A DNA stretch of 64,000 nucleotides from Polytrichum commune. Its lineage: Eukaryota; Streptophyta; Polytrichopsida; Polytrichales; Polytrichaceae. The translations under genes were made by a program, and so were the position numbers. The stretch covers positions 29,326,001-29,390,000 of the forward strand of contig OX485803.1 of NCBI GenBank assembly GCA_950295325.1. Direction: 5' to 3'. This document shows, in pieces, positions 1-64,000 of the stretch (position 1 is the first letter of the stretch; each line of letters opens with the position of its first letter). The notes under the pieces were generated by a model. It was not told the DNA's origin and searched no databases. It saw nothing but the letters and a program-made list of their open reading frames with translations.

Positions 1-1
1 C

Positions 2-613
2 GAGGCCGGAAAGCTCTACCCTTATACCTTGGTTGGAGATGCAGCGTACCCTTGCCGTCCGTGGATGCTGGCACCTTTTAAGGGTCACAAGGACGGTCTT
101 TCGCGAGAGGAGTATCACTGGAATTTTGTGCAATCATCCACCCGCATGTGCGTGGAACGTGCCTTCAGTATGCTAAAAGGGAGGTGGCGAATTCTTCTCA
201 AGCGGATGGATGTGCATTTAAAAAATGTGCCAGATTTGGTTTTGACGTGCCTCGTATTGCATAATATGTGCATAATATTTGGAGACACTTTCTGGAGACA
301 AGAATAGATGCGTGAGGCGAGTGATGAAGTCCACAACGGATTGGCCATCCCTAAAGTACCGGGTTCTTCCTTGCAGGAGCGATTAGCTATTGCGAATTTG
401 GCTCTTCACAGCTTGGCCGGAATTGACGATAGCTCACGTGAAACTCTTGAACAACTCAAGCAAGAAGAGGCAAAGGATTTTGAAATTACAATGAGTACGT
501 CCGGAAAAACATTCAAGGAATTATCCGCAAGAAGAAATAGCATAGCAAAGAGTTTATGGATGGCAAAGACTAAAGCTTGCATTGCACAAACTTTTATTGA
601 TGATGAAGTCTAG
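2..613 (+). pseudogene. PIF/Harbinger transposase, 3' part, broken by an in-frame stop
   Basis: This is the C-terminal part of a DDE nuclease of the PIF/Harbinger (HARBI1-like) family; the start lies left of the window. The frame is open from base 2 and shows the family blocks GDAAYP, then ERAFSMLKGRWRIL with the last catalytic acidic residue, then LVLHNMCI. A TAG at 305-307 interrupts it, and the same frame then continues to a TAG ending at 613 (about 100 codons, with ARRNSIAKSLW near its end). Because the frame is kept on both sides, the TAG looks like a nonsense mutation in a once longer transposase. The partner gene lies convergent 14 bp downstream, the usual two-gene layout of this superfamily. 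The left terminal repeat is outside the window. Identification is from motifs; the true C-terminus is uncertain. Confidence 0.82.
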
Positions 614-626
614 GTTGCACATGTAA

Positions 627-2403
627 TCAAAATTTGTCAACTAGTTTTAGCATGCATTCTTGCATGCTTATCAATAAAGCCAATTTATTGTCATCACTAG
701 CTTTTAAAGCATCCATTAGGATTTGACTATTCTCTTCCATTTGAGCAATGCATCGTTCTACAATAAGGTCGTCCTTGCGCTTGGGCTCGGGAGACTTTGA
801 GGAGCACTCGGCACTCTTGTGATTCGCGGTGAAGGTGTCCGAACCGCTTGTCTTGGTTGGCCCTTCAGGACTTGTTGCACTCGCGTGAGCGTGTGTAACA
901 ACATGGGCCCTATCCGACATAAACTCATCGACCAACTGAAACCACCGGCATTTTTCGGAACGGTCGGATCCGGACCGTGCATTCATCGCCTTATCCTCCT
1001 TGTAGTCGTTGTAGATCGAAGTCCACTTCTTCCTACAAGCCTCGCTATCCTTCGGAAAATCCGGACAAAGGGCCACTAATTTGGTATGCAACCGGGACCA
1101 ATTGTCCACTCCTGTACAACATTACAAACAAGCAAACATGAATTCAATACGTGATTTGAAATTGAATATAAGTACGCACATTATGAAGATTTAAGTAAAC
1201 AACCCCAAATTAAAACGAAAAAAAGTTACAGCTTATCGGCTTCTAACACGGTTCCAGATAAGAGTGTGCAATTTGCAAATTACAGTTTACAGTATGAAAA
1301 AAACAGCAAATATAGCCTGCAATACAGTCTGCAGACTCTGGATACAGACTGCAGCACGTCCATACAGTCTGCAGAGCCGGGAAAATACAGTCTGCAGACA
1401 GACTGTATAGTCTGCCTGCGAAATCAGTACTGTTTCAGTGAAAAAACAGCAGGCAGGGAAAATTCGGTCTGCAGACAGACTATATAGTCTGCAGACTGAA
1501 AACAGGGTCTGAAATAGAAAAATATACAGTCTGCCCTAAAAAATACTCCCTACAGTAGAAATATACAGATTCTGCGAAAATACAGTCTGCAGACAGACTG
1601 TATAGCCTGCAGACCCTAAACAGAGTCGAAGAAACTGAAAAAACACAATCTGCCCCTGAAAAATAAAGAGTACAGTAGAAATTTGAAAAAAAATACAATC
1701 TGTAGAAAGACTGTATATACAGTCTGCAGACAGAGCAAATACTTGACATATAAATTTTGGCTTACAGTGACATAACAAATGATATCACAGAATTATTACG
1801 ACTTGCAAATGGAAATTCACATTGCAGTATGTGGGGATACAACAAGGAAGGGTGATACAAAAAAAATAAAAAATAAAAAATATATATAACTATAAATTTA
1901 AATATGATGAGAGAGGCATACCTTGCTTTGGCGGGGCGTTGAAGGTGTTTTGCATCTCCCCTCTAAGAGAAATTAGCTGGATGGCCCAGTGATCCTTCCA
2001 ATGGTGAGCATTCTTGACGAGGTTGACATCGTCGATGCCATCGTCCAATTCAACAATTTCGGGTTTCTTCCGGGGGGCTTTTTTTTTTTTTGTTGGGCTT
2101 GGAGTGGTCTACGTCGGATTGTTGGGAGCCCCGCTTTTGTGATCCCTGCGTGAGATCAATTGTGGCGCTAGGAGTGGATTGGGTAGGAGACCCAAACCCA
2201 AACCCTGGAATTGGGGGCATGTAGGAATGGGGATATAAAAAGGGCATTGGATTCCCCGCTCCGTGAAAGCCATGAAAGTACGATGGGGGAGGAATGGGAG
2301 CACGTTGTGCAGAATTTGCACTCACTGAGACATTGGGGATTCCACAAGGCACAACACTAGGGTTGGCCCTCACCGCTTCCCGCTTACCCCCCTGCGACTC
2401 CAT
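627..2403 (-). pseudogene. PIF/Harbinger second protein (Myb/SANT-like DNA-binding), two exons, frameshifted
   Basis: PIF/Harbinger elements encode, beside the transposase, a Myb/SANT or trihelix-like protein that helps the transposase bind DNA. Proposed exon 1 is 2403-1922 (start MESQGG) and exon 2 is 1111-627, joined by a GT-AG intron 1921-1112 that keeps the frame. The join gives a basic, Trp-rich block (KDHWAIQLI, then VDNWSRLHTKL, then CRKKWTSIYNDYKEDKAM) typical of this domain, followed by an acidic C-terminus ending LKLVDKF. The N-terminal half is Pro/Gly-rich. Exon 1 is out of frame after a run of 13 T (2079-2091): one base fewer would restore the reading frame into the conserved block. 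This is either a real inactivating slip or a homopolymer sequencing error. The intron is filled with a CTGCAG palindrome array. Confidence 0.7.
1266..1745. repeat. Array of CAGTCTGCAGAC palindromes
   Basis: Nine CTGCAG sites fall between about 1328 and 1727, mostly inside the perfect palindrome GTCTGCAGAC. Several are embedded in a longer imperfect palindrome reading tacagtctgcagacagactg. The spacing is irregular, about 20-120 bp. The array lies wholly inside the intron of the Harbinger second gene. Confidence 0.85.
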
Positions 2404-2544
2404 CCTACACACAACCGCATTTACGATAAAAAGGGAGCTTAACAAAATGAGCATAACCAAAAAAATGATATAAATAACCAAAACAAATAAAATAATGATC
2501 TCAAGGGGGCAGCAAAACAGTACTGTACTTGTACAGAAGCGCAC

Positions 2545-5500
2545 TCCAGGAGCTGTGTGGGCTGGGCTGGGTAGGAGCGTTTACAGACTGCGAGGCATTT
2601 GTGTGGGAGCCGGCTAGGTTGGAGAGGGGGCTCTGGCTGGGTTGGAGAAGGGGCCCTGAGCTGGCACCTGGCAGAGGCGGGAGAGCAAGGGAGGGGGCCC
2701 GCATACGGCGGCCTTAGAACTTCCAGGCGGCCTCCCCTGGAACTTGGTAGCCTTGGTTGGCAAAGCCACGTCAGCCTCCCGGCCGACGAAGTGCCGCCCG
2801 TGGGGTAGCCCAGGTTGCCCGGCAGCCAATCCCCGCCCACGGTTCAGCCTGACAGCCGACCGTGTGGTACGCCCCTCATTAGCTGCTACCCATCACAGTC
2901 TGACGTGGACAACAGAACTTGATGATGTGGCAGAGTAAACCTTATGTTGAATATAGCCTGGACTGTATTCTCGTCAAGGTTGACACCACGCGGTTTTCTA
3001 CAGTTGGGTTTTTCATAGTTTTTGTAAAAAAACCCAATCATCTAAGGTCTAGCAAAATCGGGTTTTACTCGGTTTTATTGCAAATGTGTTGAGGTTATAG
3101 GGTAGAGGGCCCAATGTTCGTCAATGGTGGTGCCGACTGTTAAGTGCCGAGTGCTAGAATAAAACCATGGTTTTATTCGTAGAAACCAAGTTTTGCATTA
3201 AAACCAAAAACCCAATGCATCGGCCGGAAAAAGTTGAGTTTTTTTGCCCTTGATTCACATACATATTATGTAAGCCTTGGGGTTGTGGTGGGGTCAATGA
3301 ATGACCCACCATAGCATCAAGGGTGGAGATCGTCTTGTAAAACAAGCTTTGTGTCAACCCTTTTTTCCTCTAAGCACATGCATCAAGAATAAGTAACAAT
3401 TAGCTTTAACTTCCCAATCTCTTTCAAAATTCAAAGGGCCTATCATGCAACTACCATAGAGGGCTCCCTATTCCATCTTTACATGTGCCGGATTGTACAC
3501 TAAATATTATATTCAACGTCACCAAATCTAATTGTCTTGCTCAATACTAATTTTAAACCTCAGTATAGTCTCACCAACACTACATGTTAACCCAACATTA
3601 TTTGTCATTCCTTGTAATTTTTTTTGGGGGGGGAGACTATGGATTTACAGTGTTGCAATTACTGTCACTTACGAAGTGATTTTTCATCCAAATTTCAATC
3701 ATCATGACATTATTTAATCAGAAGTTGGTGACAAGAGAATATAGGGTGTTTGACCAATGGATGAACTCATCCATCATCCATGATAGTATTCGTAAACTTA
3801 TTGGTAAGAAGTGGCATCCAAAACGTTACCATAAGTACCATATGACACTAAATATCATATTCAATGTACTTTCCATGTGGGATACAAGTGTGTCATGTTA
3901 AATATGAGCATAATATGTGGCATCTTTTGAGGGAAAGATCATACATTTGTATCAGAATAGGAGCCCACTACATTAATCTAATTCAAATATCCCCTTTGGT
4001 TGTATTTGACCCACACCAATAACCGATGATAGTATGGGATAGATTTTAGTGTCTTGGTAACATGTAGACCGATATAGGTGCTTACAGAGAAGTACAAAAT
4101 TGTGTAAGTTTTGGTTCACGTGTTACTGAAGCTACTCAACAATACATTGTCTCCTCCGATTACCCAACCCTAACGGAGGAGATTCTTATCAATTTGAAAA
4201 AGCAACAAGTGGCAAGGCAACCTTTACTTGCTAATTGCATACAACCTCTTTAAGGCAATCATTCAAAAGCGAGTTCTAACATTGTTAAAAGTTTCCCATT
4301 GTAACCCGTTCATAGTATCAATAGGGTGGACAAGACATTTTCTCAAAAGAGAACTCAATTGGAATTACCAAGCTTCAACAACAACATGAAATTTACCTAC
4401 CAATTGAAAATTACAAGGCAAGCAAATGACCCAATAAGTAACATAACTAGTCAAACAACACAACATTTCGAAAGTCTTGGTCGCTTATACATATCAAACA
4501 TGCATACACTTAGTGCCAAGGGGAGATGCAAGAATGTGGGAGACAAAAGACTCCAAACATGTGGCGATATTTGGAGTTGGAGATAAGTGACAAATTATTG
4601 TAGCAATGTCGTCACATGTTACACGAGAATCTTTACATTTCCAAGTAAATTTTACCACATTGACCACAATGAGTCTACTTCCATTGAACAGCAATAGAAG
4701 ATGATGCATAAACTCTAGGTGGCATATCACTTACTCTTCCAATCATTGGTCTACACTTATCACTTGCAAAGAGTTTGTTCAAGATGTCTTAAAGCCTTAT
4801 CGACAAAGTCAAATTGAGAAAGTACATCTACCCACAAATAAAAAATCGGTATGGCTTATAGAATGATGGAATGTACACAAATCATAGGAGTTTTTGACTT
4901 GGGTAAAAATGGATCATCCGCAAATGCTTATTATTTCCATTACGACAAATTGCACAAATGTTCTACAACTAGCAAATATCATCATTCAAGGGCCATTCAA
5001 GCATGCAATTCGACGAGAGTTCAATAGATACACTATAGACTTTATCACTAAGCAATGAGATGTCAACAACGTGGTCGAAATTGACTTTTGAATGTCCATC
5101 ATCAAGCCACAAATATGCAATTAGTTGTATACAACTTGACAACATATTACTACAAACTTTGTGATGGTAGCAAAGGGTTGGAAACACATTGAATGCAACT
5201 TCCAGAACAAAAACCAACAACATTGAGCACGATAATATCAATGAAGGTAAAGAAGACACATGCCAAGATGATTCAACTTCTAGGAAAAAATGTTAATAAG
5301 GGTTGTTCAACTCTCAATCCCCAACAATCGGCTTGCAAACATTTATACACTCCACATCCTAGCTAGAAAGAGGTGTTGTGCGTGCATTTAGCAAAAAAAT
5401 CATGTTAGCTTTTGTGCTGAGAGTTTTTTGCTTTCATCTTGTACTAGAATGAAATCAAAGAAAGAATGGAATATTATTTTAATGTTTGACTTTGTTGCAG

Positions 5501-6000
5501 TTTCACAGTAGCTCCTATGGATGCAAGGCCATTTGCTCCCCACCTTTGTTGCAACTCCACAACAACTCCTTCAAGTGCAAATGCACTTGCATTTCATGAA
5601 ATTTGGCATTCAACACCACACAATGCACAACACACAACTCAAGCAATTATCACATGCTCCGATGAAACACTCCGCATGTTGGTTTGTGCAAAGTTGTTTG
5701 GAGTGTGGGATCCAGGAATCCTAGAAAACAAGTTATTGGCAACCATGTTGTCATTGTAGTAAATTGTGGAGAGCATTACGGATCATTCACAACTTTTAGC
5801 TATTACTTTAATTCTCTTACATTGATTTTTGGCTAATGGTTAAGATAATTCATTGTTTTAAAAAAAATGGTTGAATTTGTCCTTCATCTACGATAATCAC
5901 ATGTTTAATACAACATAAGAAGTGGGTCATACAACAATCTTTAGTCCCTAGGTACCGTTTGGTGAGTTCAGTATGTAATATACCCGGATTAAATGATTTA
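2545..6000. other. Intergenic; GC-rich patch then AT-rich DNA without a gene
   Basis: From about 2545 to 2940 the DNA is unusually GC-rich for this region and has overlapping short frames on both strands without recognisable domains; it may be the promoter or end region of the Harbinger element. From 2941 to 6000 I see no gene, RNA or transposon ends. The right Harbinger terminal repeat was looked for here and not found. Confidence 0.5.
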
Positions 6001-6065
6001 ATCTTGGACAATGCAAGAAAAAAAGACTAATTATGCTTTGGTGTACTTAGCATGTGAGCAAATGG

Positions 6066-6945
6066 TGTTTGGAGTCATACAACTCCAAAGAAAGAATTGG
6101 CTCAAACAACCCTTGAAGGAATTGTGCACGGGAGTTAGACAACTCCTGATTGAAGATATTTACAGAGTTAGACACCTCTCTCTGGAAGATCTTTGTGTTG
6201 GAGTTAGACAACTCCCAATAGATGGGTGCAATTTATTGGAGCCCCAAGGAGTGCACTGTTCAAGTATTGTATTTATACACGTGGGTGCACAAAAGGGGTA
6301 TTATTTAAAACAAGCATGTACAAAATGTACGTACAAGAGACATATTGCTATTAAGCAAGAAGTAGATATACATGAGACTATAGAAAAATATATGTAAAGT
6401 ACGCATTTACGCGTTTACGCGTTCAAGTCAGACCTGGACCAAGAATCATGTGTTTTTTCATCCACTAAGTAACGACTTTATAACTAAAAATCCATGATTG
6501 ATATTATACATATAATAGGGCCATATTTTTGCATTTCCAAACATTTGTACACATGTTATATACAATTTATGTATTTGTTTTTGGACCCTTGTGTACGTAT
6601 GGAAATGTATTTTGAAGCAATGAGATTTGTAAGTATATTGCTTGATTTTAGCAAAAATAAAATGTATACAGGGGTATTTTAATAAGGGGCATGCACGCAC
6701 GTGATGCTTGGTTTTAATGAATAGTGCACTCCCTGAGATTGGAGCATGACAACTCTCAATGAATAAACCTAGTTGAAATTGGATAATTCCAACTAGAAGA
6801 ATAGATGAATGAATCAAGTTGGAATTAGACAATTCCAACTAGCAAAATGGATGATTGGATAAAGTTAGACTTACACAATTCCAGTTAGAGGAATGGATGA
6901 ATGCATTAAGTTGGAATCATTGTAGATAGTTCTAATTAGAGGATT
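6066..6945. repeat. Two clusters of short spaced palindromes
   Basis: Cluster 1 (about 6066-6225) repeats the quasi-palindrome ggagttagacaactcc three to four times, about 35-60 bp apart. Cluster 2 (about 6765-6945) repeats the related palindrome ttggaattagacaattccaa (20 bp), separated by aatggatgaatg-like spacers, with a period near 60 bp. Both share the core of an inverted 6-8 bp arm around TTAGACAA. No protein-coding signal accompanies them; the open frame through cluster 1 just reads the repeats. Confidence 0.65.
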
Positions 6946-8149
6946 ATGATTGAGCTGAAAGATAAGAAAATATCACATGATGAAATGATATATATATATA
7001 TAGAGAGAGAGTTGTCTTTTTCAAAGCTTTTTTCAAAGCTTGATCTTCCTCTTTTCAGAGGCCCTTTCCTTTCTATTCTTCATCAAAATAAAGCAAAGGT
7101 GGGTGGGTGGGATTTTCCTCAACACAAATCTATTTCCTTTCAAGTCATAGTGTCTATCATTATGCTTGTAGTACTAGGCTTTGTACAATATGGAATGGCT
7201 TGATTTTTCAGGAGTTAACTAAAAACTCTGTCTGTGTGGTATGAGTAGTCAGAATGTAGAGATTTGGTGTGCTCATTACATGACTTGTATACATAAGCTT
7301 AGTCCATAACCTAAGTTCAAAACCTTAGTTCAGAACAAAGTCTAACTATGCAATGTATTGTGTTTGGAAGCCATTGTAACTAATGTTACCAATGTCACCA
7401 ATATCATCATCAAGTACTAGGTTGAGTATATCATATGTAAACTTGTACATATTTATCAATACTGTCTCAACTACTTTGTAGTGGTTGTGTGCTAATCAAA
7501 ATACTATTTCAAAGCAATAACACTACTTTCATGCTTATCATATAATAAGGTGAAAGAGTATTCAAACTTGAACAATGTACTATTGTTGGTGTAGAAAATG
7601 TGAAGAGCTAGCCTCACCTGCACCCGTGCCAACCCAAACAAACAAAATGTGTGTTAGAAAGGCGTGTGTCAGGTGTCTTCAGCTAAGCTCAGTTGCTATC
7701 CATGTCACACATTAACCTCACCTGTCAAGTCCATTGATGCTTTGCAAAGACAATACTCATTACAAATCAATGAGTATACAAACCTGCTCTTTTGCCATGT
7801 TGTGTAACTTGATAGTGACAATCTCTAATTCACCCAATGTCAGTTTTTTCACCTTCCCTCCAACCTTGCTCTCACATTCACGTCCTTCACACATGTAAAA
7901 GAGTTTTCACATGGGAGAAAAAAGGCTTAAGTATTGGTGTGGTCAAGCAAAGAGGTTGTTTTAGGTCACGGAAACCCTAAAACGTGGAGTATGGTAACTA
8001 TTTTTTACCATGGTAACTTAACCCATGGTTAGTTTCAACCATCTGACTATGGTGTTGATTCCCTTAGGTGTCTCAGCCCTATTGGAATGTTCATATTAGA
8101 TTGTCAGTAATATTACTTTTTAATTCAAAGGCAAATTCTAGAGCAAAGC

Positions 8150-8151
<2 letters not shown>

Positions 8152-8186
<35 letters not shown>
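8152..8186. repeat. (GA)n microsatellite
   Basis: An uninterrupted GA dinucleotide run of about 17 units. A shorter GA run of 11 units lies at 9141-9162. Confidence 0.95.
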
Positions 8187-8187
<1 letters not shown>

Positions 8188-8300
8188 CCTTTCTTGGTAA
8201 AAACTAAGCTTATATTTAAGCATAGTCATATTCAGAAAACATCCTCCATACAGAGGCCATTCCATTCAAATACATATCTTTGTACTATTAACAAAAAACC

Positions 8301-8315
8301 GGGTGGGTGGGTGGG
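8301..8315 (+). other. G-quadruplex motif
   Basis: The 15-mer GGGTGGGTGGGTGGG is a canonical four-tract motif with one-base loops, a class known to fold into very stable parallel quadruplexes. A near-identical motif, with only two G in the first tract, lies at 7098-7111 in the paralogous block. Confidence 0.8.
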
Positions 8316-8840
8316 ATCCCTCCTCATTTCAATATATACAATGCATGTCCTAGTAACTCTATCACATGGTGTAACCATGGGTTAGCACCATCTATTGTAT
8401 GCAATCCATATCCTCTAACCCTACACCCTTAACTTTGTTTGGAATAACCTTGTATGTACTAAACAACTTATGGTCAGACACTTGATAGGACCTTTGTCAT
8501 CATATGCACTTCAAAGTATAACCCAATAATCAATATATGTGTAAGTATTCACTCTCTTCATCATGGAATACATACAATATAATAACACAAAGTGTATGAA
8601 CCCAAAAAGATAAGCAAAACCTAAGGATGTCGTTCAAAATTGTGAAGGGCCTGCCTCACCTGTGCCCATGCAACCAACCAACAAAAAATGAGGATTAGTC
8701 ACGTACACGAGGTGAATAACAACAGAACCCAATTGTTATCTATGTCACACAATCATACAACAATACATCTACTGATTTTGCATTATCACATACTCCGAAA
8801 AAGAGTATTATACCTGTTCCTTTGCCATTGAAGTTTCTTG

Positions 8841-10270
8841 TGGGGCCGGATTGAAGCACCTAGCCTAAATCACCCACTAGTTAACTTCCTCTACCCTAAT
8901 CCCAGAGTTTACCAAAGATAAACGCCTAGTGCAGTTTAACCTTTGAGTGAAAGGGTGCATTCTCAAGCCCTTGCTCTTGTTATACTATTAGGTTTTCAAC
9001 CTTGTCCGTAGATGCAATGATCAGAATCTATGGTGGATAATAGTTAGGTAGAGATCTTTTCACCCTAGGGTACTTACCCTTCAGAGATTATCTTTACTAA
9101 TCTCAGTAATTTATGTATGGCAAAGTAAAAACATAGTATAGAGAGAGAGAGAGAGAGAGAGAATTTGATCTAAACTCAATAATGCTTGAGACTTCTAAAT
9201 GTATCTCGTAGATACTATGGATCAAGATGGATAAGACCACGAGTGCCTTTGGGGTATATGAGAGAGCTCGGTGGGAGGAGAGAGGATCATCTTGTGTCTC
9301 CAATAGTCGGGTGGTTTGAGCTCATAACGATCACAATATTGTGATTAAATTATAAAACTTTTTTTAATATACAAAGTTTGAAAGTTCTCAACATTGGTCT
9401 CATGTGCATTCATGCTCATGTTATTCTTGTGTAACAATACACCCTTGCTTAAAAACGTTATTGTCAAGTTTAGGAAGAGGGTTTATAGTGCAAGGCAATT
9501 GCTCATGTATGTGAAGTTTCTCTTTTGCTTTGGTGAATCTCATACCACCAACCCTTTATCGAAGGTCAATGCCATTTTTTGTCATTGGATATTTGGGTTG
9601 AGGTAAACTTGGTTCGATCAACGTTTTGTGTGCAGTACAACGTTTTTTTAGGCCTTGACAATTCGATAGTGACTTTGGATGGATCACTTTTGACACGATG
9701 AACTACGAACATGATAACTTGGATCACTATCTTAAACACTTTAGTGAGATGTTTAGACTTGGCCCACAATGTTTTTGGGAAGCTTTCCATAGTTAGCTTC
9801 ATCTATTGCTTGATACTTATGTTATTGGCTTGTGAGTGACATTCTTCTCAAACAAACAATAAATAAGTACATAATATATGTAAATTAACATCTATGCTTC
9901 ATGTTCGTTTTGATTTGTGCTCAAAACTGGCTTGGGAGTTTGAACAATGAGGCAACGGTTGGTACGGCGTACAAGATGGATAATAAAGAAAATGTCTCAA
10001 GTTGGAGTTTTCTTGGAGGCCAAGTTTCTTTGTCTGAGGGTTTGAAGTTGCCCAAGCAACTCAACTTTTGGAGAACTCCCTTAACAAAAAATGTTGCCAT
10101 GTCATGTCATGCCATGTTGGCAGCCATGTCATTTTTTCATCCATGTTTGAAGTTCTTCATCACGGAAGTCTTGACCGTAGTGAAAATTCCAACAAGTGAA
10201 GAACCCGTTTCATAGCCAGTCACATGGCTCCACCCCCTTAAAATTCTTGACCAGTGCACTTCTTCATTGT
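8841..10270. other. Intergenic DNA, no gene recognised
   Basis: Apart from the GA run at 9141-9162 there is no supported feature. Short frames at 9394-9606 (+) and 9566-9802 (-) show no domain or splice support. Confidence 0.5.
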
Positions 10271-10277
10271 AGTCTAA

Positions 10278-10848
10278 GGGTTGCTTCACACTATGGGCGA
10301 AGGTCGAGAGGCCAATAATTTCCACCAGTCAAATTGCAAGAAACCAAAAACTTGGCCTCTCAACTCTTCACACTAGAGGCCAAAGTCCAAAGGCCGTTGT
10401 AATTTAAAATGCTTACATAGCATTACTTTTTGACCAAGGTAACGAATTCTCGAAGGAAGTTTGGGTTGGACAAGAATGGAAACCCAAACTATGGCCAAGA
10501 GGCTGTTGATTTTTTTTCATAACAAATTAAAACAATTGACCAAGATCTTGGCCGTTAGATTGGAGGAATGTTTTTGGAGGGACAAATCATATGGATTTGG
10601 ACTTTGGGCTTGACCTTTGGAGACTTCACACTATGGCTGTCCAAGTCAAGAGACCGTGGGAGTTCATGGCCGAAGGTTTGGACTTTGGGCTTGGCCTTTG
10701 GAGGCTTCACACGTACTATGCTTGGCCGAAGGCTCCAATTCCAGTATTTTATTGGCTATTTTCAGCCCATTTCTTTGGACTCTCAACAAAGTTTGGCCAT
10801 TCAATCCCATGGCCTCTCAACCTGGACAACCGTAGTGTGAAGCAACCC
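10278..10848. mobile_element. Tourist-like (PIF/Harbinger) MITE, copy A
   Basis: The 571-bp element has terminal inverted repeats beginning GGGTTGCTTCACACTA at both ends and is flanked by TAA at 10275-10277 and 10849-10851, the 3-bp target duplication typical of PIF/Harbinger. It has no coding capacity. A second copy of the terminal sequence (CTTCACACTATGG) lies inside at about 10625, and the part from there to 10848 matches, in inverted orientation, the element at 62807-63254. Copy A is therefore probably composite or nested. Confidence 0.8.
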
Positions 10849-10851
10849 TAA

Positions 10852-11128
10852 ACTGGCCCTAAGGTTGTCTTGTGTGTGATGTACTAAATAAAAAGGGGCA
10901 AAAAAACAAGGCCTAACGGAAAAGGAAAAGGTTTTTGGATTGGAAATGGGCTTAAAAGTAAAATATGAGGCCAACGCACTATGGAGATGTCATGCAAGGC
11001 CAAAGATTTCAATGGGATAAAACCAACATGAACAGTCTTTGATTAAGATCTGACTCCAATCTTATATACCATGATTTTATGAAATAAGGGAGAGTAATTC
11101 CATCATCATATAGATGTTATCAAATATG
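10852..11128. other. Intergenic, nothing recognised
   Basis: AT-rich DNA between the MITE and the first LTR-like repeat; no gene seen. Confidence 0.5.
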
Positions 11129-11629
11129 TGGGAGATCCACTCTTCATATCTCGTATAAACTCTTGTGATTGCCAAGGGGGCATTATTTGAGGCATTGGTG
11201 TACATAGTGTACACTAGGGGAGGTAACTTTTCTCTAGTGTGTAGAAAGAAAAAGGCCATCAAAAACTTTAAAGTAAAAGATAGATGTATGTAAGGAAAGC
11301 TTAAAGTTAAATCAAATCTTTTTCTTGACAACGTATGTATGTTATAAGGTCAATGTGGGGTCAAAATACTATGAGTTATGTCACATGAAAAACCTTCAAC
11401 AACTTTCTCAGTGGAAAGCAAAAGTAGATTGTAAAAGTAGATTGTGACCTATTTTTCCATAATTTATATTTTGAGTATGTAATTGAGGCATTTTTTAGGA
11501 CTAATTTGAATACCATAGTACACACATGAGCATGTTAGCTGGCATACTATTAGTGAATTTACCTTTATTATTTCTATATAACTTTCTTGTATCTAAGGGG
11601 TTTTATTTAATACTGACCCACACACGTCA
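11129..11629 (+). repeat. Left LTR-like direct repeat flanking the RING gene
   Basis: About 500 bp, in the same orientation as 12800-13287. Shared landmarks in order are ATCCACTCTTCATATC, ggggcattattt, gtacatagt, a TAGGGGAG-like block, aaggccat, tgagttac or tgagttat, ggaaagtgaaagt or ggaaagcaaaagt, and a terminal cccaca-x-x-cgtca or -tgtca. Similarity stops at the same point in both copies (11629 and 13287). Just inside the left copy, gagtatcaaaga (starting near 11632) is a weak match to the initiator-Met tRNA primer site used by many plant LTR elements. Confidence 0.7.
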
Positions 11630-11856
11630 TTGAGAGTATCAAAGAATAGTAGACCCTACATACACCCCATAAAAGTCTTGGATGAAAAAGAACATCGTAA
11701 TTTTGGTTTGGGAAAATACAAAAAAATGAAAAATGAAAAAGATTGTGGATTTGAATGCTATGTAAAAATATTCTTATAATAAATAAATAAATCATTGAGA
11801 AAGTAAAGTTGATTATAAATTTCTAAAAGAAAAAAGTTTACTTTTAGGTGTATCAC

Positions 11857-11864
11857 TATATAAA
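11857..11864 (+). promoter_or_regulatory. TATA box of the RING gene
   Basis: TATATAAA lies 68-75 bp upstream of the ATG at 11932, a normal plant core-promoter distance. It argues against the in-frame ATG at 11848, which lies upstream of the box. Confidence 0.6.
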
Positions 11865-11931
11865 AGGGAGACATACTCACATGACATACATTGATGTTTA
11901 TACTTCTGGACAATTTCTAAAACTCTTGAGC

Positions 11932-12603
11932 ATGGATTCAATCAATCTCGCTCCACATGAAAATGTAGGGTGTGCATTTCAATGCAATATTTGTCACAAT
12001 CTCCCTACAAGTCCAATCTCCACAACATGTGGACATTTGTTTTGTCAGTCGTGCATTTATTCATGGTCACAATCCATTGGACACATTGTTTTTCCATGTC
12101 CCAAGTGTGGGGCCCCATCTGTATATGATTACATGGTACCTCTGTACGGGCGTGGAGTTGATCCTCCCACGACTCCTCTTCCAAAGGCTGTCAAAACTAA
12201 TATTGTGGAGAACATGATTCCTTCTCCTTCTTTTGTACCTCGAGGAATTTGGAGGGATCCTATCCTAGAGGCCATTGCTAGTGTTCGTAGTGAAAAAGGA
12301 GATTGTGCCAATCTTTGTCGCGCTAAGGTTTTAGCTGAACATCCTGAACTTAGATGGAAGGTTATTGAAGGTGTTTTTTCAAGTATAAAACAACAACAAC
12401 AAAAAAACTTGCAACTTGCTAGTTGTCAATTGCACACCGACCACTTCTTGTTGGTTTGCATTTTGGAAAGTTGTATCATCTTTGAAGAAATGCGAGGTGT
12501 TCCTTATCAAAGTAGAAACAATGTTGCTATGGTACTTGAAGCTTTAGAAGACATGGAGCTCGAACTTGTTGATTTGCATTTTGGAAAGTTGCATCATGTT
12601 TGA
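11932..12603 (+). CDS. RING-HC (RMA/RNF5-like) E3 ubiquitin ligase, intronless, tail altered by a duplication
   Basis: The predicted 223-residue protein has an N-terminal C3HC4 RING finger with zinc ligands C18, C21, C33, H35, C38, C41, C56 and C59, followed by VPLYGRG at about 75-81. That combination resembles the RMA/RNF5 membrane-associated ubiquitin ligases, which attach ubiquitin to ER proteins. No C-terminal membrane helix, the family's usual anchor, is visible. The start at 11932 is chosen because a TATA box lies about 70 bp upstream. The tail (residues ~95-220) is not recognised. A 118-bp tandem duplication (12447-12682) shifts the frame, so the protein now ends HFGKLHHV at 12603, while the original C-terminus continues in another frame to a stop at 12800-12802. 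The gene has no introns and sits between long direct repeats, so it may be a captured or retroposed copy. Whether it is functional is unknown. Confidence 0.7.
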   Translation: MDSINLAPHENVGCAFQCNICHNLPTSPISTTCGHLFCQSCIYSWSQSIGHIVFPCPKCGAPSVYDYMVPLYGRGVDPPTTPLPKAVKTNIVENMIPSPSFVPRGIWRDPILEAIASVRSEKGDCANLCRAKVLAEHPELRWKVIEGVFSSIKQQQQKNLQLASCQLHTDHFLLVCILESCIIFEEMRGVPYQSRNNVAMVLEALEDMELELVDLHFGKLHHV

Positions 12604-12682
12604 AGAAATGCGAGGTGTTCCTTATCGAAGTAGAAACAATGTTGCTATGGTACTTGAAGCTTTAGAAGACATGGAGCTTGAA
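12447..12682 (+). repeat. 118-bp tandem duplication inside the RING gene
   Basis: Copy 1 is 12447-12564 and copy 2 is 12565-12682; they differ at only about five positions. The unit is not a multiple of three, so the second copy is read in another frame, where EEMRGVPYRSRNN is followed by about 40 further codons that are probably the ancestral C-terminus. Confidence 0.92.
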
Positions 12683-12799
12683 CAACGGGAGTCATCGCAA
12701 AAAAAAAACAATGAGTATTTTGCTACTATACATGAAGAACAAGAACATTCAATTGAGCGATATGCACAAGTTTCGAGACATGCTACTTGTACACAAACC

Positions 12800-13287
12800 T
12801 AGGGGATCCACTCTTCATATCATGCACAAGCTAATGTGAATGTAAAAAGGGGCATTATTTAAGGCTTTAGCGTACATAGTATACACATAGGGGAGTAATT
12901 ATATTCTCTATTGTGTACAACTAAAAAGGCCATTGCGAATTGCAAAGTAGAGGTAGATGTACAAAAGAGGATCATAAAGTTGAGGGGATAAACTCATAAC
13001 ATACATTTGTTATAGGGTTTGATCATTATGAGTTACATCCTATGGATGAAACAATATTCACTAACTTTCTTAATGGAAAGTGAAAGTGGATTGTATACAT
13101 AAAGAAACTTGTTTTTTTTCATGAGATATATTTTGTGTATGTAGTGGAGGCATTCATCACACTAGATTGAAAAAAAAATCACAAACACATGAGGTTATTT
13201 CATAGTAAACCATTAGTATGTGTAACTTTGTTTTTCTCTAAACAAATCTTGTACCTTTGAGGGGTTTATAGTCGCCCACATATGTCA
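12800..13287 (+). repeat. Right LTR-like direct repeat flanking the RING gene
   Basis: About 488 bp, same orientation and landmark order as 11129-11629. No clear polypurine tract precedes it and the 5 bases flanking the pair do not match, so LTR status is not proven. About 100 bp at 53457-53560 resembles the beginning of this repeat. Confidence 0.68.
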
Positions 13288-13560
13288 TTTGGAGTTCCAA
13301 TGAAGAATGAACTTAAATTGCTTTGATGCTTTATTGCCTAGGGGTGCATTCCAACAAACTTTAACTCTTCGTACTACCCTCAATGTTGAGGGCATTTGAG
13401 CCCACCATCAACAACATATGTTTTGATTGGCTAGTTGGGTGTAGAAGACAATTTCATGATGAAGGTGCAAGATACAAAATCTCTTCATGTCAACACAATT
13501 TAAGAAGATTCAATGTCATAAAGTTGAAGTCTTCGAGTTCAACTTGGGGCATATAGCAAA

Positions 13561-13608
<48 letters not shown>

Positions 13609-14907
13609 CAAAATGATAAGATGGTCATGCACCTTGTATCAATAGACAAAAACATATACAAATTAAAATACATACATGTGAAATTTTGAATTTCCAAATT
13701 TAGAGTTTATATGCCTCTTCTAGAGATGGTCAAAGTTCGTTGACCGGATGATGGTTGTCTCTTGTATGGAACTTAACAACCATGTTTGGAGCATATTTAC
13801 TTTGGGATATTGCCCACATCATTAACCATAGTCTAGAATATTGTTTAGGGTTTAGGATGACCCTTCGGATCTCTTGGGAAATAAAGGGTTAAAAAGAAAT
13901 CAATGTCACAAATACAAGCATCGTGTTCAAAGACACAGACAGAGAGCTAGATTGCACATGAACTATCTTCAAGAAATGATGTACATTTTTGTACTGGCTC
14001 CTCATCCAACTATTATGGACAAAAAACAACGATATTGGATATATTAATATCTTATTGAAAATACACTTCTTCAAATTGTATGGAAGTATTCAAGCAATCA
14101 TCACTTGTCAGTTTGTTCCCTTATAATGTCCATGTTATGTTTCAAATTGCATTTTGTGATATATCTTTGATTTGAAGTCCATTGCTTAGATCTTTAAGAA
14201 AGATTAATGTCTCTAATTTTGTTACATCAAAGATTAAATCGCACAACATTATTTTTAGTTTATCATGTTGAAAGCGACCACATAAGGTTAACCCATTTAT
14301 TCTTTACTATATGCAGCTAGTATGATACTATAAGATCTACCATGAAACACCATTTGGAGGCTAAGAGGAATGGAAATATGGCATATTGAACACCCCTTAT
14401 GTACCATGTACATGGTTGAATCTGCAACTCACACTGCATAATTTGGGAATTATATGGGTGCCATGTTCTTACTAATCCTTAGAGTTTCGATGAACTCTTA
14501 GTGAAGATTGAAGTAACGTCATGTATAGGATTATTCAAGAAGAAAGAGAACCCTTGCTTTGATCATGAATAATTCCATACAAGCTCTGAAATCGTGAGAA
14601 ATATGGCTAAATCCTCAATTTAGATTCGCTAATCGTCTCATACTAATGGCACTATTAATCATCCTATGGCAAGTGGCCGGCAAGAACAAGTGTATGTTTT
14701 AGGCCCACTTGCCTTGCTAAGAAGCTCCATGGAATTCCAATCACTAGGGTTCGAGTTCAAGAAACTTGGGGGTCCGAAACACGTCCAAGTTTTGGATCCC
14801 CAAGTGTGGACTCAACCTTGAAATTTGGTTTCTCAAAATGGGCAAAGTATTTCCTTGAGTCGGGATCACAAAGACTTTGTGAGAAAGCGATGCCACATTA
14901 GTGCCAC
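13288..14907. other. Intergenic, with an (AT)n microsatellite
   Basis: No gene is seen. A long pure AT dinucleotide run occupies about 13563-13609. Confidence 0.6.
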
Positions 14908-14917
14908 GTCATTTATA

Positions 14918-15435
14918 CAGCGACGCTATCTTGTGAGCAGTGAGCAGAAAAATTGATTTAAAAAAAAAAAAATCAGAATATTTGACTTAATTCTTACACC
15001 GAGTAGGACTCTTCGTATAGTTTCTTTACAAATATGACTAAAAGTAGATGGTACGTTTAACTGTGGATGGTGCCTATAACCGTGGAGTGGAAGAAATTGA
15101 AAACTTTTGAAAAAACCATCCATAAAAAGAAACGGAAGAAAACGAAAAAAAAAAATTAGAAAAAAAACTTCCAAAATAATAGGGAACATAAAATAAGGGA
15201 TAAGAATGTAAATTAAAATTTTAAGTATTTATCCACGAAAAATCAAAAAAAGGAAATAGGACCTTGATTAATTTTTGTTAAATAATATGCAGATTTTATA
15301 GAATGAAACCATAAATTCTCCACGGTCATAGGGTCTATATCATACATTTCATTGAAAAATTTGAAGAATAAAAATTCAAATTTTCTGCTCGCGGCTCACT
15401 GCTCACCGCTCACCGCTCACAAGATAGCATTCTTG
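14918..15435. mobile_element. Mutator-like MITE
   Basis: The 518-bp non-coding element has inverted ends that share GCTATCTTGTGAGC, starting a few bases in from each end. It is flanked by the identical 10-mer gtcatttata at 14908-14917 and 15436-15445. A 9-11 bp target duplication fits Mutator-like elements. The right end carries extra copies of the hexamer GTGAGC, so the two terminal repeats differ in length. The last six to seven bases at the extreme ends match poorly. Confidence 0.68.
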
Positions 15436-15445
15436 GTCATTTATA

Positions 15446-16140
15446 TATGTACTCTAGACTTTGATCCATGTGCAAAACTCCTTGGATCCAGCCTTTTCCT
15501 ATAGACCAATAAGATTGCTCAATTTCAGAGTTTCTTTGGTATGGGACCCCAATGCACACCACCCTAGCTAAAGATAAAGGTGATAAAGGTAATTTCTTAA
15601 AAGGGTTGGAGCGACCACCTAATGTTTGTAGTTGCATCTTGTCTTTTGTGTGTTAGTGAGAAACTCTCCGATTCCAATAATTACTCCAAATATGGGCATG
15701 TTACATATAGGCTCACCGACCTTGCAACTCCTCACAACTCCCACAAAATTCCCGAGCTCAAATCACATGTTCCAAAGAAAAATCAATGGAACTCATGACT
15801 AAAGTCCAGTAAAACCAAGAGTAGGTGAAAAACATCTTTGACCCTATGTTTATTTATAGGATCATGTAATCTTCATGTAGGGTGATAGAATATAAATACA
15901 TTAGAACTTTGGGAAAAGGGACGAAACTCCCTACCAAACCATGAGTTTTTGAGAGACTTTAAGAATCACTCTCATGTGGACCCCTTGTTTCATGTAGCTT
16001 GAAGCTAAGTGTTCATGACCAATCGCTCATCAAAGAGTATAAGGCTTATCATAACTTGTCACACTTTTTGCATTTAAGGAGACACAACATCATATGTAAT
16101 TCCCACATTTTGTCCATGACCTGATTAATTATGACTAATA
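15446..16140. other. Intergenic, nothing recognised
   Basis: No coding, RNA or transposon signal found. Confidence 0.5.
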
Positions 16141-16154
16141 ACCAACTTGAGTAG

Positions 16155-16480
16155 ATGTAAGGTATGTGGGTGTTATTTGGTTCATCTTTCACGTTCTCCA
16201 ACTCTACCAACTAGATTTACACAACCTAGCTCGTTCCGCATTAGCAAATCTACGATGAAACATCTGCAAAAACCGGGGTGAAAAATTGGACCTCCCTTGA
16301 TTTGGTTATGATTATCAGAAGTGCATGTTTGTTGATTTCTCAATTGAATACATAGGTCCTCTCAATCGTGTGCACTATTTGAGTGTAGAGTAGATATCAA
16401 TAATTACGTAATCCAATGCCTTTTTAAAACGTGTGTGTTTATGATGTTTGCTCTTTGATGCTCACCGGACCACATACCAA
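16155..16480. repeat. Dispersed repeat, copy 1
   Basis: About 325 bp matching 50655-50975 in the same orientation; both contain GTATGTGGGTGTTATTT, then tagatttacacaac, then GAAACATCTGCA, then GTGCATGTTTGTTGATTTCT, then gatgtttgctctttga or -taa. A partial third copy lies near 63640-63760. There is no coding capacity. Confidence 0.75.
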
Positions 16481-16747
16481 TCCACTCTCATCTCGTCGTC
16501 GTTGATCTAATCCGTTGTTACAACTAATGGTGGCAAGTTAAGTTGCATGTGGAGTTAAGAAGCACTTGGCAAGAATAATAAAGTGAGGAAGAAGGGCAAA
16601 GAAGCGTGCATCATCCAAGAGTGAGGCTCCTCGACATGCATGCGTGGGCATGGGGCCCTGCCCCAGCCATGGCGCCATTCAAGTGAGCGAGAGAAAGAGG
16701 CTGACTGATGACTCGGGGACTACTTACTCACGCGGGGGGGGAAGGGG

Positions 16748-16838
16748 TTTAGGGTTTCCTCCGAGGAGGCAGCACCATCGCCCGCCCGCCCGCGACGACC
16801 GACCGAGCGCGCTCTCTCTCTCTCTTTCTCTCTCGCTC
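16748..16838 (+). promoter_or_regulatory. TAF4 leader: telo-box and pyrimidine patch
   Basis: TTTAGGGTTT (16748-16757) is the reverse form of the plant telo-box and lies about 130 bp before the ATG; a CT-rich tract at 16811-16838 is a typical plant core-promoter or leader pyrimidine patch. These are motif matches only; no transcription start is known. RH50 has a similar AGGGTTAGGTAGGGTTT stretch at 34927-34943, just before its ATG. Confidence 0.45.
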
Positions 16839-16886
16839 GCCATTGCAGCTGCTGCTGACGTTCGTTCCCGTCCGTCCGTTGTTGCC

Positions 16887-18547
16887 ATGGCAGCGCCCAT
16901 GGACACACTCAGCAAGCTCCTCGACGAGGATGAGGTGAACACGCGCACACACATACTTACTTCATTATTCCTCCTCCTCCTCCTCCTCCTCCTCCTCCTC
17001 CTCCTCCTTCCCCTCTTCTATATGCTTTCGTTTTGCCATTCCACTCTTTGCACGGATCAATCCAATCGATCGTCCCTCGCTTCTCTCCCTGAAATTGGAC
17101 CGACTGTTCGTGCCCGGGTGTTGAAATTGCGGTGCTTGAAATCGGCGCTTACGCGGGGGTTCGGAGAGTGTCGCGGCAGTTAATTTTAACGGAGTTCTAA
17201 GAGCAGCTGTGGAAGGATTTCCGTGGAGCTTGTCTGTACCGTCATCGGATTGGTTCGATTTGCAATTAAATCTCGCACAGTGCTTAGGGTTTAGACGGGG
17301 TGTTTTCCAATTGGAGACTTTATCACTTTGCCCTCGTCCTTGAGAGTGGAGATAATCACATCATTTCAATAATCTGGACCAGAGTTACATGTGTCGAATT
17401 CTGCCTCAAGGAGCAAGTGTTTGGAATAAGGTGGAGTGGAAAGAGAAGTGAAGCTAGTCAGTCTCTAAGGATGGGGTATTGATGATATTGTCACAGGATG
17501 AAAAATCTCGTAGTGTATAGGGTTTTAGACGGGGTCTTGTACAATTGGGGACATCATCACTTTGCCCTTGTGCGTGAGGGGTGGCGATCACATTACTGTA
17601 ATAATCCTGACCGAAGTCACATGTTTCGAATTCTGCCTCAAGGTTGAATATGTGTGGAATAAGGTGGAGTGGAAAGGGAAGGGAAGGGAAGGGAAGGGAA
17701 GGGAAGGGAAGGGAGGCTTAGTCGATCTCTAAGTGAGGCTGGGGTGTGATGATGATTTTGTCACAGGATGAGAATGGCCCTCCGGTGTCGGGAGCTGCAG
17801 TAGATGCATATACTGAGAGGTTGAAGGGGGTTCTGGGTGATGGAGGAGCTGGCGCCGCCGCCGCCGCCGCCGCTTATGGTGTACGTGCGGGCAATGGGAG
17901 CCTGAAGCCTATACCATCTCCATCTCCTACTCAGGCTCCTACAAATTCTTCTGTTCCGCCTGCCACAGGTCTGTCTTTCCTCGGATCAATCCTGCATTCT
18001 CTGAATTCCACCCCCATGACTTTATTCATCAGAGTTGTCCTTTTATACAATCGGACTTTTTGTTGGGAGTTGGTCCCCCATGATTTTCCGTTGGTTGCTT
18101 TTCACACAAAATCAACAATTTCTTCCACTTGTAGTGCGTGCTCGGAGGTAGTGATTGAATTTGAATCAAGAGCAATCTATTACGGTTCATTGAGGGCCCA
18201 ATTTATTCCTAGTGCCTCTTTGCATGCCAAGATAAGTTTGTTTTTTGTTCAAACCTCCACATGACCTCCAAGGATGCACCGAAAAAATTACCGAACATGT
18301 AAGGTGTAGTATTCAAAACAATTAACTCCCGATGAGAAGTTATATTGAGTGAGACGGTAACTCTGTTGTGTAGAATTGTTGCAAGAGGCTTTGTAGATGA
18401 TGGTGTAATTGGGCAGGGTCAGGAAATGCTACGCCAGCAGCAGTTCCAGTGGCTCCATTGCAAATTACTCAGGCACAATGGGCCAAGCTTACTCCACAAC
18501 AACAGCATGCATATGTTCAACGCATGTCCATGCAAAGACAACAGTAT

Positions 18548-18588
<41 letters not shown>

Positions 18589-20870
18589 ACAACAACAACA
18601 ACAACGGCTTCAAGTACAGCCACAACAGCAGGCAGCTGCTGCTCAAGCACCAAGAAGACCCACTAACATCAATCAAGGCATCTCCTTTGGGGCTCTAATG
18701 CCCCTGCTCCAACCCCACCTTCCTCAAGAGCAAGCTTCAGATCTTAGTGCACTGTATCAGAGATTTAAGGTGAAATTCAATTCCTTGCACCTTACGACAA
18801 TGGCATATATCTGACAAGAGGCATTTTCATACAAATGTGCTTTGACTTGAATTGCATACCAGATTGATCACCTGAAGTAACAGGTTGGATAACATTCTAT
18901 TATGGGGCACTGGCACTGCATAGAAGCTAATGAATTGTATTGCACTAAGGAGCATTAAATGGGAAGTGCACTTCCATTCACTCTGGTATCTTGAAGTGGA
19001 GGAGTTAACACACTTTAAAGAACACATAAATCCATTCTGTTTGTACTTTATATGATAATGGTGTAGTCTCGTGCTAATAAATCTTGAACTTCTATCTCTG
19101 CAGCAAAACGAGATCACAAGAGAAGATTTTGTGCGTGGTGCCAGAGTTATTGTCGGAGATCAAGTTTTGGTGCAGACTATCCGCCAAATGCACATGAAGG
19201 CAGGTTCCTCATCTATTCTATAAGGAAGCATTCCTCTTAGTTTTAAAAGACACAGTACCAGAGCTAAGCAGCCACAAGAAACTCTACCATCTAGAAACTT
19301 GCAATTCATATCCTTGTGAAAAGAACTAGACAAACAAGAATCCTGAATCTCTCATCATCCTAGAGATTAAGAGATTCCCCTGAAGCTGAGAACTTGAATA
19401 GAGTAAGTCTCTGACTCAGGTTGTCAAATCTCACTGGCGCCTGTCATTTGGGAAGCACATAATCCTCCCTCTGTCTGCTCCTGAAATTCTATTCTTTTGT
19501 ATGATGTATCCATGGATTTTCTTCCTGATTAAGTGATAGGTTTAGTGTGAGAGGATTTGCAAGAAAGGCTTTCCACCCCAACCATAGAGTAGGAAGTCAC
19601 AAAGTTAATTTTCCTCTCACCCCTGAGCCTCTGTTCATATGGAGGATTATACTTAGTCTCTTGAGAATCTAGAACACCAATCACTTGGTTGTTCGTCTAC
19701 TGTAATGCTGAAGTTCCTCATTCAGAATTCTGCATTCCAAATGAGCTATGAAGAGTCTTGAAATTCCAGACACTCCACTAAGCTTTTGGTGTTTGAGATC
19801 TCTAGACTCTTCCAAATTCCAGACTCTTCAAATACCAGACTCTTTAAATTCCAGACTCCTCAAATTCCAGACTCTTCAAATTCCAATACTGCCACTAAGC
19901 TCAACACCAAGTTGCATTCTTTTTGATTAGAGAACTACCTTGATCGATTATCAGGCTATGTAGACATAGCCTCTTTGAAGACTTGTTCATTGATTGGGTT
20001 GAAGTCAAATCACATACTCCAAGATCCTCCTTGCAAAATATAAACTTTAGATATGGTAGAATTTTAGTGAAGATATCTGCAGCAATACATCTCACAATAT
20101 CTGCAGCAGATTCAAAAGGCTATGTTCTGCAATACCTGAATGTCAATATTGCAAGCAGCAAGTAGGCTGGTTAAATTTTCTGATATAGAATATTGTGGTT
20201 ATGGGAATGAGTTACTTCAGATAGTCAACTGCTGGTTAACATTTTCATATATATATATGTATGTATGTATAGTCACAATTAACATCAATCTGGAAGTTTA
20301 TCCAAATGCCATTTACCAGAGAAGTATCACTGAATCTCACAAGAATCAAAGTCTGATCCGGAACATGTATTATGAATGTTTAATCAAGACAGATTTATTT
20401 TTCAAGAGTCACCTAAGTACTTCTACATAGATCAATCAAGTATTGATTTCAACCTTGGTCTGAGGCGTGACTAATAATAACATGGTTGGAAATGGTGTGG
20501 ACATTGTGCAGCAACAGCACCAAGGTGGCTCACAAGCAACAAATAGTCAGCAGCAGGCAGGTTCACAACAATCAGGTGGTTCCACTCAACCGACATGTTC
20601 ACAGCAATCAGGGAGTTCCAGTCAACCAGCTACCCCTTCTGGCCCAAGCACGCAAATGTCGCCTTCCAAACCAGTCCCTGACCCTGCTGCATCTTCAAAA
20701 AGCACACAAGCAACCTCTGAACAACCCTCAGTACCTACCCCTGTTGTACAAGCTCAATCCTTGCAACAACAGCAACATCAGCAACATCAGCAGCAACATC
20801 AGCAGCAGCAGCAACAACAGCAACAACAGCAACAACAGCAACTACAGCAACTACAGCAACCACAGCAACC

Positions 20871-20901
<31 letters not shown>

Positions 20902-23900
20902 TCACAGCAACAGCAACAGCAACAGCAACCACAGCAACAGCAACAGCAACCACAGCAACCACAGCAACCACAGCAACTGCAACAGCTAGAACACCATCAA
21001 CAGGTACTGAATATCCTTATTCACTATTTTCATCTCTTGTAGAAGGTAAGTTGCCATTAAGTACATATTTTCTTGTTGTATAGGCAAGGACAAGGTATTG
21101 GATGTTAGTGTCTGTTTCAAACAGTGAGGTAACAGTTTCTTTTAAAAAAGTTGCCATACAGGATTCACTAACACTCTTAACCAATGTATACATGCCAGAT
21201 GCTACTCAGAAATCTAGGCCTTGGTTTGAATAAATTGTGTATGAAATTGACCCAGACGTAGGATATATAGGGGAACAGGTCACTGGTTAATCATCACATC
21301 TTGCAAAGATCACAACTGTATACTGTTCTAGTACGATAATATGTAAATTTCCTCCTTTAGGCATGGGGGTTGGTGCTGGTCACAGTTTGGTTAGATTTCT
21401 CCGGGTCTTGAACCTTTGAATTGAAGTCTATAAATTCAGCTCAAGAACAACAGCAGTAAATTAATGGAGGATCTTTGCAACCAGGGTTGTTTCAATCTAG
21501 CCTATCATAACTCCCCTACTGTTGCCTAATGTATGTTCTCTCCTGGCAGACATTCTTGTTGAAGATGGCCTCTGGTTGAATGACTTGCCTCCTTTTGACT
21601 ATTGCTGCTTACATTGCTTATTTCTAACTGGTGACTGATTCTGTAACTCTACAGTAACTCTGCAATAATTATCTTCAATGCTTCTTTGCCTGGCTACTTC
21701 CATCTGTAAGTATTGTTTTACATGATACTTACAAGGAAATTTCTTTTTTGGCAGATTCCGCAGAGTCTCAAAACAGCAGAGCATACTCAACAAGTGGGTG
21801 ATGCAACTAGCCAAGCAGTTGCTCAACAGGTTGCCTCACCTATCTTACAGCAAGTGAAGCATGAGGTTGATAAAGCATTGGGACCAGCAGTGCAAGCAGC
21901 CAGGCCCCTTCAAATGCCAGCAATGACCCCTTTCCCTAATTTTCCAGCTCGACCCCCAACACTACCAACACCTCACACTGTGGGTGGTCAAGTGAATCCA
22001 GGGCTGCCTTCACAGGTGGAGGCTTTTGACAACATGTTATGTATGGGATTGCTCTATAGATTTATATTCTACATATTGGAATATATTTAGATGAGCTGCA
22101 GTGTTGAAACTTGCCTTCAACTTAATGATTGAGCCTGACTTGCTCAAACTGATGCTTGAAAGTCACATGCAAATTTCTATCAGAAATGCTGAAATTATAT
22201 TTCAGTAGCTTAGCTGATGTCTCCATGAAGTGTTACTGTTACTAGTTGCCACCTTATGTGTCAGATTTTACAGGTCCCAAGGGTAGCAACATCAGCGCAG
22301 TTTGCTGGCCAACAACAAATTGTACAGGCTGCTCAGCAGAAACCTCTCACTAAGTATGCAAAACAGAAGCTTCGGAAAGAACAGAAGAAGCAAGAGGAAG
22401 AAGAGAGGATTCGGAAGCTTCAAGAGGATGACAGATTGAGAAGGCAACAACAGCTAAGTGGGAACCCAGTTGTGAGTGGTCATCCTCCAGCTTCTCAATC
22501 TGCACAGCCAATTTCAATGCCATCTTTGTCAGGACCTCAGCCACATCCAAAGCTATTAGAAGCTAAGCAACAAGGGGGACAGGTTATTCCTGCAGTCAAA
22601 CAGGAGCCTCAACTTGATCAGAATGCAGGTGGTGCCCAGAGGGTTGCTGTGCAGACTAATGCACAAGGGCAAGATGGTCAGTCTGGACAGGTAGTTGACT
22701 TTCGTCTGCACATGGCTAGTTCTATCTGTTTATGTGGTATCTGTCGTTTTTTTTTTATACCGTCACATACTACTCGCCTTATTCTGCTCTTTCTTCTCTG
22801 CTTCTGTGTGTTTCTTTCATATGTAATGAAGCGAGGGTCTCAGTTCCTGCACTCACAAAGTAGTCTATATCAGGTGGGCAACAAAAATCCTGGGCAATCG
22901 CAACTGATTGATACTGGCTCTCAGGCAATTGCTACTGCTCCTATAGATCCTAGTATTCAGAGCTTGTCTGGAGAGCAGAGCCATCTGGGCCCCTCCCAAG
23001 CAGGCAGTGCACTTCCACGCTACCCCAATGTGGCTAATCCTCCTTATCCAGTAGCATCGGTGACCCCTGCCTCTCAGGGGGCTGGTGCAGTTAGACAGGT
23101 ACACTCATTCTTGTAAGTCAGAGATATTTTGTACAAAAGAATGTAACCATGGCACCCATCTTACAAGTAGGAGTGTGGTTCTGGACCGTTTTATATGGGG
23201 GAGGCAGTTTATGGGTTAGATAGCCATCGAGAGGAGAATGGATGACTCACCGCTTCCATGGCTTATCATCCACTCTCCTGTTGATGGTTCTCGGACATAA
23301 CCGATGAACTCATGGACAGAATCTTGAAATTATGGATGATTTCGCATCTATGTGGATAAAATAGTGTCACGAGTTCTCTCAACCCTTATGCTCTTGGATG
23401 AGCAAGTGGTTGTGAACATTATGGCAGATATTTCTGGGGTATTCAACCCTAGAAACATTTGTGAAGGTTGAAAATTAACCTTAAACACGGAAGAATGATG
23501 TAGGACTAAGCTAATTATCGTTTTGCATACATAGTTCATTTTTTCTTAGTTGGAATGTGTGGAGTTCAAGGCCTAATTCAGTTGGGGGAGTTGCTTTCAG
23601 ATCATTTCTCTTAAGTGGATACATGTGTTTCTGATGGCTTTTGTTGTATCTCTTTTGAACTCTGCTCTATGTATTTCAGTTGTAAAAGGAAGCGCAATGA
23701 AGATGTTTTGTCTTTAATGCTACTACCTTACAAAGATGAACTGCCTGGCAGCATTGTGTAATAGTAAACATCGCAATAATTTGTACTCAACAATTTCAAG
23801 TATTGACTCATTGCGTCTCTTCATTGTATATTTTATATGTGAGAAGGGATTAGGATAGCCTGGACAGATGAGAGACAATCTGCAGTATTTGAGGAATTCT

Positions 23901-26900
23901 GCAATGAATGTTTTTAGACAGGTGTATGTACACTTGAGTTGAATTAAGACCACTCACTGTAACTATTTCATGGAAGCTTTTGAGGACGGCACTTTTTCTT
24001 TGTCTGTTTGTCTGCCTGAACGTCCAGGCTCATTCCACCTAAAAGCTATCGCCTTCCCCTGTATTGATATTTTTATACTTGCAATTTCACTTCCCTTTTA
24101 ATCTGCAGGACTGCTCTTTTATTCTTAGAACTTTCACTTTTGCATGTCTGTATATCAGATAAAATTCTATAAGCATTGTGACTACAATAGAATAAAAACA
24201 TGTGCACTCCTTGTGGATAGAAAGACCAAGAGGGTTTTGATTATTTATCACTTTGACACTCCTTCCTGATTAACAATGGATTATAGTAGACAAAGCTTGT
24301 ATCAATGTAGACCAATATACTGGCGGCCCTATGTAAGCACCTAGCAATACAAACTTATGTTCTGTTATATCTGTAAAAATGGAAATATTTTAAATGGGTC
24401 TTTGAAAGAAAGACATCTGAAAGTCACTCGAATAGTCCTCACATTAGAAGCTCCTGAGGATGTAAATGCTCTCGCGCTTCCCAATGCGTGGGCAAGGCAT
24501 GTCAGGCTGCGGGTAGAGGCGAGAGAAAATTCTTGCATATGAGAGTATCTCTCATGCATCCAACATAATTAGTTTTTGGGTTGATTTGACACCAGAATTA
24601 GCTTCAAAGATTCTGAATAATTATAGTCCAACTCATATGACATAAATTGGCTATAAATCTATAGAGATCAAGTTTTTAATGTTGGATGCACGAGAGGTAT
24701 GCTCATATACGAGAATTTTTTGTTGCCTCAGCCCGCAGCCCGACATGCCTTGCCCACGCATTGGGAAGCGCGAGCCCTCCAGGGCTTATAATGCCAGGCC
24801 TCAAATTGAGTCATTATGTTGGGATGTAGGATGACAAACATCTAAACTGGTTTCAAAATTGTTTGTTCTTTCACTGAGCTTGTCCATCCTGTTCTCTTTG
24901 GTCATGCAGGTGGCCCCGCAGCCTCACATGCAAGCTGCTTCCCCTCAAGTGGCAGTTCCTACAATACTCAATACCACACCAACATCGGGTCCTGCTAGTG
25001 GAAGTTTGCCAGTAGCAAGTGGTGTTACTGGAGTTCCTGGGTCTACGCAACCATTGCAAACATCGCAACCATCAATGCAGGTTCCAAGTGCTTCAGGAGG
25101 GTCAATGCCACAAAACATGGGTTCTAGAACACCTCAAAAAAAACCTGCTGTTGCTGTTGGCCAGAAGAAGCCAGGGGAAAGCATTCCTGCAGCTGCACAG
25201 CCTGCCAGGTGATCCTTCATAATTCTGAAGTCCTCTTAAGTTGAAAGTTTTTGACTGTCCCCATGAATTATCATGCACTGGTGATAGAATGCATTTAGGC
25301 TGACATGCTTTGTGGAGTTGCAGTAAGAAGCAGAAAACACAAGGAGGAGAGGCTGACCAGAGCATTGACCAACTCAATGATGTGACTGCTGTGAGTGGTG
25401 TAAATTTAAGGGTGAGTTTACTATTTCAAATAACAGTGATGTTTTCTGCTTGTCATGTTAAGTTTTTTGTATTAAGGGGCTGAAGGATGTATATATCATT
25501 TCAAAAGGCTTATTGTGTTGACCCTGCGCTTCTGTTATCTAATCTGCAGGAAGAGGAAGAGCAATTGTTGGTGGGTCCGAAGGAGGAAAGTCGAACCACA
25601 GAAGCCATGCGCAAGCTTGTTCAGGAGGAAGAAGAACGGTTATTCTTGGAGAGGAGGCCACTACGTGCCAAAGCCCAAGCTATTGGTATACAGTCTGCTT
25701 GAATTTTAGTGCCAGGAATCATGAATTAGGTTACATGTTATGCTTATGATGTTCTTTTCCTTTGTTGGACTTGTTCTGTGCTATAAGTGATGAGGGCTAG
25801 CAGTCATTGAACATTTCATTGTTTTTGTGAGTCATTTAATTCCAACAAAAGCCAGAACTGGGCCTTAGAGAAGACATGCTGAAGATGTGGCTAATATTGG
25901 TTGTGTTGGCAGCTACCAGCGGTGGTTTGAAAAGTTTGAGTGAAGATGTCGAACGATGTCTATCAATGGTCAGTCGTCTTTTCACTATGTAACTGTATAT
26001 GAATTATCTTCAGTGAAATTATTGTTCAAATTTATTATTCTAATGTTTTCAAAAACAACACATTCAGAATTTCTAATCTATCATAAGGCTTCTCTGAGAA
26101 CATGCTATGTTGTGTAGGACCTGACCTGCGTGGTATACATTGCAGTCTGCTGAGGAGCGTCTAAGGTCAATGTTGTACAAATTAATCAAATATTCTAAGC
26201 AGGTATTTATCACCATCATTTGTGATTGTATGGATTTAAATTATATGGACTTTTTCTCAATGTGCATGTTCTTATTCATACCTCTTGACAATCAGAAAAA
26301 GAAAAACTGTTCCAGGTTATATTAGTATTTATTGAGCAAAATTTGTAGTAGTGGAGACAAGTCGAGACAACTGATTTTATGAAGACAGTCAGATTGATCT
26401 AGTGTTTGTCAGAAACAACTCACTTATCTCTATGGACATATGTTTGGTGGGCATGTCAGCGTTGTGATGTAGAAAAAGATAAACACCCAATCCTTGTTAC
26501 ATCGGATCCTCGTAGGCAAGTCCTTCTGATCAAGAAGAAAGAGAAGGAGGCCATGGAGAAGAGACAGGCAGAAGAAAATGAACGTTTACGAAAATTGAAT
26601 GAGGTAATACATCTTCTTAATGCTGGTATTATCTATAGATTATTGGTACAGCACATGACCCTTGCATATATTGTGGTTGCATCAAAGTCGTCTTGACCTT
26701 CTCTCCACAAGCTTGAAGGCTTGTCTTCTTTAGTGTGCTCTGTAAACCTAGAATTGAAAATTATCCCATAGATTCATAGTAGCATTCATAGTGCACAAGT
26801 TGGGACTTAGCAACAAGGGCTTCTGTTCACTGGGTCTACTAACAAGATAAGAAGTTAGCTGCATGTAAAGAACCCCCAAAGTTAGGCGCTACTGATTGTA

Positions 26901-28937
26901 CCTTCATTCACTTTAGTTGGGATATACCTTGCAAATAAGCAGACGATTCCTGGCCTAAGAATCCCATGTACAAGGAATTAATGTACTTCAGAATCTTATA
27001 TATCAAAAAGAGTAGAGTGAATATTTGTCCCTTGATACTTTTGGTGTATCATGGCTGCAAAAAACCACAGGGAGGTGGCCAGATGGAGTTCATATAGATA
27101 GTATCTAAGCATTTTTATTAAACAGGCAGGGTTTCAAATTGTGTGAAGTTGGTTCAATGTGCCATGAAGAAAATCATGTTTTAGTTGTAAATATGATCAA
27201 GACAGACATTTCTATGGACGAAAACCTATCAACGCATCCTCTCTGGATTTGATTCTCCAACTTGATTTTGTTGATGGTTATTAGATGAACCTGCCATATG
27301 AGTAGCCTCAACATTATCCTTTTTAGGTCACTGCTCATTTGGATGGATGTGTCTACAAGATGGAAGTTGTGCTTATCTTCACAACTGTAGTAGGTGATGT
27401 AGGATAAGATGCATTAGTAGTGTCTATCTTATTCACCATGATGCTAACTGTGATGACAGAAAAAAGATAAGGGAGCCGATGGTGACAATGACGATTTGAG
27501 ACAGAAGGCACAGAAGGTATCCTTCTGTATGAATTAGTTTTGGAATTTTTGAAGCTCCTGTGAAGGCCCCATCATCCTTCAGTGAATTGATTAAAATCTC
27601 AATCAGGTGGTCATTGTTGAAATCATGTGTATGTGCTTGTGGGTGGCAGTTTTGTGAAATCTTTCCCTTTTAATTTTGTCTAATCTTCATCCTCCTGCAC
27701 ATGGGATTGAATAGGCACAACAAGAAGAAGATGACAAAATGAGAGCCAAGGCTGCTAATGTAGCAGCACGAGCTGCAGTTGGAGCAACTGACATGCTGTC
27801 AAAATGGACAATGATGGCAGCTCAAGGCCTGGCCAAACGTCAGGGTGGTGATACAGGTGATTTTGTGTAGGAAGAAGTGTTACAAATCACTCTGTGGCGG
27901 TGATATCAAAATACAATTAGCTGGCTCAAATCTTTCAATGAGTGGAATGGTTCTTAACGGTGTTAACTGTGTGGGGTTGCCTTTGTGTTATGAGAATCGG
28001 TTGTACTAAAAAGCAAATGTATTGTAGACTTATTTAATTGTGGGATGAATTTCTGAGGTTTCAGATGCAAATTGCTGCAAACTAGAGGATTGTTGATATG
28101 AGTTCTGTGAAGACCTTTTCACAACAAGTAATCCTATAAGCCTGCAAAAATAAAAAGCTGCAATGAAACTCTCTTCCATGTATCTGTTCAATGGGAGATG
28201 TTCACAACACTCAGATGGTTTGGGAGGGTTTTGTATTTGCAGCCAATGATGCTGGGCGGGCTGGCACCACTGAGGAAGCAGCAGGTGGGCGGGATCAAGA
28301 CCGACGACAAGAGAATGGGGAACAAGTAAAAGCCTCAGGTCCTGGCCGACCAGATACAGATGGCGATGGTCCCTCTGGGTCCACTCTTGCGGGCAGGCCC
28401 CCAGGTATATTTATTGCTCTTTTATAGACAGTATGACTCACTTGATTGCAACTGATTCTCTTGTCTGAAGTAGTGCTGTATGGTGGTATGCTGACCTCCA
28501 TTCTCATTAGGTAGCTGGTGCAAAAATGGTCACTTTAAGCGCTAAGCATAGATACTATCATACGATTTAAAATTTTAAATGAATCTCCTTAGCAATTGAC
28601 AGGCGATTCTGACACACAAAAAAGGCTTTGTGCTCAGTATCAAGAAAATCTGTTAATAGAAAGGCGTATGTAGGATTTTGGTTATCAATGAGGATTCTAT
28701 CAGTGGAAATTCTGTGTCTCACTCGTGACTTTTTTGTTGTCAGGCCCTGGACCAGGAGCCGGGAGGGGGGGAGGTCTACGAAGGACAGGCACAGGTCAGG
28801 CAGGAAGGCAACCGCGCACCATTACCCTGAAAGATGTGATAGCCCTACTTGAGAGAGAACCACGAATGTCAAAATCACCTCTTTTGTATCGCCTGTATGA
28901 ACGGGAAAGGAAGTTAGAAGTCTCAAGAAGAATGTAG
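16887..28937 (+). CDS. TAF4: Transcription initiation factor TFIID subunit 4 (TAF4), 18 exons
   Basis: TAF4 is a core TFIID subunit that pairs with TAF12 through a histone fold and contacts activators in the nucleus. Exons, all GT-AG with phases that fit: 16887-16934, 17767-17968, 18417-18769, 19104-19203, 20465-21003, 21755-22015, 22274-22690, 22874-23098, 24910-25208, 25324-25411, 25550-25685, 25913-25968, 26146-26202, 26460-26603, 27460-27516, 27715-27856, 28243-28404, 28744-28937. They give 1159 residues. The third exon could start at 18423 instead (two residues fewer). Features: Ala run near residue 45, short polyQ ~125-147, RST domain ~169-234 ([10 protein letters not shown] to QMHMKA), long Q-rich tract ~333-409, a charged EEEE helix ~528-560, and the conserved TAF4 C-terminal domain ~815-1155 ([40 protein letters not shown]). 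The start is the first ATG of the short first exon. The RST domain is the plant TAF4/RCD1/SRO signature. Confidence 0.93.
17275..17766 (+). repeat. Tandem duplication in TAF4 intron 1, including the 3' splice site
   Basis: Copy 1 (about 17275-17496) and copy 2 (about 17510-17766) share TTTAGACGGGGT or TTTTAGACGGGGT, then tcactttgccc, then GAATTCTGCCTCAAGG, then GGAATAAGGTGGAGTGGAAAG, and both end in ttgtcacag followed by GATGA. The second TTGTCACAG is the acceptor of exon 2; the first, ending at 17496, is a duplicated decoy. Copy 2 also holds a run of seven to eight GGGAA units at about 17673-17712. A TCC microsatellite lies at about 16971-17008. Confidence 0.85.
19800..19890 (+). repeat. Minisatellite in TAF4 intron 4
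   Basis: About five head-to-tail copies of an ~18-bp unit, AAATTCCAGACTCTTC, with small changes. The intron lies just after the RST-encoding exon 4. Confidence 0.85.
19955..20160 (-). mobile_element. Ty1/copia pol remnant in TAF4 intron 4
   Basis: Read on the minus strand, the intron encodes a decayed copia RNase H end: LTFRYCRT, a stop, then [13 protein letters not shown] and LGVCDL. The ADIFTK-LP and LGV-DL pattern is the well-known C-terminus of plant copia polyproteins. It is an old fragment, opposite to the host gene; flanking LTRs were not resolved. Confidence 0.6.
24447..24785. mobile_element. Foldback MITE with ~110-bp inverted arms in TAF4 intron 8
   Basis: The left arm (24447 to about 24563) and the right arm (about 24683 to 24785) are inverted copies sharing cgcgcttcccaatgcgtggg (20 bp), gcaaggcatgtc and the inner tgcatccaacatt or -ataa. 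TTA flanks the pair at 24444-24446 and 24786-24788. The last bases of the arms match imperfectly, so exact ends and superfamily are tentative. In the TAF4 transcript the arms would form a hairpin of about 100 bp with a ~120-base loop. Confidence 0.75.
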
Positions 28938-31900
28938 GCTCATAATATATATGGGGTACATTTTCCCCCATTTGAACAGCGTAGCGTAGACTAAGAAATT
29001 TTGTGATGCACAGATTGGTTGGCAGGGTGTCCTCGCTCTATATCTTGCACCAATTCAGCTGTTTCACTTTTCTTCCTGCAAGCAATTTGAGCTCAGGATA
29101 TTGCCTGGTCTGAGGTGATGTTGGATGAATCAATATGGTTGACATATCCCAGCACTTGGGGTATACTTGTAAAAACAAGTCACATTGACATCTATAACAC
29201 ACATGTCTCTTGAGTCCCTATTTTTATGAGCCATAGTGAACTATTTGGAGTCAAGAAATCTTGCAGTCATTAGAGGGTTCAGAGATTTCTATTCAGAGTA
29301 TCTCAACTTTGCCGATCTGTGCTTGATGAGCACAATAGAGTCTATATGTTTTGAAGCAACGGACTTGTTTTTGGCAATTTTGGAGCATAACATGCTCTCA
29401 AAATGAAGCTGGTCGATTGTTGTTGAATTGGAAGATGACATACTTGGCCACTACAACTTTGTGATCCTCCAAGAAATCAGATAGCAGTGGATTCTACCCT
29501 TGTTTGTGGACAGGTATAGATGGCACCCGAGGATCTGTGACTACCATTACCCCTTAATAATGTCCTGATTCCAAAATGCACTAATGTACATCAATTGTGG
29601 ACATCACAGTTGTGTTAACATTATAGCCATTGAATCTAACAGACTCGATGACCTTGGAAATTGTGAAGGGCTAGAGATGTAATGATATGGAAACAAATGT
29701 GACAGCCTGAGTTCCAATATGAGGATGCCCTGCATTAAGAGTGGGCTTGAAGGGTGTTTATAACGTTATTGATTTCTTCTGGAAATGTTTCAAGTGAATA
29801 TCCAGCTTATAAATTCAGAATGGTCTTTCATAGACTGGCGCTGCATTGGGAGGTTAAGAAATACAAGAAAAGATGTGTTAAAATATGTACACACAACTTT
29901 TTTACATGACTGGCCTTTGTAGTCACTTCTAAGACAGAAAAAAAACAATAATTAGTTGAGGTAAGGTAGAGGGTGCTTAAACCAACACTTTTAGCGGCTT
30001 AGCCTATTTTTGGAGTCCATTTGAATTGGTGGCATGCATGATTGGCTTAGCATATTGGCTTAGACATAGTAGAAACTAAAATCAAATAAATTGCACATCA
30101 TATGGATGTACTACAAATTCTTAAAGTCGCTTACCCCTAGTTTTCTAAATCCGTCCCTAGACCTCTACTTTTTCCATTGCAAACAACTCCCAAAATTGTC
30201 TTGGCAATTGTCCAAAATTGCTCTCATTTACACCCTAAATCGACCTTGTTTTCTCTCAAAATTGTCCCCACTTTTTGTAAAAGTTGTCCCACACTAAAAC
30301 CAACTTTCCACCCAATAAAAATTTGAGCTCTTATAAATTTTGCATGTGAGACCTTAATAAATACATATAATAAGTAAGCCACCCATCCCTAGCTACGTTC
30401 CAATTTTGCTCAACTCCTATCCCACTTTTGTCCAGAACCAACCCTGCATTTTCCCAAAACCACCCTGCTTTTTGCCCAAATCCGCTTTCGCTTTGGGCTG
30501 GAGACATTTGCATGGTTTAAGGTGTGTTCCGGGTATGAGACTAGGAGGAATTTATACGTGTTGCTTTTGGGTGGGGTGTTGGAAATATAGTAGCGACCTC
30601 TAAAGTAAAAGATAACGCCCGTACATATGTACCGGCATGAATGTGAGCCCGTTGACCTAATATTAATCACGATTGCCATGATGTAGTATTAGGTGTTATG
30701 CCTCTTTTAGCGACCTCTACCTTAGTACTGAACTCTTGAAAGCCTTGCTTAGTCATACAACACATCACTCATCAAATTCTTACCAAATGTAGTCTTTGTT
30801 GAAATATCAAAATTTTGAGGTTTCACTATCCTCAAATGCACACATGGATTTCTATGGGTAGCTTGTTGGAAATTTCTTGAAAATAATTACCACGTAAATT
30901 CTACATTAAATTACACTATAGGCATGAGATGCCAATGAAATGGAGAACTGGAGAGGACACAGAAGAAAGAAATGAGAGGGCATTGACATCTAGTAATTAA
31001 TTGGCTATTAATTACCAGATCATGTCACCCATTTGCATTTGTCTTCGTAAACTAAAACACAAACTTAGAAACCAATCCTTGATGAATCCATTATGTAGAC
31101 CTCGCACAACATTGCTAAGCCTCATGTTCCCTCACCCTTTCGAAGTAAAAGAGAGGCTACATTCTATGGGGACCTTGCCGTGACCCTAAGACTTAGGTTG
31201 GCGTTTTGTGAGAATCATACCATGTTTATTCCTAGCTCTTAGATGTTTTATTCTTTTGTCTAAGGTGAGCAAGCATGCGGCTTGTGCCCCCTTCCCACTT
31301 GACTTTAGCTTAGCCTAAAAGTTCGTTCTATAAACACAGCCTTCACACCATCGATGGTGTTGTCTAGTCTCAAGCCTAGTTGGCAAAGGATGTGGCATGG
31401 TTTAAAAGCAGAGGTTTTAAGCCTCAAGCACTGACCCTCCCATCGGAACATGGAGATGAGGCAAGAATGCAAGACCTTTGAAAGTGTCGCCTTCAGCCTT
31501 TGTGATTACTTGCTTTCAGTCTTAGCGTTGAGGGCACGAGGAGCTCCGTTAATAAGAACCGATGGTGAGATGGATGAGTGGTAAGGCATTTGGGGATGGG
31601 ATAAAAATGATCTAACATGTCGTTGCTCGGTAGATGAAACAATGAGTATGTGCGAAAGCTATTTAATTAAAACCAACTCGAAAATCACTGGAGCAAGTTC
31701 ATGTAGGTGCACCGGGATAGCCGGGTGCCTCCACTATAATCGAGAGAGCTTTACACAATTTTAAAGGAATACTTTGGTTATTTGGTAAAGCTATGTGGGG
31801 ATGGGCCTTTAGCAGTGTCATGCATGTGTGTAACACCTTGTTTATTCATTATATTCATATTTGGGTGGGTGATGTCCACAAACACTCAATACAAGCACTA

Positions 31901-32187
31901 GACAACCTCAAAATACCCCCAAGTGAGAATAAAAAAACTTATGAAACACATACATTAAATAACCATAAAATACCTCACATATTTGGATCTAAACAAAAGA
32001 AAGTTAGACTACAAACAAGCTCCACCATAGGAGGACAACTCCTTCCAAATCAACAAGGAGCCCACCCTCTAAAAGGAAGGAAGTAACCTTACCTTGAAGC
32101 TTGGTAAAACATGATCAAGGTCAGGAAAAACGGGCTCCCATTCATGTCGGTGTGCAAACACATCAATGTTATTTTTATTTTATTTAT
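28938..32187. other. Intergenic DNA between TAF4 and the SINE, no gene recognised
   Basis: The first few hundred bases presumably hold the TAF4 3' UTR. The rest shows only short frames without domains or splice logic. Confidence 0.5.
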
Positions 32188-32194
32188 TTATTTG

Positions 32195-32579
32195 AATGGG
32201 AGGCTTAAACCCAAGGGAACTGCGAGGTTAAGTTGCCTAAGGCTGGAATAAAACTTAGATGGGTGACTTTCCTAGCACTTGGTTTCCAGTGCACCCTACC
32301 ACCTGTGATCCACCCAATTCTAGTGGGGGTATCCATGTGAATTGGATATTTTAAACCAACCATGTGGGAGCCTAGGGGCCCGCCCTTGGGAGAGATAGGT
32401 GTCAGCCAACCTATCTATGCCCTTTCAAGGTGTTCATCTTTGAAAGAAGGAAATCATTGGGGGTCCTCTAATTCTCGTAATGCTCATTTCAAGATTACAT
32501 ATAGACTTAAACCAACTAAAAAATGAAGCAACAACATAGTTCATGCCGGTGGCAACATCAAAATTGTCTTTCTTTCTTC
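32195..32579 (+). mobile_element. 5S-rRNA-derived SINE, copy 1
   Basis: The head, about 32212-32290, aligns with the 3' two thirds of 5S rRNA: GAACTGCGAGGTTAAG, then CTTAGATGGGTGAC (5S C-box region), then cagtgcaccc at the 5S 3' end. A ~230-bp body follows that is shared with the copy at 45336-45706 (gagcctaggggc, agataggtg, cctctaat, attacatatagac, ggcaacat), and a T/C-rich tail. TTATTTG flanks the element at 32188-32194 and 32580-32586. The first bases of the 5S part are missing. Confidence 0.78.
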
Positions 32580-32586
32580 TTATTTG

Positions 32587-34195
32587 CACTTGGAGCGGAT
32601 GAAGAAATAAAAAAGAAGCAAGAAGAGGTTGTTAGCATTTTGATAAATTCATCGGCTATTTAATTACTAGATCATGTCACATGTTTCCGTTCCTCTTTAT
32701 GAAATTGAAACAAGATTTTCAACCAATCCATCAATGTAAGCGGGCCTTTCATGGTTACTTTTCTTATTTAAACAATTGTATTGCAACACTGTGTGGTTTG
32801 GTGTGGTTGTAAGGACATACACCAAAAACACATGTGTTTAAAAGAGAATGGACTATGTGCTCAAAACATACTAACCACTGTAGGCTCAATAATCAACGTA
32901 ATTGGAATGGAGGGGGGGGGACCTATATGACCATTTAATGTCACCGGGAATGTTCACTTTGACAATGATCAAGACATGAGCTTCGAAAAATATGAGGAAA
33001 ATGGCTATCAACATGTTTTAGAATTGGCAATCATCTCATATTGATTATGTCTTCCACAACCTACGAGAAGGGGGTGTAGAGCTCAAAATGACCATTTAAC
33101 ACTTGCTAACTTTAGGCATAGCCCCTGAGATGTCCTCGCCCTAGGCATGAGAATAATACATCTAAGGGTTGGGAACAACATGTTGTGATTGAAAAAGATG
33201 ACAACCTAAGTCTTAGTGCCACGGTGACGTCCCCATGGAACATGACATCTAATTCATTTAGAAAGGGTGAGGGTGTACAAGGCTTAGTAACGTTATGTCA
33301 TTGTGCGTATTAAACACCTTTTTTTGAACTTTTTTATTATATTCAATAAGCAATGTGTTTTTGCCCCAATATGGACTCCTTGGAGATTCAAAAGATGACT
33401 CGAAAAAGAGGAAAGAAGTTTGAGGTGTTAACTGGTATTGATTTGGTATAAAGGTGAATGCATGGTGTTAATAACCAACATCAATAATGATGTTAAAAAC
33501 TATCCCATGAGTTTCAAAAACATAATACCAAGCAAAGATTTATATTTGCTGGGTATGTCAAGGTGAGAGAATCTTTGGATACCCAAGTTATTAGTTGGGT
33601 CAGTATCATTCTAAACCCTATTGACCTGGGACAATTTTTCCTAGGTATGAAAGTTCTTGCATTGTATATAGACCCACAAAGTATTGCGGAAAAAAACACT
33701 ATCAAATACGCATACCCTACTCATATCAAAAATTAATAAAAATGAAATTCTCATTATAGATACCTAAATGGTAAAAAGGAAGAAGATGATACTATAATTA
33801 TTCGTAAAGTCCTTCAAAGAGGGACGAAACCATGGGTTACATCCTTCTTTGAATTTTTTTTAATCAAGAGCTCGTTAGCTCACTGTGTATTGGAGGCTAT
33901 TTTGAAACTTGGAAACTTTTGGACCTCTTCTTTCCACCTCTTAAACGTTAAGAGGATTTTAAGATCTAAAATAAGGTATGCACAGGGGACCCATTGTCCT
34001 AGATCCCGGATCAACCTACGCGTGGTTGGCTTTACCTGCCCATCCTAGTAGGACAAGCTAGAAAGTTGGTTCTTAATAGCCCAACCCTACTCTTTGTGTA
34101 TGGTAATCTAAGCAGTAAGAAAACTTGAGTGACTTTGTGTTAATCCTCATAAACTCGGTGTTTGGGACTAAATGCATGGTTTCATCTACTTTTTC
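32587..34195. other. Intergenic, nothing recognised
   Basis: No coding or RNA signal; a C/G homopolymer stretch occurs near 32912-32920. Confidence 0.5.
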
Positions 34196-34198
34196 TTA

Positions 34199-34567
34199 GG
34201 CCTGATTCACATGGGGTCCCAAGTTCCAAGTCCCACTCATGTTATCAACCCAACATGAAGGCAAAGTCCCAACTTTTAAACCTCAAGAAACCTATAAAGA
34301 AATGATTAAGTATCATTAAAATCGGATCTAGAATATTTTATGCAAAAGTATTCGTGGGACTAGTGTTAAGAATCGGGTCTAGCTTTTTGCTCGACCCAAC
34401 CCTCAACACAAGTCCCAAGCCTCACCTCCAAAAATGTTGCCATGCAGGCATTCATGTCATACTTGGGACTTAGGACTTGGGATCCCCTGTCCCAACTTCA
34501 ATGCTCTCAACGGTTGAGATTGCATGGATTGACCTCTAGTGACTTGGGAGCCCATGTGAACCGGCCC
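34199..34567. mobile_element. Tourist-like MITE in the RH50 upstream region
   Basis: The 369-bp element has inverted ends: left GGCCTGATTCACATGG, right (reversed) GGGCCGGTTCACATGGG, both continuing to TCCCAAGT. It is flanked by TTA at 34196-34198 and 34568-34570, the PIF/Harbinger signature. It ends about 380 bp before the RH50 ATG, so it may lie in that promoter. Confidence 0.75.
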
Positions 34568-34948
34568 TTACTTTACAAATAACTCTACTAGACCAACACT
34601 GCCGCATGTTGGCAGTTAGGAAGAGAGAGATGGACTCGACGGCTGAGCCTTATCCAAACTCTTACGAAGCACACTCTTGAGTCTCTGTTTCTGTCTGTCT
34701 CTCTCTCTTGGCGACGTGAAGTGGTTGACGGAACAATTTGAAATGCCTCCTCTCAGGTCACGCAGATGACTCAGCTTACCACGCATCATCCCTCTCACAT
34801 TCCCATTTCAATTCTGCAATGCGAAACTGAGCCAACAAAAAAATTCACAGACCTCGCACCATTGCAATTCGGAGGAACTCTCATCAGCTGAGCAACGATT
34901 TAGAGTGTGTTAGTATAGGGTAGGGTAGGGTTAGGTAGGGTTTGAGCG

Positions 34949-37900
34949 ATGGCAATGCGTCACCTGCAATTGCCACTTGCGAGCACTTCGTCCTCGCTCT
35001 GGGGCAGTATCGCCAATGCGCGGCAGCAGGCAGAGGGATTGGGAATTCGGGTCCCGGAGAAATTTGTTGGCTATGGCGGTGTGCGAGGGAGCTCGAGCAG
35101 TGTGGGAATTCGAGACTCTGGAAAGAGTTACAGAGGAGGAGGCCGAGGGAGCTCGAGAGGGGGTTATGGCAGGGGGGGCTCTTCTTCGTCGAGGGGAGGC
35201 CGGGGGTATAGGAGAGAAGATGGGGATTCGAGGGGTTACAGGGGAGGCAGAGGATCTGGGAGAGGAGGAGGAGGAGGAGGAAGGAGGGGAGGTCGGTATG
35301 ACGCCCTAAGGAGGGCAGCGGAGGAGAGAATGCACCGAGGTGCGTACAAGATGGTGGACGAGGAGACAGGGGAGGATGTGGTTGTATGGGGAGTGGAGGA
35401 AGAGGAGTTGCCCCAGCCTACATCCGAGGATTTGAAGTGGAAGCCAGCGGCTATGGTGGCTGCTGGAGATGTGTCTGAGGAGGGTTGGTATAAGGCTATG
35501 GAGGCATCGATGGCAGGGCCATCTGGAGCATTCAGTGTCAGGGGAGTGCGGCAAGGCGGTACATATCAGCACCTCCAACCTTTTGCACATTTGGAAGAGT
35601 TTTGTTTTGTGTAATTCTGGAACCTGTTATTGTAATTGGAGTAATCATATTTCAGGACAAATGATTGCCGAGGTGTAGGGTTTGAGGAATTTGTCCAGAA
35701 AATTTGTAAATCCAAAATTTGATCATTTGGAGTAGTCACATTTCAGGACACATCATTGCCGAGGTGTAGGGTTTAAGGATTGTCCAGGAAATTTGTAAAT
35801 CCAAAATTTGGGCATGTTCGAGCTTAGTCTTGATGTCATCACATTCTTGTGTGTGGGAGTGCGGCAAGTCGGTAGCAGCAGCAGCAGCTTCGTTTTGCAC
35901 ATCTGCAAGCATTTTTTTTGTATATTTCTGGAACCTGTTGTAATTGGTGTAGTTCACATTTCAGGAGACACATTATAGCTGCGGTGTAGGGTTAAGGATA
36001 ATCTAGGAAATTTTGGGACGTCTGTCTAAAGGTGAATCCAAAACGCGACCATGTCCAGTTTTAGTCTTGATGCCATCGTGTTATTGTGTGTAGGAGTGTG
36101 CCAACACGGTACGTAGCAGCTTCCTTTTACAGATTTGCAAGATTTTTTATATAGTTCTGGAATTTGTTGTAATTCGAATAATTCGTGGGAGACACCATTA
36201 TCGCCCAGGTGTAGGGTTTAAGAATAGTCCAGGAGATTTTGAGACGTCTTTCGCAAGGAAAATTCAAATTGCAAGCAAGTTCAATCTTAGTCTTGATGAT
36301 GCCATCACATTCTTGTGCGTGGGAGGGCGCCAGGGCAGTACAGAGCATCTTGCCGGGGTGTAGGGTTTAAGAATAGTTCAGTAATTATTGAGATGTTGGT
36401 CAAAAGGTAATCCCAAATTGTGAGCAAGTTCAATCTTAGTCTTCATGATGCCACACATTCTTGTGTTGGAAGAGGAGATTCTGTTCACAGAAGATCATCA
36501 CTCTACGTTCAGTAGGAGAAATTTTCAAGAAAAAAAGGGTTCACGGTTGAGATTTCGAAGGCTGCACAATTCATATTGTTCTCTACCATTCTGATAGACT
36601 CATTTAAATGAGATTCGATGAAATCAAATTGAACCTGGCTTTCCATGTCCATTAACTTACAATCTTTCTAGCAAGGGTGTAGGGTTGAAGATGGGTTGAT
36701 TATAAATTCAAGTCCTAAAGTCTGATGCGTGGGAGTCAATTCCTTGTGACCCAAGCACATCAGTAACAAAATTCATGAGAGCTGGACTTTTAACCTTGTT
36801 TTAATTTTTTGAGAGTGTGTTGCCCATTCTGGGGATGTTGTGGGGTTTCAGCGGTTAAGGTTTTTTTACTTATTATGGTGTGAGGAACCATGTCCCCAAT
36901 TGCATTAAGTCAGGTGTGGCCTGTAAGTATTTGGCTTCGTTCAATGAGGTCTTTTTCTTCTTTTCTCTTGATCTTCTCAAAACTGGCTGTGGTTCCAACT
37001 ACCAATTTCGTGTAAGTGACAATAGTAGATTTTTAATAAAATGGTTTCCATGCTGGGGAATTGTCAGGTATGTATGCTGATGATGAGGAGGAGGAGGATC
37101 CCGACTATGATGATGAAGATGATATGTACGAATCTAACAATGATGAGGAAGAAGAGGATGACTTACTTGATGATAACAGCCTTGAGGAACCCCAAGATGA
37201 AAGACCTGTGAGACCAGCACGAGTTAAGCTTTTTGGCCGAGATTTTAAGCAAAATGACTTCCTTAAAGTAGAGGCTTCTCGGGAGGTGAATGCTACCCAG
37301 CACTCAGCAATAGATTCTAGATCTGATTTGTTTCTAGACGGGAACACTAGTGATGTAGGAAACCTAGAAGTTGGTCCCAATATGATGTCTAGCTCTGTAG
37401 TTGAGAAAGAGAGTATTCACCCTAATAGTGTTGATGCTGTTGACTATCTAATGAGTGGCACACCACCAAAGGATACTCCTCACCAAACTGCTTCCTTCAG
37501 TTACAAAGGGGTTGGAATCAAATCTGCTGAGGATCAAAAAATCACGTCCAAATCTGATAATGTTGGTAGTCCTACTATTGAGGAGGCTGCTGATCAACCA
37601 TGGCCACCAGTGGGGGCCCTTTTGTCTGGAAGTACCAATGGTCTATTTTCTATCGAAAGCATAGAATCTGAGAAAGAGTCTTCCCCTGAGTCTAATTCTG
37701 CTGTGCAAGGTGAGGCGGTAGTTCACAATTCTAATTCTTCCTCCTTTTGTTTCTTGTGGCAATCTAGAATCAATACACCTTGTATTAGATACCAAGTCTG
37801 GTGTCATAGAAGTTGCAATCTATAATGATGTATGCATGTAAATCACACACTATCAGAGTAGTCATGTCTGTGGAGGTGCAAAGTTACTATACAACATACT

Positions 37901-40900
37901 TGGATGTTGGCTACCTGTATATTCTAATCATATACAACAATAGGGAGGATTTGGTCCAGAACTCACAGTTACATGAATCTCCTTCTGATGTGTCTTTAAT
38001 TTGGGGAGTAGGACAATCACCCACCACCATTGTAATTTTACTCATTGTTCTGCAGAGGATGAGAAGGTGAGCATGGAGTCTCGTTCATGGCCGCCTCAAG
38101 GAATGTTCAGTGGGGGTGTCTCTGAGTCACAAGGAAAATCAACTGCTTTGGGGGAAACAGCACGGATTCCTGGAGTTGGTGAGTTCAGTCTGAGTGTCAG
38201 AAATGCAGGACAGAAGAGCAATAATAGTGCCAAGGATGATGCCCACGTTAGTAACAGAAGTAATCAGCACTTAGAAGATGGTGGTACAAACCTCAGTGTT
38301 ATAGATAGGGATGATGATGATGGTGACACCATGAAGAAACAGAGGATGCCTGCAGCGATGAGAAATGTGCAACGTACAACAAAGTCAGGTGTGATGGTGG
38401 AAGAGAGGGAAGAGAGAAGTCGGGAGGCATGGCAGCAAGGAGGAGGCATGAACCCTGGCATTATAGAAATAGACGAGGATGGTGAATTTGGAACGGAAAG
38501 AGTACAAGACAGAAGATCCCATGAAGCAGCCCTGGAAAGTACTCCTGTTCGTTCCAATCTCTTAGATGACCTTCGGATGCAGACACAGAGAAAGCAAAGA
38601 ACCAAGGTTGAGGAGGATGATAAAGTTATGAAAGTTGGTGACTCCAATCAAGAAAGTGGGTCGAGAAGGTCGCTTGATTCTGTTAATGGGAATAAACCTG
38701 AAGGAGATTCCAGTGGAGTTACTGTGGTAAGGCCTCGGGGGTTTAGAGATCTTAACGCCCGTACCAATTTTGACCCCAGCTTGGCTGCAGAGTTTTTTAG
38801 TCAAAAATCTTTCGCGAATGTTGGTGCTTCTGAAGAGATCATTCGTGCACTCGCTTTCCTACAAGTGAAGAAACCATCTGCAATTCAGGTATAGATGTGA
38901 GTTCTCAAGAGTTTCATATAAGGGAGTCAGGTATAGGTTTTCATGCTAAAGAAGTCAGTGGGAGGGGATGGATTTTTGTGTGGACCACACGCAGATAAAG
39001 TTCTGGGACAGGTTGTTATTTGAATGTTTCAATTTAATGGACACATGGGTCTAGTATTGGAGAATCCTCTCAGCAGCTTGGGTATAAAATGGTTGTTGAA
39101 ATGATGTATCAAGTGAAGCCAATTACATGTCACTTGCAAACTCGAAATGCAATCTGAGTGGCTCAAACTGGTGGGTTATTCGCAGGCTATGGCATTTAAG
39201 CCAGTCATGGAGGGACGGAGCTGCATAGTTGCTGATCAGACAGGATCTGGCAAAACGCTTGCATACGTGGCTCCACTGGTGCAAATGCTACGAGTTGAGG
39301 AGGCAAAGAGTGATGTCAAATCTTTGAGCAAAAAGCCTCGCGTCCTCATTCTTGTTCCCACAAGTGAGCTTGCAGTCCAGGTTAGTATGTCTTCTTTTGG
39401 TCTGCCTGATTTAATTTTCTTTTTGCTTGCACTGAAAGGTAGTGCTCAAGAGACATAACATTTCTAACATGGTGCTTTGTGGTCATGGCTGTCACAGGTA
39501 CATGGTGTATGTCGGGCGTTCTCAAAGGGGGGAGCCCCCTTCAGGTCCATTGTGTTGACAGGAGGGTTCAAATGGAAGACGCAAGCGGAGAGTTTGGCTC
39601 AGGGTGCTGATGTAGTGATTGCCACTCCAGGGCGCTTTCTTCAACATTTAGAAAAGGGTTCCCTTAAGCTTGACATGCTTAAAAGGTAAATCTATCTATA
39701 TAAATCGAGGTTTTCTATTTGTCATTTCCTTCTTTGTCTTGTACTAGTTGAGCCTGTGCATATGAGATAATGTCCCGGCCATCCCCGCACCGTCTGCTCA
39801 ACATGCTGCTATCAATAGCTGACCTTTTTTGGGACGGCAGTTGCATGATTACCTGTCCAATCACCATTTAATATTTCCAAATGTATGGTAGATATTGTTG
39901 GGCTGTTTGTTTTGTTGTCCTTTGCGTTGAATTTGTCCTTGTGTTGAGTGGAGGCCAAGGCCAGGTTTCAGAGGTCGACATCCAACTCAACTTCACTGAC
40001 TCGGTCTTTGTTCTTTCAATACAGTGTTGTGCTGGATGAAGTCGACATATTGTTAGATGACCAAGAGTTTGCAGAGGTTCTTCAGGTAGTGGACGAAGCA
40101 GCCTCTAAGAGAGTGCAATATGTACATGTTACGGCAACTCTCCCAGTTGACATTCATGATAGTCTCCTGACCAGATATCCTGACGCAATACCTTTGATGG
40201 GGCCAACTCTACATCAAACAGCTGTGGGGCTCCAAGAGGTGAACAAGAGCCTAAGTTGTGACCATAGTTTTATTAATTGAATTTTACCAGATGTGACATG
40301 ATTGATTCAACCAACCCTAAATACGTCACTCCCTTCACCTTGTGAGGTGACTTAAAATATTCCAGCAGTACATCTTTAGATTAACCATTTTAAGACAAAG
40401 TTGTTTTCACGCAATTGGCACATTTGAGTCTGATTAGATGATCTCAAACATGAACTAATGTTTTATGTTACGAGGAGACAGATTCTTGTGGACTGCAGTG
40501 GAGCGGAGGGAGAAGAGAAAACACCAGAAGCAGCCTTCACAAGCAAGAAGTCAGCGCTGTTACAACTAGTAGATCAAAGACCTGTCTCAAAAACCATAAT
40601 ATTCTGTAACAAGGTAGTCTACTTTGTGTCAACGTATTCCCTAGTTCTCATTTCTGTTGCAAGTATTTGGCACTTGTGTAAGCAACAGTGTATCAGTTTT
40701 CTTCCATTATTGACTATCAGTTTAGTTGATTGTACAATCTATCTCTGGTGTACGGAGATCCTCATACTTCAATTTTGGAAGATTACAAGTGCTCTCTTTC
40801 TATTATGCAGATCGAGATTTGCAGAAGGGTTGAAAATGTACTTGCTCGCTATGACCGAAGTGGCACGAAACTCACTGTACTTCCATACCATGCCGCTCTT

Positions 40901-41693
40901 TCACAAGAGGCACGACTTGAAAGCATGCAGCAATTTCTGGAGGCGAAACCCAACAAGAGCCTCTTTCTTGTCTGCACTGACAGGTATGTTGAAATTTCTC
41001 ATATCAGTGTCTGTTAGGTGGACCTCATAGACTATGACCCGGACAGGGGTATTGACCAGTTTTGTGTGGGTATCATATTTTCACATACCAGTGGGTAAGG
41101 GTAATGAATGAAAACTGTAATCTTGATACCTGGTGGGTCATGGCATCAAAAACATTCTTGTTCTTCAAGAGTATATAGGTGATACCATGAAATTTTGCAA
41201 TGGTATATGTGCAAACTTGTCAAGTGGGTATCAATTCTGGTACTGGAGGATGTAATATTATCCTGGTCGGGTATTTTATACCCATTCACATCCCCTCACT
41301 GATACCTGGAGGCAACACAGCTACCTGCACAATGCTGGTATTTACAATATTTGCATGGCCTTTAGTTGGATGTCTTGTCATAGGTATGTGCGCTGCTTAC
41401 AAGCAGCACTGTTTGAAGTTTGTGTTAGAATGCTAAACTTCTTCTCGCCTTGCAACAGAGCTTCGCGGGGACTGGACTCCTTTGATGTGGAGCATGTGGT
41501 GTTATTTGATTACCCTCGTGACCCGAGTGAGTATGTGAGGAGGGTTGGGCGGACTGCCCGAGGTGCTGGAGGTACTGGCAAGGTCTTTGTATTTGCACTT
41601 GGCAAACAAGTAGCCATGGCAAGGCGCATCATGGCACGCAATGAGAAAGGTCGACCAATTCATGATGTGCCTGGTAGCGAATATGAGATGTAA
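34949..41693 (+). CDS. RH50: DEAD-box ATP-dependent RNA helicase, RH50-like (plastid rRNA maturation), 9 exons
   Basis: In Arabidopsis, RH50 is a chloroplast helicase acting in plastid 23S/4.5S rRNA processing. Exons: 34949-35558, 37068-37709, 38056-38888, 39186-39380, 39498-39685, 40025-40238, 40482-40613, 40811-40983, 41459-41693; all phases fit and give 1073 residues. The N-terminus is Ser/Ala-rich and could be a transit peptide. An RGG/Gly-rich block (~55-115) and an acidic block (~206-240) follow. The helicase core has a Q-motif region ending PSAIQ (~695), ADQTGSGKT (711-719), PTSELAVQ (753-760), TPGR (803-806), DEVD (827-830), TAT (859-861), IIFCNK (933-938), ASRGLD (997-1002) and RRVGRTAR (1023-1030). 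DEVD, LVDCSG, EKTPE-AF and the C-terminal NEKG-P-HDVP are RH50-type features as I remember them. The ~660-residue N-terminal part is longer than usual. A second in-frame ATG lies at 34955. Confidence 0.9.
35541..36345 (+). repeat. Tandem copies of the exon-1 end and splice donor in RH50 intron 1
   Basis: The end of exon 1, gggagtgcggcaaggcg followed by GTACAT, recurs downstream as gggagtgcggcaagtcgGTAGCA (GT at 35872), taggagtgtgccaacacgGTACG (GT at 36109) and gggagggcgccagggcaGTACAG (GT at 36338), with intervening segments repeating gccgaggtgtagggtttaag, tccaggaaat and TAGTCTTGATG. The units are about 230-315 bp. An extra ~110-bp tandem copy lies at about 35640-35815. Confidence 0.85.
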
Positions 41694-43109
41694 AATTTCA
41701 CAATTTTGGCGGATAACACATTCAATATATAAATATCAGCCCCGATTGTTAGTTCTTATCTTGACCTTGATTCACACTGTGGTTGGCATAGAACTTGTAG
41801 GTTAATTACAATGGAACGATATCATGATCTTTTGGGTATCTTTTGGGTCAGCGTGATGCATCAGTAACACCAGTCCAGGCCCATATTATTAGAGTTTAGG
41901 GGAGGGTTGGTGAGTCTGTACTCAATATCCAGTTCAATCTGTTAGCATTCCATTTCACCTTATTCATTCATTTATTAGAGTCTTATTGTCCCAAGTCAGG
42001 TCCCTAAAGAACCCCTCCACCAATGCTTTCAACATCTGATACAAGAAACTTCATTTCCAGGAAGTCTAAATCTAGGAATTTGGTAGAGCTGTAGTTGAAA
42101 TTCCTCACGCTCCCTCCCTTCTGGTAGTAGTATTTTTGCAATTCAACATACTTTTCACCCACACGAGGTGAAACTACAAAGTCTCATTTCTCCAATATTC
42201 TCAAGGGATGAAGACAAGACAAATAGTGGTTCTTGTGACTCGCCAAGAACAACATGAGAATGCAAACTGTACCAAAAAACATTCAACTCAGGTACCATTC
42301 ATATTCTACAAATGCACTGAGCTGGAATTTGTGTCAACCACCCTGGAGGAATGTTCTCCAAACAGTAGGTTTTTGATCTTATCTCCGAGCATCCAAAGAG
42401 TATCCTAATTACAAGTAATCTGGGAACTGATTTCATTCATAAAGTTTATTCTCACAAAGCCAGGTGAATAAATCGAGTACTTATCCGTGAAGAGAATCAA
42501 GTCACCCAAGCCTCCAAAATATGTCATGGCGCGGATACCCAGGTGTCTGCAGAGAGTTTACCAACGAGCCCCACAACCATCACATCCTTCAGCGAGTAAT
42601 GTAGGGAAGTTTGACGTCGATGCTACTGTAATACCGATGTTCCAATTTTAAAATTTTAGTTTTTTAATTTATATATATTTTCCTAATGTAGAGAAGCGGT
42701 AAGAGATTTTGGCAAAGATCACATGGGAGCCAAAATTTCACCCCTCTTCAGAATACCATAACGTTGTTCGGCAGGTAGAAATTTTGCGGGAGGACCTCCC
42801 TGGATTCCTGCGTGGACAGAAGAGGGAATCCCCACCGTCGCAGCTTGAAACCTTTCTCAAAACATTTGTCAATTTGTCATCTTCTCACACCTTGACATTC
42901 CGTTGTCCCAACTTCTTCGGGAGACGTGCCAGACAAGACTCCAACAAATCTCGTGCTTTTCATCAGAGTTGCGTGTGGTTTTGTGGTGAGAGGAAAGAGG
43001 GTTTTTGAGTGCGAGGTTTTTGGGCGTTGTGGAGCTAAGTTCGCATCTCGGAGAAAAAGTCTCGCCATCCCTGTCCTTGGGGCCTGCCATTGGGATCACA
43101 CCTTCCATT
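41694..43109. other. RH50 3' region and NAGK upstream DNA
   Basis: No gene is supported. Short frames at 42709-43130 show no domain. The last few hundred bases are less AT-rich and may be NAGK promoter. Confidence 0.5.
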
Positions 43110-43660
43110 TTGGTTTCGCCTTGTTGTAGGGATAACCCAATCTACAGCCCATTGCAAGGAGCATCAGTGTAAATCCGTCCTGGCCGTGATCTTCCTTGCC
43201 TTCTGTCTCGGAGTCCATTGCCCGAGCTGAAAAATTTGAAACCTCGCATTGTAGTTTCGTCTTCAAGTTATAGGGTTAACCCAATCTAAAGTCCGTTGCA
43301 ACGAGTTCTAGAGTAAATCCATCCTTACAGTGATCCTCCTTGCCTGCTGTCTCGGAGTCCATTTGTCTGAGGCTGGATAAATTTGAAACCTTGCATTTTG
43401 GTTTCACCTTGTTGTAGGTAGGGGTAGCCCAATCTAAAGACCATTGCAAGGAGCTCTCAAGTGATTCCGCCCTCGCCTGCTGTCTCGGAATTTTTGTCTG
43501 AGCTAGGAAATTTCAAAACTCGCATACTTGGGTTCGTCTTGTTGTAGGGTTAACCCAATTTGAAGCCCATTGCGAGGGGCTCCGGAGTATATTGATCCTC
43601 GCCTTGATCTTCTTTGCCTGCTGTCTCGTTGAGTTCCATTGTTTGAAAATTTTGAGTTCT
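43110..43660 (+). repeat. Four tandem copies of a ~130-144-bp unit just upstream of the NAGK ATG
   Basis: Units start near 43110, 43254, 43398 and 43528. Each has GTTGTAGG or a variant (43123, 43267, 43411, 43541), then aacccaat or agcccaat, then CCATTGCAAGG-like, then a gatc or gcct-rich part, then CTGTCTCGGAGT or -GTTGAGT, then a tail like gaaaatttgaaacc. The last unit runs straight into the NAGK start codon at 43665. The units therefore form the 5' UTR and/or the proximal promoter. Confidence 0.88.
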
Positions 43661-43664
43661 AGCC

Positions 43665-46408
43665 ATGGCCATGTTGCGGTCTCAAGCACCTTTGCTTGCA
43701 AAAGACTACACAGATCTTAAGATCTCGCCCTCGGAGCCTAACCCTCAGTTCAACACACCGATTGTCCACTTCCCAAGCAAGAAGGCCACATTTCCCAGCA
43801 TTCGAGCCCAATCTGCCGGCCAAGCGACCACCACTGCGGCCACTGCGGCGGCCACAGCTTTGAAATCCTCTCAGTACAGTGGGAAGGACAGGGTGGACAT
43901 ATTGGCTGAAGCATTGCCCTTCATCCAGCGGTTCCAAGGGAAGACAGTGGTGGTGAAATATGGTGGAGCCGCCATGAAGGATGAGAGCCTCAAAGATGGG
44001 GTTATCAAAGACTTAGTATTGCTCTCCTGTGTGGGGATGCGTCCAGTTCTGGTGCACGGAGGAGGACCCGAAATCAATCAGTGGCTCACCAAGCTGGGAA
44101 TCCAACCCAACTTCAAGAACGGTTTGCGGGTCACCGATGCTGCCACCATGGAAGTGGTGGAGATGGTTCTTGTTGGCAAGGTGAGCACCATTCTCCTTTT
44201 GCAATAGCTCAACATCATTCGCTTTGGAATTAGTCTCATGGGCTTTGTTCAAGCACCTTTGGGTATGCTTGATCGGCTGGGAATGTCATTCTAAATTCTG
44301 GAAATGTCAGGGGAGGGAGAAGGCTAGGTATCAGGACTGCATGCGGATGATGCATAGTTTTCCTTTTCCTTGTGGTAGCTTTTATTGTTCTAGTCAGTTT
44401 CCTAGCTCTGGACTTTCCAACATATAGTGCAAAGGCCGGTTATGGATGTCTGTCGACGAATCAGGATCCCAAGGACATCGTGGAGATCAATCACTTCGGA
44501 ATTAGTCTTAGAAGCCGTGTTCAAGCATCGGTGCAGAAAGTCATTCTACATTCTGGAAACTTCAGGGAAGGCTAGGTATCAGGACCGAGTTTATGTGTGA
44601 ACCCCAATGCTCTCGGATGATGCACAGATTTTCCTTTTCCTTGTGGAAGCTGTTGTTGATTGAGTCCAGTTTCCAAGCTCTGGATTTCCAACAGATAATG
44701 CAAAGGTCAGTTATGTCGGCATATCAAGATCACTCACTTCCGAATTAGTCTTAGAACTTGAGTTCACGCACCTTTGGATATCCTTGATCGGTTCGGGAAC
44801 TAATTCTACATTCCGGAAATAATTGGCCTAAAACTGCTAGGCAGGGCTAAATTGATGTGTGAACCCTAATGCACTCAGATGATGCACATGTGCAGATAGA
44901 ATTTTTTTCCTTTTTCTCGTGAAAGTTGTTGTTTGGTCGAGTCCAGTATAGCCTTGCCTCAAGGGTAGAGTACCTTATAACATACAATAAAAATGAGCAC
45001 TTTGAGCAGCAATGTGGAGGTCTTCACTCCCTCAAATTAGCTTTTACGAAACATTTCCACAATTGAATGACTGTTGAATGGACCTGTTACTTCTTTCTTG
45101 ATAAAGGTCTTGAAACACATGCTTTATATCAAATTTCTTGTTGTGGAAGGTGCTCGTCCGTGCAGATTGTTGTGTATGGCCCTTGGTCAAATGGGTATGG
45201 CTGCATTGTATGATGGTTTTCTATTTTGTTCTATTTCAGATTGCTTCCCTTTGATTTCTTTGTATTGAGTATGTAACTCCTGAACCTTTGGAGTTACTAG
45301 CTCTCTTGATTTCCATTTTATGGATATACTGGTTAGGATGGTGTAATCCCAAGGCCTTAAGCCGGATCGCCTGGAAACTCCAAGGTTAATACTTGGTCGG
45401 AATAGTGCTCGGGTGTGAGACCTTCTTAGCAGTTGATTTTTGGTGCACCCTACCAATTATGGGCCACCCAATCATAGTGCGGGTGTGGGAACCTAGGGGC
45501 TTGCTCTTGGGCAGATAGGTGCAGGCTGGCTTGTCCATGCCCATTCAAGGTGCTCACCTTGGAAGGAAGCAATAGTCTTTGGGGGCCTCTAATCCTCACT
45601 CTGCCCGTTTCGGGATTACATATAGAGTTAGACCAACTCAAAGACGAAGTGGCACCATAATTCATGCTTGTGGCAACATTGGAATCATCTTTTCTTTTTC
45701 TTTTTTGGTATACTTGTTACCTTTTATCTGTAAGTGTTGATAATTGAAAATCAATACTTACAAGGAATTCAACAAAGGAAGTGAGAGGAGAAGCTGCATA
45801 GTCAGATTCCCATGTTGCATTTTTGCAGAATGGTGCGACTAATAACCTGATGTTAACACTTGTAGGTGAACAAGTCACTCGTGTCGCTCATCAACCGGGC
45901 GGGTGGGTGTGCTGTTGGCATGTGTGGAAAAGATGGCAAAATGATCACTGCGAGGTCGGCTGGAGGTGACTTGGGATTTGTGGGAGAGATTGCTGCGATC
46001 GACACGAGTGTCATCCAAGGCATCCTCGACAACGGTCACCTTCCTGTGATTGCATCCGTGGCCGCTGACAAGTTTGGGCAAGCGTACAACATTAACGCAG
46101 ACACGGCGGCGGGCGAGATTGCTGCATCCCTCGGGGCCGAAAAACTCATACTCATGACTGACGTGCCCGGCGTGATGATCGATCACAAGGACATCAACAC
46201 GCTTGTGCGTGAGGTTGACATTAAAGGCGTGCGGAAATTGATAGCGGATGGGATCGTGTCGGGTGGCATGATCCCCAAGGTCGAGTGTTGTGTTCGGTCG
46301 CTCGCGCAAGGCGTGCATGCGACCCACATTATTGATGGGCGCGCCCCGCACTCGTTGCTCCTTGAAATTTTAACCGATGAAGGTGCTGGGACGATGATCA
46401 CCGGCTGA
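43665..46408 (+). CDS. NAGK: Chloroplast N-acetylglutamate kinase (NAGK), 2 exons
   Basis: NAGK phosphorylates N-acetyl-L-glutamate with ATP, the controlled second step of arginine synthesis in plastids; it is inhibited by arginine and relieved by the PII signal protein. Exon 1 is 43665-44180 and exon 2 45866-46408, joined in phase 0 by a 1685-bp GT-AG intron within [16 protein letters not shown]. The product has 352 residues. Residues 1 to about 65 are Ser/Thr/Ala-rich with few acidic residues, fitting a plastid transit peptide. The mature part begins with the helix [15 protein letters not shown] that forms the arginine-sensing hexamer in regulated NAGKs. Then come KYGGAAM (98-104, phosphate binding), HGGGPEIN (131-138, substrate binding), GDLGFVGEI, the ATP-site region LMTDVPGV and the C-terminal TDEGAGTMI arginine-site motif. 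Length and motifs are complete. The first ATG is used; a second lies two codons later. The intron carries tandem repeats and a SINE. Confidence 0.95.
44205..44945 (+). repeat. Three tandem ~240-270-bp units in the NAGK intron
   Basis: Landmarks repeat in order three times: GGAATTAGTCT (about 44226, 44498 and, as cgaattagtct, 44741), ttcaagca or ttcacgca, CATTCTAAATTCTGG-like, ctaggtatcagga, a GATGATGCA block and TTTTCCTTTTCCTTGTGG. Copies differ by substitutions and small gaps. Confidence 0.82.
45336..45706 (+). mobile_element. 5S-rRNA-derived SINE, copy 2, in the NAGK intron
   Basis: This 371-bp copy has a full-length 5S-like head (about 45336-45451): it starts GGATGGTGTAATCCCAAGG, continues GCCGGATCGCCTGGAAACTC (5S equivalent ACCGGATCCCATCAGAACTC), then the promoter-like TCGGGTGTGAGACCTTCTTA, and ends ggtgcaccc. 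The body matches copy 1 at 32195-32579. The tail is pyrimidine-rich (cttttctttttcttttttgg). A 13-bp flanking duplication with 2 mismatches, gatatactggtta (45323-45335) and ggtatacttgtta (45707-45719), marks insertion by target-primed reverse transcription. Confidence 0.85.
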
Positions 46409-46639
46409 GAGCTATCGGACGATGATGATCACCGGTTGTTTCCACCTGTTCTGGAGAATCTCATCGCCCAACGTGAACTCCAAATGTCAATTTCCGTCAA
46501 CGGAGGTGGGTTCCTCGGACTACGTTTCAGGTATGGGTGGTAGTCCTTTAACTCTTCGAAGGTTGATGTATTTGAGACCATAGTAAGCAGCTCCGATTTA
46601 AATGGAGCAATGACGAGTTTGAACAGGAATGTGTGTTGT

Positions 46640-47300
46640 AGGAAAAAGGTCCTTGAGATATGGAATCCATCAGTTCCTAACGAACTATTTAAGAGTAGTA
46701 AGAATGCTGCCGAATGTTTTGAAAGCTCTGGAGAAACATCCCTGCTCTCTGAGCCATTTTTGAAGAGTTTGTTGCATTTTTGGAGTGCTTGAGGTCCTTC
46801 AGATGGAAACTACCACTCAGCAGGAGACAGAAGTTGGCAAAAGCTAGGGCTGTAGCCAATGTTTTGAGGGCTCCCAATATCCACAGCTTCCAGCTCTGCA
46901 GAAACATCCCTGTTCTCTGAGCCATTTTTGAAATTTCTGTTGCATTTTGGAGTTCTTGAGGTCCTTGAAAGGGAATTTGCCACTGAGCAGGAGACAAAAG
47001 TTGGCAAAAACTAGGCTGTAGTAAAGATTAAGTAAGAATGTTTCCCCAATTTTGAGAGATTTAACATCCACAGCTTCCAGATCTGGAGAAACGCTCCCTG
47101 TTATGGGACCATTTTTAGAGTTGTTGAGCATTTTTGAAGTCCCTGAGGTCCTTGAGATGGAATCTACCACTGAGCACAAGACAAAAGTTGGCAAAGAGTA
47201 GGAGTGCTTTCTTCTGTCTTGAGAGCTCTGGAGAAACTTTTCCTGTTCTCTGAGCCAACTTTGTAGTTTTTTTTGCATTTCTGGAGTTGATTTCAGTCCC
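46640..47300. repeat. Four-unit tandem array downstream of NAGK
   Basis: Units of about 145-187 bp share CTCTGGAGAAAC (46726, about 46894, 47081, 47226), a CTCTGAGCCATTTTTGAA block, GAGGTCCTTGAGATGGAA, ccactgagcaggagacaaaa and GTTGGCAAA. Overlapping minus-strand frames read repeated peptides (FANFCLLLSG, SKMAQR), but the units shift frame relative to each other, so I do not call a protein. Confidence 0.85.
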
Positions 47301-47330
47301 TGATCTGCTCCAGACGAATGGGCGCAAACA

Positions 47331-48914
47331 ATCCCCAATCAGAGGTGTTCTAACTTCCCATAAAATGTCTCTAAAATTGTAGTCACGAATATGCATGTTT
47401 ATGTGGCGCTTTCCAAATAAATTATTGAACTAAGTGACAACTTAACATAAATGACCAAGAGATGCCAGAAGAAATGTTCGTGCAAGGATGAGGAAGAGGA
47501 GGCCCCAAAGTTTGCACCCACCTTTCAAAATAGGCTCCAATGTACGACAAGCTAAGGAGCTCTTAATAGAAAGTTTTTTCTTTGAGGGACCAAACCCATG
47601 GTTTCATCCGTCTTGGAGGGACTTTATGGATAACTCCATTGTCAAATGGAGATTTTAGATGTTTAAGCCTTGCATGGAGTTTGGAAGCTAAAGGAAGGCA
47701 GGTGGTCTATTTCCCCACCATTTCATTGATTACCAAGCAGCATCGCTGAGAGCGAGCTCAATACACCCGTTTTTTTTTTTAATATTTCATTCTGATTCCA
47801 AAACATTTAACTGATTTACCCAGTAGTGAACTAGGAGGATATGTGTTAACACTTGAAATAAATAAATTCATGTATCAAGTTTGACATGTATAACTTTTGC
47901 ATTTAAACTTCGAATCAATGTTCAATATTGAACCTGTCAAACGTCATTTTGGCCGTCAAATTCTTATTTATTTATTTATTTTGGGCACTTCACAAACATG
48001 TGCTCTGCAAAGTTTCCACTAGTCACAGTGAAGGCCTCTCCAAAAATTGCATGTCACAGAATACAATGGTTGCAATTTGCAAATAGAAACATAGCTAGAC
48101 TCCAATCTTAGGCACTTTGGGAGACACTTCCAAATTCCAATAACTCTTGCAATTTCGACTTTGCAACTTCAACTTGCGCAAGCACAACAATATGTGAATG
48201 TGGATTTTCCAAACAGAGTTGGGTAAAGAGTGATCGTAGAAGTTGATTGAAACTTGAAACAGTAGATGCATTGATGCGAGTGTCATTATGCGGTCTTCTG
48301 ATGGAAAATATGGATTGGGCTAGAATTTTTGACACTTGAAAATCGACCAAAAACCGGAGGGCTTTGCCTTTGGAGTTGAGTGATGATTAAGTGCATTATG
48401 TAGGGTACCTAAATAATCTTAGTGCATCATTTTATTGCATGTACTTCTTCAATATAGTGAGACATCATATTCAATACAAAACAGGCAATATCAAGTTTTT
48501 TTTTTCGTGAAGTGTGATTATTTTGAAGCCCTTCACATTGAAATGCATGTGCAGACTTCAAACTTGAACACTGCTCTGAATTCAAAGTTTTAGTTGAAAT
48601 TTTTTTATGACTTGCAATTGCTATCTGGACGAAACGAATCCCAAAAGATGGAGGTATATAACTTGGCAAGAATCCCAATTTGCTTGAAGTGTTGAATTGT
48701 TTGGGTGTGGAGTTGGAAGTGCCCACAATAGAGCCACATGTCTTATATCAACATGCCGTCCCCTGCATTTGAACCTTCCAACTCCATCATTCCATCTTGC
48801 CAATTTTCCTGTCAACTTTGACGTCTTCCCAAAGTTAGCCATTCGGATGCTCAAAAAACATGTAAACAAACTCATTGTTAACAAAATCAAAATGTAATGC
48901 TTGTGCAAGATATA
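47331..48914. other. Intergenic, nothing recognised
   Basis: AT-rich DNA between the tandem array and the Tc1-like element; no supported gene. Confidence 0.5.
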
Positions 48915-48916
48915 TA

Positions 48917-50544
48917 CAGTGACTACCAAAACTGAGTACAAACACAACATATTGAAATTCAACAAACAATGTAAGGAAATTGGATGCACCAAAAATGAAA
49001 CCATAAATTGCATAGGATTACCATTGCAATCAGTCATACTTCCATGGGAATTGAGGCCTATTACACACAAGTATGCATGTACAAACAAAAAGTAAAGTGA
49101 AGTTCAATCCAAGACTCAGTTTTGCTCACACAAGCTGGAAGAAAGTTAAAAATTTGTCCACCTACCCTTAGCAGCTATAACAACTGCAATGTGCTTAGGC
49201 ATGCTCCTATACAAGTTCTTACACTCATTGGGAGTAATTGAAGCCCAACAATCCTCAACACGCTCCCACAATTCTAACTTTCCTTTGGGAGGTCTCTCAT
49301 ATTGGTTTAGTCGACGTTTTAAAGTTGCCCACAAGTGTTCGATCGGATTCAAGTCTGGAGAATGCGCCGGCCACTTCAAAATAGTAAATTCTTGCGAATT
49401 CAGCCAATGGCGCACACTCTTGGATGTATGTTTCGGGTCATTATCATGTTGAAAAATCAAATTGGTAGGATCCAAATTGTATGCATGTAGCGTATGAATC
49501 AACTCTTGCTCTAAAATTTCTCTATACATGTACTGATCCATTCTTCCCTCAATCCTACACATCATACCAGGGCCACTCGGAGTCATGCAACCCCACATCA
49601 TCACTCCCCCACCTCCAAACTTGACAGTTTGTTGCACCATTCCAGCACTTCTACTATGTCCATCACGAAACCAACACCAACTGCGACCATCAGAGCAAAA
49701 TCGGTTGAATTTTATTTCATCGGAGAATACTACACGATCCCAATCATCAGTCCAATGGCAATGATGTCTAGCAAATTCTAATCGTCCCTTAATTTGAAGA
49801 AGTGTGAGCTTTGGTTTCTTTTGCTTCACTTTACATTTCAAACCTGCTTTTCGTAACACTCTCCTCACAGTACTATCGCTCATACCAACATGAAGCTCTT
49901 CTCTCAAGTAATTTCCAACTTTGTGTGCAGTTTCTAAGCCACCCACAGTGATTTCTCTCACACAAGCTCTACGATCAACTGCATTGTACACCTGTGGCCT
50001 GCCACCAAAACTGTGATTGACATCACTCAATTCACTCAAATGTTGCTTACGAAATTGTGCAACCCAACTTTGGGATACCTGTAAGTCTCTGGCAACATTT
50101 CTAGTACTTTCACCCCTCCTCAACTTCTCTAAAGTAGCTTCTTCTATTTGCTTTCTACCAGCGGCAAAGAGAGACCTCAATGAAACCATTTTGCTCAATT
50201 TGCATACATAATGTGCACTGAATGGGGACACAATTATAAATGTGAAGGCCAAGAACATGCCCACCCAAAAAATCAGACCCAAAAAACCACTTGTACATGT
50301 CAAATTTGTAGCATTCATTGCGTAATCCAAGTGTGAGCATAATTGAGTTTTGGAGCTAATTTACTTTGATCTAGATCTTTCTCAAATTATCTTGCATTGT
50401 TGGACTTGTAATTTGGTAGCCACATCATTTACATGCATGTATACTTAAGCCGTCAACTGATTTGGCATTAAATGCAATAAATTATAAAATATGAATGGTT
50501 AAAGGTAGACTAGGCTTTTTTGTACTCAGTTTTGACAGTCACTG
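48917..50544 (-). mobile_element. Complete Tc1-like (DD34E) transposon
   Basis: The element is 1628 bp. Its 26-bp terminal inverted repeats start CAGTGACT and match at 24 of 26 positions (left 48917-48942, right 50519-50544). TA lies directly outside both ends (48915-48916 and 50545-50546), the TA target duplication of the Tc1/mariner superfamily. Weaker inverted similarity extends inwards to about 49140 and 50325, giving diverged terminal repeats of about 220 bp. Near their inner ends is a second pair of repeats, minus-strand TGTGAGCAAAACTGAGTCTT at about 49114-49135 and plus-strand TGTGAGCATAATTGAGTTTT near 50330-50351. One intact transposase gene fills the middle. The element sits in a locally repeated block. 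Confidence 0.93.
49146..50189 (-). CDS. Tc1-family transposase, DD34E, intact
   Basis: The protein cuts and pastes the surrounding element at TA sites. From the ATG at 50189 it has 347 residues, the usual Tc1 size; the open frame extends 47 codons further up to 50330, but that part is hydrophobic, overlaps the inner terminal repeat and is probably untranslated. The N-terminus has a helix-turn-helix (STRNVARDLQVSQSWVAQF) and a second one (STVRRVLRKAGLKCK). The catalytic triad is intact: D in VVFSDE, D in FQHDNDPKH, and E in SPDLNPIEHLW, with exactly 34 residues between the second D and the E. The glycine-rich KFGGGGVMMWG follows the first D. DD34E marks Tc1 rather than the DD39D mariner-like elements usual in plants. 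From memory, the KFGGGGVMMWGCMT and GRSW-W-RDG context resembles fungal Tc1-like transposases; this is not tested. Confidence 0.93.
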   Translation of the reverse strand: MVSLRSLFAAGRKQIEEATLEKLRRGESTRNVARDLQVSQSWVAQFRKQHLSELSDVNHSFGGRPQVYNAVDRRACVREITVGGLETAHKVGNYLREELHVGMSDSTVRRVLRKAGLKCKVKQKKPKLTLLQIKGRLEFARHHCHWTDDWDRVVFSDEIKFNRFCSDGRSWCWFRDGHSRSAGMVQQTVKFGGGGVMMWGCMTPSGPGMMCRIEGRMDQYMYREILEQELIHTLHAYNLDPTNLIFQHDNDPKHTSKSVRHWLNSQEFTILKWPAHSPDLNPIEHLWATLKRRLNQYERPPKGKLELWERVEDCWASITPNECKNLYRSMPKHIAVVIAAKGRWTNF

Positions 50545-50654
50545 TACCTATATGTGCAGAGAGAGTTTCCAACCTACGAAGGCCGTGAAGGAAACCGGTA
50601 TAATTGTGGACTATGTAGGCACCATAATAGCTTTAGCAACATATTGGATACATC

Positions 50655-50975
50655 CTAAGGTATGTGGGTGTTATTTCATTCGTTTTTTCATGTTATCCAA
50701 CTTTCACTGATTAGATTTACACAACAAAACTCGTGTTGCATTAGCAAACCTATGATGAAACATCTGCATTGAAAACCAAACTTCCCCTTATTTAGTTATG
50801 GTTATTGAAAGTGCATGTTTGTTGATTTCTTAATTGGATACATAGGTCCTCCCAATTGTGTTTATTATTGAGTGTAGAGGTTGTTATTGATATTTGAAGA
50901 AGTAGTCTAATCTCTTTTACACATGTGTCTTTATGATGTTTGCTCTTTAATCCTCACTGAACCACGAACCACTAA
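50655..50975. repeat. Dispersed repeat, copy 2
   Basis: Matches 16155-16480 in the same orientation with the same landmarks (GTATGTGGGTGTTATTT to gatgtttgctcttta). It lies inside unit 1 of the 50.6-54.1 kb block. Confidence 0.75.
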
Positions 50976-51264
50976 AATCTAGGGGTCTGATTGAGAAAAC
51001 GAACCATTCAACCTTAAATTGTTGATAGAAAGAATCATGTGGAATGGTGGGTAATAAGCCCAGTTAGATTATGGGCTATTATTAGACAAGGCTGACCTTC
51101 AATCCTAGTTCACTTTAACATAACACACTGCCTAACATGCGGTGTAACTGGGGAAGTGATTCTCATACCAAAAGTTGAACTTGCTCGGATAACTTGGTGT
51201 AAATTGAGTCATATAGAAGGGGAAGCTTTGGTCCTCTAAAACCAAAACAAAAAAAGGCCCTACC

Positions 51265-51328
51265 AAGCTTTGAACTCGGGCTCTTGGATTCAAAGTCCAA
51301 TGACATAACCACCGAGGTATTTTGTCTA
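51265..51328 (-). pseudogene. Decayed tRNA-Gln copy
   Basis: The anticodon-arm sequence TTGGACTTTGAATCCAA and most of the T arm (cccgagttcaaagct) match the tRNA gene at 52734-52805, but the acceptor stem and D arm are broken. It lies at the equivalent place of the neighbouring repeat unit. Confidence 0.8.
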
Positions 51329-52733
51329 ATTAGTGTGGGTCATCTTTTGGAGTCACATGTTGCTATAACTTTTTACTAAGAGTATCAGTTTCAACTAAAT
51401 AACATACTTAGTATGCACACCGAAGATTATGATGTAACTTAGTTGGTAATAAACGATGATGTTGGTAAAAAGTTATAACAATATGTAATTCCAAATGGTA
51501 ACCCACAACTGTAGCAAGCCACCTAGAAACACCATACATGATACCACCAAGGGACCTCAACTGCATATGCAACAATCTTAGATGCATATGCTTGGCAAAA
51601 CTTATGCCGGACATCACAAGTGTAATTGAAACCCCTCATGACACTCAAGAGCACATGCTCCCGAACATGAATCTTACAAGACAAGTACTTTAATTTACCT
51701 TCTACTACATCAAATGCACAAAAACAACAATACAAAACAAGCGCACGAAAGACAACCCCCAAATACATGCTATTAGTAGCAAAAGATGGGCAACCAACCC
51801 CCTTATTGTAATAACCACTATGATGAGGGCAACTATACAGAAGGGTTCATGAAACAACTCGAGAAACTATGTATTCCTCCCCTCACACCCCAAAAACACT
51901 AATGAAATACATACCTAAACCTCCTAATACTACAAGAGGGAAAGATATAATGAACAGAACCCAGTGCCTGGCCCACAACACCCTAAACCATTGTAGTTTG
52001 AATATTTTCAAGCTAACCGAGCCCACCTTTTAAAATGGAGGCAATAAGCCCTATAATAATGAAATAATATTGCAACTTACCCGCATACATTATAAGCCAA
52101 ATGGGCTCATATTCACATTGGTGTAAATACACCTATTTTTTACTTTCACTTTTTAATATGCCCACTATTTACATCTAGAGAGAGTTTCAAACCTAAGAAG
52201 ATCATGTACGAAACCAATAAGGTTGTGGACTATGAAGTAACCATAAAACCTTCAACTACATATTGCAACACAAAATAGTGTGTTCAGTGTCACTTGTTAC
52301 TTGAAATTACGCAATACTATAACTCATTTTTATATATCTCATTTTTTTAATCAACAAAGGTCAGATTGATTGTTTGGACATTATAGAACACTAACATCTT
52401 TACTTGGTGAAAATTTACATCAAAAGTAAAAAAGATAAACCATTGTGTAACTTCAAATGGTAAGTGAAACCAAATATCATGTTTAGTGTAATAAATTTAT
52501 CACTAGAGACCGGAGACTAGAGTAGGAAACAGGCACTGACGTAATGGACTATTATTACACAAGGCAAATGTCCAATTATAGGTTACTTTGACATATAGCA
52601 AATAATGCCTGGCATGCAGCATGACCGGGAAGTCACTCTTATATAAAAAAGTTGATGATGCTCAGATGACTTGGTGTAACTCGAGTCATATGCAGAATAT
52701 GAAGCTTCGGCCCTTTTAATTCAAAACGCAAAA

Positions 52734-52805
52734 AGGCCCCACCGAGATTCGAACTCGGGCTCTTGGATTCAAAGTCCAATGTCGTAACCACTAGACTATG
52801 GGGCC
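52734..52805 (-). tRNA. tRNA-Gln (anticodon TTG)
   Basis: The 72-nt gene folds as a full cloverleaf: acceptor stem GGCCCCA paired with TGGGGCC, a D arm with AGTGGTTA (A box), anticodon stem TTGGA/TCCAA around the loop CTTTGAA with anticodon TTG (reads CAA), and T arm with GAGTTCGAATCTC (B box). A TTTT pol III stop follows at once on the minus strand (52734-52731), so the discriminator base shares the first T. There is no intron and no encoded CCA. It looks intact and nuclear-type. Confidence 0.93.
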
Positions 52806-53456
52806 AAATTGATGAGCAATGAAGTTGATAACATACTTTTTCACCACTTTTAGTGTGACGTGTAATTAGGTAGAAGACAAGGCCAATTACGGTATTTGTG
52901 GTATATGTTGAAGACACGTAGGAGATGAAGTAGGGGAAAAAAATGCCCCTTTGATATACTCTCTATTTTTTATGTTTTGTCTCCATGTAAAAATGAGGTA
53001 TAGGATTCTATATGTATAGTCAGGGTCATTAAAATAATCAATGGAATTGGTATCGAGAAAATTTGAATTTCATAGATAAATTCTTGTATACAAACTTGGT
53101 TGGTGTGTGTGCCACGTCTCTTGTTCCCAACAACAAATTATGATGCACAATTCATGCTTCTTGTGATTGAGAATATTGCCACATACAGGTTCTAGTACTA
53201 CCAGATAGTCCAATGTTATTTGGATCTTTGTTTTTGTCTTTGAATTTAAGGAGTGGTGTTGTGAACCGCACGTGGCCCTCATTGAACCTCACACATGCTT
53301 GGGCAAGGAAGGAATTTTCTAGCTTGTAGTCATTGCCCATTATGAGACTGGGCTATTTTTAGCAATTTGGCCAACAACCTAGACAAAATATGTCTTCAAC
53401 ATAGCACCGAAGACCCAATTTCACTATGAGAGACACTCACCACTTCGTCAATGATG

Positions 53457-53560
53457 TTGGGGGTTCACTCTTCACATCATGTACAAACTAACATGAGTGT
53501 AAATAAGGGGTAATACTTGAGGCATTCATAACAATACTTAGCCATGTGGGTTAATTGCCC
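53457..53560 (+). repeat. Partial copy of the LTR-like repeat from 11.1/12.8 kb
   Basis: CACTCTTCACATCATGTACA and the following aggggtaatacttgaggcatt resemble the first ~100 bp of 11129-11629 and 12800-13287; similarity then fades. Confidence 0.6.
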
Positions 53561-54150
53561 TGGCCCCGGAAAAGAATAACTTCTATTTTGTGGGGCCCTC
53601 AAACAAAGTAATAATATTCGGTTACAATGCATACACTCAAGCTGACCCTTGGCATTTGGGTGGGTTCATATTCTCAACACTATTCATAGGACGCATTGTT
53701 CATCCTAGCATTATTCTTTGAAAATACTAGATATTAATAAAATAACTTCGTTTTGGAGTTACATTGCATAGTTGTATGATCACATGGAAATTGTCAAGGT
53801 TGAGGTTAAGGTCAATGTTGAATGGGTGCCACCTTATTTAATACCACTTGGGTATACATAATGCTAATAACTTTCTATACAAGTAAAGACACAAATTTAT
53901 TTATTTTTCCTTCATTTGGGTCTATATACAATGCGATAACCTTCATCCCCTTCTAAATTGCCCTAGTATCAATACGGTCAATTAGATCTATGATAAAAAG
54001 TTAGAGCAAAACGTAAGTCCAAATGGTAAGTGACATTGAATACCATAAACGGTGTAGTTCTTTAGGGGAAACAATGTATCTCTTACCAACATCTACAAGA
54101 GTTAAAGAAATTGATTCAAAGCTCACTATAGAGTTGACAATGATTGCACA

Positions 54151-56280
54151 ATGATTGATATTTTGGGAGCACCAACAATCAAGGCTTGTACCAAGACACT
54201 ACTCAACACACTACGGTGTTGCTACCCTGTTGTTGAGAATCTTGGGATTTCTCTAATAATCATACCCTACTCATGTTGGGCTACCCTTGCAAAATGAACA
54301 ATACTCACCCTGAGTATTATTCATCTTGCAAGAGCAACTTGGCAGGTGTGTGAATCGGGGGATCAATATTGTTGTTAGAATATTAGAATATTTAAAAAAA
54401 TCTATTGTCAGCAACTAATGCTAGCTGACCACCTACCTTGTTGTAACACTCTCGCACTCCCTAACTATCAATCATGCCTTACATATTAGCCAACTTTCAA
54501 AACCTATATGCATTGATTTACGGGGCAGGGCTAGACCGCTCCATTTAGAAACCATACCAAAAAGCATAGTCTTTGTAACATTATGACATATGTCTTCCCT
54601 TTAACTCTTAAGTTTTTCGAGACGACATTGTGGTCTTGTAGTTGTAGTACCCCCTTAACACTAGTTGGAAACCTTCAAACAACATCTTGTAAATAAATGC
54701 ACAAAAAACGAGGTGATTGTTGATGAATTGTTGAGTCACTCATCGTCTTCGTTATGTACACTTATAGATGAGTCGGTATTTTCTAGTACTATATTTGCTT
54801 GATTATAGCCATTTGTATTTGGCACCATGGACTTCTAGCAAACGGTTCAATTATAACTCCCATTCCCAAAGCTTTAAAATGGGTCTCAAAGTAACAAAGG
54901 TAGCGAATCTATAATGTTCTTCATCTGTCACATTATAATGTGCACTCATAGGATGGGTTTGGGTTTGGCATGTTGAACCACATGTCACATAGATTAATTT
55001 TGACATGAATTTACTTTTTAAATAATTTATTAACATTCTTTATACATGATTTTTAAAATGATGTAGGCTTAGTAAACATTCTTCACATTTCATCCAATGT
55101 TCCTTATCGTATCTGTAATAAACCATTGGTATGTGGTTAACACCTAGTCCTAGAGGTGTTGACCCTTATTAACCCAAAGGTGTTATTTATTTTCAAGATC
55201 AAATAAAATATGAGACATTCACAAAGCAAAAAACTTACACAAAGTTGAAGAACACATATGTACAGTTGGACCTTTTATATATGGTCATGAGCTCTGTGTA
55301 AACATTTTTATAGAACTGGAGATAACATTAGTTTGTATGAATATTTTGTAAATATATTTATCTTATGGACTTATGACTTGTTTTAAATTGCATGAAAGAA
55401 CATGATCCTATGTGAAGAGTGTGTAAAAAATTAATGATAATATAAAAAAATTAAAAAAAACTTGTCATTCAATTTATCAAAATTAATGTTTTTTTCTAGA
55501 TTTTTATAATGCATACATAATCATCTTGGTGATACAGATACCAATGAAATAAAATCACTACTATTAGCATTCTTGATGAGTTGTTTAGGTTAATTATTTG
55601 AAATTTGAATATCTTGATATTTTAGGCTTTTTTATTGCATAAATAGAGGAAAATATTCCCAACAACTCTCCTTTGGAGATAAACACTATTCAAGGATTCA
55701 AAGTCAATAAGTTTTGTTGAACATAGTGATTTCACCAATTGGGAGGTTGACCATGAGCTCACTAGAGAACCATGAATAATATAAAAAACCCAAATTCATT
55801 TTTCAAAACATCATTATGAGATAAACCTTGGACACCCCCACCCCCACCCCCACATATACAGGTACAAATATATATATATATATGCTCTTCTCAAGAAGGA
55901 CCTCCAACTAGTGCTAAGGGGGCATCCAACAAGTTTACACTACCACGCCATCTTAAAGAACTTGCAAAATACACAACCATTATCTCATCCCCAACTTGGG
56001 CTGCATTTGTTCAAAAATCACTTGCTCAAGGATCGTACAATTGCACTTTACTTTGGCCTCCATTCTTTTCCATCTCGAATCCAAAAGATGGTGGAAACCT
56101 AGAATGGGGTAAGTATCTCATTTGACAAAGGAAAGTGCGGCCGGGAACAAAGACTGCAACTCACAAACACCGTTCAAGGTGGTGTTGGCTCTAACTTAAA
56201 TGAGGCCCTCTCGGAGTACGGCCAATTGAATCTATACACAAAAGTCCTATTTACAAACCCGAAAAGCACCCAAAAGATCT
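54151..56280. other. Intergenic AT-rich DNA
   Basis: No gene is recognised. Three C5 tracts (55835-55851) and a short AT run (about 55870-55883) are the only simple-sequence features. The last ~150 bp probably include the 3' UTR of the minus-strand gene that ends at 56281. Confidence 0.5.
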
Positions 56281-58598
56281 CTAGTCTTGGTCCACTCGCA
56301 AGGCTTCGAGCCTTGGGGTTTCGGCTAATAGGGCGGCTACCGACTTATAGCGCTGCTTATAGCCTGGTCTTGGGAGGACGGAAGTGGAGGAGTCAACGAG
56401 CAGCCAACTGTCGTCGGCATCGCCACTTTCTCGTCCACTGTTGGGCCCATGGCGCTCCAACGGAAGCGGACGAGGGAGCATTGACGAAGCTTTGTGTTTC
56501 CGTCGTCTCTCTCCGTCGGAGGCCAGTTGAAGGAGAACGCAAGCCGCTGCAAAATCTTCACCTGATACGTCCTCGGATTGTGTTTGAGAAACTTGTGCTG
56601 AATCCCGGCTGCTCACTTCTGCGTTGCTGGAAGAGTGAAAATCGCTTTGGATTTTGGGATCGTTGTGACTGTCGAAGCTTGAAATCTTTTGGCGACTTTT
56701 TTTGTTCGGTCGAGGAACTTTTACACCGACATTGCGAACTTGGTTGAATGTTTTTGTGGCCATCGAGGTATCCACCGTGTTTGTGCTGCTCGTGTTCAGA
56801 ATTTCTAAGAAGCCACTGCTTCGTCCACTATCTGAGATCGGAGTCATATTGTAATCTTCTTCTTCAAGACTCGCTCTTGCAGGCTCGGCTGCCCCAGGCA
56901 TGCCAACGTTTAAGTCTATGGACAGCGTGCTCCGGGGACTAATGGAATCATCATCGTGATCATTGTCGATGTCGATGCACATATGGTTGCTGCACAAGGG
57001 TCTAGGGTTGATGACCATACTTGTGCTAATGTTATGTCGAACCTGGGCAGTCGAAGGTGTTGCAGGCCATGCAACGGCTGCTTCGTCTTCCGCGGTTACC
57101 ACGGAATTCGGAGAGCCATCCGTGACTCCAGTCATTGCAGAGCTTGGGGATATCAAATTCATCGCACCCAGTTGAGAAGAGTCCCGTTTAACAGTCTCCA
57201 AGTGCAGTTGTTGTCTCCACCGTTGCTTTGGTGTTGCAGCAGACTCGCGTTTCGGCACTGTTGCAGGCGACGACCTGTAACATGGCCGAGTACATGTAAC
57301 ATAAGAAGCTGGACTCCAAAAAGAAGAATAGGATGGTCTAGACTGATCGGTCATATACATGGATGGTCTAAACTAAGCCATTGAAACATGATAAACCTTG
57401 AAGTCAGCATTACAAACTTCAAGCTTGCTCGTCTATGGAAGGTCCATATCTGCAAGCGTGTGAAGTCGATAAGAAGAAATACTAAGCATAAATGCGGACT
57501 CTAAAGATACGATCTTAAGTGATGATCAACCCAACACACATGTGGTATACAAGAATCACGGTCAGGTTTCAACGTGCGGGCAACCCTAGTATATATATCC
57601 ATGGCAAACCTCCATGGCAGTGTACAAGTAAGCTTTTGGAACTATTGCTGTGTCCACAATGGCAACATAACAGTAGGTACACACGTGAAGTTGGTATCGC
57701 AAGCATTGTCGAAGCATCACTAGGTATAAATGTGGACTCTAAAGTTACGATCTTAAGTGAAGATCAACCCCACACGTGTGGCATCGACAGGAACTTCCAG
57801 GTCCATACAAGAATCGCGGTTAGGTTTCACCGTGGTTGCAGCCCTAGTATCCATCATGGCAAACCTCCATGGCAGCTTGCAAGTAACCGTTTGCAGGTAT
57901 TGTTATGTCCAAAAAGACAATATGACAGTTACTACAAACATGAAGTTGGTATCGTAAGAATTGTCACCATTGCTTCCAAACGTCAATGCATTCTAGCATC
58001 AGCCTGCTGCAACTATAGCAATAGGGTTATCTGATCCCAAATCTCTCGCAGTCGGCCAGACGTCGAAGCAAGATAACGTATTTGCTCGACGGTTGCACCT
58101 CACATTATTCTATTGATTCTCAGGGCAATGGAAGCCGAGGGAAGCAGAAGACAGCTATCATTGCCCATGAAACCCGCCTAAACCCTTGCAGACAAGTTGG
58201 AACTTGCAGAAGCGAAGAAGCATTTCTTAGTACCTGCTTTGGGTGAGTCTAGTGCAGCTGTCGTCCACATTGAGGAAATCCACGGTGCTTTGCGCAGACA
58301 ACTTCTCCGAACAAGCTGGGAGCCGAATCGCATACTCATCGCTCATTGCTGCAGCTGGATCAGTACTTATAACTCGAGCATCAACTTCGTGTGCAGACCG
58401 ACCCAATGATGTCCATCTCACGGGCCAATAATGATATCCCGGTGATCTCCTATCCATATCCGGTACTTCACGTTGTAGTTGCATATAAGCAAGCTGGTTA
58501 ATGTTGTCTCGTTTCTCCAATCCGGATACAGGATTCATATCCACACCGACTCGGTGTCCCGCTTCGTAACCACCGACTTGCAATGTATCAATAGCCAT
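56281..58598 (-). CDS. Unrecognised two-exon plant gene, EAR-like motif
   Basis: I do not recognise this protein. Proposed exon 1 is 58598-58234 and exon 2 is 57274-56281; the GT-AG intron joins phase 2 to phase 2 (TQSR-SSPATVPK), giving 452 residues. The ATG at 58598 is chosen because its context (gaaATGGCt) is favourable and a TATATATATA box lies 129 bp upstream. There is no signal peptide or membrane helix. The protein is Ser/Asp/Pro-rich and probably soluble. Visible parts: Tyr/Trp segment HYWPVRW (~55-60), basic KRESAATPKQRWRQQ (~130-145), SIDLNVGMP (~245), which resembles an EAR repression motif, basic RPNKKSRQK (~310) and a hydrophobic helix FAAACVLLQLA (~370). The higher GC and the long 359-codon open frame support coding. 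The EAR-like and basic stretches suggest a nuclear regulator, but this is a guess. The intron holds a tandem duplication. Confidence 0.6.
57479..57970. repeat. Two tandem ~238-bp copies in the intron of the unrecognised gene
   Basis: Copy 1 starts near 57479 and copy 2 near 57717. Both have GGACTCTAAAG, TACGATCTTAAGTGA (57510 and 57748 region), gatcaaccc, acaagaatc, CCCTAGTAT, CATGGCAAACCTCCATGGCA, and GTGAAGTTGGTATCG or atgaagttggtatcg. Confidence 0.88.
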
Positions 58599-58726
58599 TT
58601 CCAGACGTACCAAAATTGCATGCGCCACCTGCCCCGCACGCTTATACGTCCTCGCAGGCTGATTTCGATCAATCGTGACAACGTCAAGGCTTCACTCGGA
58701 GTGAGATGATGATGTTGCGATGATGA

Positions 58727-58736
58727 TATATATATA
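58727..58736 (-). promoter_or_regulatory. TATA-like box of the unrecognised minus-strand gene
   Basis: TATATATATA lies 129 bp before the chosen ATG, which would leave a leader of about 100 bases. It could also be simple AT sequence. Confidence 0.4.
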
Positions 58737-61700
58737 CATATCTGCGTCAGTGCCACAAATCCGCCTACGGTTTAATCCCCGATATAACGGACCAGCTCTA
58801 CCCTCTTTCCAACTCAATGAAACTTCATGTCACACTTCTTCGCCATTAAATACGTTGCTGCCACACCATGCCTTCTAAAAGCAGGAAAATGTAGCTTGCA
58901 AAGCACGCGACCTATAGTGACTTTTCTTGATCATCCAAAACAAAAGTTCGGCGCAGAGCGACTCCTACTCATCTATGTCGCCATCTTGTCGCCAATTCTC
59001 CACTCTCAACGGACTCTTCAGGTCAAGCTCAAGCAAGTGCCGTCAACGGCTAACTAAGTTCACAGTCATCTCCGATACACAACGAGCGTCCAGCTTGCCA
59101 TAACTGTCGTTACACAACATGACGCAATGCCGAATGAGTGTCGATCGACGATGTGCTCGCCCAGTCTCCGTGCCCGGCCCGAAACTAATTCTACCTAACT
59201 GCTCCAACCCCAAGCCGATATCGCACAACTACCATGTCCCTATAACCAGCCCACACAAAAAAAGCGGAAAGTACTTCGATACACATACACATACAATCTC
59301 AAACTCCCCTTGACTCCTCGGATGCATGAAGACAGCAGCCAGCTTAGCCTCTCAATGCAAGCTCATCACACAAAGTGTCCCCCGTATCATCCACACTCCT
59401 AGAAATCACCGACTTACTCAAAATGTCTGCAAACTATTTCCCCTAACTCTAACCCACCTTCTGCAAGAAAAGAAGAAAAAAGACCCGAAAGCTAACCCAG
59501 CCACACACAATACACACAGAAACAAATTAAAAAGCTGACCCATCCACTAGTACCCAGAAACCACCACTCATTCACTCACTCAAACTTAAAACCTCCATAG
59601 TACCGAAAAACCATGTACATATATATGTACCTACGCATCCACCACAGCAACCCCGAAATCGCCTCCGACAACTTGTGAATGTTCCGTGGGTTGGGTTCAA
59701 CAGGCTAACTTGTCTGTCGTTGCAGTGTGTAGTACCACGGATGTTGGTGTCATAAGTTAAGTTACTGGACTGATGGCGGGCTTGTTCGATGTGCACAAAG
59801 CTTTACCGACTTGTCACCTGAACTACTTTAAGTCGCGAAGTTGAATGAAGTAACGAGGAGGCCCACAGATTGTTGTGGCGTATGAATGTGCGAGTGGGAT
59901 GCAGGTGACGATTCCGGAGGGAACCGCGGTGGTTGTGGTGTCGAGAGAGCGGAGTGCGGTGAGGGGAAGATTTTGGTTTGGTGCCTTGGCACTTGCCAGA
60001 ACCTTCGAGAATCCCTGCTGGGACCAGGCTTTCCTTCCTTGAAAGGACTTCCCCTTGCCCCGCCAGCCAATCACCGCTCCCGGTTTCCTGCTCTTTTCTT
60101 TTCTCAAATATCTTTCCCTACGTCTTACAAATGCCGGCGGGAGAGCAGTAAGTTAAGAGAACGAGAGGCTGCTTAACTTACTGTATGAGTCGTCTTTACA
60201 AGTAGTTTCCACGTGGGATTCGTGTGGTCTCATTCGGTGTATGCATGACACGTGGCAAATCTTGCGGAGAGGAAGAAAAACAAAAACCTCATTTTCTGCT
60301 AAATATTGTACATAGTGTTGTCATCCAGGATTTTATGTCACTTTTCTTTTTCTTTTTTTTTCTTTTTCTTTTTAATGACACTTCTTATAAGTTCACAAGT
60401 TATGTCATCCCAACTTGCTTTTAGTTCATCCAATAGGCAATTATTGAAACAAAGTTTGGTATATATTTTGCATCCTAACATTATGTAACGGAATATTATC
60501 ATGAATGGTTAAACTTAAATGAAAATTCACTTTTAGTAAGTGACAATAAGTAGCATTGTAAATCGAAAATGCCCAAAAATTATACAAGGAATGACAATAA
60601 TGTTAGATTTACATTTAGTGTTAGTGACACTACACGAGTGGTTTACAATCAGTATAAGAATCGGTGACATCAAATACAATACGTAGTGTAGTGTGTTTCT
60701 GCCTTGATTGGTAAGAGGGGGTGGGGGGAGGGGTGGGGGGACCGAGGAGTGGATGGTGAAAAGCTTGATTACTATTGTAGAGCCTATGGAGTTTTACATT
60801 TAGCTAAATTAACCCTTAAATCGGGATTAGAGAGCCCGACTTGGTCTAGGTTAAATTGGGATGAATCAACAAACCTATAGGATTTCACTATTCCCCTTTG
60901 GTAGGTGTGGCAAAATATGATAATGAGCTATAGTACACATATTTGCTCAATAAAGTTACCATGGGGTGAAGTAAAAACCTTACCCACACAAGTTTGTTGT
61001 TGATTCATTTGAATTGGGTCTCCCTAGATGAAATTGGGGTCTTTGAATATTAATTAAAGGGTCAATTTGGCTTAAAATAAAATAAACATCTTTGGGCTAT
61101 ACAATGTTTCTATGCATTGCGCTTCCCCCATGGTGAGTGGCCCGTAACTTTACCCCTATGGTACCAAGTGACAAGTTTGTGCATACAGAGTGACTTGCCC
61201 TAAATAGTTGATCATATTTTTAGAATTAACTATAATTCAAGTTCCATAAAGTGGTCACACATATTAGCAAATGTCAAGGTAGAGTCCTACATAGGATTGA
61301 ACACCCACAAACACATGGATGAAATCTACAAGGTGAGGCCGCCATGTGTGTTATCACCCATGCTTCAACCCACTAGCCTGAAAGATGCGCACATGGAGGT
61401 CACTTCATTGTCAAGTTAAACACCATGTGTGAACAAAGTTTGCTACCCCTATATTACATGCCATAGATAATTTCAAAATTTATGATATTTTTTCTACATA
61501 TACATAACCATTGATAATATCTTTTGAAAAAAAAATTGAAAATTTTCGTCATCTTCATTTTTGTAGTAATTGTTTTAGTTCAATTATGCATCATTCTAGT
61601 TAGAAACGGTATGTTTTATTAAAAAACAAAAACAAAAAAAAACAAATCATCAAATTTTAGTTATTATGTTTTACTATGTAATAGGTACCATGTATATCTA

Positions 61701-62803
61701 CTCATGAAAAAAAACTGATAAAAGTTTGATCCATTTTGGGAATGCTTTATGTAAAAGTAGAATTTTATGCATGTAAAGTGTTCGCACGTGGTTGTTCAAC
61801 TTTACAATGGAGTGACCTTCCCGTGAGGATGCGCAATAGACAATAGCACATTTCTTCTTCATTTCATGAACGATTTCATTGGGATGTGATAAGAGGCAAT
61901 AACTAGAATTTGATTTGCTCCTATCATAGCCATTGTGTGACACCAATGAATAACTAGGATGTTGTGTATATTTTCTTAAATTGGATCATGTTTGAAGTCA
62001 TTGCCTAAATATGCTAGGTGTTCCATATAAAGTTTGTGTCATTGACCAAATGCAAACACCGTTTTTTGTTATCCCTTTACAAAAGGCAACCATTCTTCAT
62101 TTGATTATCACCCCCATACAAATTCTTTTGGTGTTGTTGAAATTCTTTGATGTGTGAAAAAGGAATCCATTTTCAACCATCACATGCCTACATTCTAAAC
62201 CTAGGCAAGTTGGTAAGCAGTTCAATATTTCCCATAATGCAGCCCCTTTTTGTTTAATTTAAGTGGTTGCGACCTTGATTTCTGGTGGGCTGGAATTTTA
62301 ACATATCATGTGGGCTAGTGTAAAGTGGGCTAGTACGAAGTGGGTGATCAAAATAAACAATGTAACTCCAAATATTTTATTAACCCAATCTATATAATCG
62401 TACAATCAATGAGTAACAGATGCCATACAACACCATAGATTTTGAGCAATTGCATGCATATGTCCACTCTAACACTATTTCTACCTACAAGATTGGAAGA
62501 TGCAAAGCTATGACATTAAGTACAAGTGAGTATGTCCAAGGGAATCCCTTTGTGCAAAAGTTGGGGCCACATGGCTATTTCTATATGGCATGCAATTGTA
62601 TCATCACACCTAACTACACGTGCTTATGACAACAAAACCCCATCCCAACTTACCCTCGCCCCCTATCAAACTAATAAATATTAATTGATTTTGTGACTTT
62701 AACCATGTCTACATAAATTAGATTTGATCCAAATTATTCAGTTTCAATGTGAAATTATTTAGTCAGGTATATTCAAGTTGTTGTGCTTGTAATGTAACTA
62801 CAA
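58737..62803. other. Intergenic; GC-richer part to ~60180, then AT-rich
   Basis: From 58737 to about 60180 the base composition is closer to coding or leader DNA, with minus-strand frames at 60107-59823 and 59228-59043 that show no domain; they could be alternative leader exons of the gene at 56281-58598. From 60181 onwards I see no gene, apart from a G-rich motif at 60716-60740. Confidence 0.45.
60716..60740 (+). other. G-quadruplex-capable G tract
   Basis: Four long G runs (6, 6, 4 and 6 G) are separated by single T, A and T bases, an ideal intramolecular quadruplex pattern, in otherwise AT-rich DNA. Confidence 0.85.
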
Positions 62804-62806
62804 TTA

Positions 62807-63254
62807 GGGCCACTTCACACTATGGCCGTCCAAGTCGAGAGGCCGTGGGATTGAATGGCCAAACTTTGTTCATAGTCCAAAGAAATGGGTCAAAAATAAC
62901 CTATAAAATATGGGAATTGGAGCCTTCAGCCAACCATAGTGTGAAGCTTCCAAAGGCCAAGCCCAAAGTCCAAACCTTTGGCCATGAACTCCCACGGCCT
63001 CTTGACTTGTACCCTAGCCACACCAGAGGGGTCCAGCTAGCGGGGCAGGGTTTAGGGTCTAGCAGGTCCAAACTTTCTTCGAGCGTCCGTCACCTTGGTC
63101 AAAAAATATTGCCATGAAGGCATTTTGGAGAGCGGCGACCTTTAGACTTTGACCTCTAATGTGAAGGGTCGAGAGGCCGAATTCTTGGTTTCTTACAATC
63201 CGATTGTTGGAAATCGATGGCCTCTCGACCTTTGGCCATAGTGTGAAGCGGCCC
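62807..63254. mobile_element. Tourist-like MITE, copy B
   Basis: The 448-bp element has inverted ends GGGCCACTTCACACTATGGC and GGGCCGCTTCACACTATGGC (one difference in the first 20 bases) and TTA on both sides (62804-62806, 63255-63257). Its left half matches, inverted, the inner part of copy A (10625-10848), including GGCCAAGCCCAAAGTCCAAA. It is non-coding. Confidence 0.88.
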
Positions 63255-63257
63255 TTA

Positions 63258-64000
63258 AGAAGGATACAAAAAAAATTCCAGGTTAAAAATTTGTAGTGTA
63301 GAAAGTGTGTCACACATGTGCTTCTACCTTTGTCCACAAGTGTTCAATATTGGTTGTGACTCTTATAATGTGGCATGGAAATTGAGCTTCAACAATGAAG
63401 TGTTGTATCAAATGTCAACACAACAATGTCTACTAAGGGTAGATGGGCATCATTTGGTTAGTTTTGTCGTTTTCCAACCCATACTGCGTGAATTCGTGAG
63501 GTTGAAGTTTATGTGTATCCGGAAGTGTATTTGAAGACAAGTCCAATAACCATGATCAATCCCAAAAGTCTTAGTTAGTACTAATCTCAAATTATTATGT
63601 ATTATGATTGATCAAAGTCTATTGACAATGAGCCATAAGAAAGCCACATAGGTCCTCCCTAATTATGTTGATTATTGAGTCTAGAATGATTAACAACTTT
63701 TGAGCACGTAGTCTAATCTCAACCAAACACATGTCTTTTATGTTGCTCATTTTTAGATTTGCAACTCGCTACCTACCACTCAAAATATAGGTGTCTAATT
63801 GACATAAGTAATCGAATTAGGCCCGCTTATGTTGTTATCTATGGCCTAAATGCACAAACGTAATAGAATGCAATTGCACTAGAAAAGCAAGCAGTGGTTT
63901 TCATATAGGAACAAACTAGGTAGCACTAAATTCTCCTACTATTGCAAGTGGGAGAATAATGTGGAAATGTTGGGCTGCTCTCATTGTCTAGGTGGAAGAA
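63258..64000. other. Intergenic, with a partial third copy of the dispersed repeat
   Basis: About 63640-63760 resembles the later part of the repeats at 16155 and 50655 (ACATAGGTCCTCCC, attattgagt, a TAGTCTAATCT block, ATGTTGCTCATTTTTA-like). Nothing else is recognised up to the window end. Confidence 0.5.

Follow-up and report, generated by a model that had tools for sequence, protein, structure and literature searches.

The presence of an apparently complete Tc1-type (DD34E) transposon at positions 48917-50544 of a moss genomic sequence raises the question of whether this element is a recent, still active arrival, possibly of fungal origin, or an ageing resident of its host. An initial examination of the letters and open reading frames, hereafter the sequence-only reading, had considered DD34E elements to be typical of animals and fungi and foreign to plants. 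That view is out of date, since Tc1-like DD34E elements were described in 2014 in the moss Physcomitrium patens (PpTc1 and PpTc2) and in nine angiosperms (PMC4054914). Furthermore, a fungal connection with transfer was proposed in 2016 for Mariner2_PPa from P. patens (PMC4905642), and in 2020 for PpTc1/PpTc2 (PMC7466625). Owing to these publications, most of the surprise of a moss DD34E element is gone, and a transposon in a plant is not surprising as such. The analysis reported here establishes that the locus holds a real, host-integrated, ageing Tc1 (DD34E) transposon. It is very probably a cut-and-paste element from a family of about 13 copies, named here family A, which spread in one burst in the moss genome and is now decaying.

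The element measures 1,628 bp and is bordered by TA on either side (48915-48916 on the left and 50545-50546 on the right). It starts with CAGTGACT and finishes with AGTCACTG, giving a CAGTG...CACTG outline. Its 26-bp terminal inverted repeats (TIRs), the left one, CAGTGACTACCAAAACTGAGTACAAA, at 48917-48942 on the plus strand and the right one at 50519-50544 on the minus strand, are identical at 24 of 26 positions. The TA sites, the terminal repeats and the exact coordinates were therefore correct as first read. When the 408-Mb genome was searched for an extended TIR pattern, with 3 mismatches at most allowed, 22 occurrences were obtained, against none for the reversed control, which indicates that the TIR match is not due to chance.

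On the minus strand, a frame running from the ATG at 50189 to a stop at 49146-49148 (feature 49146-50189) codes for a transposase of 347 residues with an N-terminal helix-turn-helix region. The catalytic triad consists of D157, D249 and E284, the last two being separated by 34 residues, and confirms the uninterrupted DD34E transposase that had been claimed. Pfam searches returned DDE_3 (9e-19) and HTH_Tnp_Tc3_2 (3e-12), with PF13358 and PF01498 above the Pfam cut-off and PF13384 below it. The closest solved structure is the catalytic domain of Sleeping Beauty (E 2.5e-46), followed by Mos1, and in a tree whose outside sequences were Sleeping Beauty and IS630 only, the transposase groups with the former against the latter. 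An AlphaFold model was discarded for its low confidence (pLDDT 45), for which reason the fold assignment rests on sequence homology. Tc1 elements are characterised by a TA duplication with CAGT...ACTG ends, and by a single intronless transposase of about 340 residues, combining helix-turn-helix and DDE domains, within 1.3-2.4 kb; the element at 48917-50544 displays all of these features.

The window, that is, the whole 64-kb stretch of DNA that was analysed, is a piece of a 77.9-Mb contig in the 408-Mb assembly, which has seven chromosome-sized contigs among those listed. A very abundant host repeat, with about 4,300 candidates genome-wide, extends from 50656 on, about 110 bp past the right end of the element, and a stretch related to it is found at 16158-16479. 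The window also contains a tRNA-Gln(TTG) gene (52734-52805), with a decayed duplicate of this region at 51215-51312, about 1.5 kb off and 83% identical, and an inverted repeat pair (10639-10851 and 62804-63012) whose arms lie 52 kb apart and are 85-95% identical. A RING-finger-like frame (11848-12603) has at its end a tandem duplication of 118 nt with 96% identity (12447-12682).

With regard to the state of this copy, the sequence-only reading had called it intact. Its frame is open and its ends and TA sites are present, but the region round the first catalytic Asp (residues 147-161; 49707-49751, minus strand) carries lesions that are private to it. A one-codon deletion just upstream of this Asp has changed TDDDW to TDDW, with the loss of one D that is kept in all ten other copies covering the spot, and the substitutions T159I and I161F fall inside the conserved SDETKINRF motif at the same Asp. 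Judging from conservation, the codon loss and T159I probably make this copy a poor source of active enzyme. Compared with the other family copies, it harbours 26 private changes, 18 of which are of the C-to-T type (6 in CG, 8 in CHG and 4 in CHH contexts). Among the 17 private coding changes, 3 are synonymous and 14 nonsynonymous, close to the 77% nonsynonymous expected under neutrality, and the probability that no stop would arise from that many changes is about 0.27. The private changes thus look like neutral decay driven by cytosine methylation, and in view of their pattern, of that probability and of the catalytic-region lesion, the recent activity that had been deduced from the absence of stops is not supported. 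The private divergence of 1.6% corresponds roughly to 1-2 million years, assuming 1e-8 changes per site and year. Among the members of family A observed, this copy alone combines an open frame with two ends. Another one, at 19.17 Mb on C6, has an open frame and no left end, and of the 12 siblings 11 are broken or incomplete.

Family A as a whole comprises about 13 copies spread genome-wide, with 94-98% nucleotide identity. They occupy separate sites with unrelated flanks on six of the seven chromosome-sized contigs (C1 and C3-C7). The full-length copies each lie at a TA, and several copies have been cut by later insertions. Pairwise distances among the six longest copies are star-like (0.030-0.042), and transitions are about five times as frequent as transversions. 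Such near-equal distances with a transition excess fit a single burst in the past and subsequent decay through methylation, and family A is an ageing resident group, not a fresh arrival. No non-autonomous (MITE) relatives were found in the pattern search of the 408-Mb genome, all 22 TIR ends belonging to the 13 known copies. A search with both flanks of the element for a corresponding empty site yielded no clean one, the left flank being unique and the right flank passing into a highly abundant repeat of the host.

About 100 further transposase matches of lower identity, many of them badly decayed, are spread through the genome, where they form at least three lineages besides family A. A tree of 30 loci has four main groups, A to D, which have in common CAGTGA ends, a TA duplication and a length of about 1,590-1,630 bp; only about 45-57% of residues are common to family A and the other lineages. 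Within the tree, L051 and L053 (node 95/97), two decayed relatives present in this genome, fall with family A. Lineage B (L013-L016, L018 and L019), one locus of which, L013, has kept an open frame of 340 residues, has a mean distance of 0.021, compared with 0.22 for lineage C and 0.34 for lineage D. Lineage B is younger than family A, and C and D are much older. Tc1-like elements are thus long-standing residents of this moss, where they have spread in repeated waves.

This record bears on the proposal that the moss lineage recently acquired family A by horizontal transfer, the donor being a fungus or some other eukaryote, and that a small burst ensued. Its low copy number, its divergence of 3-4% and the limited proportion of residues in common with the other lineages are compatible with such an entry, as is the placement of the P. 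patens Tc1-like elements with fungal ones (PMC7466625, PMC4905642). However, the nearest relatives of family A in the tree are the decayed copies L051 and L053 of the same genome, and the age and wide distribution of lineages C and D show that related elements have long been resident. The genome has at least four lineages that differ in age, with these two decayed loci among their members, and this argues against a single recent entry; we are inclined to doubt a recent transfer without dismissing it. That family A is linked to fungal elements is plausible, given what has been published for PpTc1/PpTc2 (PMC7466625) and Mariner2_PPa (PMC4905642), and a horizontal origin is possible. Searches of viral contigs, bacterial genomes and phages gave no useful relatives, and a plasmid search returned only IS630-type matches at about 25-30%.

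That the element, or the contig, might instead come from a moss-associated fungus had been raised on an impression of fungal style in the transposase. Against this, the 77.9-Mb contig that contains the window carries a split amino-acid-kinase gene of plant type, the element sits about 110 bp from a repeat with thousands of candidate host copies, and its 13 family members are distributed over six chromosome-sized contigs, which leaves contamination with a negligible probability. A further explanation, in which selection on a domesticated host gene has held the transposase frame open, could account for an open frame among mostly broken siblings. Yet both TIRs and the TA have been retained, the private changes are neutral in pattern (14/17 nonsynonymous, with a fair chance of no stop), and conserved catalytic-motif residues are altered; domestication is accordingly very improbable. 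We thus favour a cut-and-paste transposon of a resident, decaying family.

As compared by length, ends and ORF size only, the element resembles PpTc1 and PpTc2 in its moss host, DD34E triad, CAGT...ACTG ends and TA duplication; these measure 1,584 and 1,709 bp with a 338-residue transposase (PMC4054914), versus 1,628 bp and 347 residues here. They also underwent a burst, with about 2% divergence from the consensus (PMC4054914), as family A did, PpTc1 reaching 85 copies versus 13. Their host belongs to another moss lineage. The genome under study contains three LEAFY genes (L061-L066), at least one with H312/R345 and at least one with D312/C345, combinations which we take to denote type I and type II, respectively. 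The two residue sites have been named previously, type II being known from mosses and one liverwort, and the two types are found side by side in non-Bryopsida mosses, among them Polytrichum commune (PMC6588583). The host of the element, having both types, is hence probably not a member of Bryopsida. A set of seven chromosomes would agree with Polytrichaceae. The PlantMar elements of flowering plants belong to the same Tc1/mariner superfamily and also have a plant host, but they carry a DD39D triad instead of the DD34E found here (PMC7325037), and none were found in bryophytes in that study (PMC7325037).

The ends of these elements have an additional feature. Lineages B, C and D carry a second, inverted copy of the 15-bp TIR core (positions 10-24), whose edge lies some 193-195 bp inward of the end and which matches at 12-14, 13-15 and 10-13 of 15 positions, respectively. 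This inner core is present in nearly every B, C or D copy with a readable left end; L013, L015, L016 and L018 (1269-2870), L024 and L011 have an inverted copy at both ends, at +193 to +195. Direct inner repeats of the Sleeping Beauty type had been suspected first, but the direct reading is not significant in B, C and D (p 0.3 to 0.97), and the inverted one (p 0.02 to under 0.0002) was adopted. These lineages do not show the IR/DR arrangement of at least two direct sites per end with TIRs of 200-250 bp. The inner site of family A reads almost as a palindrome, CAAAACT-C-AGTTTTG, and its orientation is ambiguous. In the copy at 48917-50544, the left inner repeat (49111-49125, minus strand) matches the inverted core at 11/15 (p about 0.0006); the right one (50339-50353, plus strand) is degenerate (9/15) and not significant alone as a TIR-core copy (p 0.14). 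The two pair with each other over 24 nt at 88%. The DNA between outer and inner sites is unalignable in five of six between-lineage comparisons, implying that the inner site has been kept and its surroundings have not, and it follows the outer core of its own lineage.

The simplest reading is that the inner site represents a putative second transposase-binding site at each end. By homology to Sleeping Beauty, the N-terminal helix-turn-helix domains would bind the TIR core of each end as well as its sub-terminal copy some 195 bp inside the end, the ends so bound would be brought together as a pair, and the DDE domain would cleave at the CAGTG tips; the element would then insert at a TA, which would be duplicated. 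Sleeping Beauty, a fish Tc1 element of the IR/DR group, has the same D-D-E layout and two transposase sites per end, one outer and one inner. Its sites are direct repeats (PMC7827188), whereas the moss inner site is inverted (B-D) or palindromic (A) and has only a core of about 15 bp in common with the outer one. Bari and Minos, also from the IR/DR group, have direct repeats (PMC3828361). The zebrafish Tc1-like DrTRT combines a short TIR with a 23-bp sub-terminal inverted repeat pair (PMC5630946); it is a DD37E element, unlike the present one, and in the parts of that report consulted its sub-terminal repeat is not described as a copy of the TIR core (PMC5630946). A shallow literature search gave no description of a head-to-head layout of the TIR core. 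We tentatively put forward, as a suggestion that could well prove wrong, that moss Tc1-like elements have four-site, head-to-head ends, with an inverted TIR core fixed at +193 to +195 that has been kept, and co-varies with the outer core, across lineages in which the remaining non-coding DNA cannot be aligned.

If true, head-to-head ends would imply a geometry of the synaptic complex unlike that of the direct-repeat IR/DR ends of Sleeping Beauty, and the conserved inverted inner sites, if bound by the transposase, would constitute a variant end architecture. In other respects, these results add a second moss lineage, probably one outside Bryopsida, to the hosts of Tc1-like DD34E elements, which came there in several waves of different ages, and this record makes the published idea of fungus-to-moss transfer testable across mosses.
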